Positions 1 to 57,832 of a stretch of 57,832 bases of DNA are shown in pieces. The DNA is from Deltaproteobacteria bacterium (GTDB lineage Bacteria; Desulfobacterota; GWC2-55-46), in contig JACRCC010000086.1 of assembly GCA_016234405.1 (NCBI GenBank), positions 1 through 57,832 on the forward strand, written 5' to 3'. The notes beneath the pieces are model-generated. The model did not search any database. It saw nothing but the letters and a program-made list of their open reading frames with translations, and had not been told where the DNA came from. The stretch's first letter is position 1, and each line of letters starts with the position of its first letter. A program made the position numbers and the translations under genes.

Positions 1-273
1 CTTTGAACCCGTTCGCTTCGCTCAGTGATGACGGAAACGAAAGACTCGCAAAGACGTCTTGGGGTCTGCGCTGCTGATGCGGGAAGACCGGTCATCGAAG
101 CCTCCGGGATGAAGGTTCAAGCTGAAACCCCGCGCTGCAAATCAAAACCAGATCATCGAGGAAAACGGCGAGGGAGGGGAATACGGCAGAAGATAGCAGA
201 AGGCTCAACGGGTGTCAAGGGGAAGTTTTTATATGATTTTCCCTCATTCTTCTCCGGCGCGCATCAAGCGCCC
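1..273. other. window edge, no gene recognised
   Basis: I see no supportable gene here. The open frame running in from this end on the plus strand lies mostly antisense to ychF and has no recognisable domain. The first bases carry a short motif, TTCGCTTCGCTCAGTGATGA. A related string in inverted orientation (CACTGAGCGAAGCGAA) occurs near 31892, so this edge may hold a fragment of a dispersed repeat. Confidence 0.4.
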
Positions 274-1365
274 TCAGACGTTGAACCTGAAGTGCATTAC
301 GTCCCCGTCTTTTACGACGTATTCTTTACCCTCGGAGCGCAAGACCCCTTTTTCACGGCAAGCGGCTTCAGTTCCGTATTTGATATAATCCTCGTACGAG
401 ATGACCTCGGCCCTTATGAACCCGCGTTCAAAGTCGCTGTGTATGACGCCTGCGGCCTGAGGCGCCTTTGCGCCCTTAACGACAGTCCAAGCCCTCACCT
501 CTTTTTTCCCGGCCGTGAAATACGTTATGAGTCCAAGAAGCGCGTAAGCGGCATGTGCGAGTTTGTCAAGGCCGGATTCCTCAAGACCGAGACCCTTTAA
601 AAATTCCCCCCTTTCGAGTTCGTTCAATTCCGCTATCTCGGATTCTATCTTGCCGCATATCGCAACGAATCCCGCGCCTTCTTTCGCTGCCGCGTCTTTG
701 ACGAGCTTGACCGCCGGAGACGCCCCTGAGATGTCCCCCTCGCTCACGTTTGCAACGTATACGACGGGCTTTGACGTAAGGAGATTCAAGTCCTTAACAA
801 GCAATGCCGTCTCCGGCGTGAGGACGGAGCGGGCGGGACGACCCGCGTCAAGGGCGGCCTTAAGCGCGTTGTAGACGGGCATAGCCTCGGCTGTGGCTTT
901 ATCGCCGGTCTTTATGAGTTTCGCGCTCCTGTCGAGCCTCTTATCGAGGGACTCAATGTCCGCGAGTATCAACTCGGTATTGATGACCTCGATGTCGCCC
1001 GCAGGGTCTATCTTTCCGGCTACATGCGCGACCAGATGGTCCTCGAAACACCTGACCACGTGGACGATGGTGTCAACGCTCCGGATGTTGCCGAGGAACT
1101 GGTTGCCGAGACCCTCGCCCTTGCTCGCGCCCTTGACGATGCCCGCGATGTCCACGAACTCCACGGCCGTGGGCAAAATCCTTTCCGGCTTTACTAAATC
1201 GGCGAGCTTATAGAGCCTTGTGTCTCTCAAGGCCACCATGCCGATATTCGGGTCTATGGTGCAGAACGGATAATTGGACGCCGCAGCCCCTGCCGCCGTC
1301 ATCGCGTTGAATATCGTGGATTTGCCGACGTTTGGAAGCCCTACTATGCCGCAGTTAAAACCCAT
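274..1365 (-). CDS. ychF: YchF/Obg-family ATPase
   Basis: Ribosome-associated P-loop NTPase of the Obg/HAS-GTPase group that in characterised members prefers ATP; it binds ribosomes and is linked to stress responses. The 363-aa length is standard for the family. Walker A is GLPNVGKST at residues 9-17, followed by a switch region containing [19 protein letters not shown]. The family-typical NVSE replaces the usual NKxD near residue 206, and a C-terminal TGS domain runs from about 280 to the end. It is the last gene of a minus-strand run after hppA, from which a strong terminator separates it. Family assignment is secure; the precise cellular role is not settled for the family. Confidence 0.96.
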
Positions 1366-1390
1366 TTTTAAAACTCCCTTATTTAAAAAC

Positions 1391-1434
1391 TTTTAAAAAA
1401 ACGGGGCTGGCCGCGTCCGCCCGGCCAGCCCCGT
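1391..1434 (-). terminator. Rho-independent terminator after hppA
   Basis: A perfect 12-bp stem, ACGGGGCTGGCC paired with GGCCAGCCCCGT around a 10-nt loop, is followed on the minus strand by a run of seven T. It begins about 20 bp past the hppA stop codon and would separate hppA from ychF. Confidence 0.85.
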
Positions 1435-1456
1435 CAAAAGGATGTTTCAGTCTTTG

Positions 1457-3475
1457 TTATACAAGGAGCGGCGCGATGATAAGGGCTACGATGCTCATGA
1501 GCTTGATGAGGATGTTCATGGCCGGCCCCGACGTGTCTTTAAAGGGGTCTCCCACAGTGTCGCCCACGACTGCGGCCTTGTGCGTGTCCGATCCCTTGCC
1601 GCCGAACGCGCCCTTTTCGATGTGCTTCTTCGCGTTATCCCACGCCCCGCCGGCGTTGGCCATGAATATGGCCATGAGCACGCCTGTTACCGTCGCTCCG
1701 GCGAGCATCCCGCCCAGCGCGTTGGGACCGAGCGCGAACCCGACTATGACCGGCGCAGCGACGGCAAGCACGCCGGGGGCTATCATCTCGATAAGGGCGG
1801 CCCTTGTGCAAATATCAACGCACTTGTTGACGTCCGGCTTTACTCCGGGACGTCCCTCAAGGAGGCCGGGGATTTCCTTGAACTGGCGTCTGATTTCGTT
1901 GACCAGCTTAAACGCCGCCTTGCCGACGCTCGTCATGGTCAAGGCGCCGATAAAGAACGGGATTGTGCCGCCTAAAAACAACCCGATAACGACCGGCGCC
2001 TGCGTGAGGTCTATGGTAAAGGGCATGCCGGTCTTCATGGAAATTGACTGGCCGAACGCGGTGAAGAGCGCAAGCGCGGTCAAGGCCGCCGAGCCTATGG
2101 CAAATCCCTTGCCGATGGCCGCGGTGGTATTGCCGAGCGCGTCGAGACTGTCGGTAATGGCCCTTACGTCACGACCCAGACCGCTCATCTCCGAGATGCC
2201 GCCCGCGTTGTCGGCTATTGGGCCGTAAGCGTCAACGCTCATTATGATGCCGGTGGTGGCGAGCATCCCGACCGCCGCTATGCCTATGCCGTATATGCCG
2301 GCAAAATAATTTGCGATGTAGATTGCGATGCAAATCGAGATGAGCGGAAGGGCCGTGCTCTCAAGACCCACGGCCAGGCCGCTTATGACGTTAGTGGCCG
2401 CGCCGGTCTGGGAAGCGGTCGCAACCCTTTCAACCGGCTTTGACGAGGTGAAGTATTCGGTTATAAGCCCGATGGCAATGCCGCCGATGCACCCCGCGGC
2501 AGCGGCCCAAAAGACCGCGTTCGCGCATCCGATGTAGCGTGTTACGAAAAATCCGAATATGAGGAATATGGCCGTTGCGATGAACGTCGCGTATCTGAGC
2601 GCGGCGGCGGGGTCGAACTTCTCGAGGATGGTCATGGCAAATACGCCGATGACTGAAGCCACAAGTCCGGCCATGACGAGCACAATCGGATAAGACATCA
2701 AAGAAAACTGCGAGCCGTAGCTTGACATCGCGCCGCCCGCGACCGCCGTTGCGCCGAGCGCTATGGCCGCCACTATCGCGCCCACATAAGACTCGAATAT
2801 ATCCGCGCCGAGACCGGCGATGTCTCCGACGTTGTCGCCCACGTTGTCGGCTATGACGCCGGGGTTTCTCGGGTCGTCTTCGGGTATGCCCGCGTCTATC
2901 TTTCCGGCAAGGTCGGAGCCTACGTCGGCGGTTTTAGTGAATATGCCGCCGCCCACCCTTGCAAAGAGCGCTATGGAAGACGCGCCCATCGCGTAGCCGT
3001 TGATTACGGCGGCGGTTTCGGGTTTGCCGTAGATGAGGAAAAACGCCCCGACCCCGATAAGCCCAATGCTCGCTATGGTGAGACCCATTACCGAGCCGCC
3101 GTAAAACGCGGCTGAGAGCGCCTTTGACATGCTCGGTTTAAACCTGTTGGCCGCCTCGGCGGTCCTGACGTTGGCCTTTGTCGCGCCTTTCATGCCGACG
3201 TAACCGGCTATCATTGACGAAAATCCGCCGCATACATAAGCTATGGCGGTAGGAATATTTATGAATATACCGAGGAGTATGGCCACAACCGCGAGGAAGA
3301 TGAGCAGTATCGAATACTGTCTCTTGAGATACACCATTGCCCCGTCGTGGATGAGATGCGCTATCTCCCTCATCTTAACGTTGCCGTCCGGGAGCTTCAC
3401 TATATGAAGATACATAAATACTACGATAACAAGGCCGCCTATGCCGATGACCGGCGCAAAAGTCGTCAGACCCAT
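1457..3475 (-). CDS. hppA: membrane-bound ion-translocating pyrophosphatase
   Basis: Integral membrane pyrophosphatase (M-PPase) that couples PPi hydrolysis to H+ or Na+ export. It is 672 aa with about 16 hydrophobic segments. Three conserved loops hold the catalytic Asp residues: a [22 protein letters not shown] block near 180-215, an ADNAGG...GRDVR block near 420, and a [10 protein letters not shown] block near 637. The motif [10 protein letters not shown] near 450 has Ala where K+-independent enzymes have Lys, which by family knowledge marks a K+-dependent M-PPase. Whether it pumps H+ or Na+ cannot be decided by eye. An energy-conserving PPase beside a large complex I operon suits an energy-limited anaerobic or microaerobic lifestyle (inference). 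Confidence 0.96.
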
Positions 3476-3529
3476 AGTTCTTTTTTTACTCTCCTTCGTT
3501 TTTTTTATTTTTTTGCGGTGAGGGGGACA

Positions 3530-3593
3530 GTAGCTCAGGGCTTTAGCCCTGATAAAGTCGAAAGAAGTAATCAGACCTAAAGGTCTGAGCTAC
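3530..3593. repeat. palindromic repeat family C, copy 1
   Basis: Nested palindrome. Outer arms GTAGCTCAG and CTGAGCTAC enclose two smaller hairpins, CAGGGCTTTAGCCCTG and CAGACCTAAAGGTCTG. It fills most of the gap between pth and hppA. Related copies lie at 9023-9082, 20867-20889, 23674-23737 and 41240-41290. The outer GTAGC...GCTAC frame stays fixed while the inner hairpins vary. Confidence 0.85.
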
Positions 3594-3612
3594 AGGAACT
3601 CTCACCCCGCCC

Positions 3613-4191
3613 TCAGTTGAACCCGTTCATGGCAACGTCAATCCCATGCGTCATGAATTCCTTTACCGCGTCCAACGCAATGCCGAGCATCTCATCCACT
3701 ATAACGCCTTCTTCACATGTAAACGGGGTAAGGACGTAATCTTTCAACTCCGGGCCGTCCGGATTGGCCGAATCGGGTAAATTGGCCGGCCTTCCGATGC
3801 CGAGCCTGAGTCTCGGAAAGTCTTTGCTGCCGAGGGCGCTGATTATTGACTCAACGCCCTTATGTCCGCCGCTGCCGCCGTCTTTGCGGAGCCTGATTTT
3901 ACCGAGCGGCAAATCGCAGTCATCGTAGAAAACGAGAAGAGACCCCGCGTCAATCTTGTAAAACGAAACGAACTCCGCGACCGCCTGACCTGAGAGGTTC
4001 ATGTAGGTCTGGGGTTTGATAAGGACGGCCTGCGCCCCGAAAACCATGCCTTTAGCAATGAGCGCGGAACCTGATTTGCCGAATTTTACGCCGCCAGCCT
4101 CCGCAAGCCTGTCCGCGAGCATAAAACCGACGTTGTGCCTGGTTGCGGCGTATTCCCTGCCCGGGTTGCCCAACCCTGCCAATAGGAACAA
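3613..4191 (-). CDS. pth: peptidyl-tRNA hydrolase
   Basis: Cleaves peptidyl-tRNAs released by stalled ribosomes, recycling tRNA. With the start chosen here the product is 192 aa, the usual family length. Visible features are GLGNPG with Asn9, catalytic His19 in TRHNVG, PQTYMNLSG, an Asp near 90 (YDDCDLPLG) and GGHKGVESI. The start is a TTG seven bases downstream of a good Shine-Dalgarno (AAGAGGAG), giving MFLLAGLGNPG. The frame stays open further upstream to a GTG at 4254, but that extension is only translation of a family B repeat and is rejected. It sits in the classic rplY-pth order. Confidence 0.95.
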   Translation of the reverse strand: MFLLAGLGNPGREYAATRHNVGFMLADRLAEAGGVKFGKSGSALIAKGMVFGAQAVLIKPQTYMNLSGQAVAEFVSFYKIDAGSLLVFYDDCDLPLGKIRLRKDGGSGGHKGVESIISALGSKDFPRLRLGIGRPANLPDSANPDGPELKDYVLTPFTCEEGVIVDEMLGIALDAVKEFMTHGIDVAMNGFN

Positions 4192-4198
4192 AAACCCA

Positions 4199-4206
4199 CT
4201 CCTCTT
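4199..4206 (-). promoter_or_regulatory. Shine-Dalgarno fixing the TTG start of pth
   Basis: AAGAGGAG on the minus strand lies seven bases before the in-frame TTG. It sits at the edge of a family B repeat, so the ribosome site survives although the repeat fills the space upstream. Confidence 0.7.
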
Positions 4207-4208
4207 TA

Positions 4209-4283
4209 TGGGGAGTAGGATGTGGGAGGTGGGCGGTGGTAAAGACCTTTCCACACCCTGCTTTCTACCTCCAACATCCCATC
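4209..4283. repeat. palindromic repeat family B, copy 1
   Basis: Purine-rich left half (GGGAGTAGGATGTGGGAGG) and pyrimidine-rich right half (CTACCTCCAACATCCCAT) flank a core GGTAAAGACCTTTCC. It lies between rplY and pth. Related copies are at 12411-12478, 18559-18654, 26781-26834 and 53007-53048. The halves are made of imperfect GGGAGGT/GGATGTG units, so each arm looks like a degenerate tandem repeat. Confidence 0.8.
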
Positions 4284-4293
4284 AGTATCGCTT

Positions 4294-5058
4294 CTATTTC
4301 TTGGACTTCTCCGTCTTCTCCGCCTTCACGGGCTTTTCTTCTTTTCCGGCTTTTGCCTCTTTACCCGCCGCCTTTGCCTCTTTTCCCTCTTTTGCCTCGC
4401 CCTCTTTACCCTCTTTTTCCGTCTCCTCGAAACTCTTGGCAAGCTCGGCCTGCGCCTCTTCGGCGGTCTTAGGCGCTTCCTCGGCAGCCGGGGCTACGAT
4501 GGATACTATCGTGGCGGCCGTATCGCCTACGACCTTCAAGCCCGGGGCGAGCGTTATATCTCTGACGTGCAGCGATTGACCGATGTTGAGCGCCGTGACG
4601 TCAACGTCGAGGGACGACGGTATCTGCGTGGGCAGACACTCTATCTTGACCTTCCTCGATTCAAGCTGCATGATGCCGCCGAGCGCAACGCCCGCGGCCT
4701 TACCGACGATGTGCACCGGCACGTCAACGGCTATTGTGTGCGTCATGAGTATCTCAAGCAAATCTATATGCTCGATGGTCGCCTTGAGCGGATGCCTTGT
4801 AACGGCCTTGAACATACACATCCGGGGTTTAGCCTCGCCCGCGACGCTCAGGTTCACGAGGACGTTGCCGCCTGCCGCGCCGTGCAAGGCCTTTTCGACC
4901 TCCTTGCAGTTGAACGTAAGCGTTATGGCGCCCTTTCCCTTTTCGATGATGCTTGGGCCGTAAAGGACTGCGGGGATCTTACCCGCCCGCCTAAGCCTGC
5001 CCGCCGAGCATTTGCCCTTCTCGGTCCTCTGGACGGCCGATATATTTATCTGTTCCAT
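4294..5058 (-). CDS. rplY: 50S ribosomal protein bL25, long CTC form
   Basis: 5S-rRNA-binding ribosomal protein of the TL5/CTC type. The N-terminal L25 domain covers about residues 1-95 (GRLRRAGKIPAVLYGP; HPLKATIEHIDLLEI) and the C-terminal beta domain about 96-185. From about residue 190 the last 65 residues are almost only Lys, Glu, Ala and Gly (repeats of KEGKEAKAAGKEAKAG), a charged low-complexity tail longer than in most family members. It is placed between prs and pth, as in many bacteria. The start MEQINISAVQR is the only reasonable one. Confidence 0.94.
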   Translation of the reverse strand: MEQINISAVQRTEKGKCSAGRLRRAGKIPAVLYGPSIIEKGKGAITLTFNCKEVEKALHGAAGGNVLVNLSVAGEAKPRMCMFKAVTRHPLKATIEHIDLLEILMTHTIAVDVPVHIVGKAAGVALGGIMQLESRKVKIECLPTQIPSSLDVDVTALNIGQSLHVRDITLAPGLKVVGDTAATIVSIVAPAAEEAPKTAEEAQAELAKSFEETEKEGKEGEAKEGKEAKAAGKEAKAGKEEKPVKAEKTEKSKK

Positions 5059-5147
5059 CTCCTGCCTCCGAAACGCGCTGAACCCTTTAATCTCTCCCTC
5101 AAGGCAACGCCATTTGATTTTTTACGACGTTTTAAAAAAAACTTCCT

Positions 5148-5269
5148 TCACGCTCAAGAACGCCACAGATGTTAGGAAGGACAAGGGATTAAACCGGAGC
5201 ATACTTTTTTGTATGTGAGGATTTAATCCCGCAGTCCTGACGACACAGATGGGGCGTTATTGAGCGTGA
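5148..5269. repeat. 122-bp imperfect palindrome between prs and rplY
   Basis: Outer arms TCACGCTCAAGAACGCC and GGCGTTATTGAGCGTGA close over a middle pair AGGAC...GTCCT, then GGGATTAAA...TTTAATCCC, with an inner hairpin CATAC-TTTTTT-GTATG. Almost the whole intergenic region folds into one cruciform. It could be a MITE-like element, or a structured operon spacer that attenuates rplY expression. No second copy is present in this window. Confidence 0.75.
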
Positions 5270-5272
5270 CTA

Positions 5273-6208
5273 TTAAACGAAAAGCGAGCTTACCGACTCC
5301 CCGTAGTGAATCCTCTTTATGGCCTCTCCGAGAAGCGGGCCCACGGAGAGCCTTTTTATCTTCTTCGAGCGCGCCCCTTCCCTTTCGGGGATGGTGTTTG
5401 TAACGACCACCTCATCTATCGGCGATTTTTCAAGCCTCTCGATGGCCGGGCCTGAGAGCACCGCGTGCGTGGCGCATGCGTAGACCTTCTTTGCCCCCTG
5501 CTTTTTCAACGCCTCGGCGGCCTGAGTGATGGTGCCCGCCGTGTCTATCATGTCGTCGAGGATTATCGCGGTCATGCCCTCGACCTCTCCTATAATGTTC
5601 ATCACCTCTGAGACGTTAGGCTTAGGGCGCCTCTTGTCAATTATGGCGAGGCTTGCGCCGAGCCTCTTGCCGAACGCCCTTGCCCTCTCGACCCCTCCGG
5701 CGTCCGGCGAGACTATTACGGTGTCGTCCTGAAAATTATTCTTTATGTAATCGAGAAGCACGGGCGTCGCGTAAAGATGGTCAACGGGGATGTTGAAAAA
5801 CCCCTGTATCTGTCCCGCGTGAAGGTCCACGCACACGACCCTCGTTGCACCGGCGACCGTCACGAGGTCCGCCACGAGCTTGGCGGATATCGGGGTGCGC
5901 GGCGCGACCTTCCTGTCCTGCCTCGCGTATCCGTAATACGGTATCACGGCGGTTATCGAATACGCCGAGGCCCTCTTGAAGGCGTCGAGCATTATGAGAA
6001 GCTCCATGAGGTTGTCGTTGCACGGGACGCTCACGGATTGGACCACGTAGACCTCGACGCCGCGGACGCTTTCCTGAATGTCCACGTAGATCTCCCCGTC
6101 GCTGAAACTCTTTACCTCGGATTTTCCAAGCGTTAGACCGAGCGTGTCGCAAATTTCCAATGCAAGCGGCTTATTGGAATTTCCGGCAAATATCTTTATC
6201 CTGTCCAT
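5273..6208 (-). CDS. prs: ribose-phosphate pyrophosphokinase
   Basis: Makes PRPP from ribose 5-phosphate and ATP for nucleotide, His and Trp synthesis. The product is 311 aa from the chosen ATG ([12 protein letters not shown]), the standard length. Features are the FSDGEIYV region, the HAGQIQGFF active-site flanking segment, [10 protein letters not shown] and the PRPP loop [12 protein letters not shown]. An upstream in-frame extension of 17 codons exists, but it is encoded by a family A repeat; AAAGGTG just before the chosen ATG supports the shorter form. tRNA-Gln and ispE precede it. Confidence 0.96.
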
Positions 6209-6218
6209 AATCACCTTT

Positions 6219-6294
6219 ACGGCCGTGAATCGTGATACGAAACGGCCATTGGGTTTCACGATTCACGATTCTCGATTCACGATTCACGGCCGTT
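6219..6294. repeat. palindromic repeat family A, copy 1
   Basis: ACGGCCGTGAATCGTGA on the left and TCACGATTCACGGCCGTT on the right, with extra tandem ATTCACGA units inside. The element sits directly behind the tRNA-Gln 3' end and just before prs. It is one of about eight copies in the window that share an ACGGCCGT end and stacked ACCGTGA-type units. Confidence 0.85.
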
Positions 6295-6296
6295 AC

Positions 6297-6371
6297 TGGT
6301 TGGGGCGGAAGGATTCGAACCTCCGGATGCGGGGATCAAAACCCCGTGCCTTACCGCTTGGCGACGCCCCA
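6297..6371 (-). tRNA. tRNA-Gln (anticodon TTG)
   Basis: A complete 75-nt cloverleaf on the minus strand. The acceptor is TGGGGCG paired with CGCCCCA, and the CCA is encoded. The anticodon stem-loop CGGGG-TTTTGAT-CCCCG gives TTG, reading CAA. The T-arm is GGAGG-TTCGAAT-CCTTC. Its place between ispE and prs is a common arrangement in related bacteria. Confidence 0.96.
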
Positions 6372-6408
6372 GCTGCGAAGCCGAACCCGCCTGCCATTAA
6401 AAGGGGAA

Positions 6409-7281
6409 TTACCCCCCTTGCCCCTCGGCTAAAAATATTTTCATGCCGTCTCCAAGACCGCGTTTTATCGTCTCGAACGCAGCGGCAGCCGAGTCCCTGT
6501 CAACAAAAACGCCGAAGACCGTAGGACCGCTGCCTGACATAAGCGCGCCATCTGCGCCGTTATCAAGAAGCGTGTCTTTCAGCCGCGCCAACACCGGATG
6601 GGCCGCGATGGTCGCGGTCTCAAGGTCGTTTATCAAAAGCCTCTTTAGCGCGCCCTCATTATCCGGGCTGCTAAGGGCCAGGGCGGAATGTGATAGATTA
6701 TAATCTTGGGCGATTTTTGTCAAGTCCAAATTATTGTAGGCCCAAGCGGTGGAGACCGGAAAACCGGGATTGACGAGCACGTAGTGATACCGCGGCAGCG
6801 TTACCCTTTTAAGTTCCGTGCCCCGGCCAGCGGCCAACGCGGACGACTTCAATATGAAAAACGGCGCGTCCGAGCCAAGCTGCGCTCCTCGGCGCATGAG
6901 GGCGTCTTCGCTTACGCCCGCGCCGGTCATGGAGTTTAACGCAATAAGCACGGTCGCGGCGTCCGAGCTCCCGCCGCCGAGTCCCGCGCCTACGGGGATG
7001 TGTTTTACGATGGAGAGTTTTACCTTCTTGCCTATACCGGTCTTTTTTAAAAACAACTCAGCGGCCTTATAGGCGAGGTTTGACGGGCCGGAGGGGATTT
7101 CATTTGCCGAGCAGATGACCTCTACGCCGGAGCCGTTTTCGATTTCAACGAGCATCTCGTCACAGAGGGAAACCGGCTGCATCAGGGTGCTTATTTCATG
7201 ATAGCCGTCCGGTCTTTTACCCAGCACCTTCAAGAAGAGATTGACCTTGGCAGGGCAAAGAAACTTCTCGGCAAGGCTCAT
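6409..7281 (-). CDS. ispE: 4-diphosphocytidyl-2-C-methyl-D-erythritol kinase
   Basis: GHMP-family kinase of the MEP isoprenoid pathway; phosphorylates CDP-ME on the 2-hydroxyl. The 290-aa length is typical. The N-terminal substrate motif AKVNLFLKVLGKRPDGYHE starts near residue 11, the ATP-binding glycine loop PVGAGLGGGSSDAA is near 94-107, and the C-terminal GHMP motif MSGSGPTVFG is near 240. It supplies precursors for quinone tails, connecting to the polyprenyl synthase further along. Its start overlaps the stop of the upstream small gene in ATGA. Confidence 0.95.
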   Translation of the reverse strand: MSLAEKFLCPAKVNLFLKVLGKRPDGYHEISTLMQPVSLCDEMLVEIENGSGVEVICSANEIPSGPSNLAYKAAELFLKKTGIGKKVKLSIVKHIPVGAGLGGGSSDAATVLIALNSMTGAGVSEDALMRRGAQLGSDAPFFILKSSALAAGRGTELKRVTLPRYHYVLVNPGFPVSTAWAYNNLDLTKIAQDYNLSHSALALSSPDNEGALKRLLINDLETATIAAHPVLARLKDTLLDNGADGALMSGSGPTVFGVFVDRDSAAAAFETIKRGLGDGMKIFLAEGQGG

Positions 7282-7463
7282 TTCAAGTCCATATCAATTT
7301 TTTTGCCTAAGTCCGGTTCTCCCAAGTAATCCTCAATAAAAAAACCGAGAAGGGAAAAATTAGTGGACGCGTCAAACGGCAGATGCCACCAGCGGGCGTT
7401 GGGCGCGCCCACGGATGCGGCGGTGGAAGCAACCGGGTTGTCGCGCGTATCGTTTTCTGCCAT
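7278..7463 (-). CDS. small protein coupled to ispE, unknown function
   Basis: A 61-aa product not recognised as any family. The ATG at 7463 has a good GGAGA site seven bases upstream. The frame continues upstream only into a family D repeat, so the longer form is rejected. The protein is acidic and soluble: a Thr/Asp/Ala-rich N-terminus, a central WWHLPFDASTNF and a C-terminal FFIEDYLGEP...KKIDMDLK. Its TGA overlaps the ispE ATG by four bases, a sign of translational coupling and modest support that it is expressed. It could also be a chance frame. Confidence 0.45.
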   Translation of the reverse strand: MAENDTRDNPVASTAASVGAPNARWWHLPFDASTNFSLLGFFIEDYLGEPDLGKKIDMDLK

Positions 7464-7484
7464 TATGTCTCCTGTTTCATCTCT

Positions 7485-7509
7485 CGTTCCCAAGCTGAGC
7501 TTGGGAACG
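7485..7509. repeat. short palindrome family D, copy 1
   Basis: REP-like hairpin CGTTCCCAAGCT / AGCTTGGGAACG just downstream of nuoN. Copies occur at 27945, 36539, 47836 and 52885. Family D looks like the CGTTCCC...GGGAACG elements dispersed in many proteobacterial genomes. Confidence 0.85.
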
Positions 7510-7521
7510 AGATTGATAACG

Positions 7522-8979
7522 TCATCTTATTAGAGGCTCTACCGCCTTTATCGCAATCTCCATAAAAGGCGCAGGATACAGGCCTAAGAGCATCGTCATC
7601 GCGGCCGTGATGTATATGACCACGTCATACGCGAGAGCGGGTCTGCCTGCGGGGGCAGGACTATCGCCTTCAGCGTCTTTCATGTACATATAGAAAACCA
7701 CCCGCGCATAGAAAAAAAGAGAAATCGCCGTGCTCACCACGCCTATGGCCGCGAGCCAATAATATCTGGCCTTTATGGCCGCGGACAATATGAAGAACTT
7801 GGCCATAAACCCGCCGGTCGGGGGTATGCCCGCAAGGGATAAAAGGAATAGGGCCATGAGAAACGCTATCACCGGGTGCCTTGAGGACATCCCGGCGTAG
7901 TCGCTGACATACTCGCCGTTGCCTCTGACCCTGCCCAGATACATCACAATGGCAAATGCCCCCATGTTCATGAAGGCGTAGACGAGCAGATAATACATTA
8001 CGCCGGCGGCGCCGGCCCCGTTCAAGGCGACTATCCCGATGAGGATGACCCCGGCGTGCGCGATAGAGCTGTAGGCGAGCATCCTGATGATGTTTTTCTG
8101 CGGTATGGCAACGACGCTGCCGTAGAGCATCGTGGCCGCCGAGAGCGCCCAGAGGAGTTTCCACCAGTGGGATTGAAAGGCCGGAAAGGCCACGATAAAT
8201 ACGCGGAGGAATACGGCAAAGGACGCGGCCTTCGAGCCAATGGATATGAGGGCGGTAACCGGCGTGGGCGCTCCCTCATAAGCATCCGGCGCCCAGACGT
8301 GGAACGGGAAGGCCGCTATCTTAAAGGCGAACCCTGCCGCGGTGAGGACGACGCCTAAAAGCATAAATGTATTATTCGCGCCCGCGCCGCCCGCGAGGCG
8401 CGCGATGTCGGAGATGTTCGTTGTGCCGGAAAAACCGTAGGTGAATGATATGCCGTAAAGGAGTATGCCCGAAGACAGCGCGCCCAAGACGAAATACTTG
8501 AGGCCGCCCTCGGAACTTTTCGTGTCCCTCACCCTGAAGGCCGTCAGCACGTAGAAAGACAAGGCCATCAGCTCGATGCCGACGTACAGGGCGATGAGGT
8601 CGTTGGCCGAGGACATGACCATCATGCCCGCGACGGCAAAGAGGACGATGTAGTAGTACTCGCCGGTCTCGGAGTTTATCCTCTTCAAATAATCAACGGA
8701 GAGGTAGAGCGCGAAAACGGCGGCCAATATGAATATGCAATTGAAAAAGGCCGAAAACGCATCCGCGATAACCATGCCGCCGAACGCGGGCGCGCCCTCG
8801 ATGGCATTAGAGGCGATGGGCAGGACTATGAGCAGCCCGATTATGCTCAGATACCCTATGGCCCCCTTGTCCCCTTTTTTCAGGAAGAAGTCCAAGACGA
8901 GCATGGACAGGGCCAATATAGCGACGAGCGCCATTGGCAGTATGGACAACAGGTTGACGTTAAGGGTTTCTATCGGCAT
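7522..8979 (-). CDS. nuoN: NADH-quinone oxidoreductase subunit N
   Basis: Proton-pumping antiporter-like subunit of respiratory complex I. It is 485 aa with about 14 transmembrane segments. Key places: ALYVGIELMALSFYV holds the TM5-type Glu; AAFPFHVWAPDAYEGAPTP and ISIGSKAASFAVFLR hold the TM7/TM8 Lys region; the later half has SLAGIPPTGGFMAKF. It is the last nuo gene of the operon, separated from the others by a radical SAM gene, and a composite repeat lies just upstream. Confidence 0.94.
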   Translation of the reverse strand: MPIETLNVNLLSILPMALVAILALSMLVLDFFLKKGDKGAIGYLSIIGLLIVLPIASNAIEGAPAFGGMVIADAFSAFFNCIFILAAVFALYLSVDYLKRINSETGEYYYIVLFAVAGMMVMSSANDLIALYVGIELMALSFYVLTAFRVRDTKSSEGGLKYFVLGALSSGILLYGISFTYGFSGTTNISDIARLAGGAGANNTFMLLGVVLTAAGFAFKIAAFPFHVWAPDAYEGAPTPVTALISIGSKAASFAVFLRVFIVAFPAFQSHWWKLLWALSAATMLYGSVVAIPQKNIIRMLAYSSIAHAGVILIGIVALNGAGAAGVMYYLLVYAFMNMGAFAIVMYLGRVRGNGEYVSDYAGMSSRHPVIAFLMALFLLSLAGIPPTGGFMAKFFILSAAIKARYYWLAAIGVVSTAISLFFYARVVFYMYMKDAEGDSPAPAGRPALAYDVVIYITAAMTMLLGLYPAPFMEIAIKAVEPLIR

Positions 8980-8990
8980 ATCCCTCTCTT

Positions 8991-9082
8991 AAACGGTTAT
9001 CGGTTAACGGTGATACGGTTACAACTCAGGCCAACAGGTCTGACTTTATCTGACTTTTATCGGGGCTAAAGCCCTGAGCTGC
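8991..9082. repeat. composite of family A-like and family C repeats
   Basis: The left part (AACGGTTATCGGTTAACGG) resembles the CGGTTATCGGT variant also seen at 35792 and 37266. The right part is a diverged family C element, with CTCAGG...CAGGTCTGA and GGGGCTAAAGCCCTGAGC. It fills the gap between the radical SAM gene and nuoN, so nuoN translation has to restart after a structured spacer. Confidence 0.65.
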
Positions 9083-9085
9083 ATA

Positions 9086-10801
9086 TCAATGGGACGTTTC
9101 CTCAGCCGCCTTTTTTGCGAGCCTCTCAAGCTCCTTGGGTCTGCCTTCGGCCTCGAACTTCTCTTTCACCCGAAGAGGAGAGAGTTTAAATCTGTTCTCC
9201 ACCCTCTTCCTGTAGGCAAGCGCGTTATACGCGCAGAACGGATACATGTGTCCCGACGGGGCGGTGTAATGGACGACGCACCTCATTACGCGCTCGACGG
9301 AGAAGTTATACGCATCCATGAAGTGCATACCCGCGATGAAGAAGTGGCGAAAATACCGCGTCTTACCCTTCTCGTCGTCAATGAAGACCTTCCTCAAGCT
9401 CCGCTCCTGAAATCCCTCGAGGCTCTCAAGGAACTTCTCGAAGGTCAACCCCTTTGGGGCGCTCTCGCCCTTGTAGTGTTTCTTCAACCTGTAGAGGACC
9501 TTGACCTTTGAGAGCAGACCGAAGGACGAAGGTTTTATCTCCGCGGCGAGGCTCAAGGTGTCCCTGATGAAGCCCTCCATGTCAATGAACTCGCTCACGG
9601 GCTTCACGACCCCGTCTTCCCCGATGTAGAGATACGTCCCCTGCGAGCAGTGCGGGTGGAGCGTTACCGTGAAGGCCTCTTTCCCGTTCATGGCGGTGGC
9701 GAGCCTCGCCAGGGCAGATATGCACCCTAAAGGGAACCAGTCCCTCATGGCGTCTATGTACCCGGTCTGCCTTTCTATGTCAAAGGCGAGGTCGGCGAGC
9801 GTGTATCGCTTTTCGAGCCTGTGGCTCTGGCTGAACCTTCCCACGAACGAGACCGGCTGGAAGGCGACGCCGCTTATCACGTCGTTGTTCTTGACCGCGA
9901 ACCTTACTATGTCTCCGACCTGATGGTCGTTGTATCCTTTTACGAGCGTCGGAACGAGGATGATGCCTATCTTGAGCTTCCTCGCGTTTTCAATAGTCTT
10001 GAGCTTATAATCGAGAAGCGCAACCGAGCGCGTCTTTTTGTAGACGTCGTCGCTGAGACCGTCGAACTGGAGATACAGATTCTCTACGCCCGCTTCCCTC
10101 GCCGCCTGTGCGAACTCCGGGTCCGCCATCTTGATGCCGTTGGTGTTTACCTGTATGTAATCGAAATCCAATTCCCTGGCCCGCCTCACTATTGCAAGAA
10201 AATCCGGCCTTGCCGTAGGCTCGCCGCCCGAGAACTGAACCCTATTGGCCCTCACCGGTTTCTGGTTGGCGAGAACCTCTAACATTTTGCCCACCTCTTC
10301 AAACGACGGCTCGTATAGATACCCGGATGCGTTTGCGTTTGCGAAACAGACCGGACAGGTCAGGTTGCACCTGTTCGTCAAATCCATTATCGGCAGCCCG
10401 CTGTGGGAGAGGTGCATATTGCACAACCCGCACTGGGAAGGGCATACGGAGGCGTTTTTTATCGGAGGGTCAACGATACCCCTGCCGTCGCCTATCCAGA
10501 ACCTCTCGCACTTGAGATACAGCTCCGCGCTGCCGTAGAAGACGTCTTTGAATTCGCCGTCTTTTTCGCAGGTCTTTTTTATCCAGACCAAGCCGTCTTC
10601 GGCGTAGAGCGTTGCCTTGATTATCTCCATGCACTCCGGGCACACGGACTCTATCTCTTTGGGCAGCCCGAAGGATATTGGTTTTTTCGGCGTCCCGGAC
10701 CACGTAGTGCCGGGATCACTGACCATTTCATGGAGCTTTGGGGGAACCGCCCCCTTCGAATGAGAACTTTTCGGGCCCAATACCCGTTCCAAAAGTTTCA
10801 T
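9086..10801 (-). CDS. radical SAM protein of the tetraether synthase (Tes/MJ0619-like) family
   Basis: 571 aa from the ATG preceded by GGGAGGGG. N-terminal CPEC (about 54-57) and CEKDGEF resemble a rubredoxin-like metal site; CPSQCGLC follows near 120. The radical SAM signature CNLTCPVC is at about 145-152, then FSGGEPTARP and VNTNG. The C-terminal CVVHYTAPSG...YPFCAYN holds further Cys. This order of Cys motifs matches archaeal Tes, which joins lipid tails to make tetraethers, and bacterial relatives often labelled pterin dimethyltransferase. The gene lies 27 bp after nuoM2 and before nuoN, so it is probably co-transcribed with complex I. A membrane-lipid role is an inference; the substrate here is unknown. 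Confidence 0.8.
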   Translation of the reverse strand: MKLLERVLGPKSSHSKGAVPPKLHEMVSDPGTTWSGTPKKPISFGLPKEIESVCPECMEIIKATLYAEDGLVWIKKTCEKDGEFKDVFYGSAELYLKCERFWIGDGRGIVDPPIKNASVCPSQCGLCNMHLSHSGLPIMDLTNRCNLTCPVCFANANASGYLYEPSFEEVGKMLEVLANQKPVRANRVQFSGGEPTARPDFLAIVRRARELDFDYIQVNTNGIKMADPEFAQAAREAGVENLYLQFDGLSDDVYKKTRSVALLDYKLKTIENARKLKIGIILVPTLVKGYNDHQVGDIVRFAVKNNDVISGVAFQPVSFVGRFSQSHRLEKRYTLADLAFDIERQTGYIDAMRDWFPLGCISALARLATAMNGKEAFTVTLHPHCSQGTYLYIGEDGVVKPVSEFIDMEGFIRDTLSLAAEIKPSSFGLLSKVKVLYRLKKHYKGESAPKGLTFEKFLESLEGFQERSLRKVFIDDEKGKTRYFRHFFIAGMHFMDAYNFSVERVMRCVVHYTAPSGHMYPFCAYNALAYRKRVENRFKLSPLRVKEKFEAEGRPKELERLAKKAAEETSH

Positions 10802-10828
10802 AACGACCCCTCCCATGATTGTGATTGG

Positions 10829-12376
10829 TTATCTAATCATAACGGCGCTGACGGAGCCTCCCTTGCTTACGGATGTCTTGTGCTCCACGGTCTTAACGAG
10901 TTTATTCAACGATGCGTCCATTACCCTGAGAAACGGCGCGGGATAAAGCCCTATCCAGAATATCAATATCACGAAGGCGAGCGCGGTGAGCTTCTCCCTT
11001 ACGCATAAGTCTTTTAACGGTTCATGCCCGCTGTACGAGAATTCGCCTAAAAAGACCCTCTGATACATCCACAGGAGATACACTGCCCCGAGGAGAACCC
11101 CGACCACGGCGAAGACCGCGTAAAGATAGTAGGCCTTGAACGCGCCGATGAGTATAAAAAGTTCTCCTATGAACCCGTTCGTTACCGGCAGACCCATTGA
11201 AGACAAAACGGTTATAAGGAAGCATACGCCGTAAAACGGCATAATTTTCAACAATCCCGAATACGACCCAATCACCCTGTCGTGCGTCCTCTCGTAAATC
11301 ATGCCGACGAAGAGGAAGAGCGCTCCGGTGGAGATGCCGTGGTTTATCATCTGCAGCACGCCGCCCTTTAGCCCCTCCGCGTTCAAGGCGAATATGCCGA
11401 GCATCACGAACCCCATGTGGCTGACGGACGAATATGCGACGACCTTTTTCATGTCCTTTTGCGCCAGAGTAACGAGCGCGCCGTAGATGACGGCGAATAT
11501 CGAGACCGCTGTCATGACCGGAGCCAACGTCGCGCTGGCGTCGGGCAGGAGCGGCAGCGAAAATCTCAGGAACCCGTAAGTCCCAAGTTTCAAGAGCACG
11601 GCGGCCAACACGATGCTGCCTGCCGTGGGCGCCTCGGTGTGCGCGTCGGGGAGCCACGTGTGCAGGGGAAAAAGCGGCACCTTGACGGCAAAACCGAGGA
11701 AGAACGCTATGAATATCCAAAACTGCGCGTCGGCGGGCAGGGCGTAATTGAGAAGCACGGTCGAGTCAAAGGTGTAAACCCCGGTCGCCTTTCCGTGATA
11801 GAAATAGAGCGCAATGACCCCGAGGAGCATGAATAGGCTCCCCAAAAAGGTGAAGAGAAAGAACTTTATCGCGGAATAGAGCCTTCGATTGCCGCCCCAT
11901 ATACCGATGATAAAGACCATCGGAATGAGCACGGCCTCCCAAAAGACGTAGAAAAGGAACATGTCCACGGCCATAAAGACGCCGAGCGAGAAGGTCTCGG
12001 TCAGAAGGAGCATGGCCATGTAGCCCCTGAGCTTGAACCTTATGTCCGCCCAGGAGGCCAAGACGCAAACCACGGCGGTAAAGGTGGTGAGGAGCACTAA
12101 AAGAAGGCTTATCCCGTCAACCCCGAGGAAATAACCGATTCCGAGCCTCTCGCTCCAGACCGCCCTCTCGACCCATTGGAGGTCGGGATTATTATAATCG
12201 AAAGTCAAAGGGAGATAAAGAGAAATTACGCAGACGGCAAGCGAAAAACCGAGCGCGAGCCATCTTACGAAATCATCGTCGTCCTTACCTGCGGCGAAGA
12301 TTATCACGAGCGCCCCGACGGCGGGAAGAAATATGATTATGGAAAGCACCGGGAGGCTGGCGAGAAGATCCATCAT
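10829..12376 (-). CDS. nuoM: NADH-quinone oxidoreductase subunit M, second copy
   Basis: Complex I antiporter-like subunit of 515 aa. TM5 carries YVFWEAVLIPM with the conserved Glu; TM7-8 carry FAVKVPLFPLHTWLPDAHTE and VLLKLGTYGFLRF with the conserved Lys pair. It is clearly homologous to the neighbouring nuoM1 but diverged, so it is an old duplication. Its ATG shares a base with the nuoM1 stop codon (TGATG). Two consecutive NuoM genes are the hallmark of the so-called 2M complex I known from Nitrospira and some other bacteria. Confidence 0.93.
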   Translation of the reverse strand: MMDLLASLPVLSIIIFLPAVGALVIIFAAGKDDDDFVRWLALGFSLAVCVISLYLPLTFDYNNPDLQWVERAVWSERLGIGYFLGVDGISLLLVLLTTFTAVVCVLASWADIRFKLRGYMAMLLLTETFSLGVFMAVDMFLFYVFWEAVLIPMVFIIGIWGGNRRLYSAIKFFLFTFLGSLFMLLGVIALYFYHGKATGVYTFDSTVLLNYALPADAQFWIFIAFFLGFAVKVPLFPLHTWLPDAHTEAPTAGSIVLAAVLLKLGTYGFLRFSLPLLPDASATLAPVMTAVSIFAVIYGALVTLAQKDMKKVVAYSSVSHMGFVMLGIFALNAEGLKGGVLQMINHGISTGALFLFVGMIYERTHDRVIGSYSGLLKIMPFYGVCFLITVLSSMGLPVTNGFIGELFILIGAFKAYYLYAVFAVVGVLLGAVYLLWMYQRVFLGEFSYSGHEPLKDLCVREKLTALAFVILIFWIGLYPAPFLRVMDASLNKLVKTVEHKTSVSKGGSVSAVMIR

Positions 12377-13971
12377 CAGCGGGTTTCTCCTTTGAGGGGA
12401 ATAGGCTGTGGAAGGCGGTTAGCGGTAAAATCTTTTACTTCCCGCTTCCCGCTTCCCGCTCCCGGCATCCCATCCTTTCCACTCACGACCTCCACTATAT
12501 GCGCGGTGCTCGAAGCCGTATACCTCATAAAGTGTCCCGGAAAGACGCCTATCCAAAATATGAAAACGGCTATCGAAAGGAGTATCAGCGCCTCCCTTGC
12601 GTTAACGTCCTTCAATGCCCGGTTCTCCTGCCTTGTCAGATGGCCGAATATAACCCTCTGACACATGCCGAGCATATAGATGGGACCGGCCACGATGCCG
12701 ATGACGGCCACGGCGCCAGGCACAATGCCGTATTTGAAAACGCCTATCAGCACAAACAACTCTCCGACAAAACCGTTTGTGCCGGGCAGGGCTATCGAGG
12801 AAAGCGCTATGATTATCGTGAAGGCCGCGAACGCCGGCATCACCTTCGAGAGGCCGCCGAATTCGTCCATCTCTCTTGTATGACGCCTCTCGTATATCAT
12901 GCCTATGACGAGAAATAACCCGCCGGTGGAGATGCCGTGGTTTATCATCTGTATCACCCCGCCGTCGAGGCCATGTTGGTTCATGGCGAAGATGCCGGCC
13001 ATGACCACCCCAAGATGGCTCACGCTAGAATAGGCCACTAACTTCTTTATGTCTTTTTGCGCCATGGCGAGCATCCCCCCGTATACTATGCCTATCACCG
13101 AAATGGTTATGACAAAGGGCGCCCACGCGCGCGAGGCATCGGGGAGGAGCGGGAGACTGAACCTCACAAAACCGTAAGTCCCCATCTTCAGGAGCACCCC
13201 CGCGAGGATGACGGAGCCTGCGGTAGGCGCCTCGACGTGCGCGTCCGGGAGCCACGTATGAAACGGAAAGAGCGGGACCTTTATTGCAAAACCCAAAAAG
13301 AACGCAAGGAAGACCCACCACTGGAGGTTGTAGGGGTAGCCTACCTCGTAGAGTTTGAGGATGTTAAACGTGTATTCCCCGGTTATGCCGCCGTGCGCGT
13401 AGTAGAGCGCGATTATGCCGGCGAGCATAAAAACGCTTCCGAAAAGCGTATAGATGAAAAACTTGATGTTGGCGTAGAGTTTTCTCTTGCCCCCCCAAAT
13501 GCCTATGAGGAAATACATGGGCACGAGGCCTATCTCCCAGAAAAGGAAAAAGAGCGCCATGTCGAGGGTGACGAAGACGCCCACCATCCCGGCCTCGAGT
13601 ATCAGGATGAAGACCATATACTCCTTCACCCTCTCCTCTACAGCCGACCATGAGCAGACTATGCTGATTGCGGCGATGAAGGTGGTAAGGAGGACAAGGA
13701 GGAGGCTTATGCCGTCAATGCCGAGATGATACTGCGCGCCGATGCCCGGTATCCACTCCGCCTTCTCGACAAACTGCATCTCATGGGTCGTCACATCGAA
13801 GCCGAGCAAAAGCGAGAGGGAAACGACGAAGTTGATGACGCCCACGCCGAAGGCGGTTGACCTTATCCCGTCTTTATTCTCCGATGACAAGAGCATGAGC
13901 GCCCCGGCCCCGATAAGCGGGATGATTATAAGGAGCGTCAATATGGGTATGTTTGTTATGTTTGCGTTCAT
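12376..13971 (-). CDS. nuoM: NADH-quinone oxidoreductase subunit M, first copy
   Basis: 531-aa antiporter-like subunit of complex I. FFLFWEIGLVPM (TM5 Glu), FAIKVPLFPFHTWLPDAHVE and VLLKMGTYGFVRF (TM7/TM8 Lys) are intact, as is NHGISTGGLFL. The last roughly 27 residues (starting near GKDGMPGAGSGKREVK) are read from a family B repeat and have no counterpart in nuoM2, so the repeat has lengthened the C-terminus. Despite that, the stop codon still overlaps the start of nuoM2. Confidence 0.93.
   Translation of the reverse strand: MNANITNIPILTLLIIIPLIGAGALMLLSSENKDGIRSTAFGVGVINFVVSLSLLLGFDVTTHEMQFVEKAEWIPGIGAQYHLGIDGISLLLVLLTTFIAAISIVCSWSAVEERVKEYMVFILILEAGMVGVFVTLDMALFFLFWEIGLVPMYFLIGIWGGKRKLYANIKFFIYTLFGSVFMLAGIIALYYAHGGITGEYTFNILKLYEVGYPYNLQWWVFLAFFLGFAIKVPLFPFHTWLPDAHVEAPTAGSVILAGVLLKMGTYGFVRFSLPLLPDASRAWAPFVITISVIGIVYGGMLAMAQKDIKKLVAYSSVSHLGVVMAGIFAMNQHGLDGGVIQMINHGISTGGLFLVIGMIYERRHTREMDEFGGLSKVMPAFAAFTIIIALSSIALPGTNGFVGELFVLIGVFKYGIVPGAVAVIGIVAGPIYMLGMCQRVIFGHLTRQENRALKDVNAREALILLSIAVFIFWIGVFPGHFMRYTASSTAHIVEVVSGKDGMPGAGSGKREVKDFTANRLPQPIPLKGETR
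12411..12478. repeat. palindromic repeat family B, copy 2, inside nuoM1
   Basis: A diverged B element with core GCGGTAAAATCTTTTACTTCCCGC and a pyrimidine arm of TTCCCGC units ending CATCCCATCC. It is within the reading frame of nuoM1 and encodes the end of that protein. The core matches copy 5 at 53007 (GGTAAAATCTTTTACT). Confidence 0.65.
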
Positions 13972-13984
13972 TTGTTATCCGTTA

Positions 13985-14081
13985 ACGGCCGTAAGCGTGA
14001 TGCGTCGAACGTCGAAAGGAAAAACCTGTATCTTACGGGGTTTGTCTTTCATCACGCATCACGGTCACGCATCACGGCCGT
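13985..14081. repeat. palindromic repeat family A, copy 2
   Basis: ACGGCCGTAAGCGTGATGCG on the left and GCATCACGGCCGT on the right, with a further CATCACGG unit. It covers the gap between the nuoL-like gene and nuoM1. The right end contains the stop codon of the nuoL-like gene (CGG CCG TGA). Confidence 0.8.
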
Positions 14082-15910
14082 ATTCCGAGCAGTATCCCCC
14101 CGATGATTACGACAAGTCCCAAGACCATTATCAAGGCGTAATTCTGTATCTGTCCGGTCTGAAGCCTCCTCCACGCTCCGGCGTTCACGGACACGAGCGT
14201 CGCCGCTGAATTGACCAGCCCGTCCACCACGTAGACGTCGAACTTGTGGGCCACCCATGCCGCGAACCGTGTCAGCCAGCCGGCCAAGTTGACGAGCGCG
14301 TCTATAATGCCGATGTCGAAAGACAGAGAGACCGACGCCAACCGTTTGGCCGGCCCGAGCGCCATGGTAGTGTGAAGCTCGCCGACAAAGGCGTCCACCG
14401 TTGCCACGGGCCGCTCGGCAAATTTAAGGAAGAGCCGGGCGCCCTTTCTGTAGAACCAGTCCGTATCCAAGCTTCTCGACGGCTCAGGGTGGATGCGCTT
14501 GAGAAGGAGGAAGAAACCGAGCGCCGTAAAGAGCAGTATCCCAAGCGCGGTTACAACGTGCTGCGCCGTGTAAGGGGCGTAATCCACAGGGAAAGGCAGC
14601 ACGCTGTAGAGGGCGCCGGGCCAGACGCCTATGGCAATGCAAAGGAAGGCCGCTATGCCCATGCCAACGAGCATGTTGAGGGGCGGCTCTTTGGTCCTTA
14701 TGCCGGAGTCCTCACCGAAAAACATATAATAAGGCAGTTTTAGCCCCAATGAAATAAACGTGCCTGACGAGGCACTCGTCAGGAGGAGGACTGCCCATCC
14801 TATATGAGACTCCTCTGCCGCGGAAATTACCATAGATTTGCTGACGAATCCGCTGAAGAGCGGGAACGCGGATATGGAAAATGCCCCCACCATATAAAGT
14901 ATCATGGTAATCGGCATGGTCTTGTATATGCCGCCGAGATCGGTGAGCTTCCTCTTGCCGGTCATCTGCATAACGGCCCCCACGCCCATAAAGAGCAGAC
15001 CCTTGTAAAGGATATGGGCGAAGGCATGGGCAGTTGAGCCGTTCAAGGCCAACTCGGTCCCTATCCCTATCCCGGCGACCATATACCCGACCTGACTGAT
15101 GATGTGGTATGCCAAGAGTCTCCTTCCGTCATTTTCGAGCGTAGCGTAGACGACCCCGTAGACGGCCATGATGACGCCCATCCATATAAGGAGTTCGGTC
15201 CCTGCAAAACCCCTTATGAGCACGTAAACCGCGGTCTTCGTGGTGAACGCGCACATGAAGACCGCGCCCATGATCGTCGCCTCCGGGTATGCGTCTGCCA
15301 GCCATGCGCTAAACGGAGGCACGGCCGCGTTTATCAAAAATCCCGCGAGTATCATGTAGAAGGCCGGGCCGCCGGTCTTTATGGCGTTAAACTCAATGGA
15401 GCCTGTGTTTGCGTAATATAAAATAATGCCGCCTAAAAGACAAACGCCGCCGAAGATATGAACCAATATATACCTGTAGCCCGCCTCGTCGGACGCCTTG
15501 TCCCCCTTGAACCAAATAAGGAATAACGAGGCAAACGCCATCAGCTCCCAGAATATAAAGAGCGTGATGAAGTCCCCGGCGAACACCGCGCCCATCGAGC
15601 CGCCGACGTATAGGAGCGCGGCTATGTACTCCCCGTCCCTCTTGACGTGCATCCCGTAGATGACGCCGATAAAGGCCATGATTGCGAAGATGTAGCCGAA
15701 TACGAGGGAGAGCCTGTCCACCCTTCCGAAGACGAGTTTCTGATTCAGAAGATGCACCACGCCGTGCGTCCCCGGCGCCGCGGACACTATGGCCGCAAAG
15801 GCCAGCACCGGAAGGATGAGCAGGTACGTCTGCTTAATCCTTCCCTTCAGGAACGGAACGAGCGCGGCCCCGATTATCAGTATGGCCCCCGGATGTGCCC
15901 ATTCAATCAT
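14072..15910 (-). CDS. MrpD/NuoL hybrid proton-translocating subunit of complex I
   Basis: 612-aa polytopic protein of the NuoL/M/N-MrpD superfamily. The body resembles MrpD-type antiporter subunits (FIFWELMAFASLFL with the TM5 Glu; SAWLADAYPEATIMGAVF; FTTKTAVYVLIRG; SGFVSKSMVIS). The last 60 residues look like the NuoL end: KFDVYVVDGLVNSAATL followed by RRLQTGQIQNYAL and a final membrane helix. No other NuoL is present, so it probably fills the distal NuoL place. The TM7 Lys seen as K in AIKVPLFPF of NuoM is Asn here (LINAAVPPF), while a later Lys (TTK) remains. It overlaps the upstream 81-aa gene by eight bases. The last residues and stop come from a repeat. Confidence 0.85.
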   Translation of the reverse strand: MIEWAHPGAILIIGAALVPFLKGRIKQTYLLILPVLAFAAIVSAAPGTHGVVHLLNQKLVFGRVDRLSLVFGYIFAIMAFIGVIYGMHVKRDGEYIAALLYVGGSMGAVFAGDFITLFIFWELMAFASLFLIWFKGDKASDEAGYRYILVHIFGGVCLLGGIILYYANTGSIEFNAIKTGGPAFYMILAGFLINAAVPPFSAWLADAYPEATIMGAVFMCAFTTKTAVYVLIRGFAGTELLIWMGVIMAVYGVVYATLENDGRRLLAYHIISQVGYMVAGIGIGTELALNGSTAHAFAHILYKGLLFMGVGAVMQMTGKRKLTDLGGIYKTMPITMILYMVGAFSISAFPLFSGFVSKSMVISAAEESHIGWAVLLLTSASSGTFISLGLKLPYYMFFGEDSGIRTKEPPLNMLVGMGIAAFLCIAIGVWPGALYSVLPFPVDYAPYTAQHVVTALGILLFTALGFFLLLKRIHPEPSRSLDTDWFYRKGARLFLKFAERPVATVDAFVGELHTTMALGPAKRLASVSLSFDIGIIDALVNLAGWLTRFAAWVAHKFDVYVVDGLVNSAATLVSVNAGAWRRLQTGQIQNYALIMVLGLVVIIGGILLGIRP

Positions 15911-16148
15911 AATAGTCCTCTTTCTTCATAAGCCATGCGTGCCCTATGGCCTTGGAGACTATAATTATTACGATGCAGGATATAAAGCCGTATACGGCGC
16001 CGTACCCCGGCAGGTTATCCCAAAAAAACGCGCCGTGGTGGCGGTGGACGAAAAAGTCAGCGCCAAAGACCAAGACAAGCGCGGCGTAGGACGCCTTCTT
16101 GACGAACCCTCTGTTTTTTGCGTCCGCCAACCAGTCAATTATCTTCAC
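15903..16148 (-). CDS. 81-aa two-helix membrane protein in the nuo operon
   Basis: Small integral membrane protein. After an amphipathic N-terminus (MKIIDWLADAKNRGF) come two hydrophobic stretches at about 20-36 and 50-70, a His-containing loop (HRHHGAFFW) and a short acidic tail (KKEDYYD). It overlaps the MrpD-like gene by four bases (ATGA) and the nuoL-like gene by eight, so it is tightly coupled to both. I know of similar small proteins encoded between MrpD-like antiporter subunits, without an assigned role. An assembly or linker subunit for the extra antiporter module is a plausible guess. Confidence 0.7.
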   Translation of the reverse strand: MKIIDWLADAKNRGFVKKASYAALVLVFGADFFVHRHHGAFFWDNLPGYGAVYGFISCIVIIIVSKAIGHAWLMKKEDYYD

Positions 16149-17638
16149 AGTATCCCCCTTATGAAACTTAAAAGGACGTCGGGATAAAAACCGAGCGCAA
16201 GAGAACCTATTGCGCTGATAACGAGCGGAACGGCTATATATGGGTTCTCCTTTATGTCTTCATGGTGGGCGTCGTGGTGAAGCTCGTCTCCGTGTCCGTG
16301 ATGTCCTCTTGCCTCTTGAGACTCTCTGAAAAACGCCGTATACACGATGGGCAGGAAATAAGCGGCGTTTAGTACCGTGGACGCAAGCAATACTAAAAGT
16401 ATCACCATCGAGCCTGCCTCCATGGTCCCTACTGCGATATACCACTTGGTCGCAAACCCTCCGGCCGGAGGCGCGCCTATCATGCCAAGCACCGCTATCG
16501 AAAAGGCAACCATGGTCCACGGGAGCTTTCTGCCGATGCCCGACATCTCGCTGATATTGGACTTGTGGGCAACGGCATAAATTGACCCCGCGCAGAAAAA
16601 GAGCGTTATCTTGGCGAATGCGTGGTTGGTGATGTGTATAACCCCTCCGGTTATGCCGGAGGGCGTCAAAAGGGCGGCCCCGAGCACGATATATGAGAGC
16701 TGGCTTATCGTCGAATACGCGAGCCTTGCCTTCAGGTTGTCCTTGGTGAGCGCTATCACGGATGCCGTTATAATGGTAAAGGAGACGACGTAGGCGGTCA
16801 CCATGCCCAGACCGAGGGCCTTTAACGTCCCCGTGCCGAAGACGTAGAGTATCACCCGCAAGATGGAAAATACGCCCACCTTCACCACGGCCACGGCATG
16901 GAGAAGGGCTGATACGGGCGTAGGCGCGACCATTGCCGAGGGGAGCCAATTGTGCAAAGGCATTATGGCCGCCTTTGCGAAACCGGCGATAAAGAGCGCG
17001 TAAACCACCGTAAGCAGCACCGGATCTCCGCCGTGTAATATCCCTGTCCTTGAAAATTCCAGCGTCCCGGCGATGACATAAGTGAGGACCACGGCCGGGA
17101 GGAGAAACAACTTAGACGTGCCGAGCAGATACGTGATGTACTTCTTGCCTCCCGCGTATGCCTCAGGGGTGTCCTTGTGGCTGACGAGCGGGTAGGTTAT
17201 CATCGTGATCAACTCGTAAAAAAGATAGAGGGCCAACAGATTGCCTGCGAACGCCGCGCCCATAGTGGCCGAGACCGCGCCCGCAAAACACGCGAAGTAC
17301 CGCGTCTGCGCGTGCTCATTAAGGGAGCGCATATAGCCGATGGAGTATATCGTCGTGAGTATCCACAGAAAAGAAGCGGTCAGGGCGAACATGAGGCCGA
17401 GGGCGTCCACCCTTAAGGTCATGCTCAGCCCAGGGGCAAAGCTCATAAGGACGATCTCGAGGGTATTGCCCGCAAGGACGTCGGGCGCCATGGACAAGAC
17501 GATGAAGAAGTTCACCGCGCCGGCTAAGATGGACCAGAACTCGCGGGTGTTGGGTCTCTTGCGCGAAAGCAGTATAAGGACGGCCGCAGCCGCGGCAACG
17601 CCCAACACTATCAACGGTTTAAGTGAATGTATTACCAT
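16145..17638 (-). CDS. MrpD/NuoM-like antiporter subunit
   Basis: 497 aa with about 14 transmembrane segments. LYLFYELITMITYPLV carries the TM5 Glu; FAKAAIMPLHNWLPSAMVAPTPVSALLH resembles NuoL and MrpA/D (Lys kept); VVKVGVFSILRV and NHAFAKITLFFCAG follow. A His/Asp-rich loop (GHHGHGDELHHDAHHED) near residue 455 sits between the last helices and is predicted cytoplasmic or periplasmic. That His cluster is unusual and might bind metal. It lies between nuoK and the 81-aa gene. A supernumerary pump of the complex is the simplest reading. Confidence 0.86.
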   Translation of the reverse strand: MVIHSLKPLIVLGVAAAAAVLILLSRKRPNTREFWSILAGAVNFFIVLSMAPDVLAGNTLEIVLMSFAPGLSMTLRVDALGLMFALTASFLWILTTIYSIGYMRSLNEHAQTRYFACFAGAVSATMGAAFAGNLLALYLFYELITMITYPLVSHKDTPEAYAGGKKYITYLLGTSKLFLLPAVVLTYVIAGTLEFSRTGILHGGDPVLLTVVYALFIAGFAKAAIMPLHNWLPSAMVAPTPVSALLHAVAVVKVGVFSILRVILYVFGTGTLKALGLGMVTAYVVSFTIITASVIALTKDNLKARLAYSTISQLSYIVLGAALLTPSGITGGVIHITNHAFAKITLFFCAGSIYAVAHKSNISEMSGIGRKLPWTMVAFSIAVLGMIGAPPAGGFATKWYIAVGTMEAGSMVILLVLLASTVLNAAYFLPIVYTAFFRESQEARGHHGHGDELHHDAHHEDIKENPYIAVPLVISAIGSLALGFYPDVLLSFIRGIL

Positions 17639-17650
17639 TATTCCGCTCCG

Positions 17651-17950
17651 TTATCCCTTCATCTCGTCGAGTTCGTCAACGTTGACGGCCTTTCTCGTCC
17701 TGTAGACCGCAACGAGTATGGCAAGCCCTATGGCCACCTCGGCTGCGGCCACCGTGATGCTCAATATTACGAAGACCGTGCCGTTTAACGACTGCAGATA
17801 GTAAGAAAACGCCGCAAGGCTGATGTTCACGGAATTGAATATCAACTCAAGCGACATGAGCACCACTATGACGTTGCGGCGCACGAGCACGCCCGCGACC
17901 CCGATGCCGAAGAGTATGAAGCTCAATATGAGGTAGTGCGTTAGAGTCAT
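17651..17950 (-). CDS. nuoK: NADH-quinone oxidoreductase subunit K
   Basis: 99-aa three-helix subunit of the complex I membrane arm. It has the expected pattern: LTHYLILSFILFGIGVAGV, then MSLELIFNSVNISLAAF with the conserved TM2 Glu, then TVAAAEVAIGLAILVAVYR with the TM3 Glu. Both Glu residues belong to the proton path near subunits J and A. The length is standard and the start follows a family A repeat. Confidence 0.95.
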   Translation of the reverse strand: MTLTHYLILSFILFGIGVAGVLVRRNVIVVLMSLELIFNSVNISLAAFSYYLQSLNGTVFVILSITVAAAEVAIGLAILVAVYRTRKAVNVDELDEMKG

Positions 17951-17953
17951 AAA

Positions 17954-18037
17954 GACCGTGTAAATACCGTGACCGTGATAAGACCGTGAACCGTGTGCCT
18001 TTAACGGACACGGTCACGGGTAACGGTCACGGCCGTT
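17954..18037. repeat. palindromic repeat family A, copy 3
   Basis: GACCGTGTAAATACCGTGACC and AGACCGTGAACCGTGT on the left pair with ACACGGTCACGGG and AACGGTCACGGCCGTT on the right. Each arm is a chain of CCGTGA units. It spans the nuoJ end and the nuoJ-nuoK gap. The nuoJ stop (CGG CCG TGA) is inside it. Confidence 0.85.
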
Positions 18038-18536
18038 TTTCCCTCATCACAAGGGCGATGGCCCCGACAAGGGCGAGGAGCAGTATAACCGAGACCACTT
18101 CGAACGGAAAGATATACTTCGTAAAGAGCGCCCTGCCGACGACCTCCGTGTTTTTCACGAGCGCGGCCTCGTTGTATGTCCCGAGCGGCGCGGTCATCCT
18201 GCCCTTCAATGCCATGTAGCCCAAGAGTATAAATAGAATCCCAGCGAGCACGGCGGCCGGGGCGCTCTGGCCGTGCAGATGCTCCTTCCAATGCGCCTTG
18301 CCCATATCGAGCACCATGACCGCGAAGAGAAAGAGCACCATCACGGCCCCGACGTATATGAAGACCTGCGCGGCCGCGAGAAACGGCGAGCGCAGCAGGA
18401 CGAATATGGCGGCGACCTGCAGCAGACACACGATGAGGAAAACCGCGCTGTGCACCGGGTTCCTCACGGAGATGACGCATATCGCCGAGACGATTGCCAC
18501 GGTTGCGAATATGTAGAAAAAAAACTGCTCGAACAA
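18027..18536 (-). CDS. nuoJ: NADH-quinone oxidoreductase subunit J
   Basis: Five-helix membrane subunit of complex I, 169 aa from the chosen TTG. GAGAG lies six bases before this TTG and gives MFEQFFFYIFATVAIVSAI, matching NuoJ beginnings; the frame extends upstream only through a family B repeat (HSPHPTPH), which is rejected. Helix 3 contains FIYVGAVMVLFLFAVMV, the conserved pi-bulge segment. The C-terminus VMREKRP and the stop are read into the family A repeat. Confidence 0.92.
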   Translation of the reverse strand: MFEQFFFYIFATVAIVSAICVISVRNPVHSAVFLIVCLLQVAAIFVLLRSPFLAAAQVFIYVGAVMVLFLFAVMVLDMGKAHWKEHLHGQSAPAAVLAGILFILLGYMALKGRMTAPLGTYNEAALVKNTEVVGRALFTKYIFPFEVVSVILLLALVGAIALVMREKRP

Positions 18537-18542
18537 TTTAGA

Positions 18543-18548
18543 CTCTCC
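18543..18548 (-). promoter_or_regulatory. Shine-Dalgarno fixing the TTG start of nuoJ
   Basis: GGAGAG on the minus strand, six bases ahead of the TTG used by nuoJ. It lies just outside the family B repeat. Confidence 0.65.
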
Positions 18549-18558
18549 TGTTTTTGCC

Positions 18559-18654
18559 GGGATGTGGTAATGGGGTGTAGGATGTGGGGAGTGGGATGTG
18601 GTAAAGACTTTACCACCTCCCACCTCCTATCTTTTACCTCCTACCTCCCATCCT
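18559..18654. repeat. palindromic repeat family B, copy 3
   Basis: The longest B copy. Purine arm GGGATGTGG...GGTGTAGGATGTGGGGAG, core GGTAAAGACTTTACC (a perfect palindrome) and pyrimidine arm with CCCACCTCC, TTTACCTCC and CTACCTCCCATCC. It fills the nuoI-nuoJ gap. The stop codon of nuoI (TAG) forms its edge. Confidence 0.85.
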
Positions 18655-19231
18655 ATAACGCCCTTTTCCTTGACTTCGACAGGTCAGCCACAACCGAGAT
18701 GCCCCCCGGCGTCCTCACGAACCTTGCGCCGACTACCACCCCGCCTTCAAAACTCTCCGGCACGGGCTGTGGTTTTAAAAGCCCTTCCCTCTCTTTCACC
18801 GTGCAGCTCAAATCATGACAGGCCAATTCATACTCCCTGCCGAGCCTCACTGCGGTAGTCGGGCAGGCGTCCTCGCAAAAGCCGCAAAAGAGGCACCTCA
18901 CGAGGTCAACCTTCCAGACCTTTGCGACCCTGTCGGCAATCCCGCGCCCGGTTGCGTCCTCCATGGGGATGACGGTTATGCACTGCGTGGGGCAGGCCCT
19001 TGAACAAAGCTCGCACGCCACGCAAAGCTCGCGCCCGTTGGCGTCCTTATTCAAGGTGTGCATCCCCCTCCATCGCCTGTAGGGTATCCACTTCTCGGTG
19101 TCGGGATACCGCAGGGTGATGCTCCGCGAGACGTTATAACCGAGCGTTATGACAAGCCCCTTCACAAAGTCCGTAAAAAGGACGCTCTTTATAAGCCCGA
19201 ATATGTCGAGACCTTTTTTTCCGTCTTCCAT
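18653..19231 (-). CDS. nuoI: NADH-quinone oxidoreductase subunit I
   Basis: Peripheral-arm ferredoxin-like subunit carrying clusters N6a and N6b. Two complete 4Fe-4S motifs are visible: CVACELCSRACP and CLFCGFCEDACP. It is 192 aa from MEDGKKGLDIFGL, with AAAGGTC right before the ATG. A longer upstream frame overlaps the end of nuoH and is rejected. An N-terminal amphipathic stretch (LIKSVLFTDFVKGL) is typical of the membrane-docking helix. Confidence 0.94.
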   Translation of the reverse strand: MEDGKKGLDIFGLIKSVLFTDFVKGLVITLGYNVSRSITLRYPDTEKWIPYRRWRGMHTLNKDANGRELCVACELCSRACPTQCITVIPMEDATGRGIADRVAKVWKVDLVRCLFCGFCEDACPTTAVRLGREYELACHDLSCTVKEREGLLKPQPVPESFEGGVVVGARFVRTPGGISVVADLSKSRKRAL

Positions 19232-19236
19232 GACCT

Positions 19237-20265
19237 TTATATCAACATCAGACCCGTTATCAGGATGTTGACGAGCGAGAGCGGTATCAATATCTTCCAG
19301 CCTATCTTCATGAGTTGGTCGTACCTGTATCTGGGGAGCGTGAACCGCACCCACATGAAAAAATAGATAAAAAAGCAGACCTTACCCATGAACCATGCTA
19401 TCGGAGGTATGAACGAGAGGAATGCAAAGGGCGCGTTCCATCCCCCGAAAAAGAATATCACGGATAGGATGGAGACCGTAACCATCGCTACGTATTCCGC
19501 GAGCATGAAAAACGAGAACCTCATGCCGCTGTATTCGGTATGATAGCCCGAAGAGAGCGTGCCTTCGTCCTCCGAAAGGTCGAAGGGAATCCTATTTATC
19601 TCAGCGACTGAGCCTATAAGGAATATCGCAAACCAGACGGGCCCGACCGGGAGATAGAGAAAATTCCAACTCAGAAACGAACCCCCTTGGCTCTTTACGA
19701 TTTCGAGGAGATTCAAGGAATTCGAGAGCATCACCACGCCGATAACCGCAAAGCTCACCGCTATTTCATAGCTTATCATCTGGGCCGAGCAACGCAACCC
19801 GCCCAAGAGCGCGTATTTGCTGTTCGAGGCCCAACCCCCCAAGATCATCCCGTATACGCTCAAACCTCCGATGGCGAGTATATAAAGCGCCCCGACGTTC
19901 ATGTCCGAGAGATAGAGCTTCACTTCAGCGCCTATTACCGGTATCTTGAACGTGTCGCCTAACGGAATGGCGGCAAAGACCGCGAAGGCCGGCACCATGG
20001 CGATAAGAGGCGCAATCTTGAAAAGGATTTTATCGGCCTTGTCCGGCACGATGTCTTCCTTGAAGAGGAGCTTTATCGCGTCCGCAAAGGGCTGCAATAT
20101 CCCGTGCGGCCCCACCCTCCACGGCCCAAGCCTCACCTGTATGTGCCCGGCGATCTTCCTCTCAAGCCACGTGAGCGGCATAGGCAGGGCAAAGATGATC
20201 TGCGTGAGGACGGCTACCTTCACGGTCAACAAGATTACTTCAAGTATGAGGTCAAGGGTCGGCAT
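19237..20265 (-). CDS. nuoH: NADH-quinone oxidoreductase subunit H
   Basis: Eight-helix subunit that forms much of the quinone chamber. 342 aa. RLGPWRVGPHGILQPFADAIK, KEDIVP, and the loop INRIPFDLSEDEGTLSSGYH followed by EYSGMRF are all diagnostic. It ends five bases before nuoI. A family A repeat and the cyclic-nucleotide-binding gene come before it in the operon. Confidence 0.95.
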   Translation of the reverse strand: MPTLDLILEVILLTVKVAVLTQIIFALPMPLTWLERKIAGHIQVRLGPWRVGPHGILQPFADAIKLLFKEDIVPDKADKILFKIAPLIAMVPAFAVFAAIPLGDTFKIPVIGAEVKLYLSDMNVGALYILAIGGLSVYGMILGGWASNSKYALLGGLRCSAQMISYEIAVSFAVIGVVMLSNSLNLLEIVKSQGGSFLSWNFLYLPVGPVWFAIFLIGSVAEINRIPFDLSEDEGTLSSGYHTEYSGMRFSFFMLAEYVAMVTVSILSVIFFFGGWNAPFAFLSFIPPIAWFMGKVCFFIYFFMWVRFTLPRYRYDQLMKIGWKILIPLSLVNILITGLMLI

Positions 20266-20280
20266 GGTTGTTTAGTTAAC

Positions 20281-20372
20281 TACCGTGTTAAGACCGTGAA
20301 CCGTGACCGTGTAAAAACGAAGGGTCTTTCGCCGTCAACGGTCACGGTTCACGGTCACGGCCGTTACACGGT
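20281..20372. repeat. palindromic repeat family A, copy 4
   Basis: TACCGTGTTAAGACCGTGAA and CCGTGACCGTGTAAAA on the left; CAACGGTCACGGTTCACGG and TCACGGCCGTTACACGGT on the right. The arms mirror each other over more than 30 bp with few mismatches. It lies between nuoH and the cNMP-binding gene. Confidence 0.88.
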
Positions 20373-20377
20373 CGTTT

Positions 20378-20848
20378 CTACCTTCTTCTCCCCCACATGT
20401 AATTTATCATCTCGATGTATCTTGAGTTCATGCCGCGCACTATCGAGTGTATGGTGAAGACGATGTTTTTCATCAGCTTGTATATCACCCTCGGATTGGT
20501 CTCGACGAGTTTTTCAAACTCGCTTTTCTCTATCATGTAGGTTTCGAGGTCCGAGATGGCCACTATGGTAGCCGACCTCGGGCGCCCGTCGAGAAAGCTC
20601 ATCTCGCCGAATATGTCCCCGTCTTTCATCATCGTAAGCGTGAAGAGATCTCCGTCAGGCGCGGTCTTGCAGGCCTTGACCTCGCCCTTCTTGATGATGT
20701 AGAGCGATTCCCCGTCCTGAGATTCCTTGAATATCGTCTCTCCGAGCTTAAAATCCTTTTTGTGCAGTATCGGCGCTATTACGGCTATTTCCTGATCGGA
20801 CAGGTCTACGAAAAAATGCACCTCTCTAAGAGTCTTAGGGTCTATCAT
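20378..20848 (-). CDS. stand-alone cyclic-nucleotide-binding domain protein
   Basis: 156 aa with a single CAP/Crp-type sensor domain: about residues 12-125, with the phosphate-binding cassette GDIFGEMSFLDGRPRSATI (Arg and Ser contacts present). A C-terminal helical tail (about 125-156, KLMKNIVFTIHSIVRGMNSRYIEM) resembles the dimer helix of Crp, but no helix-turn-helix follows. It is therefore a sensor without a DNA-binding module. It sits inside the complex I operon between nuoG and nuoH. Regulation of the enzyme or of a partner by cAMP or a related nucleotide is inference. Confidence 0.85.
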   Translation of the reverse strand: MIDPKTLREVHFFVDLSDQEIAVIAPILHKKDFKLGETIFKESQDGESLYIIKKGEVKACKTAPDGDLFTLTMMKDGDIFGEMSFLDGRPRSATIVAISDLETYMIEKSEFEKLVETNPRVIYKLMKNIVFTIHSIVRGMNSRYIEMINYMWGRRR

Positions 20849-20866
20849 AAAACACCTCCGCCTTTT

Positions 20867-20889
20867 GTAGCGCGAGGCTTTAGCCTCGC
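20867..20889. repeat. short family C element, copy 3
   Basis: GTAGCGCGAGG and its mirror CCTCGC around CTTTAG, upstream of the cNMP-binding gene. It has one inner hairpin rather than two, so it may be half a family C unit. Confidence 0.65.
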
Positions 20890-20917
20890 ATATCGTATCA
20901 CGGTCTTTTATGCGGCA

Positions 20918-23385
20918 TCACGAACATGGCCTTATCGCCACCTGCGGCGTCCCGGCGCCTTTTTTGAAGAACCTGTTGACCGGGCAATCCTGATAATTCT
21001 CGGCTATGAACGCCACGCCTCTTTTCGACCCCGGCCTTACGGTCAGCGTCATTACGGCCTCGTAATGAGCGCCCTTTACAATAACCTTCGCCCCGGGTTT
21101 CAGGCCGTAAAAAACGGCGTCTTCCGGGCATATCTCCACGACCGCCGAATTGAGAAGACCCGTGAGACTCACCGACCTTTTGGAGAGCATCCCCGAGTGA
21201 AAGAGATGATTGCCTGTCATGAGCGCAAATTGGTATTTATCGTCTTTGGGCGCAATTGCCGCAGGCGCGCATTTGACGGATGGAGGCGCCGCATCAGCGG
21301 CCTTGACGAGCGCGGCCTTTATGTCGAGCTTGTTGTCAACGTTTCTCTTGTTGTTGAACGCGAGGCTCGCGTCCCGGTACATCGGGTTTGTCTTTCGCAT
21401 CTCGTCCAATGCGAGGGCAGGATTTTTCGGGCCGAACCCGGTGTCGAAAATCTCCCCGACCGCTTTTATGACGTCGAAATCGCGCTTGGCCTTGCCCGGA
21501 GGAGGTAATAGGCTTCTTATAATCTGCGCCCTGCCCTCCTGATTCGTATAAAAACCTTCCTTCTCGGCAAAGGTCGCGCCCGGCAGGACCACGTGCGCCA
21601 TTTTTGCGGTTTCCGTCATGAACGTATCCTGCACTATCAGAAATTTAAGCCGCATGAGCGCCTTTTGTGCAAACTGCGCGTCCGGAAACATCGAAACAAT
21701 ATCAACTCCGGCGGCATACATGGAAGTTATACCGCCGTCCATCGCAGCCTCTAACATCTCGTGCGTGCCCTTTCCCCTTTTCTCAACCCCTGCGTAGCCG
21801 GGACCGAAACCCGGGTGAGCGCCCATCTCCCAGACGCCTCTCTGGTTGCAGCGGTCGAGCGCCGGGAGTATCAAAACCTTTTTGCCCGACGATTTCAGCG
21901 AATCTTTAAGAAACCCCAAGCCCGCGCAGCTTTCAGGATGTCTCAAAAACTCCGTGCCCGCGATTATCGCCACTGACGCGGATGCCTTGAGCTTGGCCAC
22001 AAGGGCGTCAATCATATCTTTGGCGATATCCGCAGTCTGGGCATAACCCCCGGTCTTATCAGGGACAAGCGAAAGCGCAACGGCGTTCAACACCGCGCCC
22101 TCGGCGCCGGGGGCAACGCGCAGCAACAGGTTGGCCGATGAATCGAGTTTCATGGCGCGCGGCGAGACTATAATTACGTTCATCTTGCGCGCTGCGCTGA
22201 TGCGCCTTATGATGTAATCCGTTACCGGGTTCTCGTCGGATATCTGCGCTCCAATTACGACTACGGTATCCGCCTCCATGCAGTCAAATACCGATACGCC
22301 GCCTTCGTTCATGCCCGCAGCCGCCGCGAATGCCTCAACGCCGGACGCCTCCCACCTTGAAGTCGAATCCACGTTGGCGCTCTTGAAGACGTCCCTCACG
22401 AGTTTCTGAAAAAGATACGCCTCTTCGTTCGTATATCTCGGCGAGACTATGCCGCCGAACTCGTCCCCGGATACACCCATGAGGCTCTCTTTTATGTAAT
22501 CAAAGGCCTCTACCCAAGTTGCCGCCTCCAGCTTACCATACCTGTTGACGTGCGGGGTGGTGAGCCTCTCAGGGCTGTTTATGTAGTCGAAGCCGAACCT
22601 GCCTCTGGCGCACAGGGTTTCGCTGTTGACGCCGACGCCGTATTGCGCCCTTGCGCGGAGCACTGTCCCGTCCCTGTGCTCCATGACCATCCTGCACCCG
22701 GTGGCGCAGTAGGCGCACACCGTATCCGCGCCCTTCAAATCCCACGGACGGGCTTTATATCTGTAGGGAAGTCTCATGAAGCACCCGACCGGGCAGACCT
22801 CTATGCAGTTGCCGCAGTGGTCGCAGTCGAGTTGCGTTTTAAAGAAACTCGTCTCTTCCTGATGGTCCCCCCTGCCTATGGCGGCCAATACGTTTACGCC
22901 CACGACCTCGCGGCACACGCGCGCGCATTTGATGCACTGCACGCACCTGTTGGAGTTCTTTATTATTACCGGGCTTAAGGCGTAGTCTTTTTCATGGAAC
23001 TTGAATTTTTTTTCGGTGTGCCTGCCCTTGTGCGGGCCGTATTTGTGGACCATGTCCTGCAGTTCGCACTCTCCGGCCTTGTCGCACACCGGACAGTCGA
23101 GGGCGTGGTTCGCAAGGAGAAATTCGAGCGCCCCGGCGCGCGCCGAGACGACCGTGGGCGAATCCGTCAGGATGCTTATGCCGTGCAGAACCGGCGTCAC
23201 GCACGAGGGCTGGAGTTTTTCTGCCCCTCGATTTCGATGAGGCACATCCTGCACGAACCCAAACCCATGAGGTCGGCCTGATAGCAAAAGGTCGGCACCT
23301 CGAACCCCGCGTCGCGCGCCGCGTCGAGTATGAGCGTGTTGTCCGGGACGGTTATCTCTTTTCCGTTTATCTTTACGGTCGCCAT
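20918..23385 (-). CDS. nuoG: NADH-quinone oxidoreductase subunit G, interrupted by a frameshift
   Basis: The 4Fe-4S/2Fe-2S subunit of the NADH module. The N-terminal frame (23385 down to 23197) has the 2Fe-2S ligands in FCYQADLMGLGSCRMC, then runs into a stop. A second frame continues with KLQPSCVTP (the fourth 2Fe-2S Cys), HALDCPVCDKAGEC, CVQCIKCARVC, DCDHCGNCIEVCP, CAYCATGC and a molybdopterin-oxidoreductase-type domain. The two join at a run of five A (plus strand T at 23216-23220): one extra A would restore a single 822-aa protein. The stretch GAAAAAC is not a classical slippery heptamer. Either a base is missing from the data, or this nuoG is mutated. All other parts look normal. Confidence 0.85.
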
Positions 23386-23394
23386 AGTCTTGAA

Positions 23395-23640
23395 TTACGC
23401 AGCCGACAATTTTTCTTCGTTCTGGACGACTATCTTCGGGTTTTTATTCTCCGGCGGAACGGGAAGCCCTCTTTCCTTGAGCGCATCCACGTGTTCGAGC
23501 ATCCCCCACTTCGCCTTGTAGACGCAGTCTTCGATGGAATGGCCCACGCCTGTGAAACCCTCGAGGTCCGGAGAATAAAACCCGAAAAAATCGGCGTCCC
23601 TTGTCGCTTCGATTACCAGTGAATATTTGAGTTCTATCAT
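23395..23640 (-). CDS. HicB-like protein without a HicA partner
   Basis: 81 aa with the HicB/HicB-like antitoxin fold pattern: YSLVIEATRDADFFGFYSPD, LEGFTGVGHSIEDCVYKA, then HVDALKERGLPVPPEN. HicB proteins usually neutralise HicA mRNA-interferases. No HicA-like small basic protein is encoded next to it, and there is no separate DNA-binding domain. It lies between nuoF and nuoG with its own GAGGG site. In this place it could be a stray antitoxin, or a protein co-opted for the respiratory operon. Confidence 0.75.
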   Translation of the reverse strand: MIELKYSLVIEATRDADFFGFYSPDLEGFTGVGHSIEDCVYKAKWGMLEHVDALKERGLPVPPENKNPKIVVQNEEKLSAA

Positions 23641-23673
23641 AATCCCTCTTTTACTTCTTTATGCCGGCGGTAA

Positions 23674-23737
23674 GTAGCGCAGACCTTTTGGTCTGCGCCT
23701 TTGCCGCAACCTCTTCAGGGCTAAAGCCCTGAGCTAC
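23674..23737. repeat. palindromic repeat family C, copy 4
   Basis: Outer arms GTAGCGCAG... and ...CTGAGCTAC; inner hairpins CAGACCTTTTGGTCTG and CAGGGCTAAAGCCCTG. Compared with copy 1 the order of the two inner hairpins is swapped, consistent with inversion. It fills the nuoF to hicB-like gap. Confidence 0.85.
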
Positions 23738-23767
23738 CCGGCAAACGCCATCTCGCCCCCTCCGCCC

Positions 23768-25024
23768 CTACCCCAGACACCTTCCGGTCTTGGCGTGGTA
23801 TTCGAATTCGTTCCTGAAGTTCTTGAGCGCCCCGCGCAGGGCCATTACCGCGCCGTCCCCGAGCGGGCAAAACGTCCTGCCGAATATGTTCGCGCAAAGG
23901 CCTTCGAGGAGTTCCACATCACCCTGTTTACCCTCCCCGTGCTCAAGCCGCATTAGGATGTTCGTGAGCCACGGCGTGCCGTCCCTGCACGGGGTGCACT
24001 TGCCGCAGGACTCGTGGCTGAAAAACCTGTTTATGATGTATGCGGTCTTGACCATGCACGCGGATGAATCCATCACAACGACCGCGCCTGAGCCGAGCAT
24101 CGTCCCTTTTGCCGCCAACGAATCGAAATCCATCGAGGTATCGAGGTCTTTTTCAGTGAGCATGGGCGCGCTCACGCCCCCGGGTATGACGGCCTTGAGG
24201 GGCTTTTCCGTCAACATCCCGCCCGCGTGGTTGAAGATTATCTCCCTCAACGTTGTCCCCATCGGCAGCTCATAAAGACCCGGCTTTTTCACGTGTCCGC
24301 TTACGCAGAATATCTTTGGCCCTGGGCTTTTCTCGGGCCCGATGGACGAAAACCACTTTGCCCCGCGCTCTATTATCGCCGGGATGCACGAGAGCGTCTC
24401 CACGTTATTGATGACCGTGGGTTTGGAATAAAGACCCGCAAGGGCAGGAAACGGAGGCTTTTTTCTCGGCTGCGCCCTGAACCCCTCGATGGATTCAAGG
24501 AGCGCGGTCTCCTCTCCGCATATATACGCGCCGAAACCCCTGTGCACGAACATATCGTGGTTGAAACCCGTGCCCATGACGTTCGGCCCGAGATACCCCT
24601 TTGCGTAGGCCTCTTTTATCGCGGCATCGAGGCGCGCCGCGCCGAGCGCGAACTCGCCGCGTATGTAGATGTAGCTCTTTGCCGCTCCTATCGCGTACGA
24701 GGCTATTATCATGCCCTCTATGAGAAGGTGCGGGTCCCAGTCAATGATGCCCCTGTCCTTGAACGTGCCCGGCTCGCCCTCGTCCGCGTTGCAGCAGAGG
24801 AACTTCTTTATGGTCGGGTCCTTGGGGATAAAACTCCATTTGAGGCCCGTTGAAAAACCCGCGCCGCCGCGCCCGCGCAGCCCGGAATCCTTGACCGCCT
24901 GAATGATGTTGTCAGGCGGCATCTTGAGGGCCATGCCAAGGGCTTTGTAGCCTCCGGCCTTGACGTAGTTGTCAATCTTGTGGGCCTCAGGGTCGCCGAG
25001 TTTTTTGAGAAGCACCTTGTCCAT
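23768..25024 (-). CDS. nuoF: NADH-quinone oxidoreductase subunit F
   Basis: NADH- and FMN-binding subunit with cluster N3. 418 aa. GLRGRGGAGFSTGLKW is the FMN/NADH loop, YICGEETALLESIEG the nucleotide region, and ESCGKCTPCRDGT together with a later CP segment provide the 4Fe-4S ligands. Presence of E, F and G shows that this is a full NADH- (or ferredoxin/NADH-) linked complex, not the 11-subunit form that lacks the NADH module. Confidence 0.95.
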   Translation of the reverse strand: MDKVLLKKLGDPEAHKIDNYVKAGGYKALGMALKMPPDNIIQAVKDSGLRGRGGAGFSTGLKWSFIPKDPTIKKFLCCNADEGEPGTFKDRGIIDWDPHLLIEGMIIASYAIGAAKSYIYIRGEFALGAARLDAAIKEAYAKGYLGPNVMGTGFNHDMFVHRGFGAYICGEETALLESIEGFRAQPRKKPPFPALAGLYSKPTVINNVETLSCIPAIIERGAKWFSSIGPEKSPGPKIFCVSGHVKKPGLYELPMGTTLREIIFNHAGGMLTEKPLKAVIPGGVSAPMLTEKDLDTSMDFDSLAAKGTMLGSGAVVVMDSSACMVKTAYIINRFFSHESCGKCTPCRDGTPWLTNILMRLEHGEGKQGDVELLEGLCANIFGRTFCPLGDGAVMALRGALKNFRNEFEYHAKTGRCLG

Positions 25025-25029
25025 TTAAA

Positions 25030-25112
25030 ATCCGTGAACCGTGACAGTGTTACTACCATTTACCGTGAAGGATTTTTTTACCGACTCACGGCCTTTTACG
25101 ATTCACGGCCTT
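25030..25112. repeat. palindromic repeat family A, copy 5
   Basis: AATCCGTGAACCGTGACAG and TTTACCGTGAAGGATT on the left; GACTCACGGCC and GATTCACGGCC on the right. It is more degenerate than copies 3 and 4. The nuoE end (AAAGGCCGTGAATCGTAA) is inside its right part. Confidence 0.75.
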
Positions 25113-25572
25113 TGGCTGCGAGTATCTCGTCAATCTTGCTCTCGGTGAGGTTCTCGAAGTAATCGTCGTCCACCTGCATCATGGGCGCCGTGCCGCACGA
25201 ACCAAGACATTCCGCGGTATCGAGCGTAAATTTCAAGTCGTGCGTGGTCTCTCCGGTCTTTATGCCGAGTTTTTTTTCAAGATACTTTATGATGTGCTCG
25301 GCCCCCATGAGGGAACACGGCAGGTTCCTGCATACCCACACGCGGTGTTTACCCGCGGGCATATTGATGCGGCACATCGTGTAAAAGGCCGCGGCCGCGT
25401 GCACCTCGACGGGCGGCATCCCTAAAAGTCCGGCTATCTCGTCCATAGCCTCTTTGGTAAGATGCCCGGAGGCTTCCCTCTGGGCGATCCTCAACATGTC
25501 CATGACCGCGGACTTCTTGTCGGGGTACTTCTTCAATACCCCTTGTATTTCGTCTTTTACGTTTTCAAGCAT
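25096..25572 (-). CDS. nuoE: NADH-quinone oxidoreductase subunit E
   Basis: Thioredoxin-fold 2Fe-2S (N1a) subunit, 158 aa. The four Cys ligands are in VCRNLPCSLMG and AECLGSCGTAP. The N-terminal helical bundle (MLRIAQREASGHLTKEAM) is typical. The last residues GRES and the stop come from a family A repeat. It lies 13 bases after nuoD. Confidence 0.94.
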   Translation of the reverse strand: MLENVKDEIQGVLKKYPDKKSAVMDMLRIAQREASGHLTKEAMDEIAGLLGMPPVEVHAAAAFYTMCRINMPAGKHRVWVCRNLPCSLMGAEHIIKYLEKKLGIKTGETTHDLKFTLDTAECLGSCGTAPMMQVDDDYFENLTESKIDEILAAKGRES

Positions 25573-25585
25573 TATGGTTAACCCG

Positions 25586-26776
25586 TTACTTGTCGCACTC
25601 CCCGAAGACCGGGTCGAGGGACGACACTATCGCTATTACGTCGGCCAGATAACGCCCCTTTGACATGGCGTTTATGGTCTGAAGGTTCATAAACGACGGA
25701 GCGCGAATCTTCAACCTCCACGGCTTTTCTCCGCCATCGCTCACTATGTAGACCCCAAGCTCGCCCTTGGGGGATTCTATTGACGAGTAGACCTCGCCCT
25801 TTGGGCATTTAAACCCATGGGAGACGTATTTGAAGTGATGGATGAGCGCCTCCATGTTCTTGTAGACGTCGGGCTTGGGCGGCGGCACTATCTGCGGCAT
25901 GTCCACGGCAAAAGGCCCGTCAGGCATGTCTTTGAGGGCCTGCGTGATTATGCGCATGGCTTGCCTTATCTCCGCGAACCGCACGATGTAACGGTCGTAG
26001 CAGTCGCCGTTGGCGCCGATGGGGACGTCGAAATCGAACCTGTCGTAAATGAGATACGGCTCGTCTTTCCGGATGTCCCACTTGACGCCGCTTGCGCGCA
26101 GAGCCGGGCCGCTCAAACCGAGGTCAATCGCCTCTTGGCCCGAGAGCACGCCCACGCCCTTATTCCTGTCGAGCCAAACCCTGTTGCCGGTGAGGATGGC
26201 GTCGTACTCGTCGAACCTTGCGGGGAAGAGCTCAAGGAGTCTCTCGACCGATTCCTTGCACTCCCGCGTGAATTCGTATCTCACGCCTCCGACCCTAAGA
26301 TAGCTGAGCGTCATGCGCGCCCCGCAGAGCTGCTCGAATATGTCGAGGACGACCTCGCGCTCCCTCATCGCGTATAGGAGTATGGTCATGGCCCCGAGGT
26401 CGAGCGCCCAAGCGCCTATGCAAAGAAGATGCCCGGCGATCCTCGACAGTTCGGCGGCAATGACCCTGATGTATTTCGCCCTCTCGGGAATCTCCAAACC
26501 CATGAGCTTTTCAACCGCCATGACGTAAGCGAGGTTGTTGCTCATGGCCGACATGTAATCGAGCCTGTCCGTGTACGGGACGAACTGGTGATAGAGGAGA
26601 TTTTCCGCTATCTTCTCCGTGCCCCTGTGCAGATAACCGATATCAGGCTCCGCCTTCAATATCGTCTCCCCCTGCATCTCAAGAACGAGGTGGAGCACCC
26701 CGTGCGTGGAGGGGTGCTGCGGCCCCATGTGCAGGGTGAATTCTTTAGTTGTTATAAGGTCGTTGTTTTCGGTCAT
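25586..26776 (-). CDS. nuoD: NADH-quinone oxidoreductase subunit D
   Basis: 49-kDa-type subunit lining the quinone site. 396 aa from MTENNDLITTKEF; HMGPQHPSTHG with the quinone-site His is near residue 20, and the C-terminus ends in SLDPVFGECDK, as usual. The frame upstream of the chosen ATG is only translated family B repeat. No clear Shine-Dalgarno is left ahead of this ATG because the repeat abuts it, so initiation may depend on re-initiation after nuoC. Confidence 0.93.
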   Translation of the reverse strand: MTENNDLITTKEFTLHMGPQHPSTHGVLHLVLEMQGETILKAEPDIGYLHRGTEKIAENLLYHQFVPYTDRLDYMSAMSNNLAYVMAVEKLMGLEIPERAKYIRVIAAELSRIAGHLLCIGAWALDLGAMTILLYAMREREVVLDIFEQLCGARMTLSYLRVGGVRYEFTRECKESVERLLELFPARFDEYDAILTGNRVWLDRNKGVGVLSGQEAIDLGLSGPALRASGVKWDIRKDEPYLIYDRFDFDVPIGANGDCYDRYIVRFAEIRQAMRIITQALKDMPDGPFAVDMPQIVPPPKPDVYKNMEALIHHFKYVSHGFKCPKGEVYSSIESPKGELGVYIVSDGGEKPWRLKIRAPSFMNLQTINAMSKGRYLADVIAIVSSLDPVFGECDK

Positions 26777-26780
26777 GTTA

Positions 26781-26834
26781 TATGGGGAGTGGGAGGTAGT
26801 AAAGTCTTTACCACATCCCACTTCCCACTCCCTA
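26781..26834. repeat. palindromic repeat family B, copy 4
   Basis: GGGGAGTGGGAGGTAG, core GTAAAGTCTTTAC (perfect palindrome), then CCACATCCCACTTCCCACTCC. It fills the nuoC-nuoD gap and touches both genes. Confidence 0.85.
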
Positions 26835-27335
26835 TTCCTTCTCCACCCCGTAAGGATTATATCTGTCCTTGTAGCCCCTGAGCGGATAATCTTTTCTGAG
26901 CGGGTGTCCCTCCCACTCCTCCGGCATATAAATCCGCTTGAGGTTGGGATGACCCTCGAAGACTATCCCGAACATGTCGTATGCCTCTCTCTCAGGCCAA
27001 TCCGCGCCGCTCCAGATGCCGGTAACCGAGGGCACGCCCTCGCCTTCGCCGACCTTCACCTTGAGCCTGAGCCTGTGCTTTTTGGAGATTGAATATAGAT
27101 GATAGACGACCTCGAAGCGCGGAGAAGAGGGGCTGTAATCCACGCCCGCGACGTCCACGAGGCAGTTCATCCTGAGGTCATTGTCGTCCTTGAGGAAATT
27201 ACAGACGGCCTTGAGGGCGTTCTTCTCGATGATGTGCGTCACCTCGCCCCTGAATACGACGGTTGAAATGACGTCGTGCCTGAAGTTGTCCTGAATCTTA
27301 TTTACGAGTATATGGGCCTTGTCAACCGGCGTCAT
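26832..27335 (-). CDS. nuoC: NADH-quinone oxidoreductase subunit C
   Basis: 30-kDa-type subunit of the Q module, 167 aa. RPEREAYDMFGI-like segment (WPEREAYDMFGI) and GHPLRKDYPLRGY are the signature. It follows nuoB by 17 bases and is separate from nuoD, not fused. Confidence 0.94.
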   Translation of the reverse strand: MTPVDKAHILVNKIQDNFRHDVISTVVFRGEVTHIIEKNALKAVCNFLKDDNDLRMNCLVDVAGVDYSPSSPRFEVVYHLYSISKKHRLRLKVKVGEGEGVPSVTGIWSGADWPEREAYDMFGIVFEGHPNLKRIYMPEEWEGHPLRKDYPLRGYKDRYNPYGVEKE

Positions 27336-27352
27336 TGTCTAACCTCATGTTG

Positions 27353-27919
27353 TCATTTATACGTAATCTTTCTCTGCGTAAGCATGGCCGGATTTTCGCT
27401 TCGTATCTTTTCCATGAGCTGCAAAAATCCGAACATCAGCGCCTCTGGCCGAGGAGGACAGCCCGGTATATAAACGTCAACCGGCACCACGAGGTCAGTG
27501 CCCTGCACCACGGAATAGGTATTGTAAGGCCCGCCTGCCGAGGCGCATCCGCCCTGCGCTATGACCCAGCGCGGTTCGGGCATCTGGTCGTAGAGCCTTT
27601 TTACGGCAGGGGCGATCTTCTTGGTCATGGTGCCGGCCACGACCATGACGTCCGATTGTCTGGGCGAGGGTCTGAAGACTATGCCGAACCTGTCGGTGTC
27701 GAAGCGCGAGCATCCTGCGGCTATCATCTCTATGGCGCAGCAGGCAAGCCCGAAGGTCATGGGCCATATCGCCCCTGCCCTCCCCCAGTTGACCACATAC
27801 TCGGTAACGGGGTTTTCCCTTATGGAATTGACGATGGAATTATTGCGCAGGGCATCGGCGATATTTTCGAGGGAGGTGAAAAGCACCGATTCTTCTATGG
27901 GGTTCTTGCGCAGGATCAT
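27353..27919 (-). CDS. nuoB: NADH-quinone oxidoreductase subunit B
   Basis: PSST-type subunit carrying cluster N2 next to the quinone site. 188 aa. [10 protein letters not shown] has the two adjacent Cys, [14 protein letters not shown] the third and VPGCPPRP-like [12 protein letters not shown] the fourth ligand. All are intact. Confidence 0.95.
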
Positions 27920-27944
27920 GGAACACCCTTGAACGCCTTTTTAT

Positions 27945-27970
27945 CGTTCCCACGCTCCAGCGCGGGAACG
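27945..27970. repeat. short palindrome family D, copy 2
   Basis: CGTTCCCACGCTCCAGCGCG then GGAACG: the CACGCT subtype, in the gap between nuoA and nuoB. It differs from copy 3 (36539) at two positions in the right arm. Confidence 0.85.
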
Positions 27971-27986
27971 TAGAGATAATTCCCGC

Positions 27987-28352
27987 TCACACCCACTCAA
28001 GCGCGCCCTTCACCCATGCGTAGACGAGGCCCAACGCGAGCACGGCGATAAAGATGAACATCTCTATGAATATAAAAACGGAAATGCCCTTGTCCGGCAG
28101 GAGCGCGGCCCACGGAAAAAGAAAGAGCGTCTCCACGTCGAAGACTATGAAAAGGATTGCGATGATGAAGAATGGGATGCGGGTGTGGCCGGTATTGGCG
28201 TCCCCGACTGGGTCCATCCCGCACTCCCACGGTGTGTTCTTTTCCCTGTAGGGATTGTTAGGGCGCAGGAGAAAACTCACAAACAGCGCGGCTGCGGCCA
28301 TGAAGGACGCAACGCCTGTGATTATCAGTACGGGCAAATAATCTATAAGCAT
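27987..28352 (-). CDS. nuoA: NADH-quinone oxidoreductase subunit A
   Basis: Three-helix subunit, 121 aa, first gene of the complex I operon. PYREKNTPWECGMDPVGDA is the conserved loop with its Cys, and FIVFDVETLFLFPWA follows. The ATG has AGGGAT about 11 bases upstream, rather far for a strong site. Confidence 0.95.
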   Translation of the reverse strand: MLIDYLPVLIITGVASFMAAAALFVSFLLRPNNPYREKNTPWECGMDPVGDANTGHTRIPFFIIAILFIVFDVETLFLFPWAALLPDKGISVFIFIEMFIFIAVLALGLVYAWVKGALEWV

Positions 28353-28559
28353 CTATTACATCCCTAATGCGTAAGTTATTTGCAGTCCCCCGACACAACT
28401 TAGGGGATTACCCTTGAGCGCAAAACACACGGCCGCATCGTTTAAAACATTTAAGACGGCAACATCCGGTATAAGCCGTGTTTTTTAAAAGGGTAGAGCG
28501 CTTTTCTTGCGGGCGCTATCCGCAAAAGTTCCAATTGTTATGTTATGATTTAGGACTGG

Positions 28560-28588
28560 AAGATAAAACAACTCAATAAGTTTGTCAA
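28560..28588 (-). promoter_or_regulatory. probable sigma70-type promoter of the nuo operon
   Basis: On the minus strand a perfect TTGACA (28588-28583) is followed 17 bases later by TATCTT (28565-28560). That would place the transcript start near 28553 and leave a leader of about 200 nt before nuoA. Confidence 0.5.
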
Positions 28589-28660
28589 GCGGAAAAAGTC
28601 TTACTGTCAAAGCAAAATTGAAATGTTATCGCTTTGGCGAATCCCGGCAAACGGTTTGCC

Positions 28661-28687
28661 TTGACAACGCGGCGCGGCCTGTAATAG
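28661..28687 (+). promoter_or_regulatory. possible promoter of the methyltransferase gene
   Basis: TTGACA at 28661-28666 and TAATAG at 28682-28687 with a short 15-base spacer, about 35 bases ahead of the ATG. Confidence 0.35.
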
Positions 28688-28719
28688 CATTGCGTAATTC
28701 GACATAAGACCGAGACCGT

Positions 28720-29457
28720 ATGGCAGACCAACAAACCCTCAAAAAGGCAGCCGCATACAATCCTATGCAAGGACATAAACTCGGTCTTGCCGGCGTCCTC
28801 CTCGCCCAGATATATAAAGAAAAAAGAGACAGATTTTTAAGAAAGATCTTCGACAAAAAGACCCTAAAGCCCTTTATGAAATACAGGGAGATACAGGTTA
28901 TCGAGGAGATACTTTTAAATCTCAAGCCCAAGGTCTGCATCGAGTGGGGCGCGGGTTACAGCGCGCTGTACTTTTCCAAATTTTTGACCGAAGACGCCCG
29001 ATGGATATCGGTGGAACACGATAAAAACTGGGCAAAAAGGGCCTCAGGGCTGGTCCATGCCGCGGGGGACAAAAGGGTGGAGATATGCCTCGTGGAGCCG
29101 GAGCGCGCCTCATGGGAGGAGACGGGTAAGGAGGGGACCGCGGCGGATTTCAAGAGTTACCTCTCATACCCTTCCAAGTTCAAAGAAATCGAATTTATCC
29201 TGATAGACGGCAGGGCGCGAAAAGACGCATTGATAAAGGCGCACGAATTCATCAGCGAAAGGGGCGTAGTCGTCCTGCACGACGCCAACAGAGGCATCTA
29301 TCGCCAGCCGTTCGGCCTCTACAAACATCAGGCGCTTTTCACGGACAACCGCCTTGACGGAGGCGGCATCTGGGTTGGGAGCAAAGGACTCGACCTGAAT
29401 TGCCGCTTTGACGTGGCCTTCCATAAGAGGCTGTGGCAGGTGTATAACATCTTCTGA
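28720..29457 (+). CDS. class I SAM-dependent methyltransferase-like protein
   Basis: 245 aa. Rossmann-type SAM motif CIEWGAGYSALYFSKFL near residue 72, an acidic beta-2 end (SVEHDKNW) and a later FILIDGRARKDALIKA with HEFISERGVVVLHDANRG, the pattern of O-methyltransferase-like class I enzymes. No metal-binding or substrate domain can be named. It is monocistronic and divergent from nuoA. The substrate is unknown; sugar or small-molecule methylation is possible. Confidence 0.65.
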   Translation: MADQQTLKKAAAYNPMQGHKLGLAGVLLAQIYKEKRDRFLRKIFDKKTLKPFMKYREIQVIEEILLNLKPKVCIEWGAGYSALYFSKFLTEDARWISVEHDKNWAKRASGLVHAAGDKRVEICLVEPERASWEETGKEGTAADFKSYLSYPSKFKEIEFILIDGRARKDALIKAHEFISERGVVVLHDANRGIYRQPFGLYKHQALFTDNRLDGGGIWVGSKGLDLNCRFDVAFHKRLWQVYNIF

Positions 29458-29518
29458 CGGGCCGGGGGGAGGCTCTTTTTTGTCATTACGCAGCCACGCG
29501 CGTCAAACGGTCTTTTTA

Positions 29519-29893
29519 TCATTCCGAATTTTTTCTGAACCAAACGGACAATTCCGCGATATCAACCCTGCCAGAGGCCGCCTTCATCGTAAACTTCTCA
29601 AGTCCCTTGTTTGAGCATGTAACGCGCCTGCCGTTTATGGCGAGGAAAACCGAAGACGCTGCTATGGCCGTCCTTTTATTACCGTCAATAAACGGGTGGT
29701 TCTTTATGATTGACTGCATGAGCGCGGCGGCCTTTAGGAATATATCATCGTAGAGGTCTGCGCCGTCGAATGTCCCGGACGGTCTTGATGACGCGGACTC
29801 CAGCAAGGCGACGTCCCTGACGCCGTGAACGCCGCCCTTTGCCATGACCCTATAATGGATAAAGAGTATCTGCTCCGGCGTGAGGTATCTCAC
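29519..29893 (-). CDS. doc: Doc-type toxin (Fic/Doc family)
   Basis: 124 aa. The Fic/Doc core HPFIDGNKRT (residues 66-75) is complete, with the shorter GNKR form seen in Doc kinases that phosphorylate EF-Tu. The start VRDVALLESASSRP region is typical of Doc. It overlaps the upstream AbrB-like gene by four bases, antitoxin first. It is probably a type II toxin-antitoxin unit; Phd is replaced by an AbrB/MazE-fold partner. Confidence 0.88.
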   Translation of the reverse strand: MRYLTPEQILFIHYRVMAKGGVHGVRDVALLESASSRPSGTFDGADLYDDIFLKAAALMQSIIKNHPFIDGNKRTAIAASSVFLAINGRRVTCSNKGLEKFTMKAASGRVDIAELSVWFRKNSE

Positions 29894-30135
29894 TTTTTGG
29901 CGAGGGCCTTTAGCGCGGGGCCGTAGCGCTTGATAAAACCGCTCACCTGAGAAACAAACTCCCTGTCCAGCCCGGCCTCTTGCGCTTGGGAGGACGCTTC
30001 TATCAAAATCTTGCCGCGTTTTTCATCAAGCCTTACCTCGACCTTAGAGCCGACGTCGAGCCTTAGCGTCTCCAGCATATCTTTTGGTATCAAGATGCCC
30101 TTGCTGTTGCCTATGGGACAGATTTTACGCAGCAT
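29890..30135 (-). CDS. AbrB/MazE-fold antitoxin
   Basis: 81 aa. N-terminal swapped-hairpin DNA-binding domain (ICPIGNSKGILIPKDMLETLRLDVGSKVEVRL) and a C-terminal tail (about 48-81) rich in Gln, Lys and Ala, expected to bind the toxin. It is translationally coupled to doc. It is likely to repress its own promoter; TTGTTACAACAA just upstream is an inverted repeat that could be its operator. Confidence 0.85.
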   Translation of the reverse strand: MLRKICPIGNSKGILIPKDMLETLRLDVGSKVEVRLDEKRGKILIEASSQAQEAGLDREFVSQVSGFIKRYGPALKALAKK

Positions 30136-30158
30136 ACAATCCCTCCGGTCTTATGAAA

Positions 30159-30170
30159 TTGTTACAACAA
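30159..30170. promoter_or_regulatory. candidate operator of the AbrB/Doc unit
   Basis: TTGTT-AC-AACAA, a small inverted repeat 24 bp before the antitoxin gene in an AT-rich upstream region. The position fits autoregulation; nothing else supports it. Confidence 0.3.
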
Positions 30171-30216
30171 TGTTATTACATTTTGGAGGAAAAGGCAAGA
30201 AGGGTTCAGAGAACCC

Positions 30217-31167
30217 CTACACCCTCACCAGCACCTTCACAACCCCGCTCTCACCCGCCCTTTTAAAAGCCTCCACGCCCTCTTCGAGCGGATAGACCGC
30301 GCTTATAAGCGGCCTCACGTCCACCTTCCTTCCGGCCAACGCATCTATCGCGGGTTTGAACGGCCCGCAGCGCGAGCCGATGACCGTTATCTCGTCAATC
30401 ACCACGCTATTTAAACTGAGCGCGCCCTTGCCCGCGGCAGTGGTCTTTACAACGATTGTGCCGCGCGGTTTAACGAGCGCGAGCGCCTCGCTAAAACCCT
30501 CCGGACTTCCGGCGCAGTCAACGACAACGTCGAAGTCTCTTTCAAGTCCGTTGCTTCCCACGCGGGCGTTTATGCCGAGTTTTTTGAGGAGCGCAAGTTT
30601 GTCCTCGTGCCTTCCCACGGCCACGAGAACGCAATCCGTAAGGGCTAAAACCTGAGCGCAAAGAAGCCCTAATCTGCCGTCGCCCAAGACGCAGACCTTT
30701 TTATATTCGTTGATCTTTACCTGTTCGAGTATCTCGTAGACGGCGGCCAAAGGCTCGACAAAGACCGCCTCTTCGTCCGTTATCGAATCCGGCAAAGGGT
30801 GGAGGTTTTTTAAGGGGAGCGTGAGAAACTCCGCGAACGCGCCGTCTTTGCCCATGATACCGAGCGTCTTTCTCTCCGGGCAGTGGTTCTGGGCCTTGTC
30901 CCTGCACCACTTGCATTTGCCGCAGCCGACGTTTATCTCGCCAACGACGCGCCTTCCTACGAGCCCGTCGTTTTCGCACGCCTCCACCACGCCGCAGAAC
31001 TCGTGTCCCGGGACGCCCTTAAACCCCATGTAACCCTTCGTTATCTCCATGTCCGTCGCGCATATCCCGGCCATGGAGACACGGACGAGCGCCGAGTCTT
31101 TGTCCGGCCTCGGCTCGAGCAGGTCCGTCCTATACGAAAGTTTGCCGTCAAATGAGAGTCCTCGCAC
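30217..31167 (-). CDS. zinc-dependent medium-chain alcohol dehydrogenase
   Basis: 316 aa MDR enzyme. Catalytic zinc residues: Cys in AGICATDME and His-Glu in VPGHEFCG. The structural zinc loop has four Cys in CGKCKWCRDKAQNHC. The NAD(P) Rossmann motif is VCVLGDGRLGLLCAQ. Start is a GTG with GAGGTAAT ahead of it, five bases after nth ends, so it is co-transcribed with nth. Substrate is unknown; a polyol or sugar alcohol is possible. Confidence 0.88.
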   Translation of the reverse strand: MRGLSFDGKLSYRTDLLEPRPDKDSALVRVSMAGICATDMEITKGYMGFKGVPGHEFCGVVEACENDGLVGRRVVGEINVGCGKCKWCRDKAQNHCPERKTLGIMGKDGAFAEFLTLPLKNLHPLPDSITDEEAVFVEPLAAVYEILEQVKINEYKKVCVLGDGRLGLLCAQVLALTDCVLVAVGRHEDKLALLKKLGINARVGSNGLERDFDVVVDCAGSPEGFSEALALVKPRGTIVVKTTAAGKGALSLNSVVIDEITVIGSRCGPFKPAIDALAGRKVDVRPLISAVYPLEEGVEAFKRAGESGVVKVLVRV

Positions 31168-31172
31168 CGATA

Positions 31173-31823
31173 TTACCTCTTGTTCTTTTTAAATTCCGTC
31201 CTGTAGTAAACGCACAGGTCTTTAACGGGGCAAACTTCGCACCCCGGGTTTTTGGCCTTGCACGTTGTCCTGCCGTGGAGGATAAAAAGGAGAGTTGTCC
31301 GCGTCCATCGTTTTTCAGGGATTATCGAAGAGAGGTCTTTTTCAATCTCGTCCGGGTCGTCCGACTCAGTAAACCCAAGACGCCGCGAGACCCTCTTGAC
31401 GTGCGTGTCAACCGCGAGCGCGTCTTTTCCGAATGCGTTGCCGAGCACGATGTTAGCGGTCTTCCTGCCCACGCCCGGAAGCGTTACAAGTTCATCGAGG
31501 GTCTCCGGGACATGGCCGCCGAAGTCCCGCGTTATTTTCGCGCAGCAGCCCTTGACGCTTTTTGCCTTGTTGCGGTAAAAATTGACGGAGGACAGGTCTT
31601 TTTCAAGCTCGGGCAAGTCCGCTCCGGCATAATCGGACGCGGTCTTATACTTCTTAAAAAGGGCCTTAGTTACTTTATTGACGAGTTTGTCCGTGGCCTG
31701 CGCGGAAAGAATAGTTGCGATGAGGAGTTCAAGCGGGGTGATGAAGTCAAGGACGGGTTTTGCCTCCGGGAATTCCCTTTCGAGCGCGTCGAGGACTTTT
31801 TTTGCCTTTTCATTTAAGTCCAT
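31173..31823 (-). CDS. nth: endonuclease III
   Basis: Bifunctional DNA glycosylase/AP lyase for oxidised pyrimidines. 216 aa. The helix-hairpin-helix LPGVGRKTANIVL holds the catalytic Lys; VDTHVKRVSRRLG holds the catalytic Asp; the C-terminal 4Fe-4S loop has CKAKNPGCEVCPVKDLC. All residues are present. Confidence 0.95.
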   Translation of the reverse strand: MDLNEKAKKVLDALEREFPEAKPVLDFITPLELLIATILSAQATDKLVNKVTKALFKKYKTASDYAGADLPELEKDLSSVNFYRNKAKSVKGCCAKITRDFGGHVPETLDELVTLPGVGRKTANIVLGNAFGKDALAVDTHVKRVSRRLGFTESDDPDEIEKDLSSIIPEKRWTRTTLLFILHGRTTCKAKNPGCEVCPVKDLCVYYRTEFKKNKR

Positions 31824-31941
31824 TTCAGGGAACGGGTTAAGGACGATTATTTCCTGCCTTCACTGTGAAACGAGATTGCCGCGCGGAGTTTACACTGAGC
31901 GAAGCGAATGTGCTCGCAATAACCGTCCACCGATAACCGGT

Positions 31942-32916
31942 TCAGCGCTTTCTCTCCACGACGAAATCCGCCACTGCCATGAGCGCGGCGCGCTCCACGT
32001 TAGGCTCGAACACGTCAAGCTGCTTTTTGGCGGTCTCCGCGTGCCTGCGCGCCCTATCAATCGTATATTCTATCCCTTTATATTTGGCGATTATTGACAT
32101 GACATCGGCCAAGGTCTCCGTGCCCAATTCCGCGCCCTCTATGGTCTTTTTCAGAAACTCCCTCTCCGCGTTAGTCGCCTTCTTGGAGGCGTAGATGAGC
32201 GGCATGGTGACCTTGCCTTCCCTGAGGTCGTTGCCCACGGGTTTACCGAGGTCTTCGTCCGTCGAGGTGTAATCGAGGCAATCGTCAATAAGCTGATACG
32301 CCATGCCGAGACCAGCGCCGTAGTCGGCCAAACACGTCTCCTTTTCAAGCGAGACGCCCGTCAGGATGGCCGGTATCTGCGCGGCGGCCGAGATGAGCGC
32401 CGCGGTCTTGCTCGTTATCACGTCGAGATAATCTTTTTCCGTCGTGGACGGGTCGGAATGCTTGAGGAGCTGGAGCACCTCGCCCTCGGCCATGCGCGTC
32501 GTGGTCTGCGAGAGGACTTGGAGCGTCCTCATGTCGCCGTTGGCGACGGTCAAGGCGAATGCCTTTGAAAGGAGATAATCCCCGACGAGTATGCTCGCGC
32601 CGTCGCCCCAAACCCTGTTTACGGACGCGCTCCCGCGCCTCAGTTTGGCGTTATCAACCACGTCGTCATGGAGGAGCGTGGCCGTGTGGATGAACTCGAT
32701 TACCCCGGCCATCGAGATATGGCGGTCTCCGGCGTAGCCGCAAAGACGCGCGGAGAGGAGCAGTATCATGGGCCTGAAACGCTTGCCTCCGCTCCTGAGG
32801 ATATAATCGCCGACCTTACTGACAAGATAGACGTCGGAGTTGAGGTTCCGCTTGAACCCCTCCTCCATAGTCATTAGATCGTCTTTTACAAGGTCGAATA
32901 TTTCCTGAATCTGCAT
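31942..32916 (-). CDS. ispB: polyprenyl diphosphate synthase
   Basis: Trans-prenyl chain elongating enzyme, probably making the isoprenoid tail of the respiratory quinone used by complex I. 324 aa from MQIQEIFDLVKDDL; GGAG precedes this ATG, and the longer frame adds 18 unconvincing residues. First Asp-rich motif LLHDDVVDNAKLRRG, second DDCLDYTSTDEDLGKP; GGKRFRP at the N-terminus. The chain length cannot be read by eye. Confidence 0.92.
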   Translation of the reverse strand: MQIQEIFDLVKDDLMTMEEGFKRNLNSDVYLVSKVGDYILRSGGKRFRPMILLLSARLCGYAGDRHISMAGVIEFIHTATLLHDDVVDNAKLRRGSASVNRVWGDGASILVGDYLLSKAFALTVANGDMRTLQVLSQTTTRMAEGEVLQLLKHSDPSTTEKDYLDVITSKTAALISAAAQIPAILTGVSLEKETCLADYGAGLGMAYQLIDDCLDYTSTDEDLGKPVGNDLREGKVTMPLIYASKKATNAEREFLKKTIEGAELGTETLADVMSIIAKYKGIEYTIDRARRHAETAKKQLDVFEPNVERAALMAVADFVVERKR

Positions 32917-33062
32917 CGAAGGACTCCGTACCCTAAACTCCGCTTCCATGCCGCCTTTAATGCGCTGCACGAAGGAAGACGATTAGCCAAAAACAAACGC
33001 CTACGGGGGGATTATTATTGCAGGGCAGCGCGTATTAAGTACAACGGGAATTAAGTCCGATG

Positions 33063-33091
33063 ATTTTACAATATCCGCAATCCCCTGTCAA
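33063..33091 (-). promoter_or_regulatory. sigma70-type promoter of the polyprenyl synthase gene
   Basis: On the minus strand TTGACA (33091-33086), a 17-base spacer and TAAAAT (33068-33063). It is one of the best matches in the window. The leader to the ATG is about 140 nt. Confidence 0.6.
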
Positions 33092-33129
33092 AGGGTATTT
33101 TGCCGCCCGACGGATCTCAAGATTTGTTC

Positions 33130-33296
33130 AGGCCGCTCAAAAAGCTCCAGATGCGAGGCGTCGAGGAGCGACGAATGAGGCGCACTTTGCTGTGCGCCGC
33201 AGTGAGGAGCGGTTGCGAGGCGTTAGCCGAAGCAAACCCGGAGATTCCTCGCTGCGCTCGGAACAGGCTCCGCAGACGGACTTTTTGTGCGGCCTG
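33130..33296. repeat. long imperfect inverted-repeat element
   Basis: Ends CAGGCCGCTCAAAAAG and CTTTTTGTGCGGCCTG face each other; inside are AGGCG/CGCCT-rich pieces and GCGCAC...GTGCGC. It resembles long non-coding repeats that occur between genes in many Desulfobacterota and relatives. The TIGR02757 stop codon borders it. It accounts for most of the 380-bp gap behind the polyprenyl synthase promoter. Confidence 0.6.
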
Positions 33297-34169
33297 CTAC
33301 AGGACGCATACGTCCTTTATCAGACACTCCGCGCAGGCATCCGCGTCCGCCGTTGAAGGGCACTTCTCCAGTATCCCGAGCCTGCACAGGGCAAAGTCGT
33401 ACTTGACCGGGTCCGAAGGGTCGAGTTCGGCGAGCGCGTCCGTTATCTCCTCAGCCATCCTCCAGTCGGCGGCCGTCCTTCGGGTCAGGCCGATGTTCCT
33501 CGATATGCGGGCTATGTGGGTGTCGAGCGGGATTACGAGCTTTGCCGGGTCAACGCCCTTCCATTGGCCAAAATCCAGCCCGTCGCCCCTTCTCACCATC
33601 CACCTGAGATACAGGTTGAGCCTCTTGCACGGACTGCCGTCCTCAGGCGACGGGAAAAAGAACCTCACACCCGCCCGTGCCGGGAGCGCGCCCTTGCCGT
33701 ATATACGGCCGTGGCTGAGCGTTAGGACGTTTTTTGAGAATACCGTCAGGGCGCCTTTGACGTTTTTATCGGAAGGGACGTAGCCCTTCATGAAAAACCG
33801 CCCGATGGTCGAGCTATCCTCCATCATCTGCCTTGCAAAATATATGAGGCAGCTTATGTCCTCTCCGGTGTTGAACCTGTGTTTGAACCCGGCAAAAAAC
33901 CTTTGATGCCTTTTCGGGTCAAAGCGCGCGGTAAACGCGCGGGGGCTTTTACCCATGACGCCCAAGACCTTGGCGATGCTTTTTCTGATGCCCGCCACCC
34001 TGCCGTAGGCGAGCGCTGAGGCGATAAGGCCCGCAACCTCCCTGTCTCCGGCGCTCTTATACCTGTGGACGAACTCAAGCGGATCGGTCTCGAGGTATCT
34101 GCCGTCAAATGCCCGGTAGAGACGGTCGAGGCGTTGCTTCAGTTTTTCTCTGGCATGGGGAGAACGCAT
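33297..34169 (-). CDS. TIGR02757 (DUF2400) family protein
   Basis: 290 aa from MRSPHAREKL. Conserved patterns: DPLEFVHRY, EVAGLIASALAYGRV, the FNTGEDI segment, LNLYLRWMVRRGDGLDFG and IPLDTHIARISRNIGL, which resembles the HhH-GPD Asp region. The C-terminus has Cys-rich CAECLIKDVC. The family is thought to be a DNA-glycosylase-like fold with unproven activity. The stop lies at the edge of the long inverted repeat. Confidence 0.85.
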   Translation of the reverse strand: MRSPHAREKLKQRLDRLYRAFDGRYLETDPLEFVHRYKSAGDREVAGLIASALAYGRVAGIRKSIAKVLGVMGKSPRAFTARFDPKRHQRFFAGFKHRFNTGEDISCLIYFARQMMEDSSTIGRFFMKGYVPSDKNVKGALTVFSKNVLTLSHGRIYGKGALPARAGVRFFFPSPEDGSPCKRLNLYLRWMVRRGDGLDFGQWKGVDPAKLVIPLDTHIARISRNIGLTRRTAADWRMAEEITDALAELDPSDPVKYDFALCRLGILEKCPSTADADACAECLIKDVCVL

Positions 34170-34236
34170 TACGATAAAAAAATAACCCGCCTGTGCAGCG
34201 CTGTCAATAGACATTAGGCTGCCACTAAAATAACCC

Positions 34237-34267
34237 TTGACGCCTCAATGCCTTTTCGTGATATTAT
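34237..34267 (+). promoter_or_regulatory. possible promoter of the cupredoxin genes
   Basis: TTGACG and TATTAT separated by 19 bases, about 45 bases before the ATG of the first cupredoxin. The spacing is not ideal. Confidence 0.4.
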
Positions 34268-34314
34268 TGCCGCGTGCAGCGCGGCCCTCAGCCGCACCCC
34301 AAAGGAGGTCAACG

Positions 34315-34962
34315 ATGAAAATCAAAAAACTTTTTGTACTTTCGATAACCGCCCTCGTCGCCGTATTCTTCGCAAGGGAGGCCTTGTCCGGCCCTCTCAG
34401 CGATGTGCGTCGGGACTTCACCGCCGCCCTTGAGGTAAGCGACGGCGTGAAGATGCTCTCCATCGTGGAGGCGAACAAAGACAAGATACCGGCCGAGATA
34501 AAGGCGATGCTCGAAGAGGCCAAAGCCGCCAAGGAAAACAAAAAAGGGCTGTACTACGCCGCCGAGACCATGTCCCGGTATTACATGGACGTCCTCGGCG
34601 ACGCCTCATACCTCATAGAGGTCAGAAAAGCTGATTTTGAATCGAGGCTCACGCCGCCCGTGCGTTCCACCTCCGTAAAGGGCCTGCACACTATCGAGGT
34701 TCCTAAGCCGACCGCAAACGCCAAAAACGTCTTCGCGCCCGACAACATCGTCATAAAAAAAGGCGGGACAGTCAGATGGATAAACAAAGACTCGACCGCG
34801 CACATCTTCGCCTCCCTGTCGTTTATGGGCAAAAAAGGGATCAAATCCCAGAGCGTGGAGCCGGGCAAGAGCTATGACTTCTGGTTCGAAAAGCCGGGCG
34901 AGTATTACTACATCTGCTACATCCACAACAGCATGATATGGAAGGTCACAGTCGAGGAGTAG
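34315..34962 (+). CDS. secreted cupredoxin-domain protein, copy 1
   Basis: 215 aa. A signal peptide (MKIKKLFVLSITALVAVFF..LSG) is likely cut near residue 25. Then comes an uncharacterised, mostly helical domain of about 100 residues, then a plastocyanin/amicyanin-like domain from about 125. Type I copper ligands are visible: His163 (TAHIF), Cys201, His204 and Met207 (CYIHNSM). A strong AAAGGAGG site precedes the ATG. A near-identical-length paralogue follows, so this is a tandem duplication. It is probably a periplasmic copper electron carrier. The N-terminal domain is not recognised. Confidence 0.87.
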   Translation: MKIKKLFVLSITALVAVFFAREALSGPLSDVRRDFTAALEVSDGVKMLSIVEANKDKIPAEIKAMLEEAKAAKENKKGLYYAAETMSRYYMDVLGDASYLIEVRKADFESRLTPPVRSTSVKGLHTIEVPKPTANAKNVFAPDNIVIKKGGTVRWINKDSTAHIFASLSFMGKKGIKSQSVEPGKSYDFWFEKPGEYYYICYIHNSMIWKVTVEE

Positions 34963-34995
34963 GTTCCTATTTACTCCTTTGTTGCGGTCTTTTAT

Positions 34996-35078
34996 CAGGC
35001 GGGGCATTGCCGGCATTTTGTGGAGGGGTTCAGGTTTACAAACCTGAACCCCTCCATGTTTCCACAAGGGGCCGCCTG
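34996..35078. repeat. nested hairpin between the two cupredoxin genes
   Basis: CAGGCGG and CCGCCTG close an outer stem, TTGTGGA/TCCACAA a middle one, and GGGGTTCAGGTTT/AAACCTGAACCCC a strong inner one. No T-run follows, so it is not an obvious terminator; it could stabilise or separate the two messages. A single copy is present. Confidence 0.7.
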
Positions 35079-35141
35079 CCGTCCGAGACCCGCTGCACAA
35101 ACTCACGGGTCCGGCCTGAACCCGCAAAACGGAGACGCTCG

Positions 35142-35789
35142 ATGAAAAGAATAAGGCCTTTTGTCCTTTCAATAACAGCCATTGCCGCGGTATTCGCCGC
35201 ATGGGAGGCCTTCGCAGGCCCTTCCCAAACGTTGCGCAAGGACTTCATTAACGCCCTTGAGGCAAACGACGGCGAAAAGATGTTCTCGATAGTCGAGGCG
35301 AATAAGGACAATGTCCCAGGCGAGATACAGGGACTGCTTGCCGAGGCAAAAGAGACAAAAGAAAACAAGGCCGGGTTCTTCCACATTGCCGAGATGATGG
35401 CCCGCAACTACAAGGACATCACCGGAAATACCGCGCTCCTGATAGAGGTGAGAAAGACGGATTTTGAATCGAGGCTCAACCCCCCTCTACGCACGACGGC
35501 CGTAAACGGGGCGCATACGGTTGATGTCCCTAAGGCGACCGCAAACGCCAAAAACGTCTTCATGCCCGACAACATAATCATAAAGAAGGGCGAGACCGTC
35601 AGGTGGGTAAACAACGACGAGACCGCGCACATATTCTCGTCCATGCCGCTTATAGGCAAAAAAGGCATCAAGTCCCCGAGCGTGGACCCGGGGAAAAGCC
35701 ATGACTTCAAGTTAGAGGAGGCCGGCGAATACTACTACATCTGCTTCATCCACCGCGGCATGATAGGCAAGATTACGGTCGAGGAATAA
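35142..35789 (+). CDS. secreted cupredoxin-domain protein, copy 2
   Basis: 215 aa, the same length and domain order as the preceding gene. Signal peptide MKRIRPFVLSITAIAAVF..AFAG; copper ligands His163, Cys201, His204, Met207 (CFIHRGM). Helical N-terminal domain is conserved (LRKDFINALEANDGEKMFSIVEAN vs. the same place in copy 1). The differences near the copper site (RG for NS, KL for FW) suggest separate redox partners or potentials. GGAG lies before the ATG. Confidence 0.87.
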   Translation: MKRIRPFVLSITAIAAVFAAWEAFAGPSQTLRKDFINALEANDGEKMFSIVEANKDNVPGEIQGLLAEAKETKENKAGFFHIAEMMARNYKDITGNTALLIEVRKTDFESRLNPPLRTTAVNGAHTVDVPKATANAKNVFMPDNIIIKKGETVRWVNNDETAHIFSSMPLIGKKGIKSPSVDPGKSHDFKLEEAGEYYYICFIHRGMIGKITVEE

Positions 35790-35791
35790 AA

Positions 35792-35858
35792 AACGGTTAT
35801 CGGTTGCCGGTTATCGGTAAACGGTTAAGGAATTTCCCTTAACCGGTCACAGCCGGTT
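35792..35858. repeat. CGGTTATCGGT-type repeat, family A variant
   Basis: AACGGTTATCGGTTGCCGG and TTATCGGTAAACGGTTAAGG, then AATTTCCCTTAACCGG and CAGCCGGTT. It has the same stacked-unit plan as family A but a different unit. It lies just behind the second cupredoxin. Confidence 0.6.
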
Positions 35859-35957
35859 CAATTTGCAAGATTGAAGGAACCATTCCCCCGCCCTGACAAC
35901 CTCAAAAAAAGAGTCTAACTAAAAACCCCATCTGTAAGCTATCTGTAAGACTGTTTT

Positions 35958-35966
35958 TGGTATAAT
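35958..35966 (+). promoter_or_regulatory. extended -10 promoter of the CheY-like gene
   Basis: TGGTATAAT has a perfect -10 hexamer preceded by the TGn extension. A -35 match is weak. The transcript would start near 35973, about 50 bases before the gene. Confidence 0.5.
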
Positions 35967-36025
35967 GCCGCGTAGAAGGCGTCTTCCTCGATACGGAGCG
36001 GCATATCGCGCGGAGGGGTAAGCCC

Positions 36026-36427
36026 TTGAAAAAAACGATCATGGTGGTTGACGACTCGGCCGTTATGCGCCAGGCCGTGGCATTTACGCTGAGAAACGCG
36101 GGCTACGACATATTGGAGGCCGTTGACGGCGCGGACGCGCTCAATAAACTCTCCGGGCAAAAGGTGAACCTGATTGTATGCGACCTGAACATGCCGAGGA
36201 TGGACGGCATCGGCCTCCTCACCGCCGTGCGGGCCATGCCGGAGTTCAGGTTTATACCGGTAATAATGCTCACCACGGAATCTCAGGAGGTAAAAATGAC
36301 GGCAGGCAAACTCGCGGGGGCAAAGGCGTGGATGATAAAACCCTTCAAACCGGAACGCATCGTCGAGACGGTCTCCAAGCTGTGCCTTCCCGTATTAGGC
36401 GTCTTAAACCGCAAAGAGAGTCTTTAA
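36026..36427 (+). CDS. CheY-like single-domain response regulator
   Basis: 133 aa receiver domain without an output. Acidic pocket Asp9/Asp10, phosphorylated Asp53 (VCDLNMPRMDG), Thr83 and Lys105 (IKPFKP) are all present. The start is a TTG seven bases after GGAGGGG; an alternative ATG five codons later would cut into the first beta strand. Similar to chemotaxis receivers, but no che genes are in the window. The PilZ gene downstream suggests a motility or second-messenger setting (inference). Confidence 0.88.
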   Translation: MKKTIMVVDDSAVMRQAVAFTLRNAGYDILEAVDGADALNKLSGQKVNLIVCDLNMPRMDGIGLLTAVRAMPEFRFIPVIMLTTESQEVKMTAGKLAGAKAWMIKPFKPERIVETVSKLCLPVLGVLNRKESL

Positions 36428-36538
36428 AGGAATAACGCCCGCTGTAAAGATACCCCTTTCGACACAAGATATGATACATTACCTTCCCGAAAGACCCTCT
36501 GGACTTTTTCCTGAAATTATGGAAGGATAAAAAGACGG

Positions 36539-36564
36539 CGTTCCCACGCTGGAGCGTGGGAACG
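36539..36564. repeat. short palindrome family D, copy 3
   Basis: Perfect hairpin CGTTCCCACGCTG / GAGCGTGGGAACG, between the receiver and the PilZ gene. Confidence 0.85.
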
Positions 36565-36626
36565 ATAAATGTTGCCGTAAACGGCAAATATGCAGCCGCA
36601 AAAATACCCGTTCCAAAGGTTCGACC

Positions 36627-37265
36627 ATGCTCAAATTCGAATGCAAAAACTGCAATAAGTGGCACCCGCTGCCGTTCCACGTCTCTTCGGTCGAGGTCAG
36701 ATGCCCCGATTGTTCGCAGACAATCCTGGGCGCGGACATCTACGTTACCTCAGGCCCGCTTGCCATCACGAAAGAGGCGCTCCAAAAAAACGTCCATAAG
36801 TATAAAAGGCTCGTCCAGAACGCCGAAAAAGAGGTCGAGGAACTAAAAAAAAGGGGCGCGGCCAGAGGACTGGATACAACCCAGGACCAGGGCGGGGCGT
36901 TTGCAATGCACCTGCGCGAACTCCTGTGCGGGGCGCGCGACGACACGAGGTACCGCGTGGCCGAGGAGATGACCCTCAAATACTTCTTCAGCGGCTTGAA
37001 CCACGTTGCAAAGGTAGTTGACATAAGCCTTACGGGCGTGTGCCTGCAGACTCAAGACGCCTCCTCCCCAAAGACAGGCGCCACGATACCCTTGCGCTTC
37101 GTTGACGCGGGCGCCGAGGCCGTAATCTCCGGAGAGGTCGCATGGAGCGGCAAGGCAGGGCTGATTGGCGTCCGGTTCACCAGGCTGACGAAGGAACAGG
37201 AGGACTTTATCAGGGAACTCATTCTCAAAAAATGCGCCTTAGAGACGGTAAGCGGCGCAGGGTAG
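36627..37265 (+). CDS. zinc-ribbon PilZ domain protein
   Basis: 212 aa. N-terminal zinc ribbon with Cys6, Cys9, Cys26 and Cys29 (CKNC...CPDC), a coiled-coil linker at about 45-75, then a PilZ domain from about 105: RYRVAEEMTLKYF, VVDISLTGVCLQT and LIGVRF. The classical RxxxR c-di-GMP motif appears only in part (DDTRYRVAEE), while the DxSxxG motif is kept (DISLTG). Binding of c-di-GMP is plausible but not certain. Confidence 0.8.
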   Translation: MLKFECKNCNKWHPLPFHVSSVEVRCPDCSQTILGADIYVTSGPLAITKEALQKNVHKYKRLVQNAEKEVEELKKRGAARGLDTTQDQGGAFAMHLRELLCGARDDTRYRVAEEMTLKYFFSGLNHVAKVVDISLTGVCLQTQDASSPKTGATIPLRFVDAGAEAVISGEVAWSGKAGLIGVRFTRLTKEQEDFIRELILKKCALETVSGAG

Positions 37266-37300
37266 ACGGTTATCATCGGACGGTTATCGGTGGTAGTCAT
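37266..37300. repeat. CGGTTATC-type repeat fragment
   Basis: ACGGTTATCATCGG and ACGGTTATCGGTGG in tandem, between the convergent PilZ and uvrA genes. It matches the unit of the element at 35792. Confidence 0.5.
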
Positions 37301-37351
37301 GGCTCCCCCCGGTATTACTATATATCATACCATGTTCTTGAGCAAGCATTT

Positions 37352-40222
37352 TCACGCCTTGCCTCGCAGCCCCGCGCCGAAGAGCGCCTCCTTCAAAAAC
37401 CGCCCCGTGTAAGAGGCGCAAACCCCCGCCACCTCCTCAGGCGTGCCCGTTGCCACGACCCTGCCGCCCGCCCCCCCTCCCTCAGGCCCGAGGTCAATGA
37501 TAAAATCCGCGCATTTTATCACGTCGAGGTTGTGCTCGATTATGACGATGGTATTGCCCGCGTCCCTTAAGTTTATAAGCACGTCAAGGAGATGATGTAT
37601 ATCGGCAAAATGCAAACCGGTTGTCGGCTCGTCGAGTATATAAATGGTCCTGCCCGTGGCCCTCTTCGACAATTCCCTCGAGAGTTTTATCCTCTGCGCC
37701 TCGCCGCCGGAGAGCGTGGTGGATGATTGCCCGAGCTTGATGTAGCCGAGCCCGACCTCGCTGAGGGTCTTGAGCTTTTCCTTTATCGCCGGGATGTTCT
37801 CAAAAAACGAAAGGGCCTCGGTTACCGGCATGTCAAGGCAATCGGAAATGTTTTTTCCCTTGTAGCGCACCTCCAAGGTTTCCCTTCCGTACCGCGCGCC
37901 TTTGCAGACGTCGCACAGGACGTAGACGTCCGGCAAAAAGTGCATCTCCACCTTTATAAGCCCGTCTCCGGCGCAGGCCTCGCACCTGCCGCCCTTTATG
38001 TTGAAACTGAACCTGCCCGGCTCGTATCCCCTCACCTTTGATTCCGGGATTTGGCTGAAAAGTTCCCGTATCGGCGTAAAGACGCCCGTATACGTGGCCG
38101 GGTTGGAGCGCGGGGTCCTGCCGATGGGGGACTGGTCAATGTCAATGACCTTGTCGAAAAACTCGAACCCGGTGATGGAGGCGAACTCCCCGGGTTTGAC
38201 CTTCGAGTCGTAGAGCCTCTTGGCAAGGCTCCTGTAAAGCGTGTCAATGACGAGCGTGCTCTTCCCGGAACCCGAAACGCCCGTAACGCACGTGATGAGT
38301 CCCACTGGTATCTTTACGGTTATGTCCTTCAGGTTGTTGGCCTTGAGGCCCTTGAGAGTTAGGAATCTCTTGTCCGGTTTCATCCTGACGGCCGGCACCG
38401 GAATTTGAAGCGCGCCTGAGAGATATTTTCCCGTTAGAGATTCCGCGGCCTCTATCTCCGCCGCAGTTCCCGTTGCCACGACTTGGCCGCCGTGCTCACC
38501 GGCACCCGGCCCCATGTCTATTATATAATCGGCCTCCCTGATGGTCTCGGCGTCGTGCTCCACCACGAGGATGGTGTTACCCATGTCGCGCAGCCTCTTT
38601 AACGTCGAGAGGAGCCTTTTGTTGTCGCGCTGATGAAGCCCTATGGACGGCTCGTCCAATACATAGAGGACGCCGACGAGGGACGAACCTATCTGGGTGG
38701 CGAGCCGTATCCTTTGACCCTCGCCGCCGGACAAGGTCGCGGAGGCCCTCTCGAGCGTCAGATAATCGAGGCCCACGTTGACGAGAAAACCGAGACGCTC
38801 TTTGAGCTCCTTCATTATCCTCTTCGCTATTTCTTCCTCATACGGCGTAAGTCTGAGCGCGTTGAAAAATCGCAACGCGTCTTTTATCGGCATGCCGGCG
38901 ACCTCGGAGATGGATGCCCCGTTGACCTTTATGAAGAGCGCCTCTTTTTTAAGGCGCGCCCCTTTGCAGGATGGACAGGGCTGAGAGTCCATGTACTCCT
39001 CGAGGTCCGCCCTCACGTCCTCGGAAGCCGTTTCATGGTACCGCCTCTCGATGTTGCGGATTACGCCCTCGAAGGTCTCGGTATAGGTATATTTGCTCCT
39101 GCCGCCCTCGTGCCTGAATTCTATCTCAACGCCGTTGCTGCCGTTGAGGATTATGTCCTTAATTTCTTTTGGGAGTTTTTTGTACGGGGCGGCGGTCGAA
39201 AACCCGTAATGCGAGGCCAGGCCCTCCAATATCGAGAGATACCAGAGTCCCGCGGATTTTCCTGATTTTCCTCCTCCGCGGCCCCACGGCGCTATGGCGC
39301 CGTCCCTTAAAGACAGGGCCTCATCAGACACAACGAGCGCCGGGTCAAAAATGAATTTTTCGCCGAGGCCCTTGCACTCAGGGCACGCGCCGTGCGGGGA
39401 GTTGAACGAAAACGCGGCGGGCGTTATCTCAGGGTAGCTTACGGAGCACTTGACGCAGGAGAGTTTTTCGTTGAAAAGAAGCGTCTTTGAATCGGACTCG
39501 GCCATGACCATGCCGCCCGAAAGACGCGAGGCAACCTCAAGGGAATCCGCAAGCCTCCTCCCAATGCCGTCCTTAACGACAAGGCGGTCGACCACGACCT
39601 CAATGTCGTGCTTCTTTCTCTTGTCAATGCCGGTTATCGCGTCGTTGAGGTCCGCGACCTCTCCGTTGATCCTGACCTTTGTGTAGCCATCCTTTCGCAG
39701 GGCCTCGAGTTCCTTTTTGTACTCGCCTTTTCTCCCGCGCACTATCGGAGACAGGAGCGTCAGCTTGGAACCCGCCGGGAGTTCGAGCGCCCTGTCGCAC
39801 ATCTGCTGGATGGTCTGGGATGTTATCGCGCTGCCGCAGTTATAGCAAAACGGCCTGCCTATGCGGGCGTAGAGGAGGCGGAGATAATCGTAGACCTCGG
39901 TAACCGTGCCTACTGTCGAGCGCGGGTTTTTCGAGGTGGTCTTCTGCTCGATTGATATGGCCGGGGATAAGCCCTCGATGGACTCGACGTCGGGCTTGTC
40001 CATTTGGTCAAGAAACTGCCTTGCGTAGACGGACAGGCTCTCGACGTATCTCCTCTGGCCCTCGGCGTAGACGGTGTCGAACGCAAGGGACGATTTGCCT
40101 GAGCCTGACACGCCCGTTATGACGACGAGTTTGTCTCTGGGGATGTCGAGGTCAATCGCCTTGAGGTTGTGAACCCGCGCGCCCTTAATGACGATGCTGT
40201 TCCCAGCGCCACTTTCAATCAT
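37352..40222 (-). CDS. uvrA: excinuclease ABC subunit A
   Basis: ABC-type DNA damage sensor of nucleotide excision repair. 956 aa from the chosen ATG. Two ATP-binding halves: Walker [10 protein letters not shown] near 36 and GVSGSGKST near 650; signatures [11 protein letters not shown] and [11 protein letters not shown]; zinc motifs CVKC...CPEC and CEAC...CDVC. The N-terminal segment [11 protein letters not shown] is read from a family E repeat that also ends pdxA, so the two genes overlap by eight bases within that repeat. A longer frame to 40252 lacks support. Confidence 0.95.
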
Positions 40223-40269
40223 AGCCGTCCGTGTTAAGAAGTAAGTTTGCAAATGAAAGTGGCGCTGGG
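40202..40269. repeat. palindromic repeat family E, copy 1, spanning the pdxA/uvrA overlap
   Basis: CCCAGCGCCACTTTCA on the left and TGAAAGTGGCGCTGGG on the right: perfect 16-bp arms. A second copy lies at 43296-43375. The right arm encodes the tail of PdxA and the left arm the head of UvrA. Confidence 0.88.
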
Positions 40270-41222
40270 CGCGCCCTTTTCCTTGCCATCATGGAGGCGG
40301 TCTCTATGGCAGCGATGAGAGACGCCGGACTTGCAACACCCTTCCATGCGATATCGTAGGCCGTGCCGTGGTCAACGGACGTCCTTATCACGGGCAGACC
40401 GAGCGTGGCGTTTATCCCGTCCTCGAAGTGCAGGAGTTTCAACGGCCCAAGTCCCTGGTCATGGTACATGCAGACCACGCAGTCGAATTCTTTTTTTACG
40501 GCTGCCCTGTAAAATACCGTGTCCGGCGGGAGCGGCCCAACGGCGTTTATCCCGCGCTCGCGCGCCTTTTTTACCGCTGGCGCGATTACCTTTTTTTCTT
40601 CGCCCCCGAACATCCCGGACTCTCCGGCATGCGGGTTAAGGCCGGCTACGGCTATACGGGGACGCCTGAACCCAAAAAATCTTCTGAACGCCTCGTCAGT
40701 GAGCTCGATGGTCTTAAAGACCGCGTCCCTCGTGATGAGGCGCGGCACTTTGCTTATAGGGACGTGGATGGTAACGAGCGTTATCTTTAGCGCAACGCCC
40801 CCGAGCATCATCACAAACCCCTTCGCGCCGGTGAGATGCGCGATGAATTCCGTGTGTCCGGGGAATTTGAACCCCGCGAGCTTGGCCGCTGCCTTGCTTA
40901 TCGGGGCAGTGACTATCGCGTCAACCGCGTGGTCAAGGGCTAAACACACGGCCTCTTCAATGTAATTTATCATGGCCTGCCCGGACTCGATCGTGGGTCT
41001 TCCGGGCCTTAATTTCTTAGGGTCAAGCGTGGAAAAGGCGATGAGCCTGTTTTGAGGGAGTTTCAGACCGAGCCTTCCGGCGAGATAACCCAAGACGTTT
41101 TCGTCCCCTATCACAAAAGGGTCGCAGACGGCCTTGACGCTTTTGCTCTGCATGGCCTTGAGTATTATTTCAGGGCCCACGCCCACCGGATCGCCCATGG
41201 TTATGAGGATTTTGGGTTTCAT
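40215..41222 (-). CDS. pdxA: 4-hydroxythreonine-4-phosphate dehydrogenase
   Basis: NAD-dependent metal enzyme of the DXP-dependent vitamin B6 route. 335 aa. Metal ligand motifs [23 protein letters not shown], and the C-terminal [12 protein letters not shown]...[14 protein letters not shown] are intact. The tail [18 protein letters not shown] is coded by a family E repeat and is probably not functional sequence. It is placed after surA. Confidence 0.94.
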
Positions 41223-41239
41223 TTCTGATAGTGAGTCCC

Positions 41240-41290
41240 GTAGCTCAGGGCTTTAGCCCTGATAAGCGCAGGCCTAAAGGCCTGCGCTAC
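41240..41290. repeat. palindromic repeat family C, copy 5
   Basis: Outer GTAGCTCAGG...GCGCTAC; inner hairpins CAGGGCTTTAGCCCTG and CAGGCCTAAAGGCCTG. It fills the surA-pdxA gap and its last bases overlap the surA stop codon. Confidence 0.85.
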
Positions 41291-42261
41291 AGCCGTATCT
41301 CTATATGCGCGGACTTTTTCCATTCCGTGAGCCAGAAGCCGAACCTTCCCTCCATCGCCTTTTTGTAGAGTCTTTCCCTGATTGATTCCTTTACCTCTTC
41401 ATACGTCCGGGCTTGCTTGGTCTTTATGTCAACGAGTTTAACGAAGTATGTGCCCTCAGCCGCGGATACGGCGCCGCTTGTGCCGCCCGGCTTCAACTTT
41501 AAAGCGGCGGTTTCTATGATATTACTTATCTCACCCGGTTTAAGCCAGCCCATGTCCCCGCCTGAGGCAACGGCAGCCCCCTGCGAGTAGGCGGTTGCAA
41601 GTCCCTTGAAATCCGCTCCGCCGGCAATCCCGGCCTCGACTGCCTTGACCTTGTCCGCGGATTTGGTCCCCACTGGGATGAATATCAGGTTTATGCGGTA
41701 TGACGCGGGCGAAAAAAAATCATCTTTATTCTGGCGGTAATACTCCTCGATCTCGGAGTCCTCCACGGATATCTTGGACCTAAACTCCTTGCCGATGAAC
41801 TTGACCTGCCTGATCTGTTCTTTCAACTGTTCCCTGTACGCGCGGAAAGTGAGTCCGCTCTGGGCAAGGGCCAAAAGGAGCCTGTCCTGAGTCATGTTGT
41901 TACCCCGCCTGACGTCCTCCACGGCGTTGTCAATCTCGCGCTCGCTCACCTCTATGCCTGCCTTGTCCGCGGCTTGTTTTACGAGTTTTTGCTCGATGAG
42001 GCCGTCCAATATCCTGGCCTTCAACTCGATTATCTTCTTTGCGTCCTTTTTCTCTGGGCCGGCAATCGTGTCGAGGGCGGAGGAGGCCGCGGCGTTCAAC
42101 TCGGATAACGTTATTATCGAATCGTTCACAACGGCCACAATCCTGTCAACCACCTCGGCGCGGGCAATGGCCGACGCAAAAAACATAAAGAATAAAAATA
42201 TCGAAACGCCGCAAAGACGCACATGCCCAAACCGAACTGCGCGGATGATGTTTTTTTTCAT
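41287..42261 (-). CDS. surA: SurA-like periplasmic chaperone/PPIase
   Basis: 324 aa. A signal peptide with a hydrophobic core (VSIFLFFMFFASAIARA) is cut near 35. A SurA N-terminal domain (VVDRIVAVVNDSIITLSEL) follows, then one parvulin PpiC domain (about 190-290, with GGDMGWLKPGE). E. coli SurA has two parvulin domains; the single one here is common elsewhere. It would assist outer-membrane protein folding. Confidence 0.9.
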   Translation of the reverse strand: MKKNIIRAVRFGHVRLCGVSIFLFFMFFASAIARAEVVDRIVAVVNDSIITLSELNAAASSALDTIAGPEKKDAKKIIELKARILDGLIEQKLVKQAADKAGIEVSEREIDNAVEDVRRGNNMTQDRLLLALAQSGLTFRAYREQLKEQIRQVKFIGKEFRSKISVEDSEIEEYYRQNKDDFFSPASYRINLIFIPVGTKSADKVKAVEAGIAGGADFKGLATAYSQGAAVASGGDMGWLKPGEISNIIETAALKLKPGGTSGAVSAAEGTYFVKLVDIKTKQARTYEEVKESIRERLYKKAMEGRFGFWLTEWKKSAHIEIRL

Positions 42262-42300
42262 AATACGCCTCCTCTCACGGCAGCGCTTCCCTGCTGCGTA

Positions 42301-43272
42301 TCACAGCAGCGCCTCATTGACCTCTATATTTGTTTTTCTCTTGAGCGAATCCAGCCACTCGGCGAAGACTGCGTCGGATTTCTCGACCCTGAGCCTCTCC
42401 GTTATCTTCCCCTTTGCCTCGGCCCACGGCAGCCTGCCCCCTTTTTTCCTCTCCACGACGAGGAACAGGTGATATCCGTACGGGGTCTTCACGACCGGGC
42501 TTATCTCGCCCGGCGCGAGGTTGAATACAACGTCTTCGAACTCCTTGGGCATATCGCCCCTGCCGAAAAACCCAAGATCGCCCCCGTTTTTGGCCTCCGG
42601 ACTGAGGGAAGTTCTCGAAGCCGTCTCGGCGAAATTTAAAGCCGTCAGGCCTTTTCTAATCCTGCGCGCATCGTCGTCGGAATTGACGACTATCATGCGC
42701 GCCCGCACCTGCTCATTGAAGTCAAATTCCTTTATGTGCCCGTCGTAATACCTGCGGGCATCTTCCTCGGACGGGGTGTTCCTCGATGCGGCTATCTTGT
42801 CCACCGTCTTTTTTATGAGAAACTTTTTCCGTATCTCTTCCTTCCACTTACTCACGTCGCCGTAGCGTTCTTTTATCACGTCTTTGAAGGCCGCTCCGCC
42901 GTAGTCTTTTTCGATGCCCTCCACTTGCGCCGTCAATTCCTCCGGCGTAACCGTTATGCCCATCCTCTCGGCCTCCTGCAGTATAAGCGCCTCCTCGACG
43001 AGTTGGGAGATAAGATCCCTTTTTATCTCCTTCATAACGGCCTTATCATCCGCAGGCGCGGCCGTCTTACCGTCGGATGACCCGGCGCCGGCTGCGCCAT
43101 CGGGCAGAAACCGCGCAAGCGCGTCCTCGTATTCCTTGAGCGTTATGGAACGCTCGCCCACCTTCGCCACGACGAGTTCAGTTTTTTCTCCAGCGCCCCT
43201 GCATCCTATAATGCCCGCAAGGAGGAGGAAGAGGAAAAACGGGATTGTCTTTTTACCCATAGCTTTTTTCAC
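42301..43272 (-). CDS. peptidylprolyl isomerase lipoprotein
   Basis: 323 aa. Lipoprotein signal with lipobox IIGC (Cys near 24) after a KKTIPFFLFLLLAG core. N-terminal SurA-like segment (VAKVGERSITLKEYEDAL), a Gly/Ala/Asp-rich insert (GAAGAGSSDGKTAAPADD), then a PpiC parvulin domain (about 185-290, GGDLGFFGRGDMP). It is the first of two chaperones encoded between mfd and surA. It is anchored in the membrane, unlike the soluble SurA. Confidence 0.88.
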   Translation of the reverse strand: MKKAMGKKTIPFFLFLLLAGIIGCRGAGEKTELVVAKVGERSITLKEYEDALARFLPDGAAGAGSSDGKTAAPADDKAVMKEIKRDLISQLVEEALILQEAERMGITVTPEELTAQVEGIEKDYGGAAFKDVIKERYGDVSKWKEEIRKKFLIKKTVDKIAASRNTPSEEDARRYYDGHIKEFDFNEQVRARMIVVNSDDDARRIRKGLTALNFAETASRTSLSPEAKNGGDLGFFGRGDMPKEFEDVVFNLAPGEISPVVKTPYGYHLFLVVERKKGGRLPWAEAKGKITERLRVEKSDAVFAEWLDSLKRKTNIEVNEALL

Positions 43273-43295
43273 GCTCCGGTTATCCTCTAACTATA

Positions 43296-43375
43296 GCACG
43301 CCCAGCGCCACTTTTCATTACGAAAGCGCGTTGGTTATCAACCTACTTCGCGGAGAAAAGCGGCGCTGGGCGTGC
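43296..43375. repeat. palindromic repeat family E, copy 2, spanning the mfd end
   Basis: GCACGCCCAGCGCCACTTTT on the left and AAAAGCGGCGCTGGGCGTGC on the right, one mismatch in the 20-bp arms, loop about 40 bp. The right arm is the 3' end of mfd. Confidence 0.85.
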
Positions 43376-46300
43376 GGAAGAAAACTCTTTCAACACCAAA
43401 GCGGCCTCGTCCACCGGCGACTTCTCTCCCTTCTCATCTTCCTTCCGTTCTTCCATGATATTCACCATAAATTTTCCCTCAGACGTAATCCGGTAACGTT
43501 TCGGGTCCGCCTTGACAAGGGCCAACGCCCGCGCGGTTATCGCGGCGCCAAAGCCGTGCGCGGTCAGGTCTCCGAAGGTTATATAGAGCCGCGCCCCCTT
43601 TTGCGTCAGGTCTTTGGCCTTCAGCCTCTTTAAAAGAACCTTCAACCCCATCGTCTTTACAAGCGTCTCAGCCATTGCCGGAAGCTCGCCGTATCTGTCG
43701 TTGAGTTCGTCTTTTATGGAATCAAGGTCCTCCTCGGATGAGGCCATAGAAAGCCTCTTGTAAAAACCGAGCCTTTGACGGGTCTCGGGGATATAATCCT
43801 CCGGCAGATACTGAGAGACGTTAAGGCGTATCTCCGGCTCGACGTCTTCGTTAACCTCCTCGCCCTTCAATTCCCTCACCGCCTCATCGAGAAGCTCCGC
43901 GTACATCTCGAAACCCACCTCCGCCGCGTTGCCGGACTGAGCCGAGCCGAGAAGCTCGCCCGCGCCGCGTATCTCAAGATCGTGAGAGGCTATCTTAAAG
44001 CCTGACCCGGGTTCCGAGAGTTCACGGAGGACGTTTATCCTTTTTTTTGCGTCCCCCGTCATCTCAGCGGACTCAGGGCAGATAAGGTAGGCATAGCTCC
44101 TGTGTTTGCTTCTTCCGACCCTGCCCCTCAGCTGATAAAGCTCGGCCAGACCGAACCTGTCGGCTCTATTTATGATGATGGTGTTGGCCGTCGGTATGTC
44201 GAGGCCGGATTCGATTATGGCGGTGGAGAGCAGCACGTCGTAGTCCTTGTTCACGAAGCCGAGCATCTTTTTTTCAAGCTCGGCCTCGTTCATCTGTCCG
44301 TGCGCCACCGCTATCCGCGCCAGCGGCAGCGTCCTACCCAGAAATTGGGCCATCGCGCCCATGCTCTGGACCCTGTTGTGCACGAAAAATATCTGTCCGC
44401 CCCTTGCCATCTCCCTGTGGCAGGCCTCCGCGATAACGGCCTCATCGAACCTCACGACGCTCGTCTTTATCGCAAGCCTGTCCTCCGGCGGGGTGTTTAT
44501 GACGGACAACTCCCGGACGCTCGTGAGCGCCATCTGTAGCGTCCTCGGTATGGGCGTTGCGGTGAGCGTCAGGCAATCCACCTTTTTTTTGAGCATCTTG
44601 AGCCTTTCCTTGTGGCCCACGCCGAACCTGTGCTCCTCGTCAACCACGATAAGCCCCAAATCTTTAAACTCCACGTCTTTCTGGAGGAGCCTGTGCGTGC
44701 CGATGAGAACGTCAATCTCGCCGCGTCTCAATTTCGCAATAATCTCCATCTGTTCTTTGCGCGATTTAAATCTGCTCAAGACGGCGACGGTTACGGGAAA
44801 CGGAGAGAACCTATTAACAAATGTCCCGTAGTGCTGCTGGGCCAATATGGTCGTCGGCACGAGCACCACGGATTGCTTGCCGTCGAGCGCGGCCTTGAAG
44901 GCGGCCCTCATGGCCACTTCGGTCTTGCCGTAACCTACGTCCCCGCACACGAGCCTGTCCATCGGGCGGGCGTCTTCCATGTCCTTTAACGTCTCGGCGA
45001 TGGCGCGGGACTGGTCGGGGGTCTCTTCATAGTCGAACCCGGCCTCGAACTCCTGAAATAGGTGCCCGGATTTTGAAAACGCGAAACCCGTTACCGCCTG
45101 ACGCTCGGCGTATAATTTCAACAGCTCTCCGGCGAGCCTTTCAACCGCGTGCCTGACCTTTGCCTTTTTCTTCTCCCACTGCGCCCCGCCGAGCTTATCG
45201 GTCTCTGGCGCGCCTGACCCCGCCCCCCGGAACTTTGAGACCATACTGATGCCCCAGACCGGCAGGTAGAGTTTATCGTGGTCCCTGTATTCGAGGAACA
45301 TGAAATCGTTTTCTATATCGTCAACGCAAAGCCTTTTAAGCCCCCTGTATATGCCTATGCCGTGCCGCGCGTGGACTACGAAGTCTCCGGACGCGATATC
45401 TTGGAGGTCCGTTAACGCGGCGTCCAACTTCCCCCCGCGTTGCGCCCTGCGCCTCACGCGCTCTCCGAAGACTTCTTCTTCGGATATGACGGCCACGAGC
45501 TCGTCGTTGAGCCTGAAGCCCGATGAGACGTGCCCCACCGCTGCTTCAAAGCCATATCCCCCCGTCTTTTCGATTATATCCGGCCCGCTTACGCGGGTTC
45601 CTTTGAACGAAAAACCGTAAGCGGATAAAAGCTCTTCGGTCCTTTGGGCCTGCGCCTTGTTGTGCGCGGCCAGATAGACCCTCCAACCCGTGTCCACCAT
45701 GTCTCTGAGCCGCGACGCGAGCGGATTAAAAGGAAACTCTTCTCCCTTTTTCCGGGTTATGTCTTGCCGCATATCAAGATTGCCCTCGGCGCGGATATGA
45801 AACCCGGAAGTCAAAAACGGCTCCATGCAGACTGCGCCGAATCTCTTAAACCCCGCCAACACGTCTTCGCCTTTGGCATAAAGCGCGTCGGGCGCGGCAA
45901 AAAAAACTTTTCTTGAGACGTATTTTTCCGCTTCCGTTTCTATCTCGTCAGCAAAACCTTTAAGCGCAACGGCTATTCCGTCAAACGGCCTCGTAACGAT
46001 TATCGTATCCGGCCTCAGATAATCGCAGACCGTATCCGTGGACTCGTGAAAAAGCGGCAGCAATGCGTCAATCCCTGAGCCTTGTTTTATCTTCTCTACG
46101 ACCCCCTCCCATGCGGCCCTCGGAAGGCCGAGGCTGTCGGCGCGCTCTATGGCCCGCGCCCTTGCCGTCTTGAACGAATTTCCACCGATTGCACTCTCGC
46201 GGGCAGGAAGGATGACGGCATCCGTTAATTCACCGGCGCTTCTCTGCGTTGAGACGTCAAATGGTCTTATTGATTCTATCGAATCGCCGAAAAACTCCAC

Positions 46301-46894
46301 CCTCAGCGGACAATCATACATGGGAGGGAAAACGTCCAATATTCCGCCGCGCACGCTGAATTCTCCGCGCTCCTCCACCATGCTCCTCCTCGCGTATCCG
46401 GCGGCAGACAACCCGTCCACGAATACGTCCATGGTCTGCCCCTCCACCTCGACGGATGCGCCTGATACGATAGTTATCACGCCCTTTACGAGCGCAGCCT
46501 TGGGCATCACGCGCTGCATGAGGGTTCGCTCCGTGATGACGGTAACAAGCCGCTTGTGCTCCGCAAGGTTATAAAGCGCGGAAATGCGGCCTGAGTTTAT
46601 CTCCTCGTGAGTGGGCTGAAGTTCAAACGGGAGCATCTCGGTCGAGGGCATTTTCTGAACGTGCCGGACACCGAGAAAAAAAACAAGATCTTCAAAAAAG
46701 ACCTCGGCGTCTTCGTCGTCAAGGGCGACAACGAGCACGGGTCTGCCTGAACGTTTGAAAAGGCGGGCAATATAATACGCGCGGCTGGAGCCAAGAAGCC
46801 CAGACAGGCTGAAGACCTCCCCGGGGGCAATGGCCGCGCCTTTTTCAACCGCCTTCGAGACGGTTTGCGGTTTATCCGTTAGAGCAATTGACAT
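43343..46894 (-). CDS. mfd: transcription-repair coupling factor
   Basis: 1183-aa SF2 translocase that removes stalled RNA polymerase and recruits UvrA. N-terminal UvrB-like region, RNA polymerase-interacting domain (about 480-560, ELVAVISEEEVFGERVRRR..GDFVVHARHGIG), motor with Walker A GDVGYGKTE near 650, DEEHRFG, and LTATPIPRTLQMA; a TRCF C-terminal domain follows. The tail ARPAPLFSAK is repeat-derived and similar to the PdxA tail. It is in one transcription unit with uvrA, its functional partner. Confidence 0.95.
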   Translation of the reverse strand: MSIALTDKPQTVSKAVEKGAAIAPGEVFSLSGLLGSSRAYYIARLFKRSGRPVLVVALDDEDAEVFFEDLVFFLGVRHVQKMPSTEMLPFELQPTHEEINSGRISALYNLAEHKRLVTVITERTLMQRVMPKAALVKGVITIVSGASVEVEGQTMDVFVDGLSAAGYARRSMVEERGEFSVRGGILDVFPPMYDCPLRVEFFGDSIESIRPFDVSTQRSAGELTDAVILPARESAIGGNSFKTARARAIERADSLGLPRAAWEGVVEKIKQGSGIDALLPLFHESTDTVCDYLRPDTIIVTRPFDGIAVALKGFADEIETEAEKYVSRKVFFAAPDALYAKGEDVLAGFKRFGAVCMEPFLTSGFHIRAEGNLDMRQDITRKKGEEFPFNPLASRLRDMVDTGWRVYLAAHNKAQAQRTEELLSAYGFSFKGTRVSGPDIIEKTGGYGFEAAVGHVSSGFRLNDELVAVISEEEVFGERVRRRAQRGGKLDAALTDLQDIASGDFVVHARHGIGIYRGLKRLCVDDIENDFMFLEYRDHDKLYLPVWGISMVSKFRGAGSGAPETDKLGGAQWEKKKAKVRHAVERLAGELLKLYAERQAVTGFAFSKSGHLFQEFEAGFDYEETPDQSRAIAETLKDMEDARPMDRLVCGDVGYGKTEVAMRAAFKAALDGKQSVVLVPTTILAQQHYGTFVNRFSPFPVTVAVLSRFKSRKEQMEIIAKLRRGEIDVLIGTHRLLQKDVEFKDLGLIVVDEEHRFGVGHKERLKMLKKKVDCLTLTATPIPRTLQMALTSVRELSVINTPPEDRLAIKTSVVRFDEAVIAEACHREMARGGQIFFVHNRVQSMGAMAQFLGRTLPLARIAVAHGQMNEAELEKKMLGFVNKDYDVLLSTAIIESGLDIPTANTIIINRADRFGLAELYQLRGRVGRSKHRSYAYLICPESAEMTGDAKKRINVLRELSEPGSGFKIASHDLEIRGAGELLGSAQSGNAAEVGFEMYAELLDEAVRELKGEEVNEDVEPEIRLNVSQYLPEDYIPETRQRLGFYKRLSMASSEEDLDSIKDELNDRYGELPAMAETLVKTMGLKVLLKRLKAKDLTQKGARLYITFGDLTAHGFGAAITARALALVKADPKRYRITSEGKFMVNIMEERKEDEKGEKSPVDEAALVLKEFSSARPAPLFSAK

Positions 46895-46932
46895 GTTAAT
46901 TTTTATTTATAACACACGGCGTTGGCCGCAAA

Positions 46933-47021
46933 AGACCGTGATGAGGCAATGACCGTGAACCGTAACCGTGTCCGTAAAAGATTCGTTTTTACACGGTTCA
47001 CGGTCACGAACAACGGCCGTT
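46933..47021. repeat. palindromic repeat family A, copy 6
   Basis: AGACCGTGATGAGG, TGACCGTGAACCGTAACCGTG on the left (broken here into units) and ACACGGTTCACGGTCACGA, AACGGCCGTTA on the right. It separates mfd from rsmE; the rsmE TAA stop lies at its edge. Confidence 0.85.
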
Positions 47022-47763
47022 ACTTAATATCCCCAAGCGCGTGCTGCAAAACCGCCAAGACCGCTATAGCGGCGGTCTCGGCCCTCAAGGTGCGCGGGCC
47101 GAACTTTACCGGCGTAAAGCCGAGCCGCCGGGCATCTTCAATCTCTTCATCCGGCAAACCCCCTTCAGGGCCGACAAGCGCGGCTATTGCATTTCCGTGC
47201 AACGGGTTTTTCATCGCTTGAGAGACGGCATACGCCTTTTCGTTTTCCCAGAGGGCTATCTTCATCGCGCCGTCGAGCTTTGTTGACGCAAGAGCGAGGT
47301 CTTCAAAAAAAGCAACATCCGGGACCACGCTCCGGCCGCACTGCTTTGCGGCCTCTATGGCTATCCTTCTCCATCTTTGCGTCTTTATCCCCTCTTTGCC
47401 GGAGGGCATCTTCGATACGGCCCTTCTTGACGCATAAAACCTGACCTCGGAGACCCCAAGCTCAGTCGCCTTCTGTATTATAAGGTCCGTCTTTTCGCCC
47501 TTTGGAAGTCCTTGGATTAAAATGAGCCTTACGGGACTCTCGCGCAAAGGCTCGCCGCCGCCTTTTAGCTTAACGACCGCGCGGTCTTTTTCCATTGCCT
47601 CGATGACGCCGTTCAACGATAAGCCCCTGCCGTTGAATACAACGATCTGCGCGCCTTGGGCAAGCCTCAATACTTTTTTGAGGTGGACAAACTCCGCCCC
47701 TCTTAGCTCAACTTTTTTATCGTCTGGGTTCAATCCTTCCGCAAAAAATCTTCTCATCTGCAT
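47020..47763 (-). CDS. rsmE: 16S rRNA m3U1498 methyltransferase
   Basis: SPOUT methyltransferase, 247 aa. N-terminal PUA-like part (MRRFFAEGLN, HLKKVLRL) and C-terminal SPOUT knot with QCGRSVVP, LVGPEGGLPDEEI and FGPRTLRAETA. It starts ten bases before the end of prmA, a common gene pair (prmA-rsmE). Confidence 0.94.
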   Translation of the reverse strand: MQMRRFFAEGLNPDDKKVELRGAEFVHLKKVLRLAQGAQIVVFNGRGLSLNGVIEAMEKDRAVVKLKGGGEPLRESPVRLILIQGLPKGEKTDLIIQKATELGVSEVRFYASRRAVSKMPSGKEGIKTQRWRRIAIEAAKQCGRSVVPDVAFFEDLALASTKLDGAMKIALWENEKAYAVSQAMKNPLHGNAIAALVGPEGGLPDEEIEDARRLGFTPVKFGPRTLRAETAAIAVLAVLQHALGDIK

Positions 47764-48761
47764 AATCCCCCCAGCCCCCCTTCAGAAAAGGGGGACGCCT
47801 TCCTCATAAGGAGCGTCGTCCACTCGTTATTTTCTCGTTCCCAAGCTGAGCTTGGGAACGAGAAAAACGGTTTAAAACCAAACCGCTCATAAACAGCCGA
47901 GACTTCATGGGCCTCTCCAACGAGTATTCCTGAGAGTATCAAAAATCCGGCCTTGGCGGTCTTTGCCGCGATGACCGGGGCGAGCCGTTTAAGGTCTCCA
48001 GCGAGGATGTTGGCCGCGACCACGTTAAACGCCCCCAAAACGTCCTCAACGGGAGCCGCGCTTATCGAAATCTTGACCCTGTTCCTTTTTGCGTTGAATT
48101 TGGCTGTGCGGACCGCGGTTGCGTCAATGTCAACGCCTACGGCCTTTCGTGCGCCGAGCTTTTTCGCGGCAATGGCAAGTATCCCGGTGCCTGTGCCCAC
48201 GTCGAGAAAAGAAATATCATCCGCGAGACCTCCCCCCTTCCCCATGACATCGAGCAATGCCCTGAGACACGTTTTCGTCGTGAAGTGAGACCCTGTGCCG
48301 AAGGCCATGCCGGGGTCCAAAACGATAACTATATCACCCGGTCTTTTTTTTACCTTGCTCCATGACGGACGCACGAGGATAGAACGCTTATCGCCCTTTT
48401 TTTTTGAAGGCGAAATCCGGACTGGCCTTGTCCGTGCCCGCGCATTTTTTACCCAATCTCGGTCTTTGTAGGCGCAAGCGGTAAAACTCCAGCCCATGGA
48501 CTTCATGGCTTTCCTCAGAGACCGCAGCGGAGCGCCGGCCTTAAGATACGCCTTCAATGAAGCGGCCTCTTGTGCGCTGTCAGCCTCAGGGGGCGGCGTT
48601 TCGATTGACGTGTATGAGAGCAGGAGGTCATCGGGGAGACCCGTGTTGAGTTCAACTACGCCGGGGCTTCCGGCGGCGATAAAAAATGCGGCGGCCTCAT
48701 CCTTTTGAGCCGCCGGGCCTTTGGCCGTTATCTCGACGAGTTTGACGATTTTACGGGGCAT
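47754..48761 (-). CDS. prmA: ribosomal protein L11 methyltransferase
   Basis: 335 aa. The catalytic domain has LDPGMAFGTGSHFTTKTCL, SAM motif LDVGTGTGILAIAAKKLG and VVAANILAGDL (NPLY-like). Near the end, between FGFKPFF and EWTTLLMRK, the peptide SFPSSAWEREN is encoded by a complete family D palindrome: an in-frame insertion in the final beta hairpin. After LLMRK there is another repeat-like tail (ASPFSEGGLGG) before the stop. The catalytic core looks normal, so the enzyme is probably active with an extra loop and tail. Confidence 0.93.
   Translation of the reverse strand: MPRKIVKLVEITAKGPAAQKDEAAAFFIAAGSPGVVELNTGLPDDLLLSYTSIETPPPEADSAQEAASLKAYLKAGAPLRSLRKAMKSMGWSFTACAYKDRDWVKNARARTRPVRISPSKKKGDKRSILVRPSWSKVKKRPGDIVIVLDPGMAFGTGSHFTTKTCLRALLDVMGKGGGLADDISFLDVGTGTGILAIAAKKLGARKAVGVDIDATAVRTAKFNAKRNRVKISISAAPVEDVLGAFNVVAANILAGDLKRLAPVIAAKTAKAGFLILSGILVGEAHEVSAVYERFGFKPFFSFPSSAWERENNEWTTLLMRKASPFSEGGLGGLCR
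47766..47797. repeat. C-rich hairpin in the prmA end
   Basis: CCCCCCAGCCCCCCTT and AAAGGGGG, with the stem CCCCCTT/AAGGGGG interrupted by CAGA. Translated in the prmA frame it yields SPFSEGGLGG, a peptide typical of a dispersed intergenic repeat. Only one copy in this window. Confidence 0.5.
47836..47860. repeat. short palindrome family D, copy 4, inside prmA
   Basis: CGTTCCCAAGCTG/CTTGGGAACG, identical in sequence to copy 1. It stands inside the coding sequence of prmA. Confidence 0.88.
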
Positions 48762-48765
48762 CCGG

Positions 48766-49254
48766 TCAGGATCTCATGTTAACAAACTGAAGCGGGATGC
48801 CGAAGTCTTTTGCCTTGAGCGTCTGTATGGCCTCTTGAAGGTCGTCAATCTTCTTGCCTGTCACCCTTATCTGGTCGTCCATTATCTGGGGCTGCACCTT
48901 GAGCTTTAAATCCTTTATGACCTTATTTATCTCCTTTGCCTTTTCCGTCTCGATGCCCTGTTTTATCTTTATGACCTGCCGCTTGATTCCGCCGGAGGCC
49001 TCCTCGACCTTCCCGAAATCGAGGGACTTTATCGCCACGCCCCTTTTCACAAAACGGGTCTCGAGCATGTCAATCACGCTCTTTAACTTGTTGTCGTCGT
49101 CGCCGATTATCGTTATCTCTTCCTTCTTCTCCCACTTTATCTCGCTCTTGCTCCCTTTGAAGTCGTACCTCTGGGACATCTCCTTTATTGCCTGATTTAC
49201 GGCGTTGTCCACCTCCTGCATGTCCACCTTGGATACGATGTCGAATGACGGCAT
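48766..49254 (-). CDS. yajQ: YajQ-family nucleotide-binding protein
   Basis: 162 aa, the complete UPF0234 family with two ferredoxin-like halves: [18 protein letters not shown]...[10 protein letters not shown] at the start and [20 protein letters not shown] later. Some family members bind c-di-GMP and affect transcription (Xanthomonas work). Location just ahead of prmA is common in related genomes. The role in this organism is unknown. Confidence 0.94.
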
Positions 49255-49290
49255 AAGAACACCTCCGTTTGGAATTTTAAGGTTATGAAA

Positions 49291-49642
49291 TTACCGGATA
49301 TCTTCCCGTGAAAGTATATTCTCGATCTCCGAGGCAAGGGGCGGGAGGTCTTCGGTTATGGTCTTAAATACGACATCCATGTTGATATCAGAATAAGCGT
49401 GAATAAGGAAGTTGCGCATCCCTACGATATCCGCCCAAGGGATATCCGGATATTTTTCCTTCAGCCCGCTGGAAATCTTGCTGGCTGCTTCGCCGATAAT
49501 CTCAATCTCCTTGACAAGCGAAAGCACAAGCATCCGGCTTTCGGCAAAATCGGCTCTTGACTTGCCTCTGACAAAACCCGATGCCTCTCTTGCCGCATCT
49601 AAGGATATGCCTGAGGCGGACTATGTCATTGTCTTTCGACAT
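49291..49642 (-). pseudogene. hepT: hepT toxin gene, frameshifted
   Basis: HEPN-type toxin of the MntA/HepT system. From an ATG at 49642 (overlapping the mntA end by 17 bases) the frame reads MSKDNDIVRLRHIL. It then has to shift to continue as LDAAREASGFVRGKSRADFAESR and MLVLSLVKEIEIIGEAASK, ending with the active-site motif RNFLIHAY (R-x4-H-x-Y). The break is at a CC pair near 49603-49604; removal of one base restores about 116 aa. Without that change only an 80-aa C-terminal fragment beginning at MLVLS could be made. It is probably an inactive toxin, or a base error in the data. Confidence 0.75.
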
Positions 49643-49934
49643 ATTCCACCCGTGCGGAAGTTACGACTTCTTCGCGGAAATATCTGCTCAAGTCCTGAGG
49701 GGTTCTTAAATCAACCTCGCGCCCGACAATCTTGCTCAATTCGTTTTTCATGCCGGCGAGCCTCAGCAGCCCCGGAACGCGCCCCTCCTCGAACTCGACA
49801 AGCACGTCAACGTCGCTGTCGGGGCGAAAATCCTCCCTCAAGACCGAGCCGAACAGAGAGAGCTTGCGGATGTGGTTTCTCCTGCAGAATCCGGCAATCT
49901 CGCCGTGGGGGAGGGTTATGTTTGTTTTGGCCAT
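49626..49934 (-). CDS. mntA: MntA-type nucleotidyltransferase antitoxin
   Basis: 102-aa minimal nucleotidyltransferase. The GSx10DxD motif is complete: GSVLREDFRPDSDVDVLVEF. In known systems the antitoxin AMPylates its HepT toxin on the HxY tyrosine. Here it is intact while the toxin is frameshifted. Confidence 0.88.
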   Translation of the reverse strand: MAKTNITLPHGEIAGFCRRNHIRKLSLFGSVLREDFRPDSDVDVLVEFEEGRVPGLLRLAGMKNELSKIVGREVDLRTPQDLSRYFREEVVTSARVEYVERQ

Positions 49935-49983
49935 AGTGATTCCAGTTTAACCTAAAGCGCACCTGATGCCAAACGTTATGATT

Positions 49984-50697
49984 TTACGGCCTCACCACTC
50001 GCGCGCCCTTTGGCGGCTTAAAATCGAAAAGACCGGCGGCAACAGGCTCGTTCAGGCGCATCCCGGAAAACTCAATCTCGGTAAGCGTCCCAAACCAATC
50101 CTCGACAATGCTCTTTTTCACGAGGTAATCCGTCCTGCTTATTTCAAGCGTAACCCTTTTGACGTTGTTCTCTCCTGTCTTCGGCGCAAGACGAAGAACA
50201 AAGGCATCTTTTCTTTTTTCGTCAAGGCTCACGGTAAAACTCTTTTTCACGTCTCCCATGCCCGTGAGAAAATCCGCGGCAACTGACCCGGGAGCGCCCT
50301 TACTTTCGATGACCTGATTAAGGTCGGGCTGATAGACCCACGTCGTATGGCCGTCGCTTGTAATAGTGTCTCCGTTGGAATAGACCCACTTCATTGAAGA
50401 AAGTAACTCCCTCGCGCCCGGCCGCTTGAGAGTAACCTTACCCGTGAGCCTTCCCATGGGCGTGGAGCCTGATTTTACCTCCTGAGTAAAATCAGCGGTC
50501 AGGGATGTTACACCGCTAAAACGCCCCTTGAGCTTTGCGATAACCGCGTCTACGGCGGGTATGGTAATCCCATCTTCCGATGAAGACTTTTCGCCGGGCG
50601 TCGCGTGCTCCAAGCGGGGAGCGGGAGCCTCCGCGTGAGAAAGCGAGGCGAGCAAAATAACGGCTAAGCAAGATATACATAAGCGAAGCCTACCCAC
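49984..50697 (-). CDS. lolA: outer membrane lipoprotein carrier protein LolA
   Basis: 237 aa. Signal peptide MGRLRLCISCLAVILLASLSHA; then the half-barrel pattern: LKGRFSGVTSLTADFTQEV, GKVTLKRPGARELLSSMKW, TTWVYQPDLNQVI and FDFKPPKGARVV. It carries lipoproteins across the periplasm and so proves an outer membrane. It overlaps the ftsK stop by eight bases, the usual ftsK-lolA pair. Confidence 0.93.
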   Translation of the reverse strand: MGRLRLCISCLAVILLASLSHAEAPAPRLEHATPGEKSSSEDGITIPAVDAVIAKLKGRFSGVTSLTADFTQEVKSGSTPMGRLTGKVTLKRPGARELLSSMKWVYSNGDTITSDGHTTWVYQPDLNQVIESKGAPGSVAADFLTGMGDVKKSFTVSLDEKRKDAFVLRLAPKTGENNVKRVTLEISRTDYLVKKSIVEDWFGTLTEIEFSGMRLNEPVAAGLFDFKPPKGARVVRP

Positions 50698-52876
50698 GCC
50701 TGAGCACCTCTCTGGGACGGCTGCCCTGCGCGGGGCCGACTATCCCCTCGCTTTCCATCTTTTCTATTATGCGGGCCGCGGTGTTGTAGCCAATCCTGAA
50801 TCTCCTCTGGATGTACGAGGTTGATATCATTTCAAGCTCACGCGCCACGTCCACGGCCTCCTTGTATCTCTGCATGAACTCGGCCCCGAGGTCGTCGGTA
50901 TCGTCGTCGCCGCCCTCCTGCGGTTCGGCTGTAATGACGTTGTCATAAACGGGGGTCCCCTGTTTTTTCCAAAATTCCGTTACCCGCTTTGTCTCGGCCT
51001 CGGACACGTAGACCCCGTGCACCCTCTGGAGCTTCGACGTGCCGGGCGGCAGGTAGAGCATGTCCCCGGCTCCAAGCAGCGTCTCTGCGCCTGCTGCGTC
51101 GAGCACGGTCCTCGAATCCGTCTTCGACGGAAGCTGAAAGGCCATGCGCGCCGGAAAGTTCGTCTTTATCAACCCGGTCACCACGTCAACCGAGGGCCTC
51201 TGCGTTGCGATGATGATGTGTATGCCGGAAGCCCGCGCCATCTGCGATAACCTCACGAGGCACTCCTCCACGTCTTTGCCCGAGGTCATCATGAGGTCGG
51301 CCAACTCGTCTATTATGACGACGATGTAGGGGAGTTTTTTCGCCTCGTCGCCGTTGCCGGAATCCTCCTCCGAGATTATCTGATTGTACTTTTCGATGTT
51401 CTTCGCGCCCTTCTCGGCCATGCTCTTGTAACGCTTGCCCATCTCGGTAACGACGCTCTTCAATGCCCCGGCTGCGCGCTTGGGGTCGGTTATCACCGGG
51501 GCGAGAAGATGCGGTATGCCCTCGTATCCGGTGAGTTCGAGCATCTTAGGGTCAATCATCAAAAACCGGACGTCTTCGGGCGTGGCCTTAAAGAGTATGG
51601 AGAGCACCATCGCGTTGACCGAGACGCTTTTACCCGAGCCGGTTGCCCCGGCCACGAGCAGATGCGGCATCCGCGAAAGGTCGGCCACGTACGGCGCCCC
51701 GCTTATGTCCTTGCCGAGCGCGAGCGTGAGCCTCGAGCGGTTCTTTGAAAACAGCTGAGACTCGAGCATCTCGCGCAGACATATAAGGTCTTTCTTCGCG
51801 TTGGGTATCTCTATGCCCACCACGGCCTTACCGGGTATGGGCGCGATAATCCTTATCGAGACGGCCTTCATCGAGAGCGCCAAGTCGTCCGAGAGATTTA
51901 CTATCCGCCCGACCTTGACCCCTGGGGCCGGCTCGAACTCGTACATCGTGACTATCGGGCCGGGCCTGACTTCAAGCACCCTGCCCTCTATGCCGAAGTC
52001 CAACAGGGTCTTTTCGAGTACCTTGGAATTTTCAAGGAGGGTCTTGCTGTCAACGCAGTCCTGCTTGGAAGGCGGTTCCTCCAAAAGACTCAACGGCGGA
52101 AGTTGAAAAGACCCCGGCGGGTTGGAAAACGCCAAACGCTCCTTTTCCTCAGGCTCCTTTTTTTTGCCCTGTTCACCCTGCTCCCTTGAATGATGGATGA
52201 CGGGCGCGGTCTTTATGGTCTGCGGTTTTTGCGCGGGCGGCTCGTCTGCGGCGGTATCTTCCCCGGTCTCAGCCTCGTCTTCAACGCCAGCCTCTGCCTT
52301 ATCTCCATTAAAAACCCTGCCTAAAACGGCGGCGGCGTAAGGGGATGCCCATACCGCAATCCGCACGACCGAGATGCCCGTTGCTATGAGTATGGTTATA
52401 AGGACTATTGCGATGAGTATTATCACGGAGCCGGTGTATCCTAAAATGTCGGTGAAATACCGGCTGAGGAACGCGCCCGCCAATCCGCCGGCCTTGCTCC
52501 CACTGGGGCCTCCGGTGAAGAGGTTTTTATCCAACATCTGGCTTAAAAGCGTGGACGCCGAGAGGATGAAGAAGGCGAAGCTCACGGGCACGGCCAATCT
52601 GAAGGCAAATATGCGTCTAAGCAAAAATCCGAAGGAGATGAACGCCAAGATGAAGGGAAAAATATATGCGGTATAGCCTATGGCTTTGAGGAGCGCCCAT
52701 GAAAGGTAAATGCCTACGAAGCCCCCCCAACTCGTTCCGTAAGCCTCGCTGTAGGACAAAAGGCTTACCGCCGCGTAGAGGGCAACGGCAAGAAGGGCAA
52801 TCCCCGTAATCTCAAGCCCTACGGAGGGAATGCCATCTTCGTTTTTGGTTTTTAAAGAAACTCCGTTTTTGGCCAT
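50690..52876 (-). CDS. ftsK: DNA translocase FtsK/SpoIIIE
   Basis: 728 aa; chromosome segregation motor at the division septum. Four to five membrane helices up to about 190, a charged linker (about 200-270) and the motor domain with Walker A AGATGSGKSV near 412 and Walker B YIVVIIDELADLM near 535. The C-terminal winged-helix gamma domain (YIQRRFRIGYNTAARIIEKME) recognises KOPS sites. The short linker is like many non-enteric FtsK. Confidence 0.95.
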   Translation of the reverse strand: MAKNGVSLKTKNEDGIPSVGLEITGIALLAVALYAAVSLLSYSEAYGTSWGGFVGIYLSWALLKAIGYTAYIFPFILAFISFGFLLRRIFAFRLAVPVSFAFFILSASTLLSQMLDKNLFTGGPSGSKAGGLAGAFLSRYFTDILGYTGSVIILIAIVLITILIATGISVVRIAVWASPYAAAVLGRVFNGDKAEAGVEDEAETGEDTAADEPPAQKPQTIKTAPVIHHSREQGEQGKKKEPEEKERLAFSNPPGSFQLPPLSLLEEPPSKQDCVDSKTLLENSKVLEKTLLDFGIEGRVLEVRPGPIVTMYEFEPAPGVKVGRIVNLSDDLALSMKAVSIRIIAPIPGKAVVGIEIPNAKKDLICLREMLESQLFSKNRSRLTLALGKDISGAPYVADLSRMPHLLVAGATGSGKSVSVNAMVLSILFKATPEDVRFLMIDPKMLELTGYEGIPHLLAPVITDPKRAAGALKSVVTEMGKRYKSMAEKGAKNIEKYNQIISEEDSGNGDEAKKLPYIVVIIDELADLMMTSGKDVEECLVRLSQMARASGIHIIIATQRPSVDVVTGLIKTNFPARMAFQLPSKTDSRTVLDAAGAETLLGAGDMLYLPPGTSKLQRVHGVYVSEAETKRVTEFWKKQGTPVYDNVITAEPQEGGDDDTDDLGAEFMQRYKEAVDVARELEMISTSYIQRRFRIGYNTAARIIEKMESEGIVGPAQGSRPREVLRRG

Positions 52877-52884
52877 TTGCCTCT

Positions 52885-52909
52885 CGTTCCCAAGCTCAGC
52901 TTGGGAACG
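52885..52909. repeat. short palindrome family D, copy 5
   Basis: CGTTCCCAAGCTC/GCTTGGGAACG just upstream of the ftsK start. A related GGGAAACTCAGCTTCCCG lies immediately after it (52918-52936). Confidence 0.85.
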
Positions 52910-53006
52910 GATTGAACGGGAAACTCAGCTTCCCGCGCGCGAACATCGTGATTTTTCGCGCCCCGATAATTGCGTTACAAATTCTTCCCCATTCGCGGAG
53001 TTTACA

Positions 53007-53048
53007 CGGTAAAATCTTTTACTGCCTCCCATCCTACATCCCATCCTT
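53007..53048. repeat. family B half-element, copy 5, at the dcd end
   Basis: GGTAAAATCTTTTACT core and one pyrimidine arm (GCCTCCCATCCTACATCCC). The purine arm is missing. The dcd stop codon is inside it. Confidence 0.7.
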
Positions 53049-54191
53049 TGAGTTCTTGAACTGTTTACTCAACGTTATGCCCTGAAACTGATACGAGGAG
53101 CCTATCTTAGGACCGTAGATTTTATGCGGCACGTCCATCATCTTCTCGAAAAAGAGTTTGCAGAAGGTCTGTCCGTCGGCGATCATAAATGGCACGTCGT
53201 GCGCCCTCACCTCCAGAACGGCCTTTGTGCCCTTGACCTCGCCCTTTGCGCCGAAACCGAAACCCGGGTCGAAAAATCCCGCGTAGTGGGTCCTCAACTC
53301 TCCGCTGCCGGCCTCGTAAGCGACCATCTCAGCCGCGTACTTTGGAGGCACGCGGATCTTTTCCTTTGATGATAATATATAGAACTCTTCCGGCTCAAGT
53401 ATCAGAGCGCCCTTGGGGTTCCTGCACAGCGGCTCCCAGAAATCAAGGATATTATAATGGTTCGCCTTGCTCAAATCAACCACGTGGCTGTTCTTCTTCG
53501 ACTTATATCCCAATATTCCGCTCTCGTGGTCGCCGTTCAAGTCAACGCTCATAAAAAGCCCGTTGGATATCTTGGTGTCAACGGGGGTCAACTCCCTATC
53601 CCCGTTGTAGAGAAGTCCGGTCGCCTTATTAAGCGCCTTGAGATTACCATCCGTCAGCGTGCAATCCCCGCTCATAAGCCGCAGCTGCACGAGAGAAAGA
53701 CCCGTCTTTACCTTTATGGTGAAGGAGCGCGGCATGACCTCCACGAAGAGTTTTCCTTTGTAACCCTGCCTTATATCGTCAAACCGGGCGCTGTTGTCCG
53801 TAAGCACGCGGGCGAAGACGTCGAGCCTTCCGGTGGTGCTCTTGGGGTTAGCCCTGCCGTGAACGTTAGGCGGCAGGTTCAACTCCTCCAAAAGCGGGAT
53901 GAGGTAGACGTGCCCGCGCTCAAGTATTCCGCCGCGTGTTAAATCCATCTCGTACATGACAAGGTCTGAGCCGTAGGAATCCGGCGTGGAGAGCTTTTCC
54001 ATGACCGAAGACGACTCCGGCAGAAAGCTCGAAATGAGCCTGTAGGCCTTTGCCCCGAGCCTCAGGTCCATGCTCGCGGGTTGGATCTGCGCGTCTTCTA
54101 TGGCCGCGCCTTTAGCGAGTATCTCTTTTTTCGAGATTGCCTTTTTAAGGGCCTGACAACTCAAGACCCCGCACTTCTCCGCGTTACCCAT
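53034..54191 (-). CDS. dcd: 2'-deoxycytidine 5'-triphosphate deaminase, double-domain form
   Basis: 385 aa from MGNAEKCGVLSCQ (GAGAGGAC precedes). The first half has ASMDLRLGAKAYRL and HGRANPKSTTGRLDVFARV (active-site Ser-Arg region); the second repeats the fold, with SHVVDL...PEEFYIL, YEAGSGELRTHYAGFFDPGFGFG. This is the long dCTP deaminase form (about 360-380 aa) known from alphaproteobacteria and some others, not the short Dcd of E. coli. The final DGM and the stop come from a family B half-element. Confidence 0.88.
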   Translation of the reverse strand: MGNAEKCGVLSCQALKKAISKKEILAKGAAIEDAQIQPASMDLRLGAKAYRLISSFLPESSSVMEKLSTPDSYGSDLVMYEMDLTRGGILERGHVYLIPLLEELNLPPNVHGRANPKSTTGRLDVFARVLTDNSARFDDIRQGYKGKLFVEVMPRSFTIKVKTGLSLVQLRLMSGDCTLTDGNLKALNKATGLLYNGDRELTPVDTKISNGLFMSVDLNGDHESGILGYKSKKNSHVVDLSKANHYNILDFWEPLCRNPKGALILEPEEFYILSSKEKIRVPPKYAAEMVAYEAGSGELRTHYAGFFDPGFGFGAKGEVKGTKAVLEVRAHDVPFMIADGQTFCKLFFEKMMDVPHKIYGPKIGSSYQFQGITLSKQFKNSKDGM

Positions 54192-54321
54192 GACAAGTCC
54201 TCTCTTCGTCGAAGGTTGCCTTATAATACAAAAAATACGGCGCGAAAAAAAGGTTTTTTCTTTCAGCCCCGCCAAACTGCGTTCTTGACTTTTTATCCCC
54301 TCTCTGTTATTTCATAACATA

Positions 54322-54657
54322 ATGAGAATAAAAATCCTCTCCCCCAAAAGGAAGGTCATCGCGGCCGTCGTCTGCGCAACGGCCATCTTTGTCATCGCCG
54401 CGGCCGCGTTCGGCAACAAGGGGTTTCTCGACGTATGGAGGCTTAAAAAAGACAGGGACAACATCCAAACTTACAATAAATCGCTTGAGGCTGAAAACAA
54501 AGACCTCGAAGAAAAGATACGGCTTTTAAAAACCGACAAACGCTACATCGCTTACGTCGCGCGCAAGGAACTCGGCATGATTGGCAAAGACGAAATCATG
54601 TACAAGTTCGAGGACTCAAAGACCCAAAGGACGCAGGACTCCGCCAAACAACAATAG
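54322..54657 (+). CDS. FtsB/DivIC-like septum formation initiator
   Basis: 111 aa. One membrane helix (about 12-30, VIAAVVCATAIFVIAAAAF), then a coiled coil (about 40-70, LKKDRDNIQTYNKSLEAENKDLEEKIRLLK) and the family's short RYIAYVARKELGMIGKDEIMYKF end. Bitopic cell-division protein that would pair with FtsL. No ftsL is nearby. Confidence 0.85.
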   Translation: MRIKILSPKRKVIAAVVCATAIFVIAAAAFGNKGFLDVWRLKKDRDNIQTYNKSLEAENKDLEEKIRLLKTDKRYIAYVARKELGMIGKDEIMYKFEDSKTQRTQDSAKQQ

Positions 54658-54747
54658 GAAGAGCGCAAGACTCAACCTGCAACCCTGTTTTTGTGTTAAA
54701 TCCCCCCCTCTTATGTTAAGCTGACGCATCCGGTTAAACCCCCCTCA

Positions 54748-55581
54748 ATGAAAAACATTTTAAAAACGGCAGGCATACAGATGTCCGCGTCCCCATCCCT
54801 TGAGACTAATCTATCCAAGGCCGGCTCTCTCATCGCCCTTGCGGTCTCCGAAGGGGCGCGCATAGTCTGCCTCCCCCAGCTTTTCAACACCATCTGGTTC
54901 GCGCACTCGATAGACAAAAAGAATTTTTCCCTCGCCGAAACCTCCGGCGGGCACACGATAACCGCCATGCAGGAAGAGGCCCGGAAAAACAGGTGCGTCC
55001 TCATCGCGCCGATATTCGAGGAGGCATCCGGGAGTTTCTTCAACACCGCATTTGTGATAGGAGACGACGGCGAGGTCATCGGCAGATACAGGAAGATGCA
55101 CGTCCCTCAGCTTCCGCTCTGGGAAGAGAGGTCTTATTTCAGCCCCGGAGACCTCGGTTTTCCGGTCTTCCAGACGCCTTACGCCGCAATCGGAGTTCAA
55201 CTTTGCTGGGACGTATTTTTTCCGGAGGGTTTTAGGATACTGGCCTTAAAGGGCGCGCAGATAATATTCGCGCCCACGGCCTCGGCCTTCGAGCGCTCAA
55301 GGGGCAGGTGGGAGCGCGGGATGCAGGCCGCGGCGCACTCGAACGGGGTTTTCGTGTTCAGGGTCAACAGGACGGGGAAAGAAGACAAACAGGAATTCTA
55401 CGGCAAGAGTTTTTGCGCCGGGCCTGACGGCGAATTTATCGTTAAGCCGGGCGGGTCGTCCGACGGGGTCGTGATAGCGGACGTTGACTTGGAGACGATG
55501 GCGGCGGTCAGGCGGGAGTGGGTCTTCCTGAGGGACAGGCGTCCCGGAGAATATAAAGAGATTTCGGAGAAAGAGAGATGA
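54748..55581 (+). CDS. carbon-nitrogen hydrolase (nitrilase superfamily)
   Basis: 277 aa. It resembles N-carbamoylputrescine amidase and beta-ureidopropionase. Catalytic Lys116 (GRYRKMHVP) and Cys153 (GVQLCWDVFFPE) are present. At the place of the first catalytic Glu in related proteins (QELF) this one reads PQLF, with Gln44 (codon CAG). The EERSYFSPGD stretch holds the second conserved Glu. If the alignment is right, the triad is E-to-Q altered. It overlaps argS by four bases. Activity is uncertain. Confidence 0.82.
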   Translation: MKNILKTAGIQMSASPSLETNLSKAGSLIALAVSEGARIVCLPQLFNTIWFAHSIDKKNFSLAETSGGHTITAMQEEARKNRCVLIAPIFEEASGSFFNTAFVIGDDGEVIGRYRKMHVPQLPLWEERSYFSPGDLGFPVFQTPYAAIGVQLCWDVFFPEGFRILALKGAQIIFAPTASAFERSRGRWERGMQAAAHSNGVFVFRVNRTGKEDKQEFYGKSFCAGPDGEFIVKPGGSSDGVVIADVDLETMAAVRREWVFLRDRRPGEYKEISEKER

Positions 55582-57233
55582 GGGTCAGGGTTCACGAAAT
55601 AGTAAGGATAGCGGTGGAGTCCGCAATGGCCGAAGGCGCGCTCACCCTTATCAGTTTGCCTGAAATCATAATCGAGAAGCCCAAAAAAGACGGCTTCGGC
55701 GATTTCGCTACAAACGCGGCAATGCTTTTGTCCGGTGCCCTGAAAAAACCGCCGCGTGAGATTGCCTCGGTCATATCCGCCAAAATCGCCAAAAACCCTC
55801 TCGTCGAGAAGTGCGAGGTCGCAGGCCCAGGGTTCATAAACATATTTCTCAAGTCCTCTTACTGGACAAAAGTCCTCTCGGAGATAATCAAAGAAGGGGC
55901 GGGGTTCGGGAGGTCCAACGCAGGCGGCGGCAAGAAAGTCCTCTTGGAATTCGTGAGCGCAAATCCCACGGGGCCCCTCCACATAGGACACGGCCGTGGC
56001 GCGGCGGTCGGGGATTCGCTTGCCCGGATAATGGGGTTTGCGGGGTTCAAGGTGACGAGGGAGTTTTATATAAACGACATCGGCGCTCAAACGATTATCC
56101 TCGGCGAATCCGTTAAACTGCGTTTCGAGGAACTTATTGGAAAAATAATTTCATTTCCTGACAACTATTATAAAGGCGAATATGTAAAAGAACTTGCCAA
56201 GGAATTTCGAGATGAAAATGGCAAAGGCGCAAATGACATTGCGCCTTCCTCTTTTCAAAATTTCGCCGGCAAAAAGATGCTTGGGCGGATTAAAAAAGAC
56301 CTTAAAGACTTTGGAGTCGAATTTGACAATTGGTATAGTGAAGGCGAACTTGTCAGGCATGAGGGTTTGGGAAAAATTTTGACTGCGATTGAAAAAACGG
56401 GCTTCACTTTCGTGGAAGACGGCGCGCTCTGGATGAAAACAAAGGAACTCGCAAACGACGACAAGGACAGGGTATTGCAAAAGGCGAATGGTGAGACGAC
56501 GTACTTCTTGTCAGATGTCGCGTATCATAAAGATAAAGTTAAACGCGGCTTCGACATCCTCATAAACGTCTGGGGCGCGGACCATCACGGTTACGAGGCG
56601 CGGATACGCGCCGCATTAAAGGCGTTCGGCCACGACCCGGATATGTTGAAGATCATCTTCATCCAGCTCGTCGCGCTCATGCGCAGCGGCGCGCCCGTGC
56701 CAATGGGAAAACGCGAGGGCGAGTTCGTCACGCTCCGTCAGGTCATGGACGAGGTGGGCGTTGACGCATGCAGGTTCTTCTTTCTCATGCGAAAGTCCGA
56801 CGCGCAATTAGACTTCGATCTGGAGCTTGCGAAAAAACAGGCCCCGGAAAATCCGGTCTACTACGTCCAGTACTGCCACGCGCGCATAAAGAGCATCATC
56901 GAGTTTGCGAAGGAGAGCGGGATAAATATCCCTGAAGACCCGGACGAAAATGTGTTCGGGAGACTCAAGGAAAAAGAGGAGTTCGAGCTGATACGGCATT
57001 TAAGCGCGTTTGAGGAGGTCGTCGCAAAAAGCGCAAGAGACATGGAGCCGCATAAGGTGACGTTCTATCTCACGGAACTCGCCGGGATGTTTCACCCGTA
57101 TTACAACAAAAACAGGGTCGTAACCTCTGAGAAGAATCTAACGCTTGCGAGACTGCTGCTTTGCAAGGCCGTTGCCACGGTCGCCGCAAACGGCCTAACG
57201 CTCCTCGGCGTAAACGCGCCGGACAAGATGTAG
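55578..57233 (+). CDS. argS: arginyl-tRNA synthetase
   Basis: 551-aa class I synthetase. N-terminal Add1 domain, HIGH motif SANPTGPLHIGHGRGA near 130, KMSKS-like MGKREGEF near 377, and an all-helical C-terminal anticodon domain (YYVQYCHARIKSI...). Residues about 183-318 are encoded by DNA that is clearly richer in A and T than the rest of the gene, although the frame and the expected domain structure are continuous. Confidence 0.95.
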   Translation: MRVRVHEIVRIAVESAMAEGALTLISLPEIIIEKPKKDGFGDFATNAAMLLSGALKKPPREIASVISAKIAKNPLVEKCEVAGPGFINIFLKSSYWTKVLSEIIKEGAGFGRSNAGGGKKVLLEFVSANPTGPLHIGHGRGAAVGDSLARIMGFAGFKVTREFYINDIGAQTIILGESVKLRFEELIGKIISFPDNYYKGEYVKELAKEFRDENGKGANDIAPSSFQNFAGKKMLGRIKKDLKDFGVEFDNWYSEGELVRHEGLGKILTAIEKTGFTFVEDGALWMKTKELANDDKDRVLQKANGETTYFLSDVAYHKDKVKRGFDILINVWGADHHGYEARIRAALKAFGHDPDMLKIIFIQLVALMRSGAPVPMGKREGEFVTLRQVMDEVGVDACRFFFLMRKSDAQLDFDLELAKKQAPENPVYYVQYCHARIKSIIEFAKESGINIPEDPDENVFGRLKEKEEFELIRHLSAFEEVVAKSARDMEPHKVTFYLTELAGMFHPYYNKNRVVTSEKNLTLARLLLCKAVATVAANGLTLLGVNAPDKM

Positions 57234-57451
57234 CTGAAGCCTATAAACAGACAAGCATCATGCAAGGCATTATCCGAAGCCCGTTAGCCGATAACGACAA
57301 ACGCCCTGCGCAGCAGGCTGAAAAACCTTGACTTGGTTTCAAAAGAAATATTAAAATATTGGACTTCAATCAGACGGCGCTGAGAAACTCTGCGCCGGGG
57401 TTGACGGCGACCTGATGACAGGGGCGCCGCAAACGTTTAAGCCGTTTCCAT
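57234..57451. other. gap between argS and tRNA-Asn
   Basis: No gene is visible. A part near 57290-57326 (GCCGATAACGACAAACGCCC...GCAGCAGGCTGAAAAA) has the look of a repeat remnant. A probable tRNA promoter follows. Confidence 0.4.
57328..57357 (+). promoter_or_regulatory. possible promoter of tRNA-Asn
   Basis: TTGACT and TAAAAT with an 18-base spacer in an AT-rich patch, about 95 bases before the tRNA. Confidence 0.45.
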
Positions 57452-57527
57452 TCCCAGGTAGCTCAGCCGGCAGAGCGGGTGGCTGTTAACCACCATGTCG
57501 GGGGTTCGAATCCCTCCCTGGGAGCCA
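57452..57527 (+). tRNA. tRNA-Asn (anticodon GTT)
   Basis: A complete 76-nt cloverleaf. Acceptor TCCCAGG/CCTGGGA, discriminator G, CCA encoded. Anticodon loop CTGTTAA gives GTT. T-arm GGGGG-TTCGAAT-CCCTC. Its last 18 bases are duplicated 202 bp downstream. Confidence 0.96.
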
Positions 57528-57529
57528 GA

Positions 57530-57577
57530 AATTTAAAAAGGGGGGCGCAGTTTTTTTGCGCCCCCCTTTTTAAATTA
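57530..57577 (+). terminator. Rho-independent terminator after tRNA-Asn
   Basis: A perfect long stem: AAAAAGGGGGGCGCA with TGCGCCCCCCTTTTT, loop of six, flanked by AATTT/AAATT. Both sides have A/T runs, so it would work in both directions. An identical copy is in the duplicated unit (57732-57779). Confidence 0.85.
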
Positions 57578-57591
57578 CTATTCCAATGACG

Positions 57592-57629
57592 GATTCGAAC
57601 CCGGCGGCTTCAGCCGCCATGGGTTCGAC
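57592..57629. repeat. TTCGA hairpin in the repeat unit
   Basis: GATTCGAACCC and GGGTTCGAC face each other around GGCGGC-TTCA-GCCGCC. The arms resemble a tRNA T-loop (GGTTCGAATCC). It may be derived from a tRNA end. Confidence 0.55.
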
Positions 57630-57711
57630 TGGCCGCCCGCCGCAGCGAAGCGAGGCGGGCTTTAAAAATGAAGTCTCACACCCTTCCAGAACAAATCCGA
57701 AGGATTTGATC

Positions 57712-57831
57712 ATCCCTCCCTGGGAGCCAGTAATTTAAAAAGGGGGGCGCAGTTTTTTTGCGCCCCCCTTTTTAAATTACTATTCCAATGACGGATTCGA
57801 ACCCGGCGGCTTCAGCCGCCATGGGTTCGAC
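57712..57831. repeat. direct repeat unit 2, at the window end
   Basis: Second copy of the tRNA 3' end, terminator and TTCGA hairpin. The tRNA body is absent: only ATCCCTCCCTGGGAGCCAG remains. The unit runs up to the end of the sequence, so the true length is unknown. Confidence 0.92.
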
Positions 57832-57832
57832 C

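Follow-up and report, generated by a model that had tools for sequence, protein, structure and literature searches.

The window (the whole 57,832-nucleotide stretch analysed here, from an uncultured groundwater bacterium) carries a nuo operon for complex I on its minus strand, within which a gene for a Tes-family radical SAM protein lies between the second NuoM gene and nuoN. The main features, with nuo assignments from NCBIfam/Pfam where marked, are as follows.

7522..8979, minus strand: nuoN, downstream neighbour of the Tes gene (NCBIfam/Pfam)
8980..9085, minus strand: 106-bp spacer between Tes and nuoN, in which a search for minus-strand intrinsic-terminator-like sites found none
9086..10801, minus strand: Tes gene (clade A); the longest reading frame reaches 10816
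10807..10814, minus strand: predicted Shine-Dalgarno sequence GGGAGGGG, 6 nt before the ATG at 10801
10829..12376, minus strand: nuoM2 (second NuoM), upstream neighbour of the Tes gene (NCBIfam/Pfam)
12376..13971, minus strand: nuoM1 (NCBIfam/Pfam)
14072..15910, minus strand: MrpD-like pump subunit (MrpD2), 612 aa, with 26 aa inserted in its C-terminal lateral helix region
15903..16148, minus strand: small protein, 81 aa, no Pfam match, conserved in relatives G018 and G056
16145..17638, minus strand: MrpD-like pump subunit at the NuoL position, 497 aa
17651..17950, minus strand: nuoK (NCBIfam/Pfam)
19237..20265, minus strand: nuoH (NCBIfam/Pfam)
20918..23287, minus strand: nuoG
25586..26821, minus strand: probable nuoD, from homology in loci L117-L133
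27987-28352, minus strand: probable nuoA, from homology in the same loci, to which the operon extends

The longest open reading frame for the Tes gene spans 9086-10816 and would encode 576 amino acids. We prefer the ATG at 10801, which gives a protein of 571 amino acids, because GGGAGGGG is correctly placed upstream of it and because the resulting N-terminus agrees with those of relatives, so that 9086-10801 is most likely the true extent of the gene. The cysteine motifs that the initial annotation had recognised are all located in this frame: CPEC (residues 59-62), CPSQCGLC (125-132) and CNLTCPVC (150-157), together with CVVHY (513-517) and FCAYN (527-531) towards the C-terminus. The short spacing reported there was also borne out, with 27 bp between nuoM2 and the start of the gene, 106 bp between its end and nuoN, and all three genes on the same strand; that this is the minus strand is a detail we add. 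The Shine-Dalgarno sequence, the short spacers and the lack of an intervening terminator on the Tes strand indicate that the gene is probably co-transcribed with nuo. Its codon fit (0.177) and GC3 (0.74) are like those of the neighbouring nuo genes, and this host-like codon usage gives no support to a recent foreign import.

The complex I encoded alongside is indeed enlarged, in keeping with the giant proton pump of the initial annotation. Within window positions 7522-17638 lie five pump subunit genes (two MrpD-like, two NuoM and one NuoN), including the lateral-helix insertion in MrpD2. A five-pump hybrid complex (Complex_I_3) has been described as unique to Ca. Manganitrophaceae (PMC9040806); the definition given there also describes the complex seen here, and the same five-pump make-up is present in relative G018 (locus L116). 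As judged from gene content, then, the five-pump hybrid complex I occurs outside Ca. Manganitrophaceae. Two small genes are interspersed in the operon: one for a 156-amino acid protein with a cyclic-nucleotide-binding domain between nuoG and nuoH (20378-20848), which is kept in the nuo operons of relatives, and a HicB-like antitoxin-type small reading frame between nuoF and nuoG (23395-23640) that scores below the Pfam cut-off. The same window also holds a gene for a membrane H+-pyrophosphatase (1457-3475).

The initial annotation placed the protein in the Tes/MJ0619 family, and every comparison agrees. Residues 55-545 match the NCBIfam Tes model NF045702 with 530.3 bits (cut-off 450; E=4e-159). 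The best solved relative is GDGT-MAS (the MJ0619 protein) of M. jannaschii (PDB 7tol, E=1.4e-120 over 499 residues), making the two proteins homologous over their whole length, and an AlphaFold model of moderate confidence (pLDDT 70) has the same fold, with 7tom and 7tol as top matches by a wide margin. TrsS, a radical SAM (seleno)protein of related architecture, is a poorer fit: its model NF045646 gives 342 bits, under both its own cut-off of 490 and the Tes score. We placed the protein in a tree of 87 bacterial and archaeal sequences with TrsS as outgroup (a quick method under LG+G4, in which the inner branches are partly weak), as the annotation had suggested. It falls on the Tes side of the split from TrsS (84 rows, support 100), where bacterial Tes proteins form a group nested among those of archaea. 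The clade that holds it is one of groundwater 'Deltaproteobacteria', close to Nitrospirota and Dadabacteria. Profile scores, tree and fold comparison together rule out a non-lipid radical SAM enzyme such as TrsS or MoaA, and by sequence the protein is a bacterial homologue of Tes (GDGT-MAS).

Alignment with MJ0619 allowed 16 catalytic or ligand residues to be mapped, of which 15 are kept. The reference was the published GDGT-MAS description (PMC9433317); the remaining conserved cysteines and the histidine of the N-terminal cluster were assigned by alignment, with H83 of MJ0619 taken as the equivalent of H135. The radical SAM CX3CX2C motif (C150, C154, C157), the N-terminal auxiliary cluster ligands (C125, C129, C132, H135) and the C-terminal cluster (C390, C513 and C528 by alignment, with M497 as the labile methionine) are all present. 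The active-site Tyr459 of MJ0619 corresponds to Y517, and Met439 is likewise conserved. At the rubredoxin site all three cysteines are found (C59, C62, C83) but His36 of MJ0619 is replaced by Asp86 (window position about 10561). Among the 82 sequences with a residue in this column the window protein is the only one with Asp, the other 81 all having His, and its activity could therefore be altered. From the alignment we take D86 to be a ligand change within the Tes family rather than a feature that defines a family. Beyond this substitution, the window protein differs from MJ0619 in being ~50 residues longer at the N-terminus. Elsewhere in the family, the Tes proteins of Methanomassiliicoccaceae (L104, L113) are without any N-terminal auxiliary cluster ligands.

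How general is the location of the gene within nuo? All 63 genomes of the class were searched and Tes was present in 20, but in none of the other 62 does it lie in or beside nuo, the remaining 19 carriers having it elsewhere; an absence from an incomplete genome is uncertain. In all 16 relatives with a readable tandem-NuoM junction nuoM2 and nuoN are directly adjacent, overlapping by 4 bp in half of them, and Tes is therefore an insertion in the window lineage. The initial annotation had proposed checking whether the order nuoM-Tes-nuoN is conserved, and had held that a position next to nuoN unique to this genome would tell against its proposal. None of the 16 comparable junctions carries Tes, a conserved order is rejected for the class, and the position is that of a single genome among 63, known from one MAG contig. 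Such a position is weak evidence that Tes and complex I work together.

A gene inserted by chance, or a decaying copy with little function at the nuo site, might look much like this, given the single-genome position, a branch (0.20) slightly longer than those of most clade members (0.01-0.18) and the lost rubredoxin histidine. The 571-codon frame is intact, however, and preceded by a strong Shine-Dalgarno sequence, and the host-like codon usage and 69-74% identity to relatives also speak against decay, making this reading very improbable.

The larger proposal of the initial annotation, that membrane tightness and proton pumping are linked, was drawn from the position of Tes, which is found in one genome only, and is not supported in that form. 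Coupling between Tes and complex I is possible but unproven. Outside the class, 80 Tes loci of other genomes include two unrelated lineages in which Tes and nuo are neighbours in the same orientation: in Candidatus Fischerbacteria (L097:8524-11656) Tes follows nuoA-H after 76 bp, whilst in an Acidobacteria clade (three genomes: L099, L100, L102) it lies about 0.2-0.4 kb upstream of nuoA. In the Acidobacteriota sample 36 genomes gave a strong match to Tes, and random placement in these would be expected to put Tes within 8 kb of NuoD in 0.25 cases, as against the two lineages observed (P about 0.03 in a post hoc estimate). Among genomes of the class, 14 of the 17 that have tandem NuoM also carry Tes, compared with 5 of the other 31 (uncorrected Fisher 1e-5), a co-occurrence that is largely shared ancestry. 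On a UvrA tree, likewise built by a quick method, the independent contrasts number four to six, only four of them supported, and nearly all run in the same direction, giving at best 0.125 in a sign test; with so few contrasts, phylogeny-aware tests are underpowered.

These observations favour, as far as they go, a functional coupling in which Tes is kept in the nuo operon because membrane-spanning lipids, produced along with a larger proton pump, lessen leak or suit the length of its membrane arm. Against it stand the confinement of the nuo position to one genome in the class, the shortage of contrasts, at least one Tes-lacking relative (G004) that has a four-pump complex all the same (two MrpD-like subunits, one NuoM and NuoN), and the lack of a tandem NuoM pair in any of the 49 other bacterial Tes genomes in which one was sought, which disposes of a general link between Tes and tandem NuoM across bacteria. 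We give the coupling little credence. An extended version, in which Tes has been recruited repeatedly to bacterial complex I loci, the window enzyme being made from the same transcript as the five-pump complex and a partly monolayer membrane improving or stabilising the enlarged proton pump, is highly doubtful. Were the nuo association general, membrane leakiness would be tied to pump stoichiometry; as matters stand, nothing implies that the enzyme is a dedicated functional partner of complex I, and the side results, namely the five-pump complex beyond Ca. Manganitrophaceae and the two clades within the Tes equivalog, now matter more.

The second of these clades is represented in the same genome. 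A further Tes gene (C20:7465-9063, locus L142; clade B) scores 488 bits on NF045702, above the cut-off, and is flanked by genes for a LipA-type acyltransferase and for LolA; its cluster also holds MMPL, VTT, an ABC exporter and ketosynthases, with an ATP-grasp gene nearby. Several 'Deltaproteobacteria' and Nitrospirota loci repeat the order acyltransferase-Tes-LolA; clade B loci comprise L142, L073, L091, L103, L078, L082, L085, L086 and L093, and the cluster in L073 includes an ACP. This conserved, aryl-polyene-like gene context suggests that clade B Tes makes a different lipid product. A literature search for radical SAM enzymes in MMPL/LolA polyene clusters found none. A single NCBIfam 'equivalog' thus spans two paralogous clades with different contexts, and matches to it cannot all be read as tetraether makers.

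What, then, might the clade A enzyme of the window do? In bacteria, Tes proteins are candidates for the synthesis of membrane-spanning lipids, although lipid coupling by them is unconfirmed experimentally (PMC8941075, PMC11868695). The window protein is of the same kind as the bacterial Tes proteins of Zeng et al. 2022 (PMC8941075; for example those of Acidobacteria), which were proposed to act in the formation of brGDGT-like lipids, but differs from them in its location within a nuo operon and in belonging to the groundwater clade. Tail-to-tail coupling of lipids is also the activity of the bacterial membrane-spanning lipid synthase Mss (PMC13274423), described as an enzyme separate from Tes. 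The enzyme family is thus already known, and what the window gene adds is a clade in groundwater bacteria, which have a Ger-like protein as well.

This last protein bears on the substrate. In contrast to MJ0619, the window enzyme has a bacterial host, and a search of its genome for an archaeal-type GGGP synthase (PF01884) gave no match, which argues against archaeal-type lipids. The genome does encode a protein of 1437 amino acids in which two BcrAD_BadFG stretches are combined with a single DUF2229 domain, as in the two-activase architecture reported for the glycerol ester reductase Ger (PMC13274423). From these two observations together we infer ester or ether lipids of bacterial type as the substrates. 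The Ger-like gene is found in 51 of 59 relatives, with or without Tes, and so does not pair with Tes; as a dedicated Tes partner it is ruled out.

By analogy with GDGT-MAS, a SAM-derived radical would abstract hydrogen from two saturated lipid tails at their ends, and the tails would then be joined by a C-C bond through the C-terminal [4Fe-4S] cluster. The products would be membrane-spanning lipids, diabolic-acid or brGDGT-like, made from bacterial ester or ether lipids, by an enzyme whose gene, in the window lineage, came to lie within the nuo operon, with nuoM2 on one side and nuoN on the other, and is probably co-transcribed with it. A Tes-fold enzyme might instead act on another substrate (a quinone, a specialised lipid or a complex I-linked lipid) and form no membrane-spanning lipids at all. 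That clade B passes the same cut-off from within an acyltransferase/LolA/MMPL/ketosynthase cluster, one model covering different pathways, lends this some weight, as does the lost rubredoxin histidine; clade A, however, keeps all the Fe-S ligands and the equivalents of Met439 and Tyr459, and has no consistent non-lipid neighbour, and we consider such a switch of substrate unlikely. Tail-to-tail coupling is the likely role of the window enzyme, and we think it probable overall that the protein is a resident bacterial Tes-family enzyme which couples lipid tails to give membrane-spanning lipids.

Outside nuo, clade A Tes genes have no conserved neighbour beyond those shared by close pairs of genomes. 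In two relatives a gene for a B12-binding radical SAM protein, possibly a lipid C-methylase, lies directly downstream of Tes (L043:11839-13386 and L039:1847-3340).
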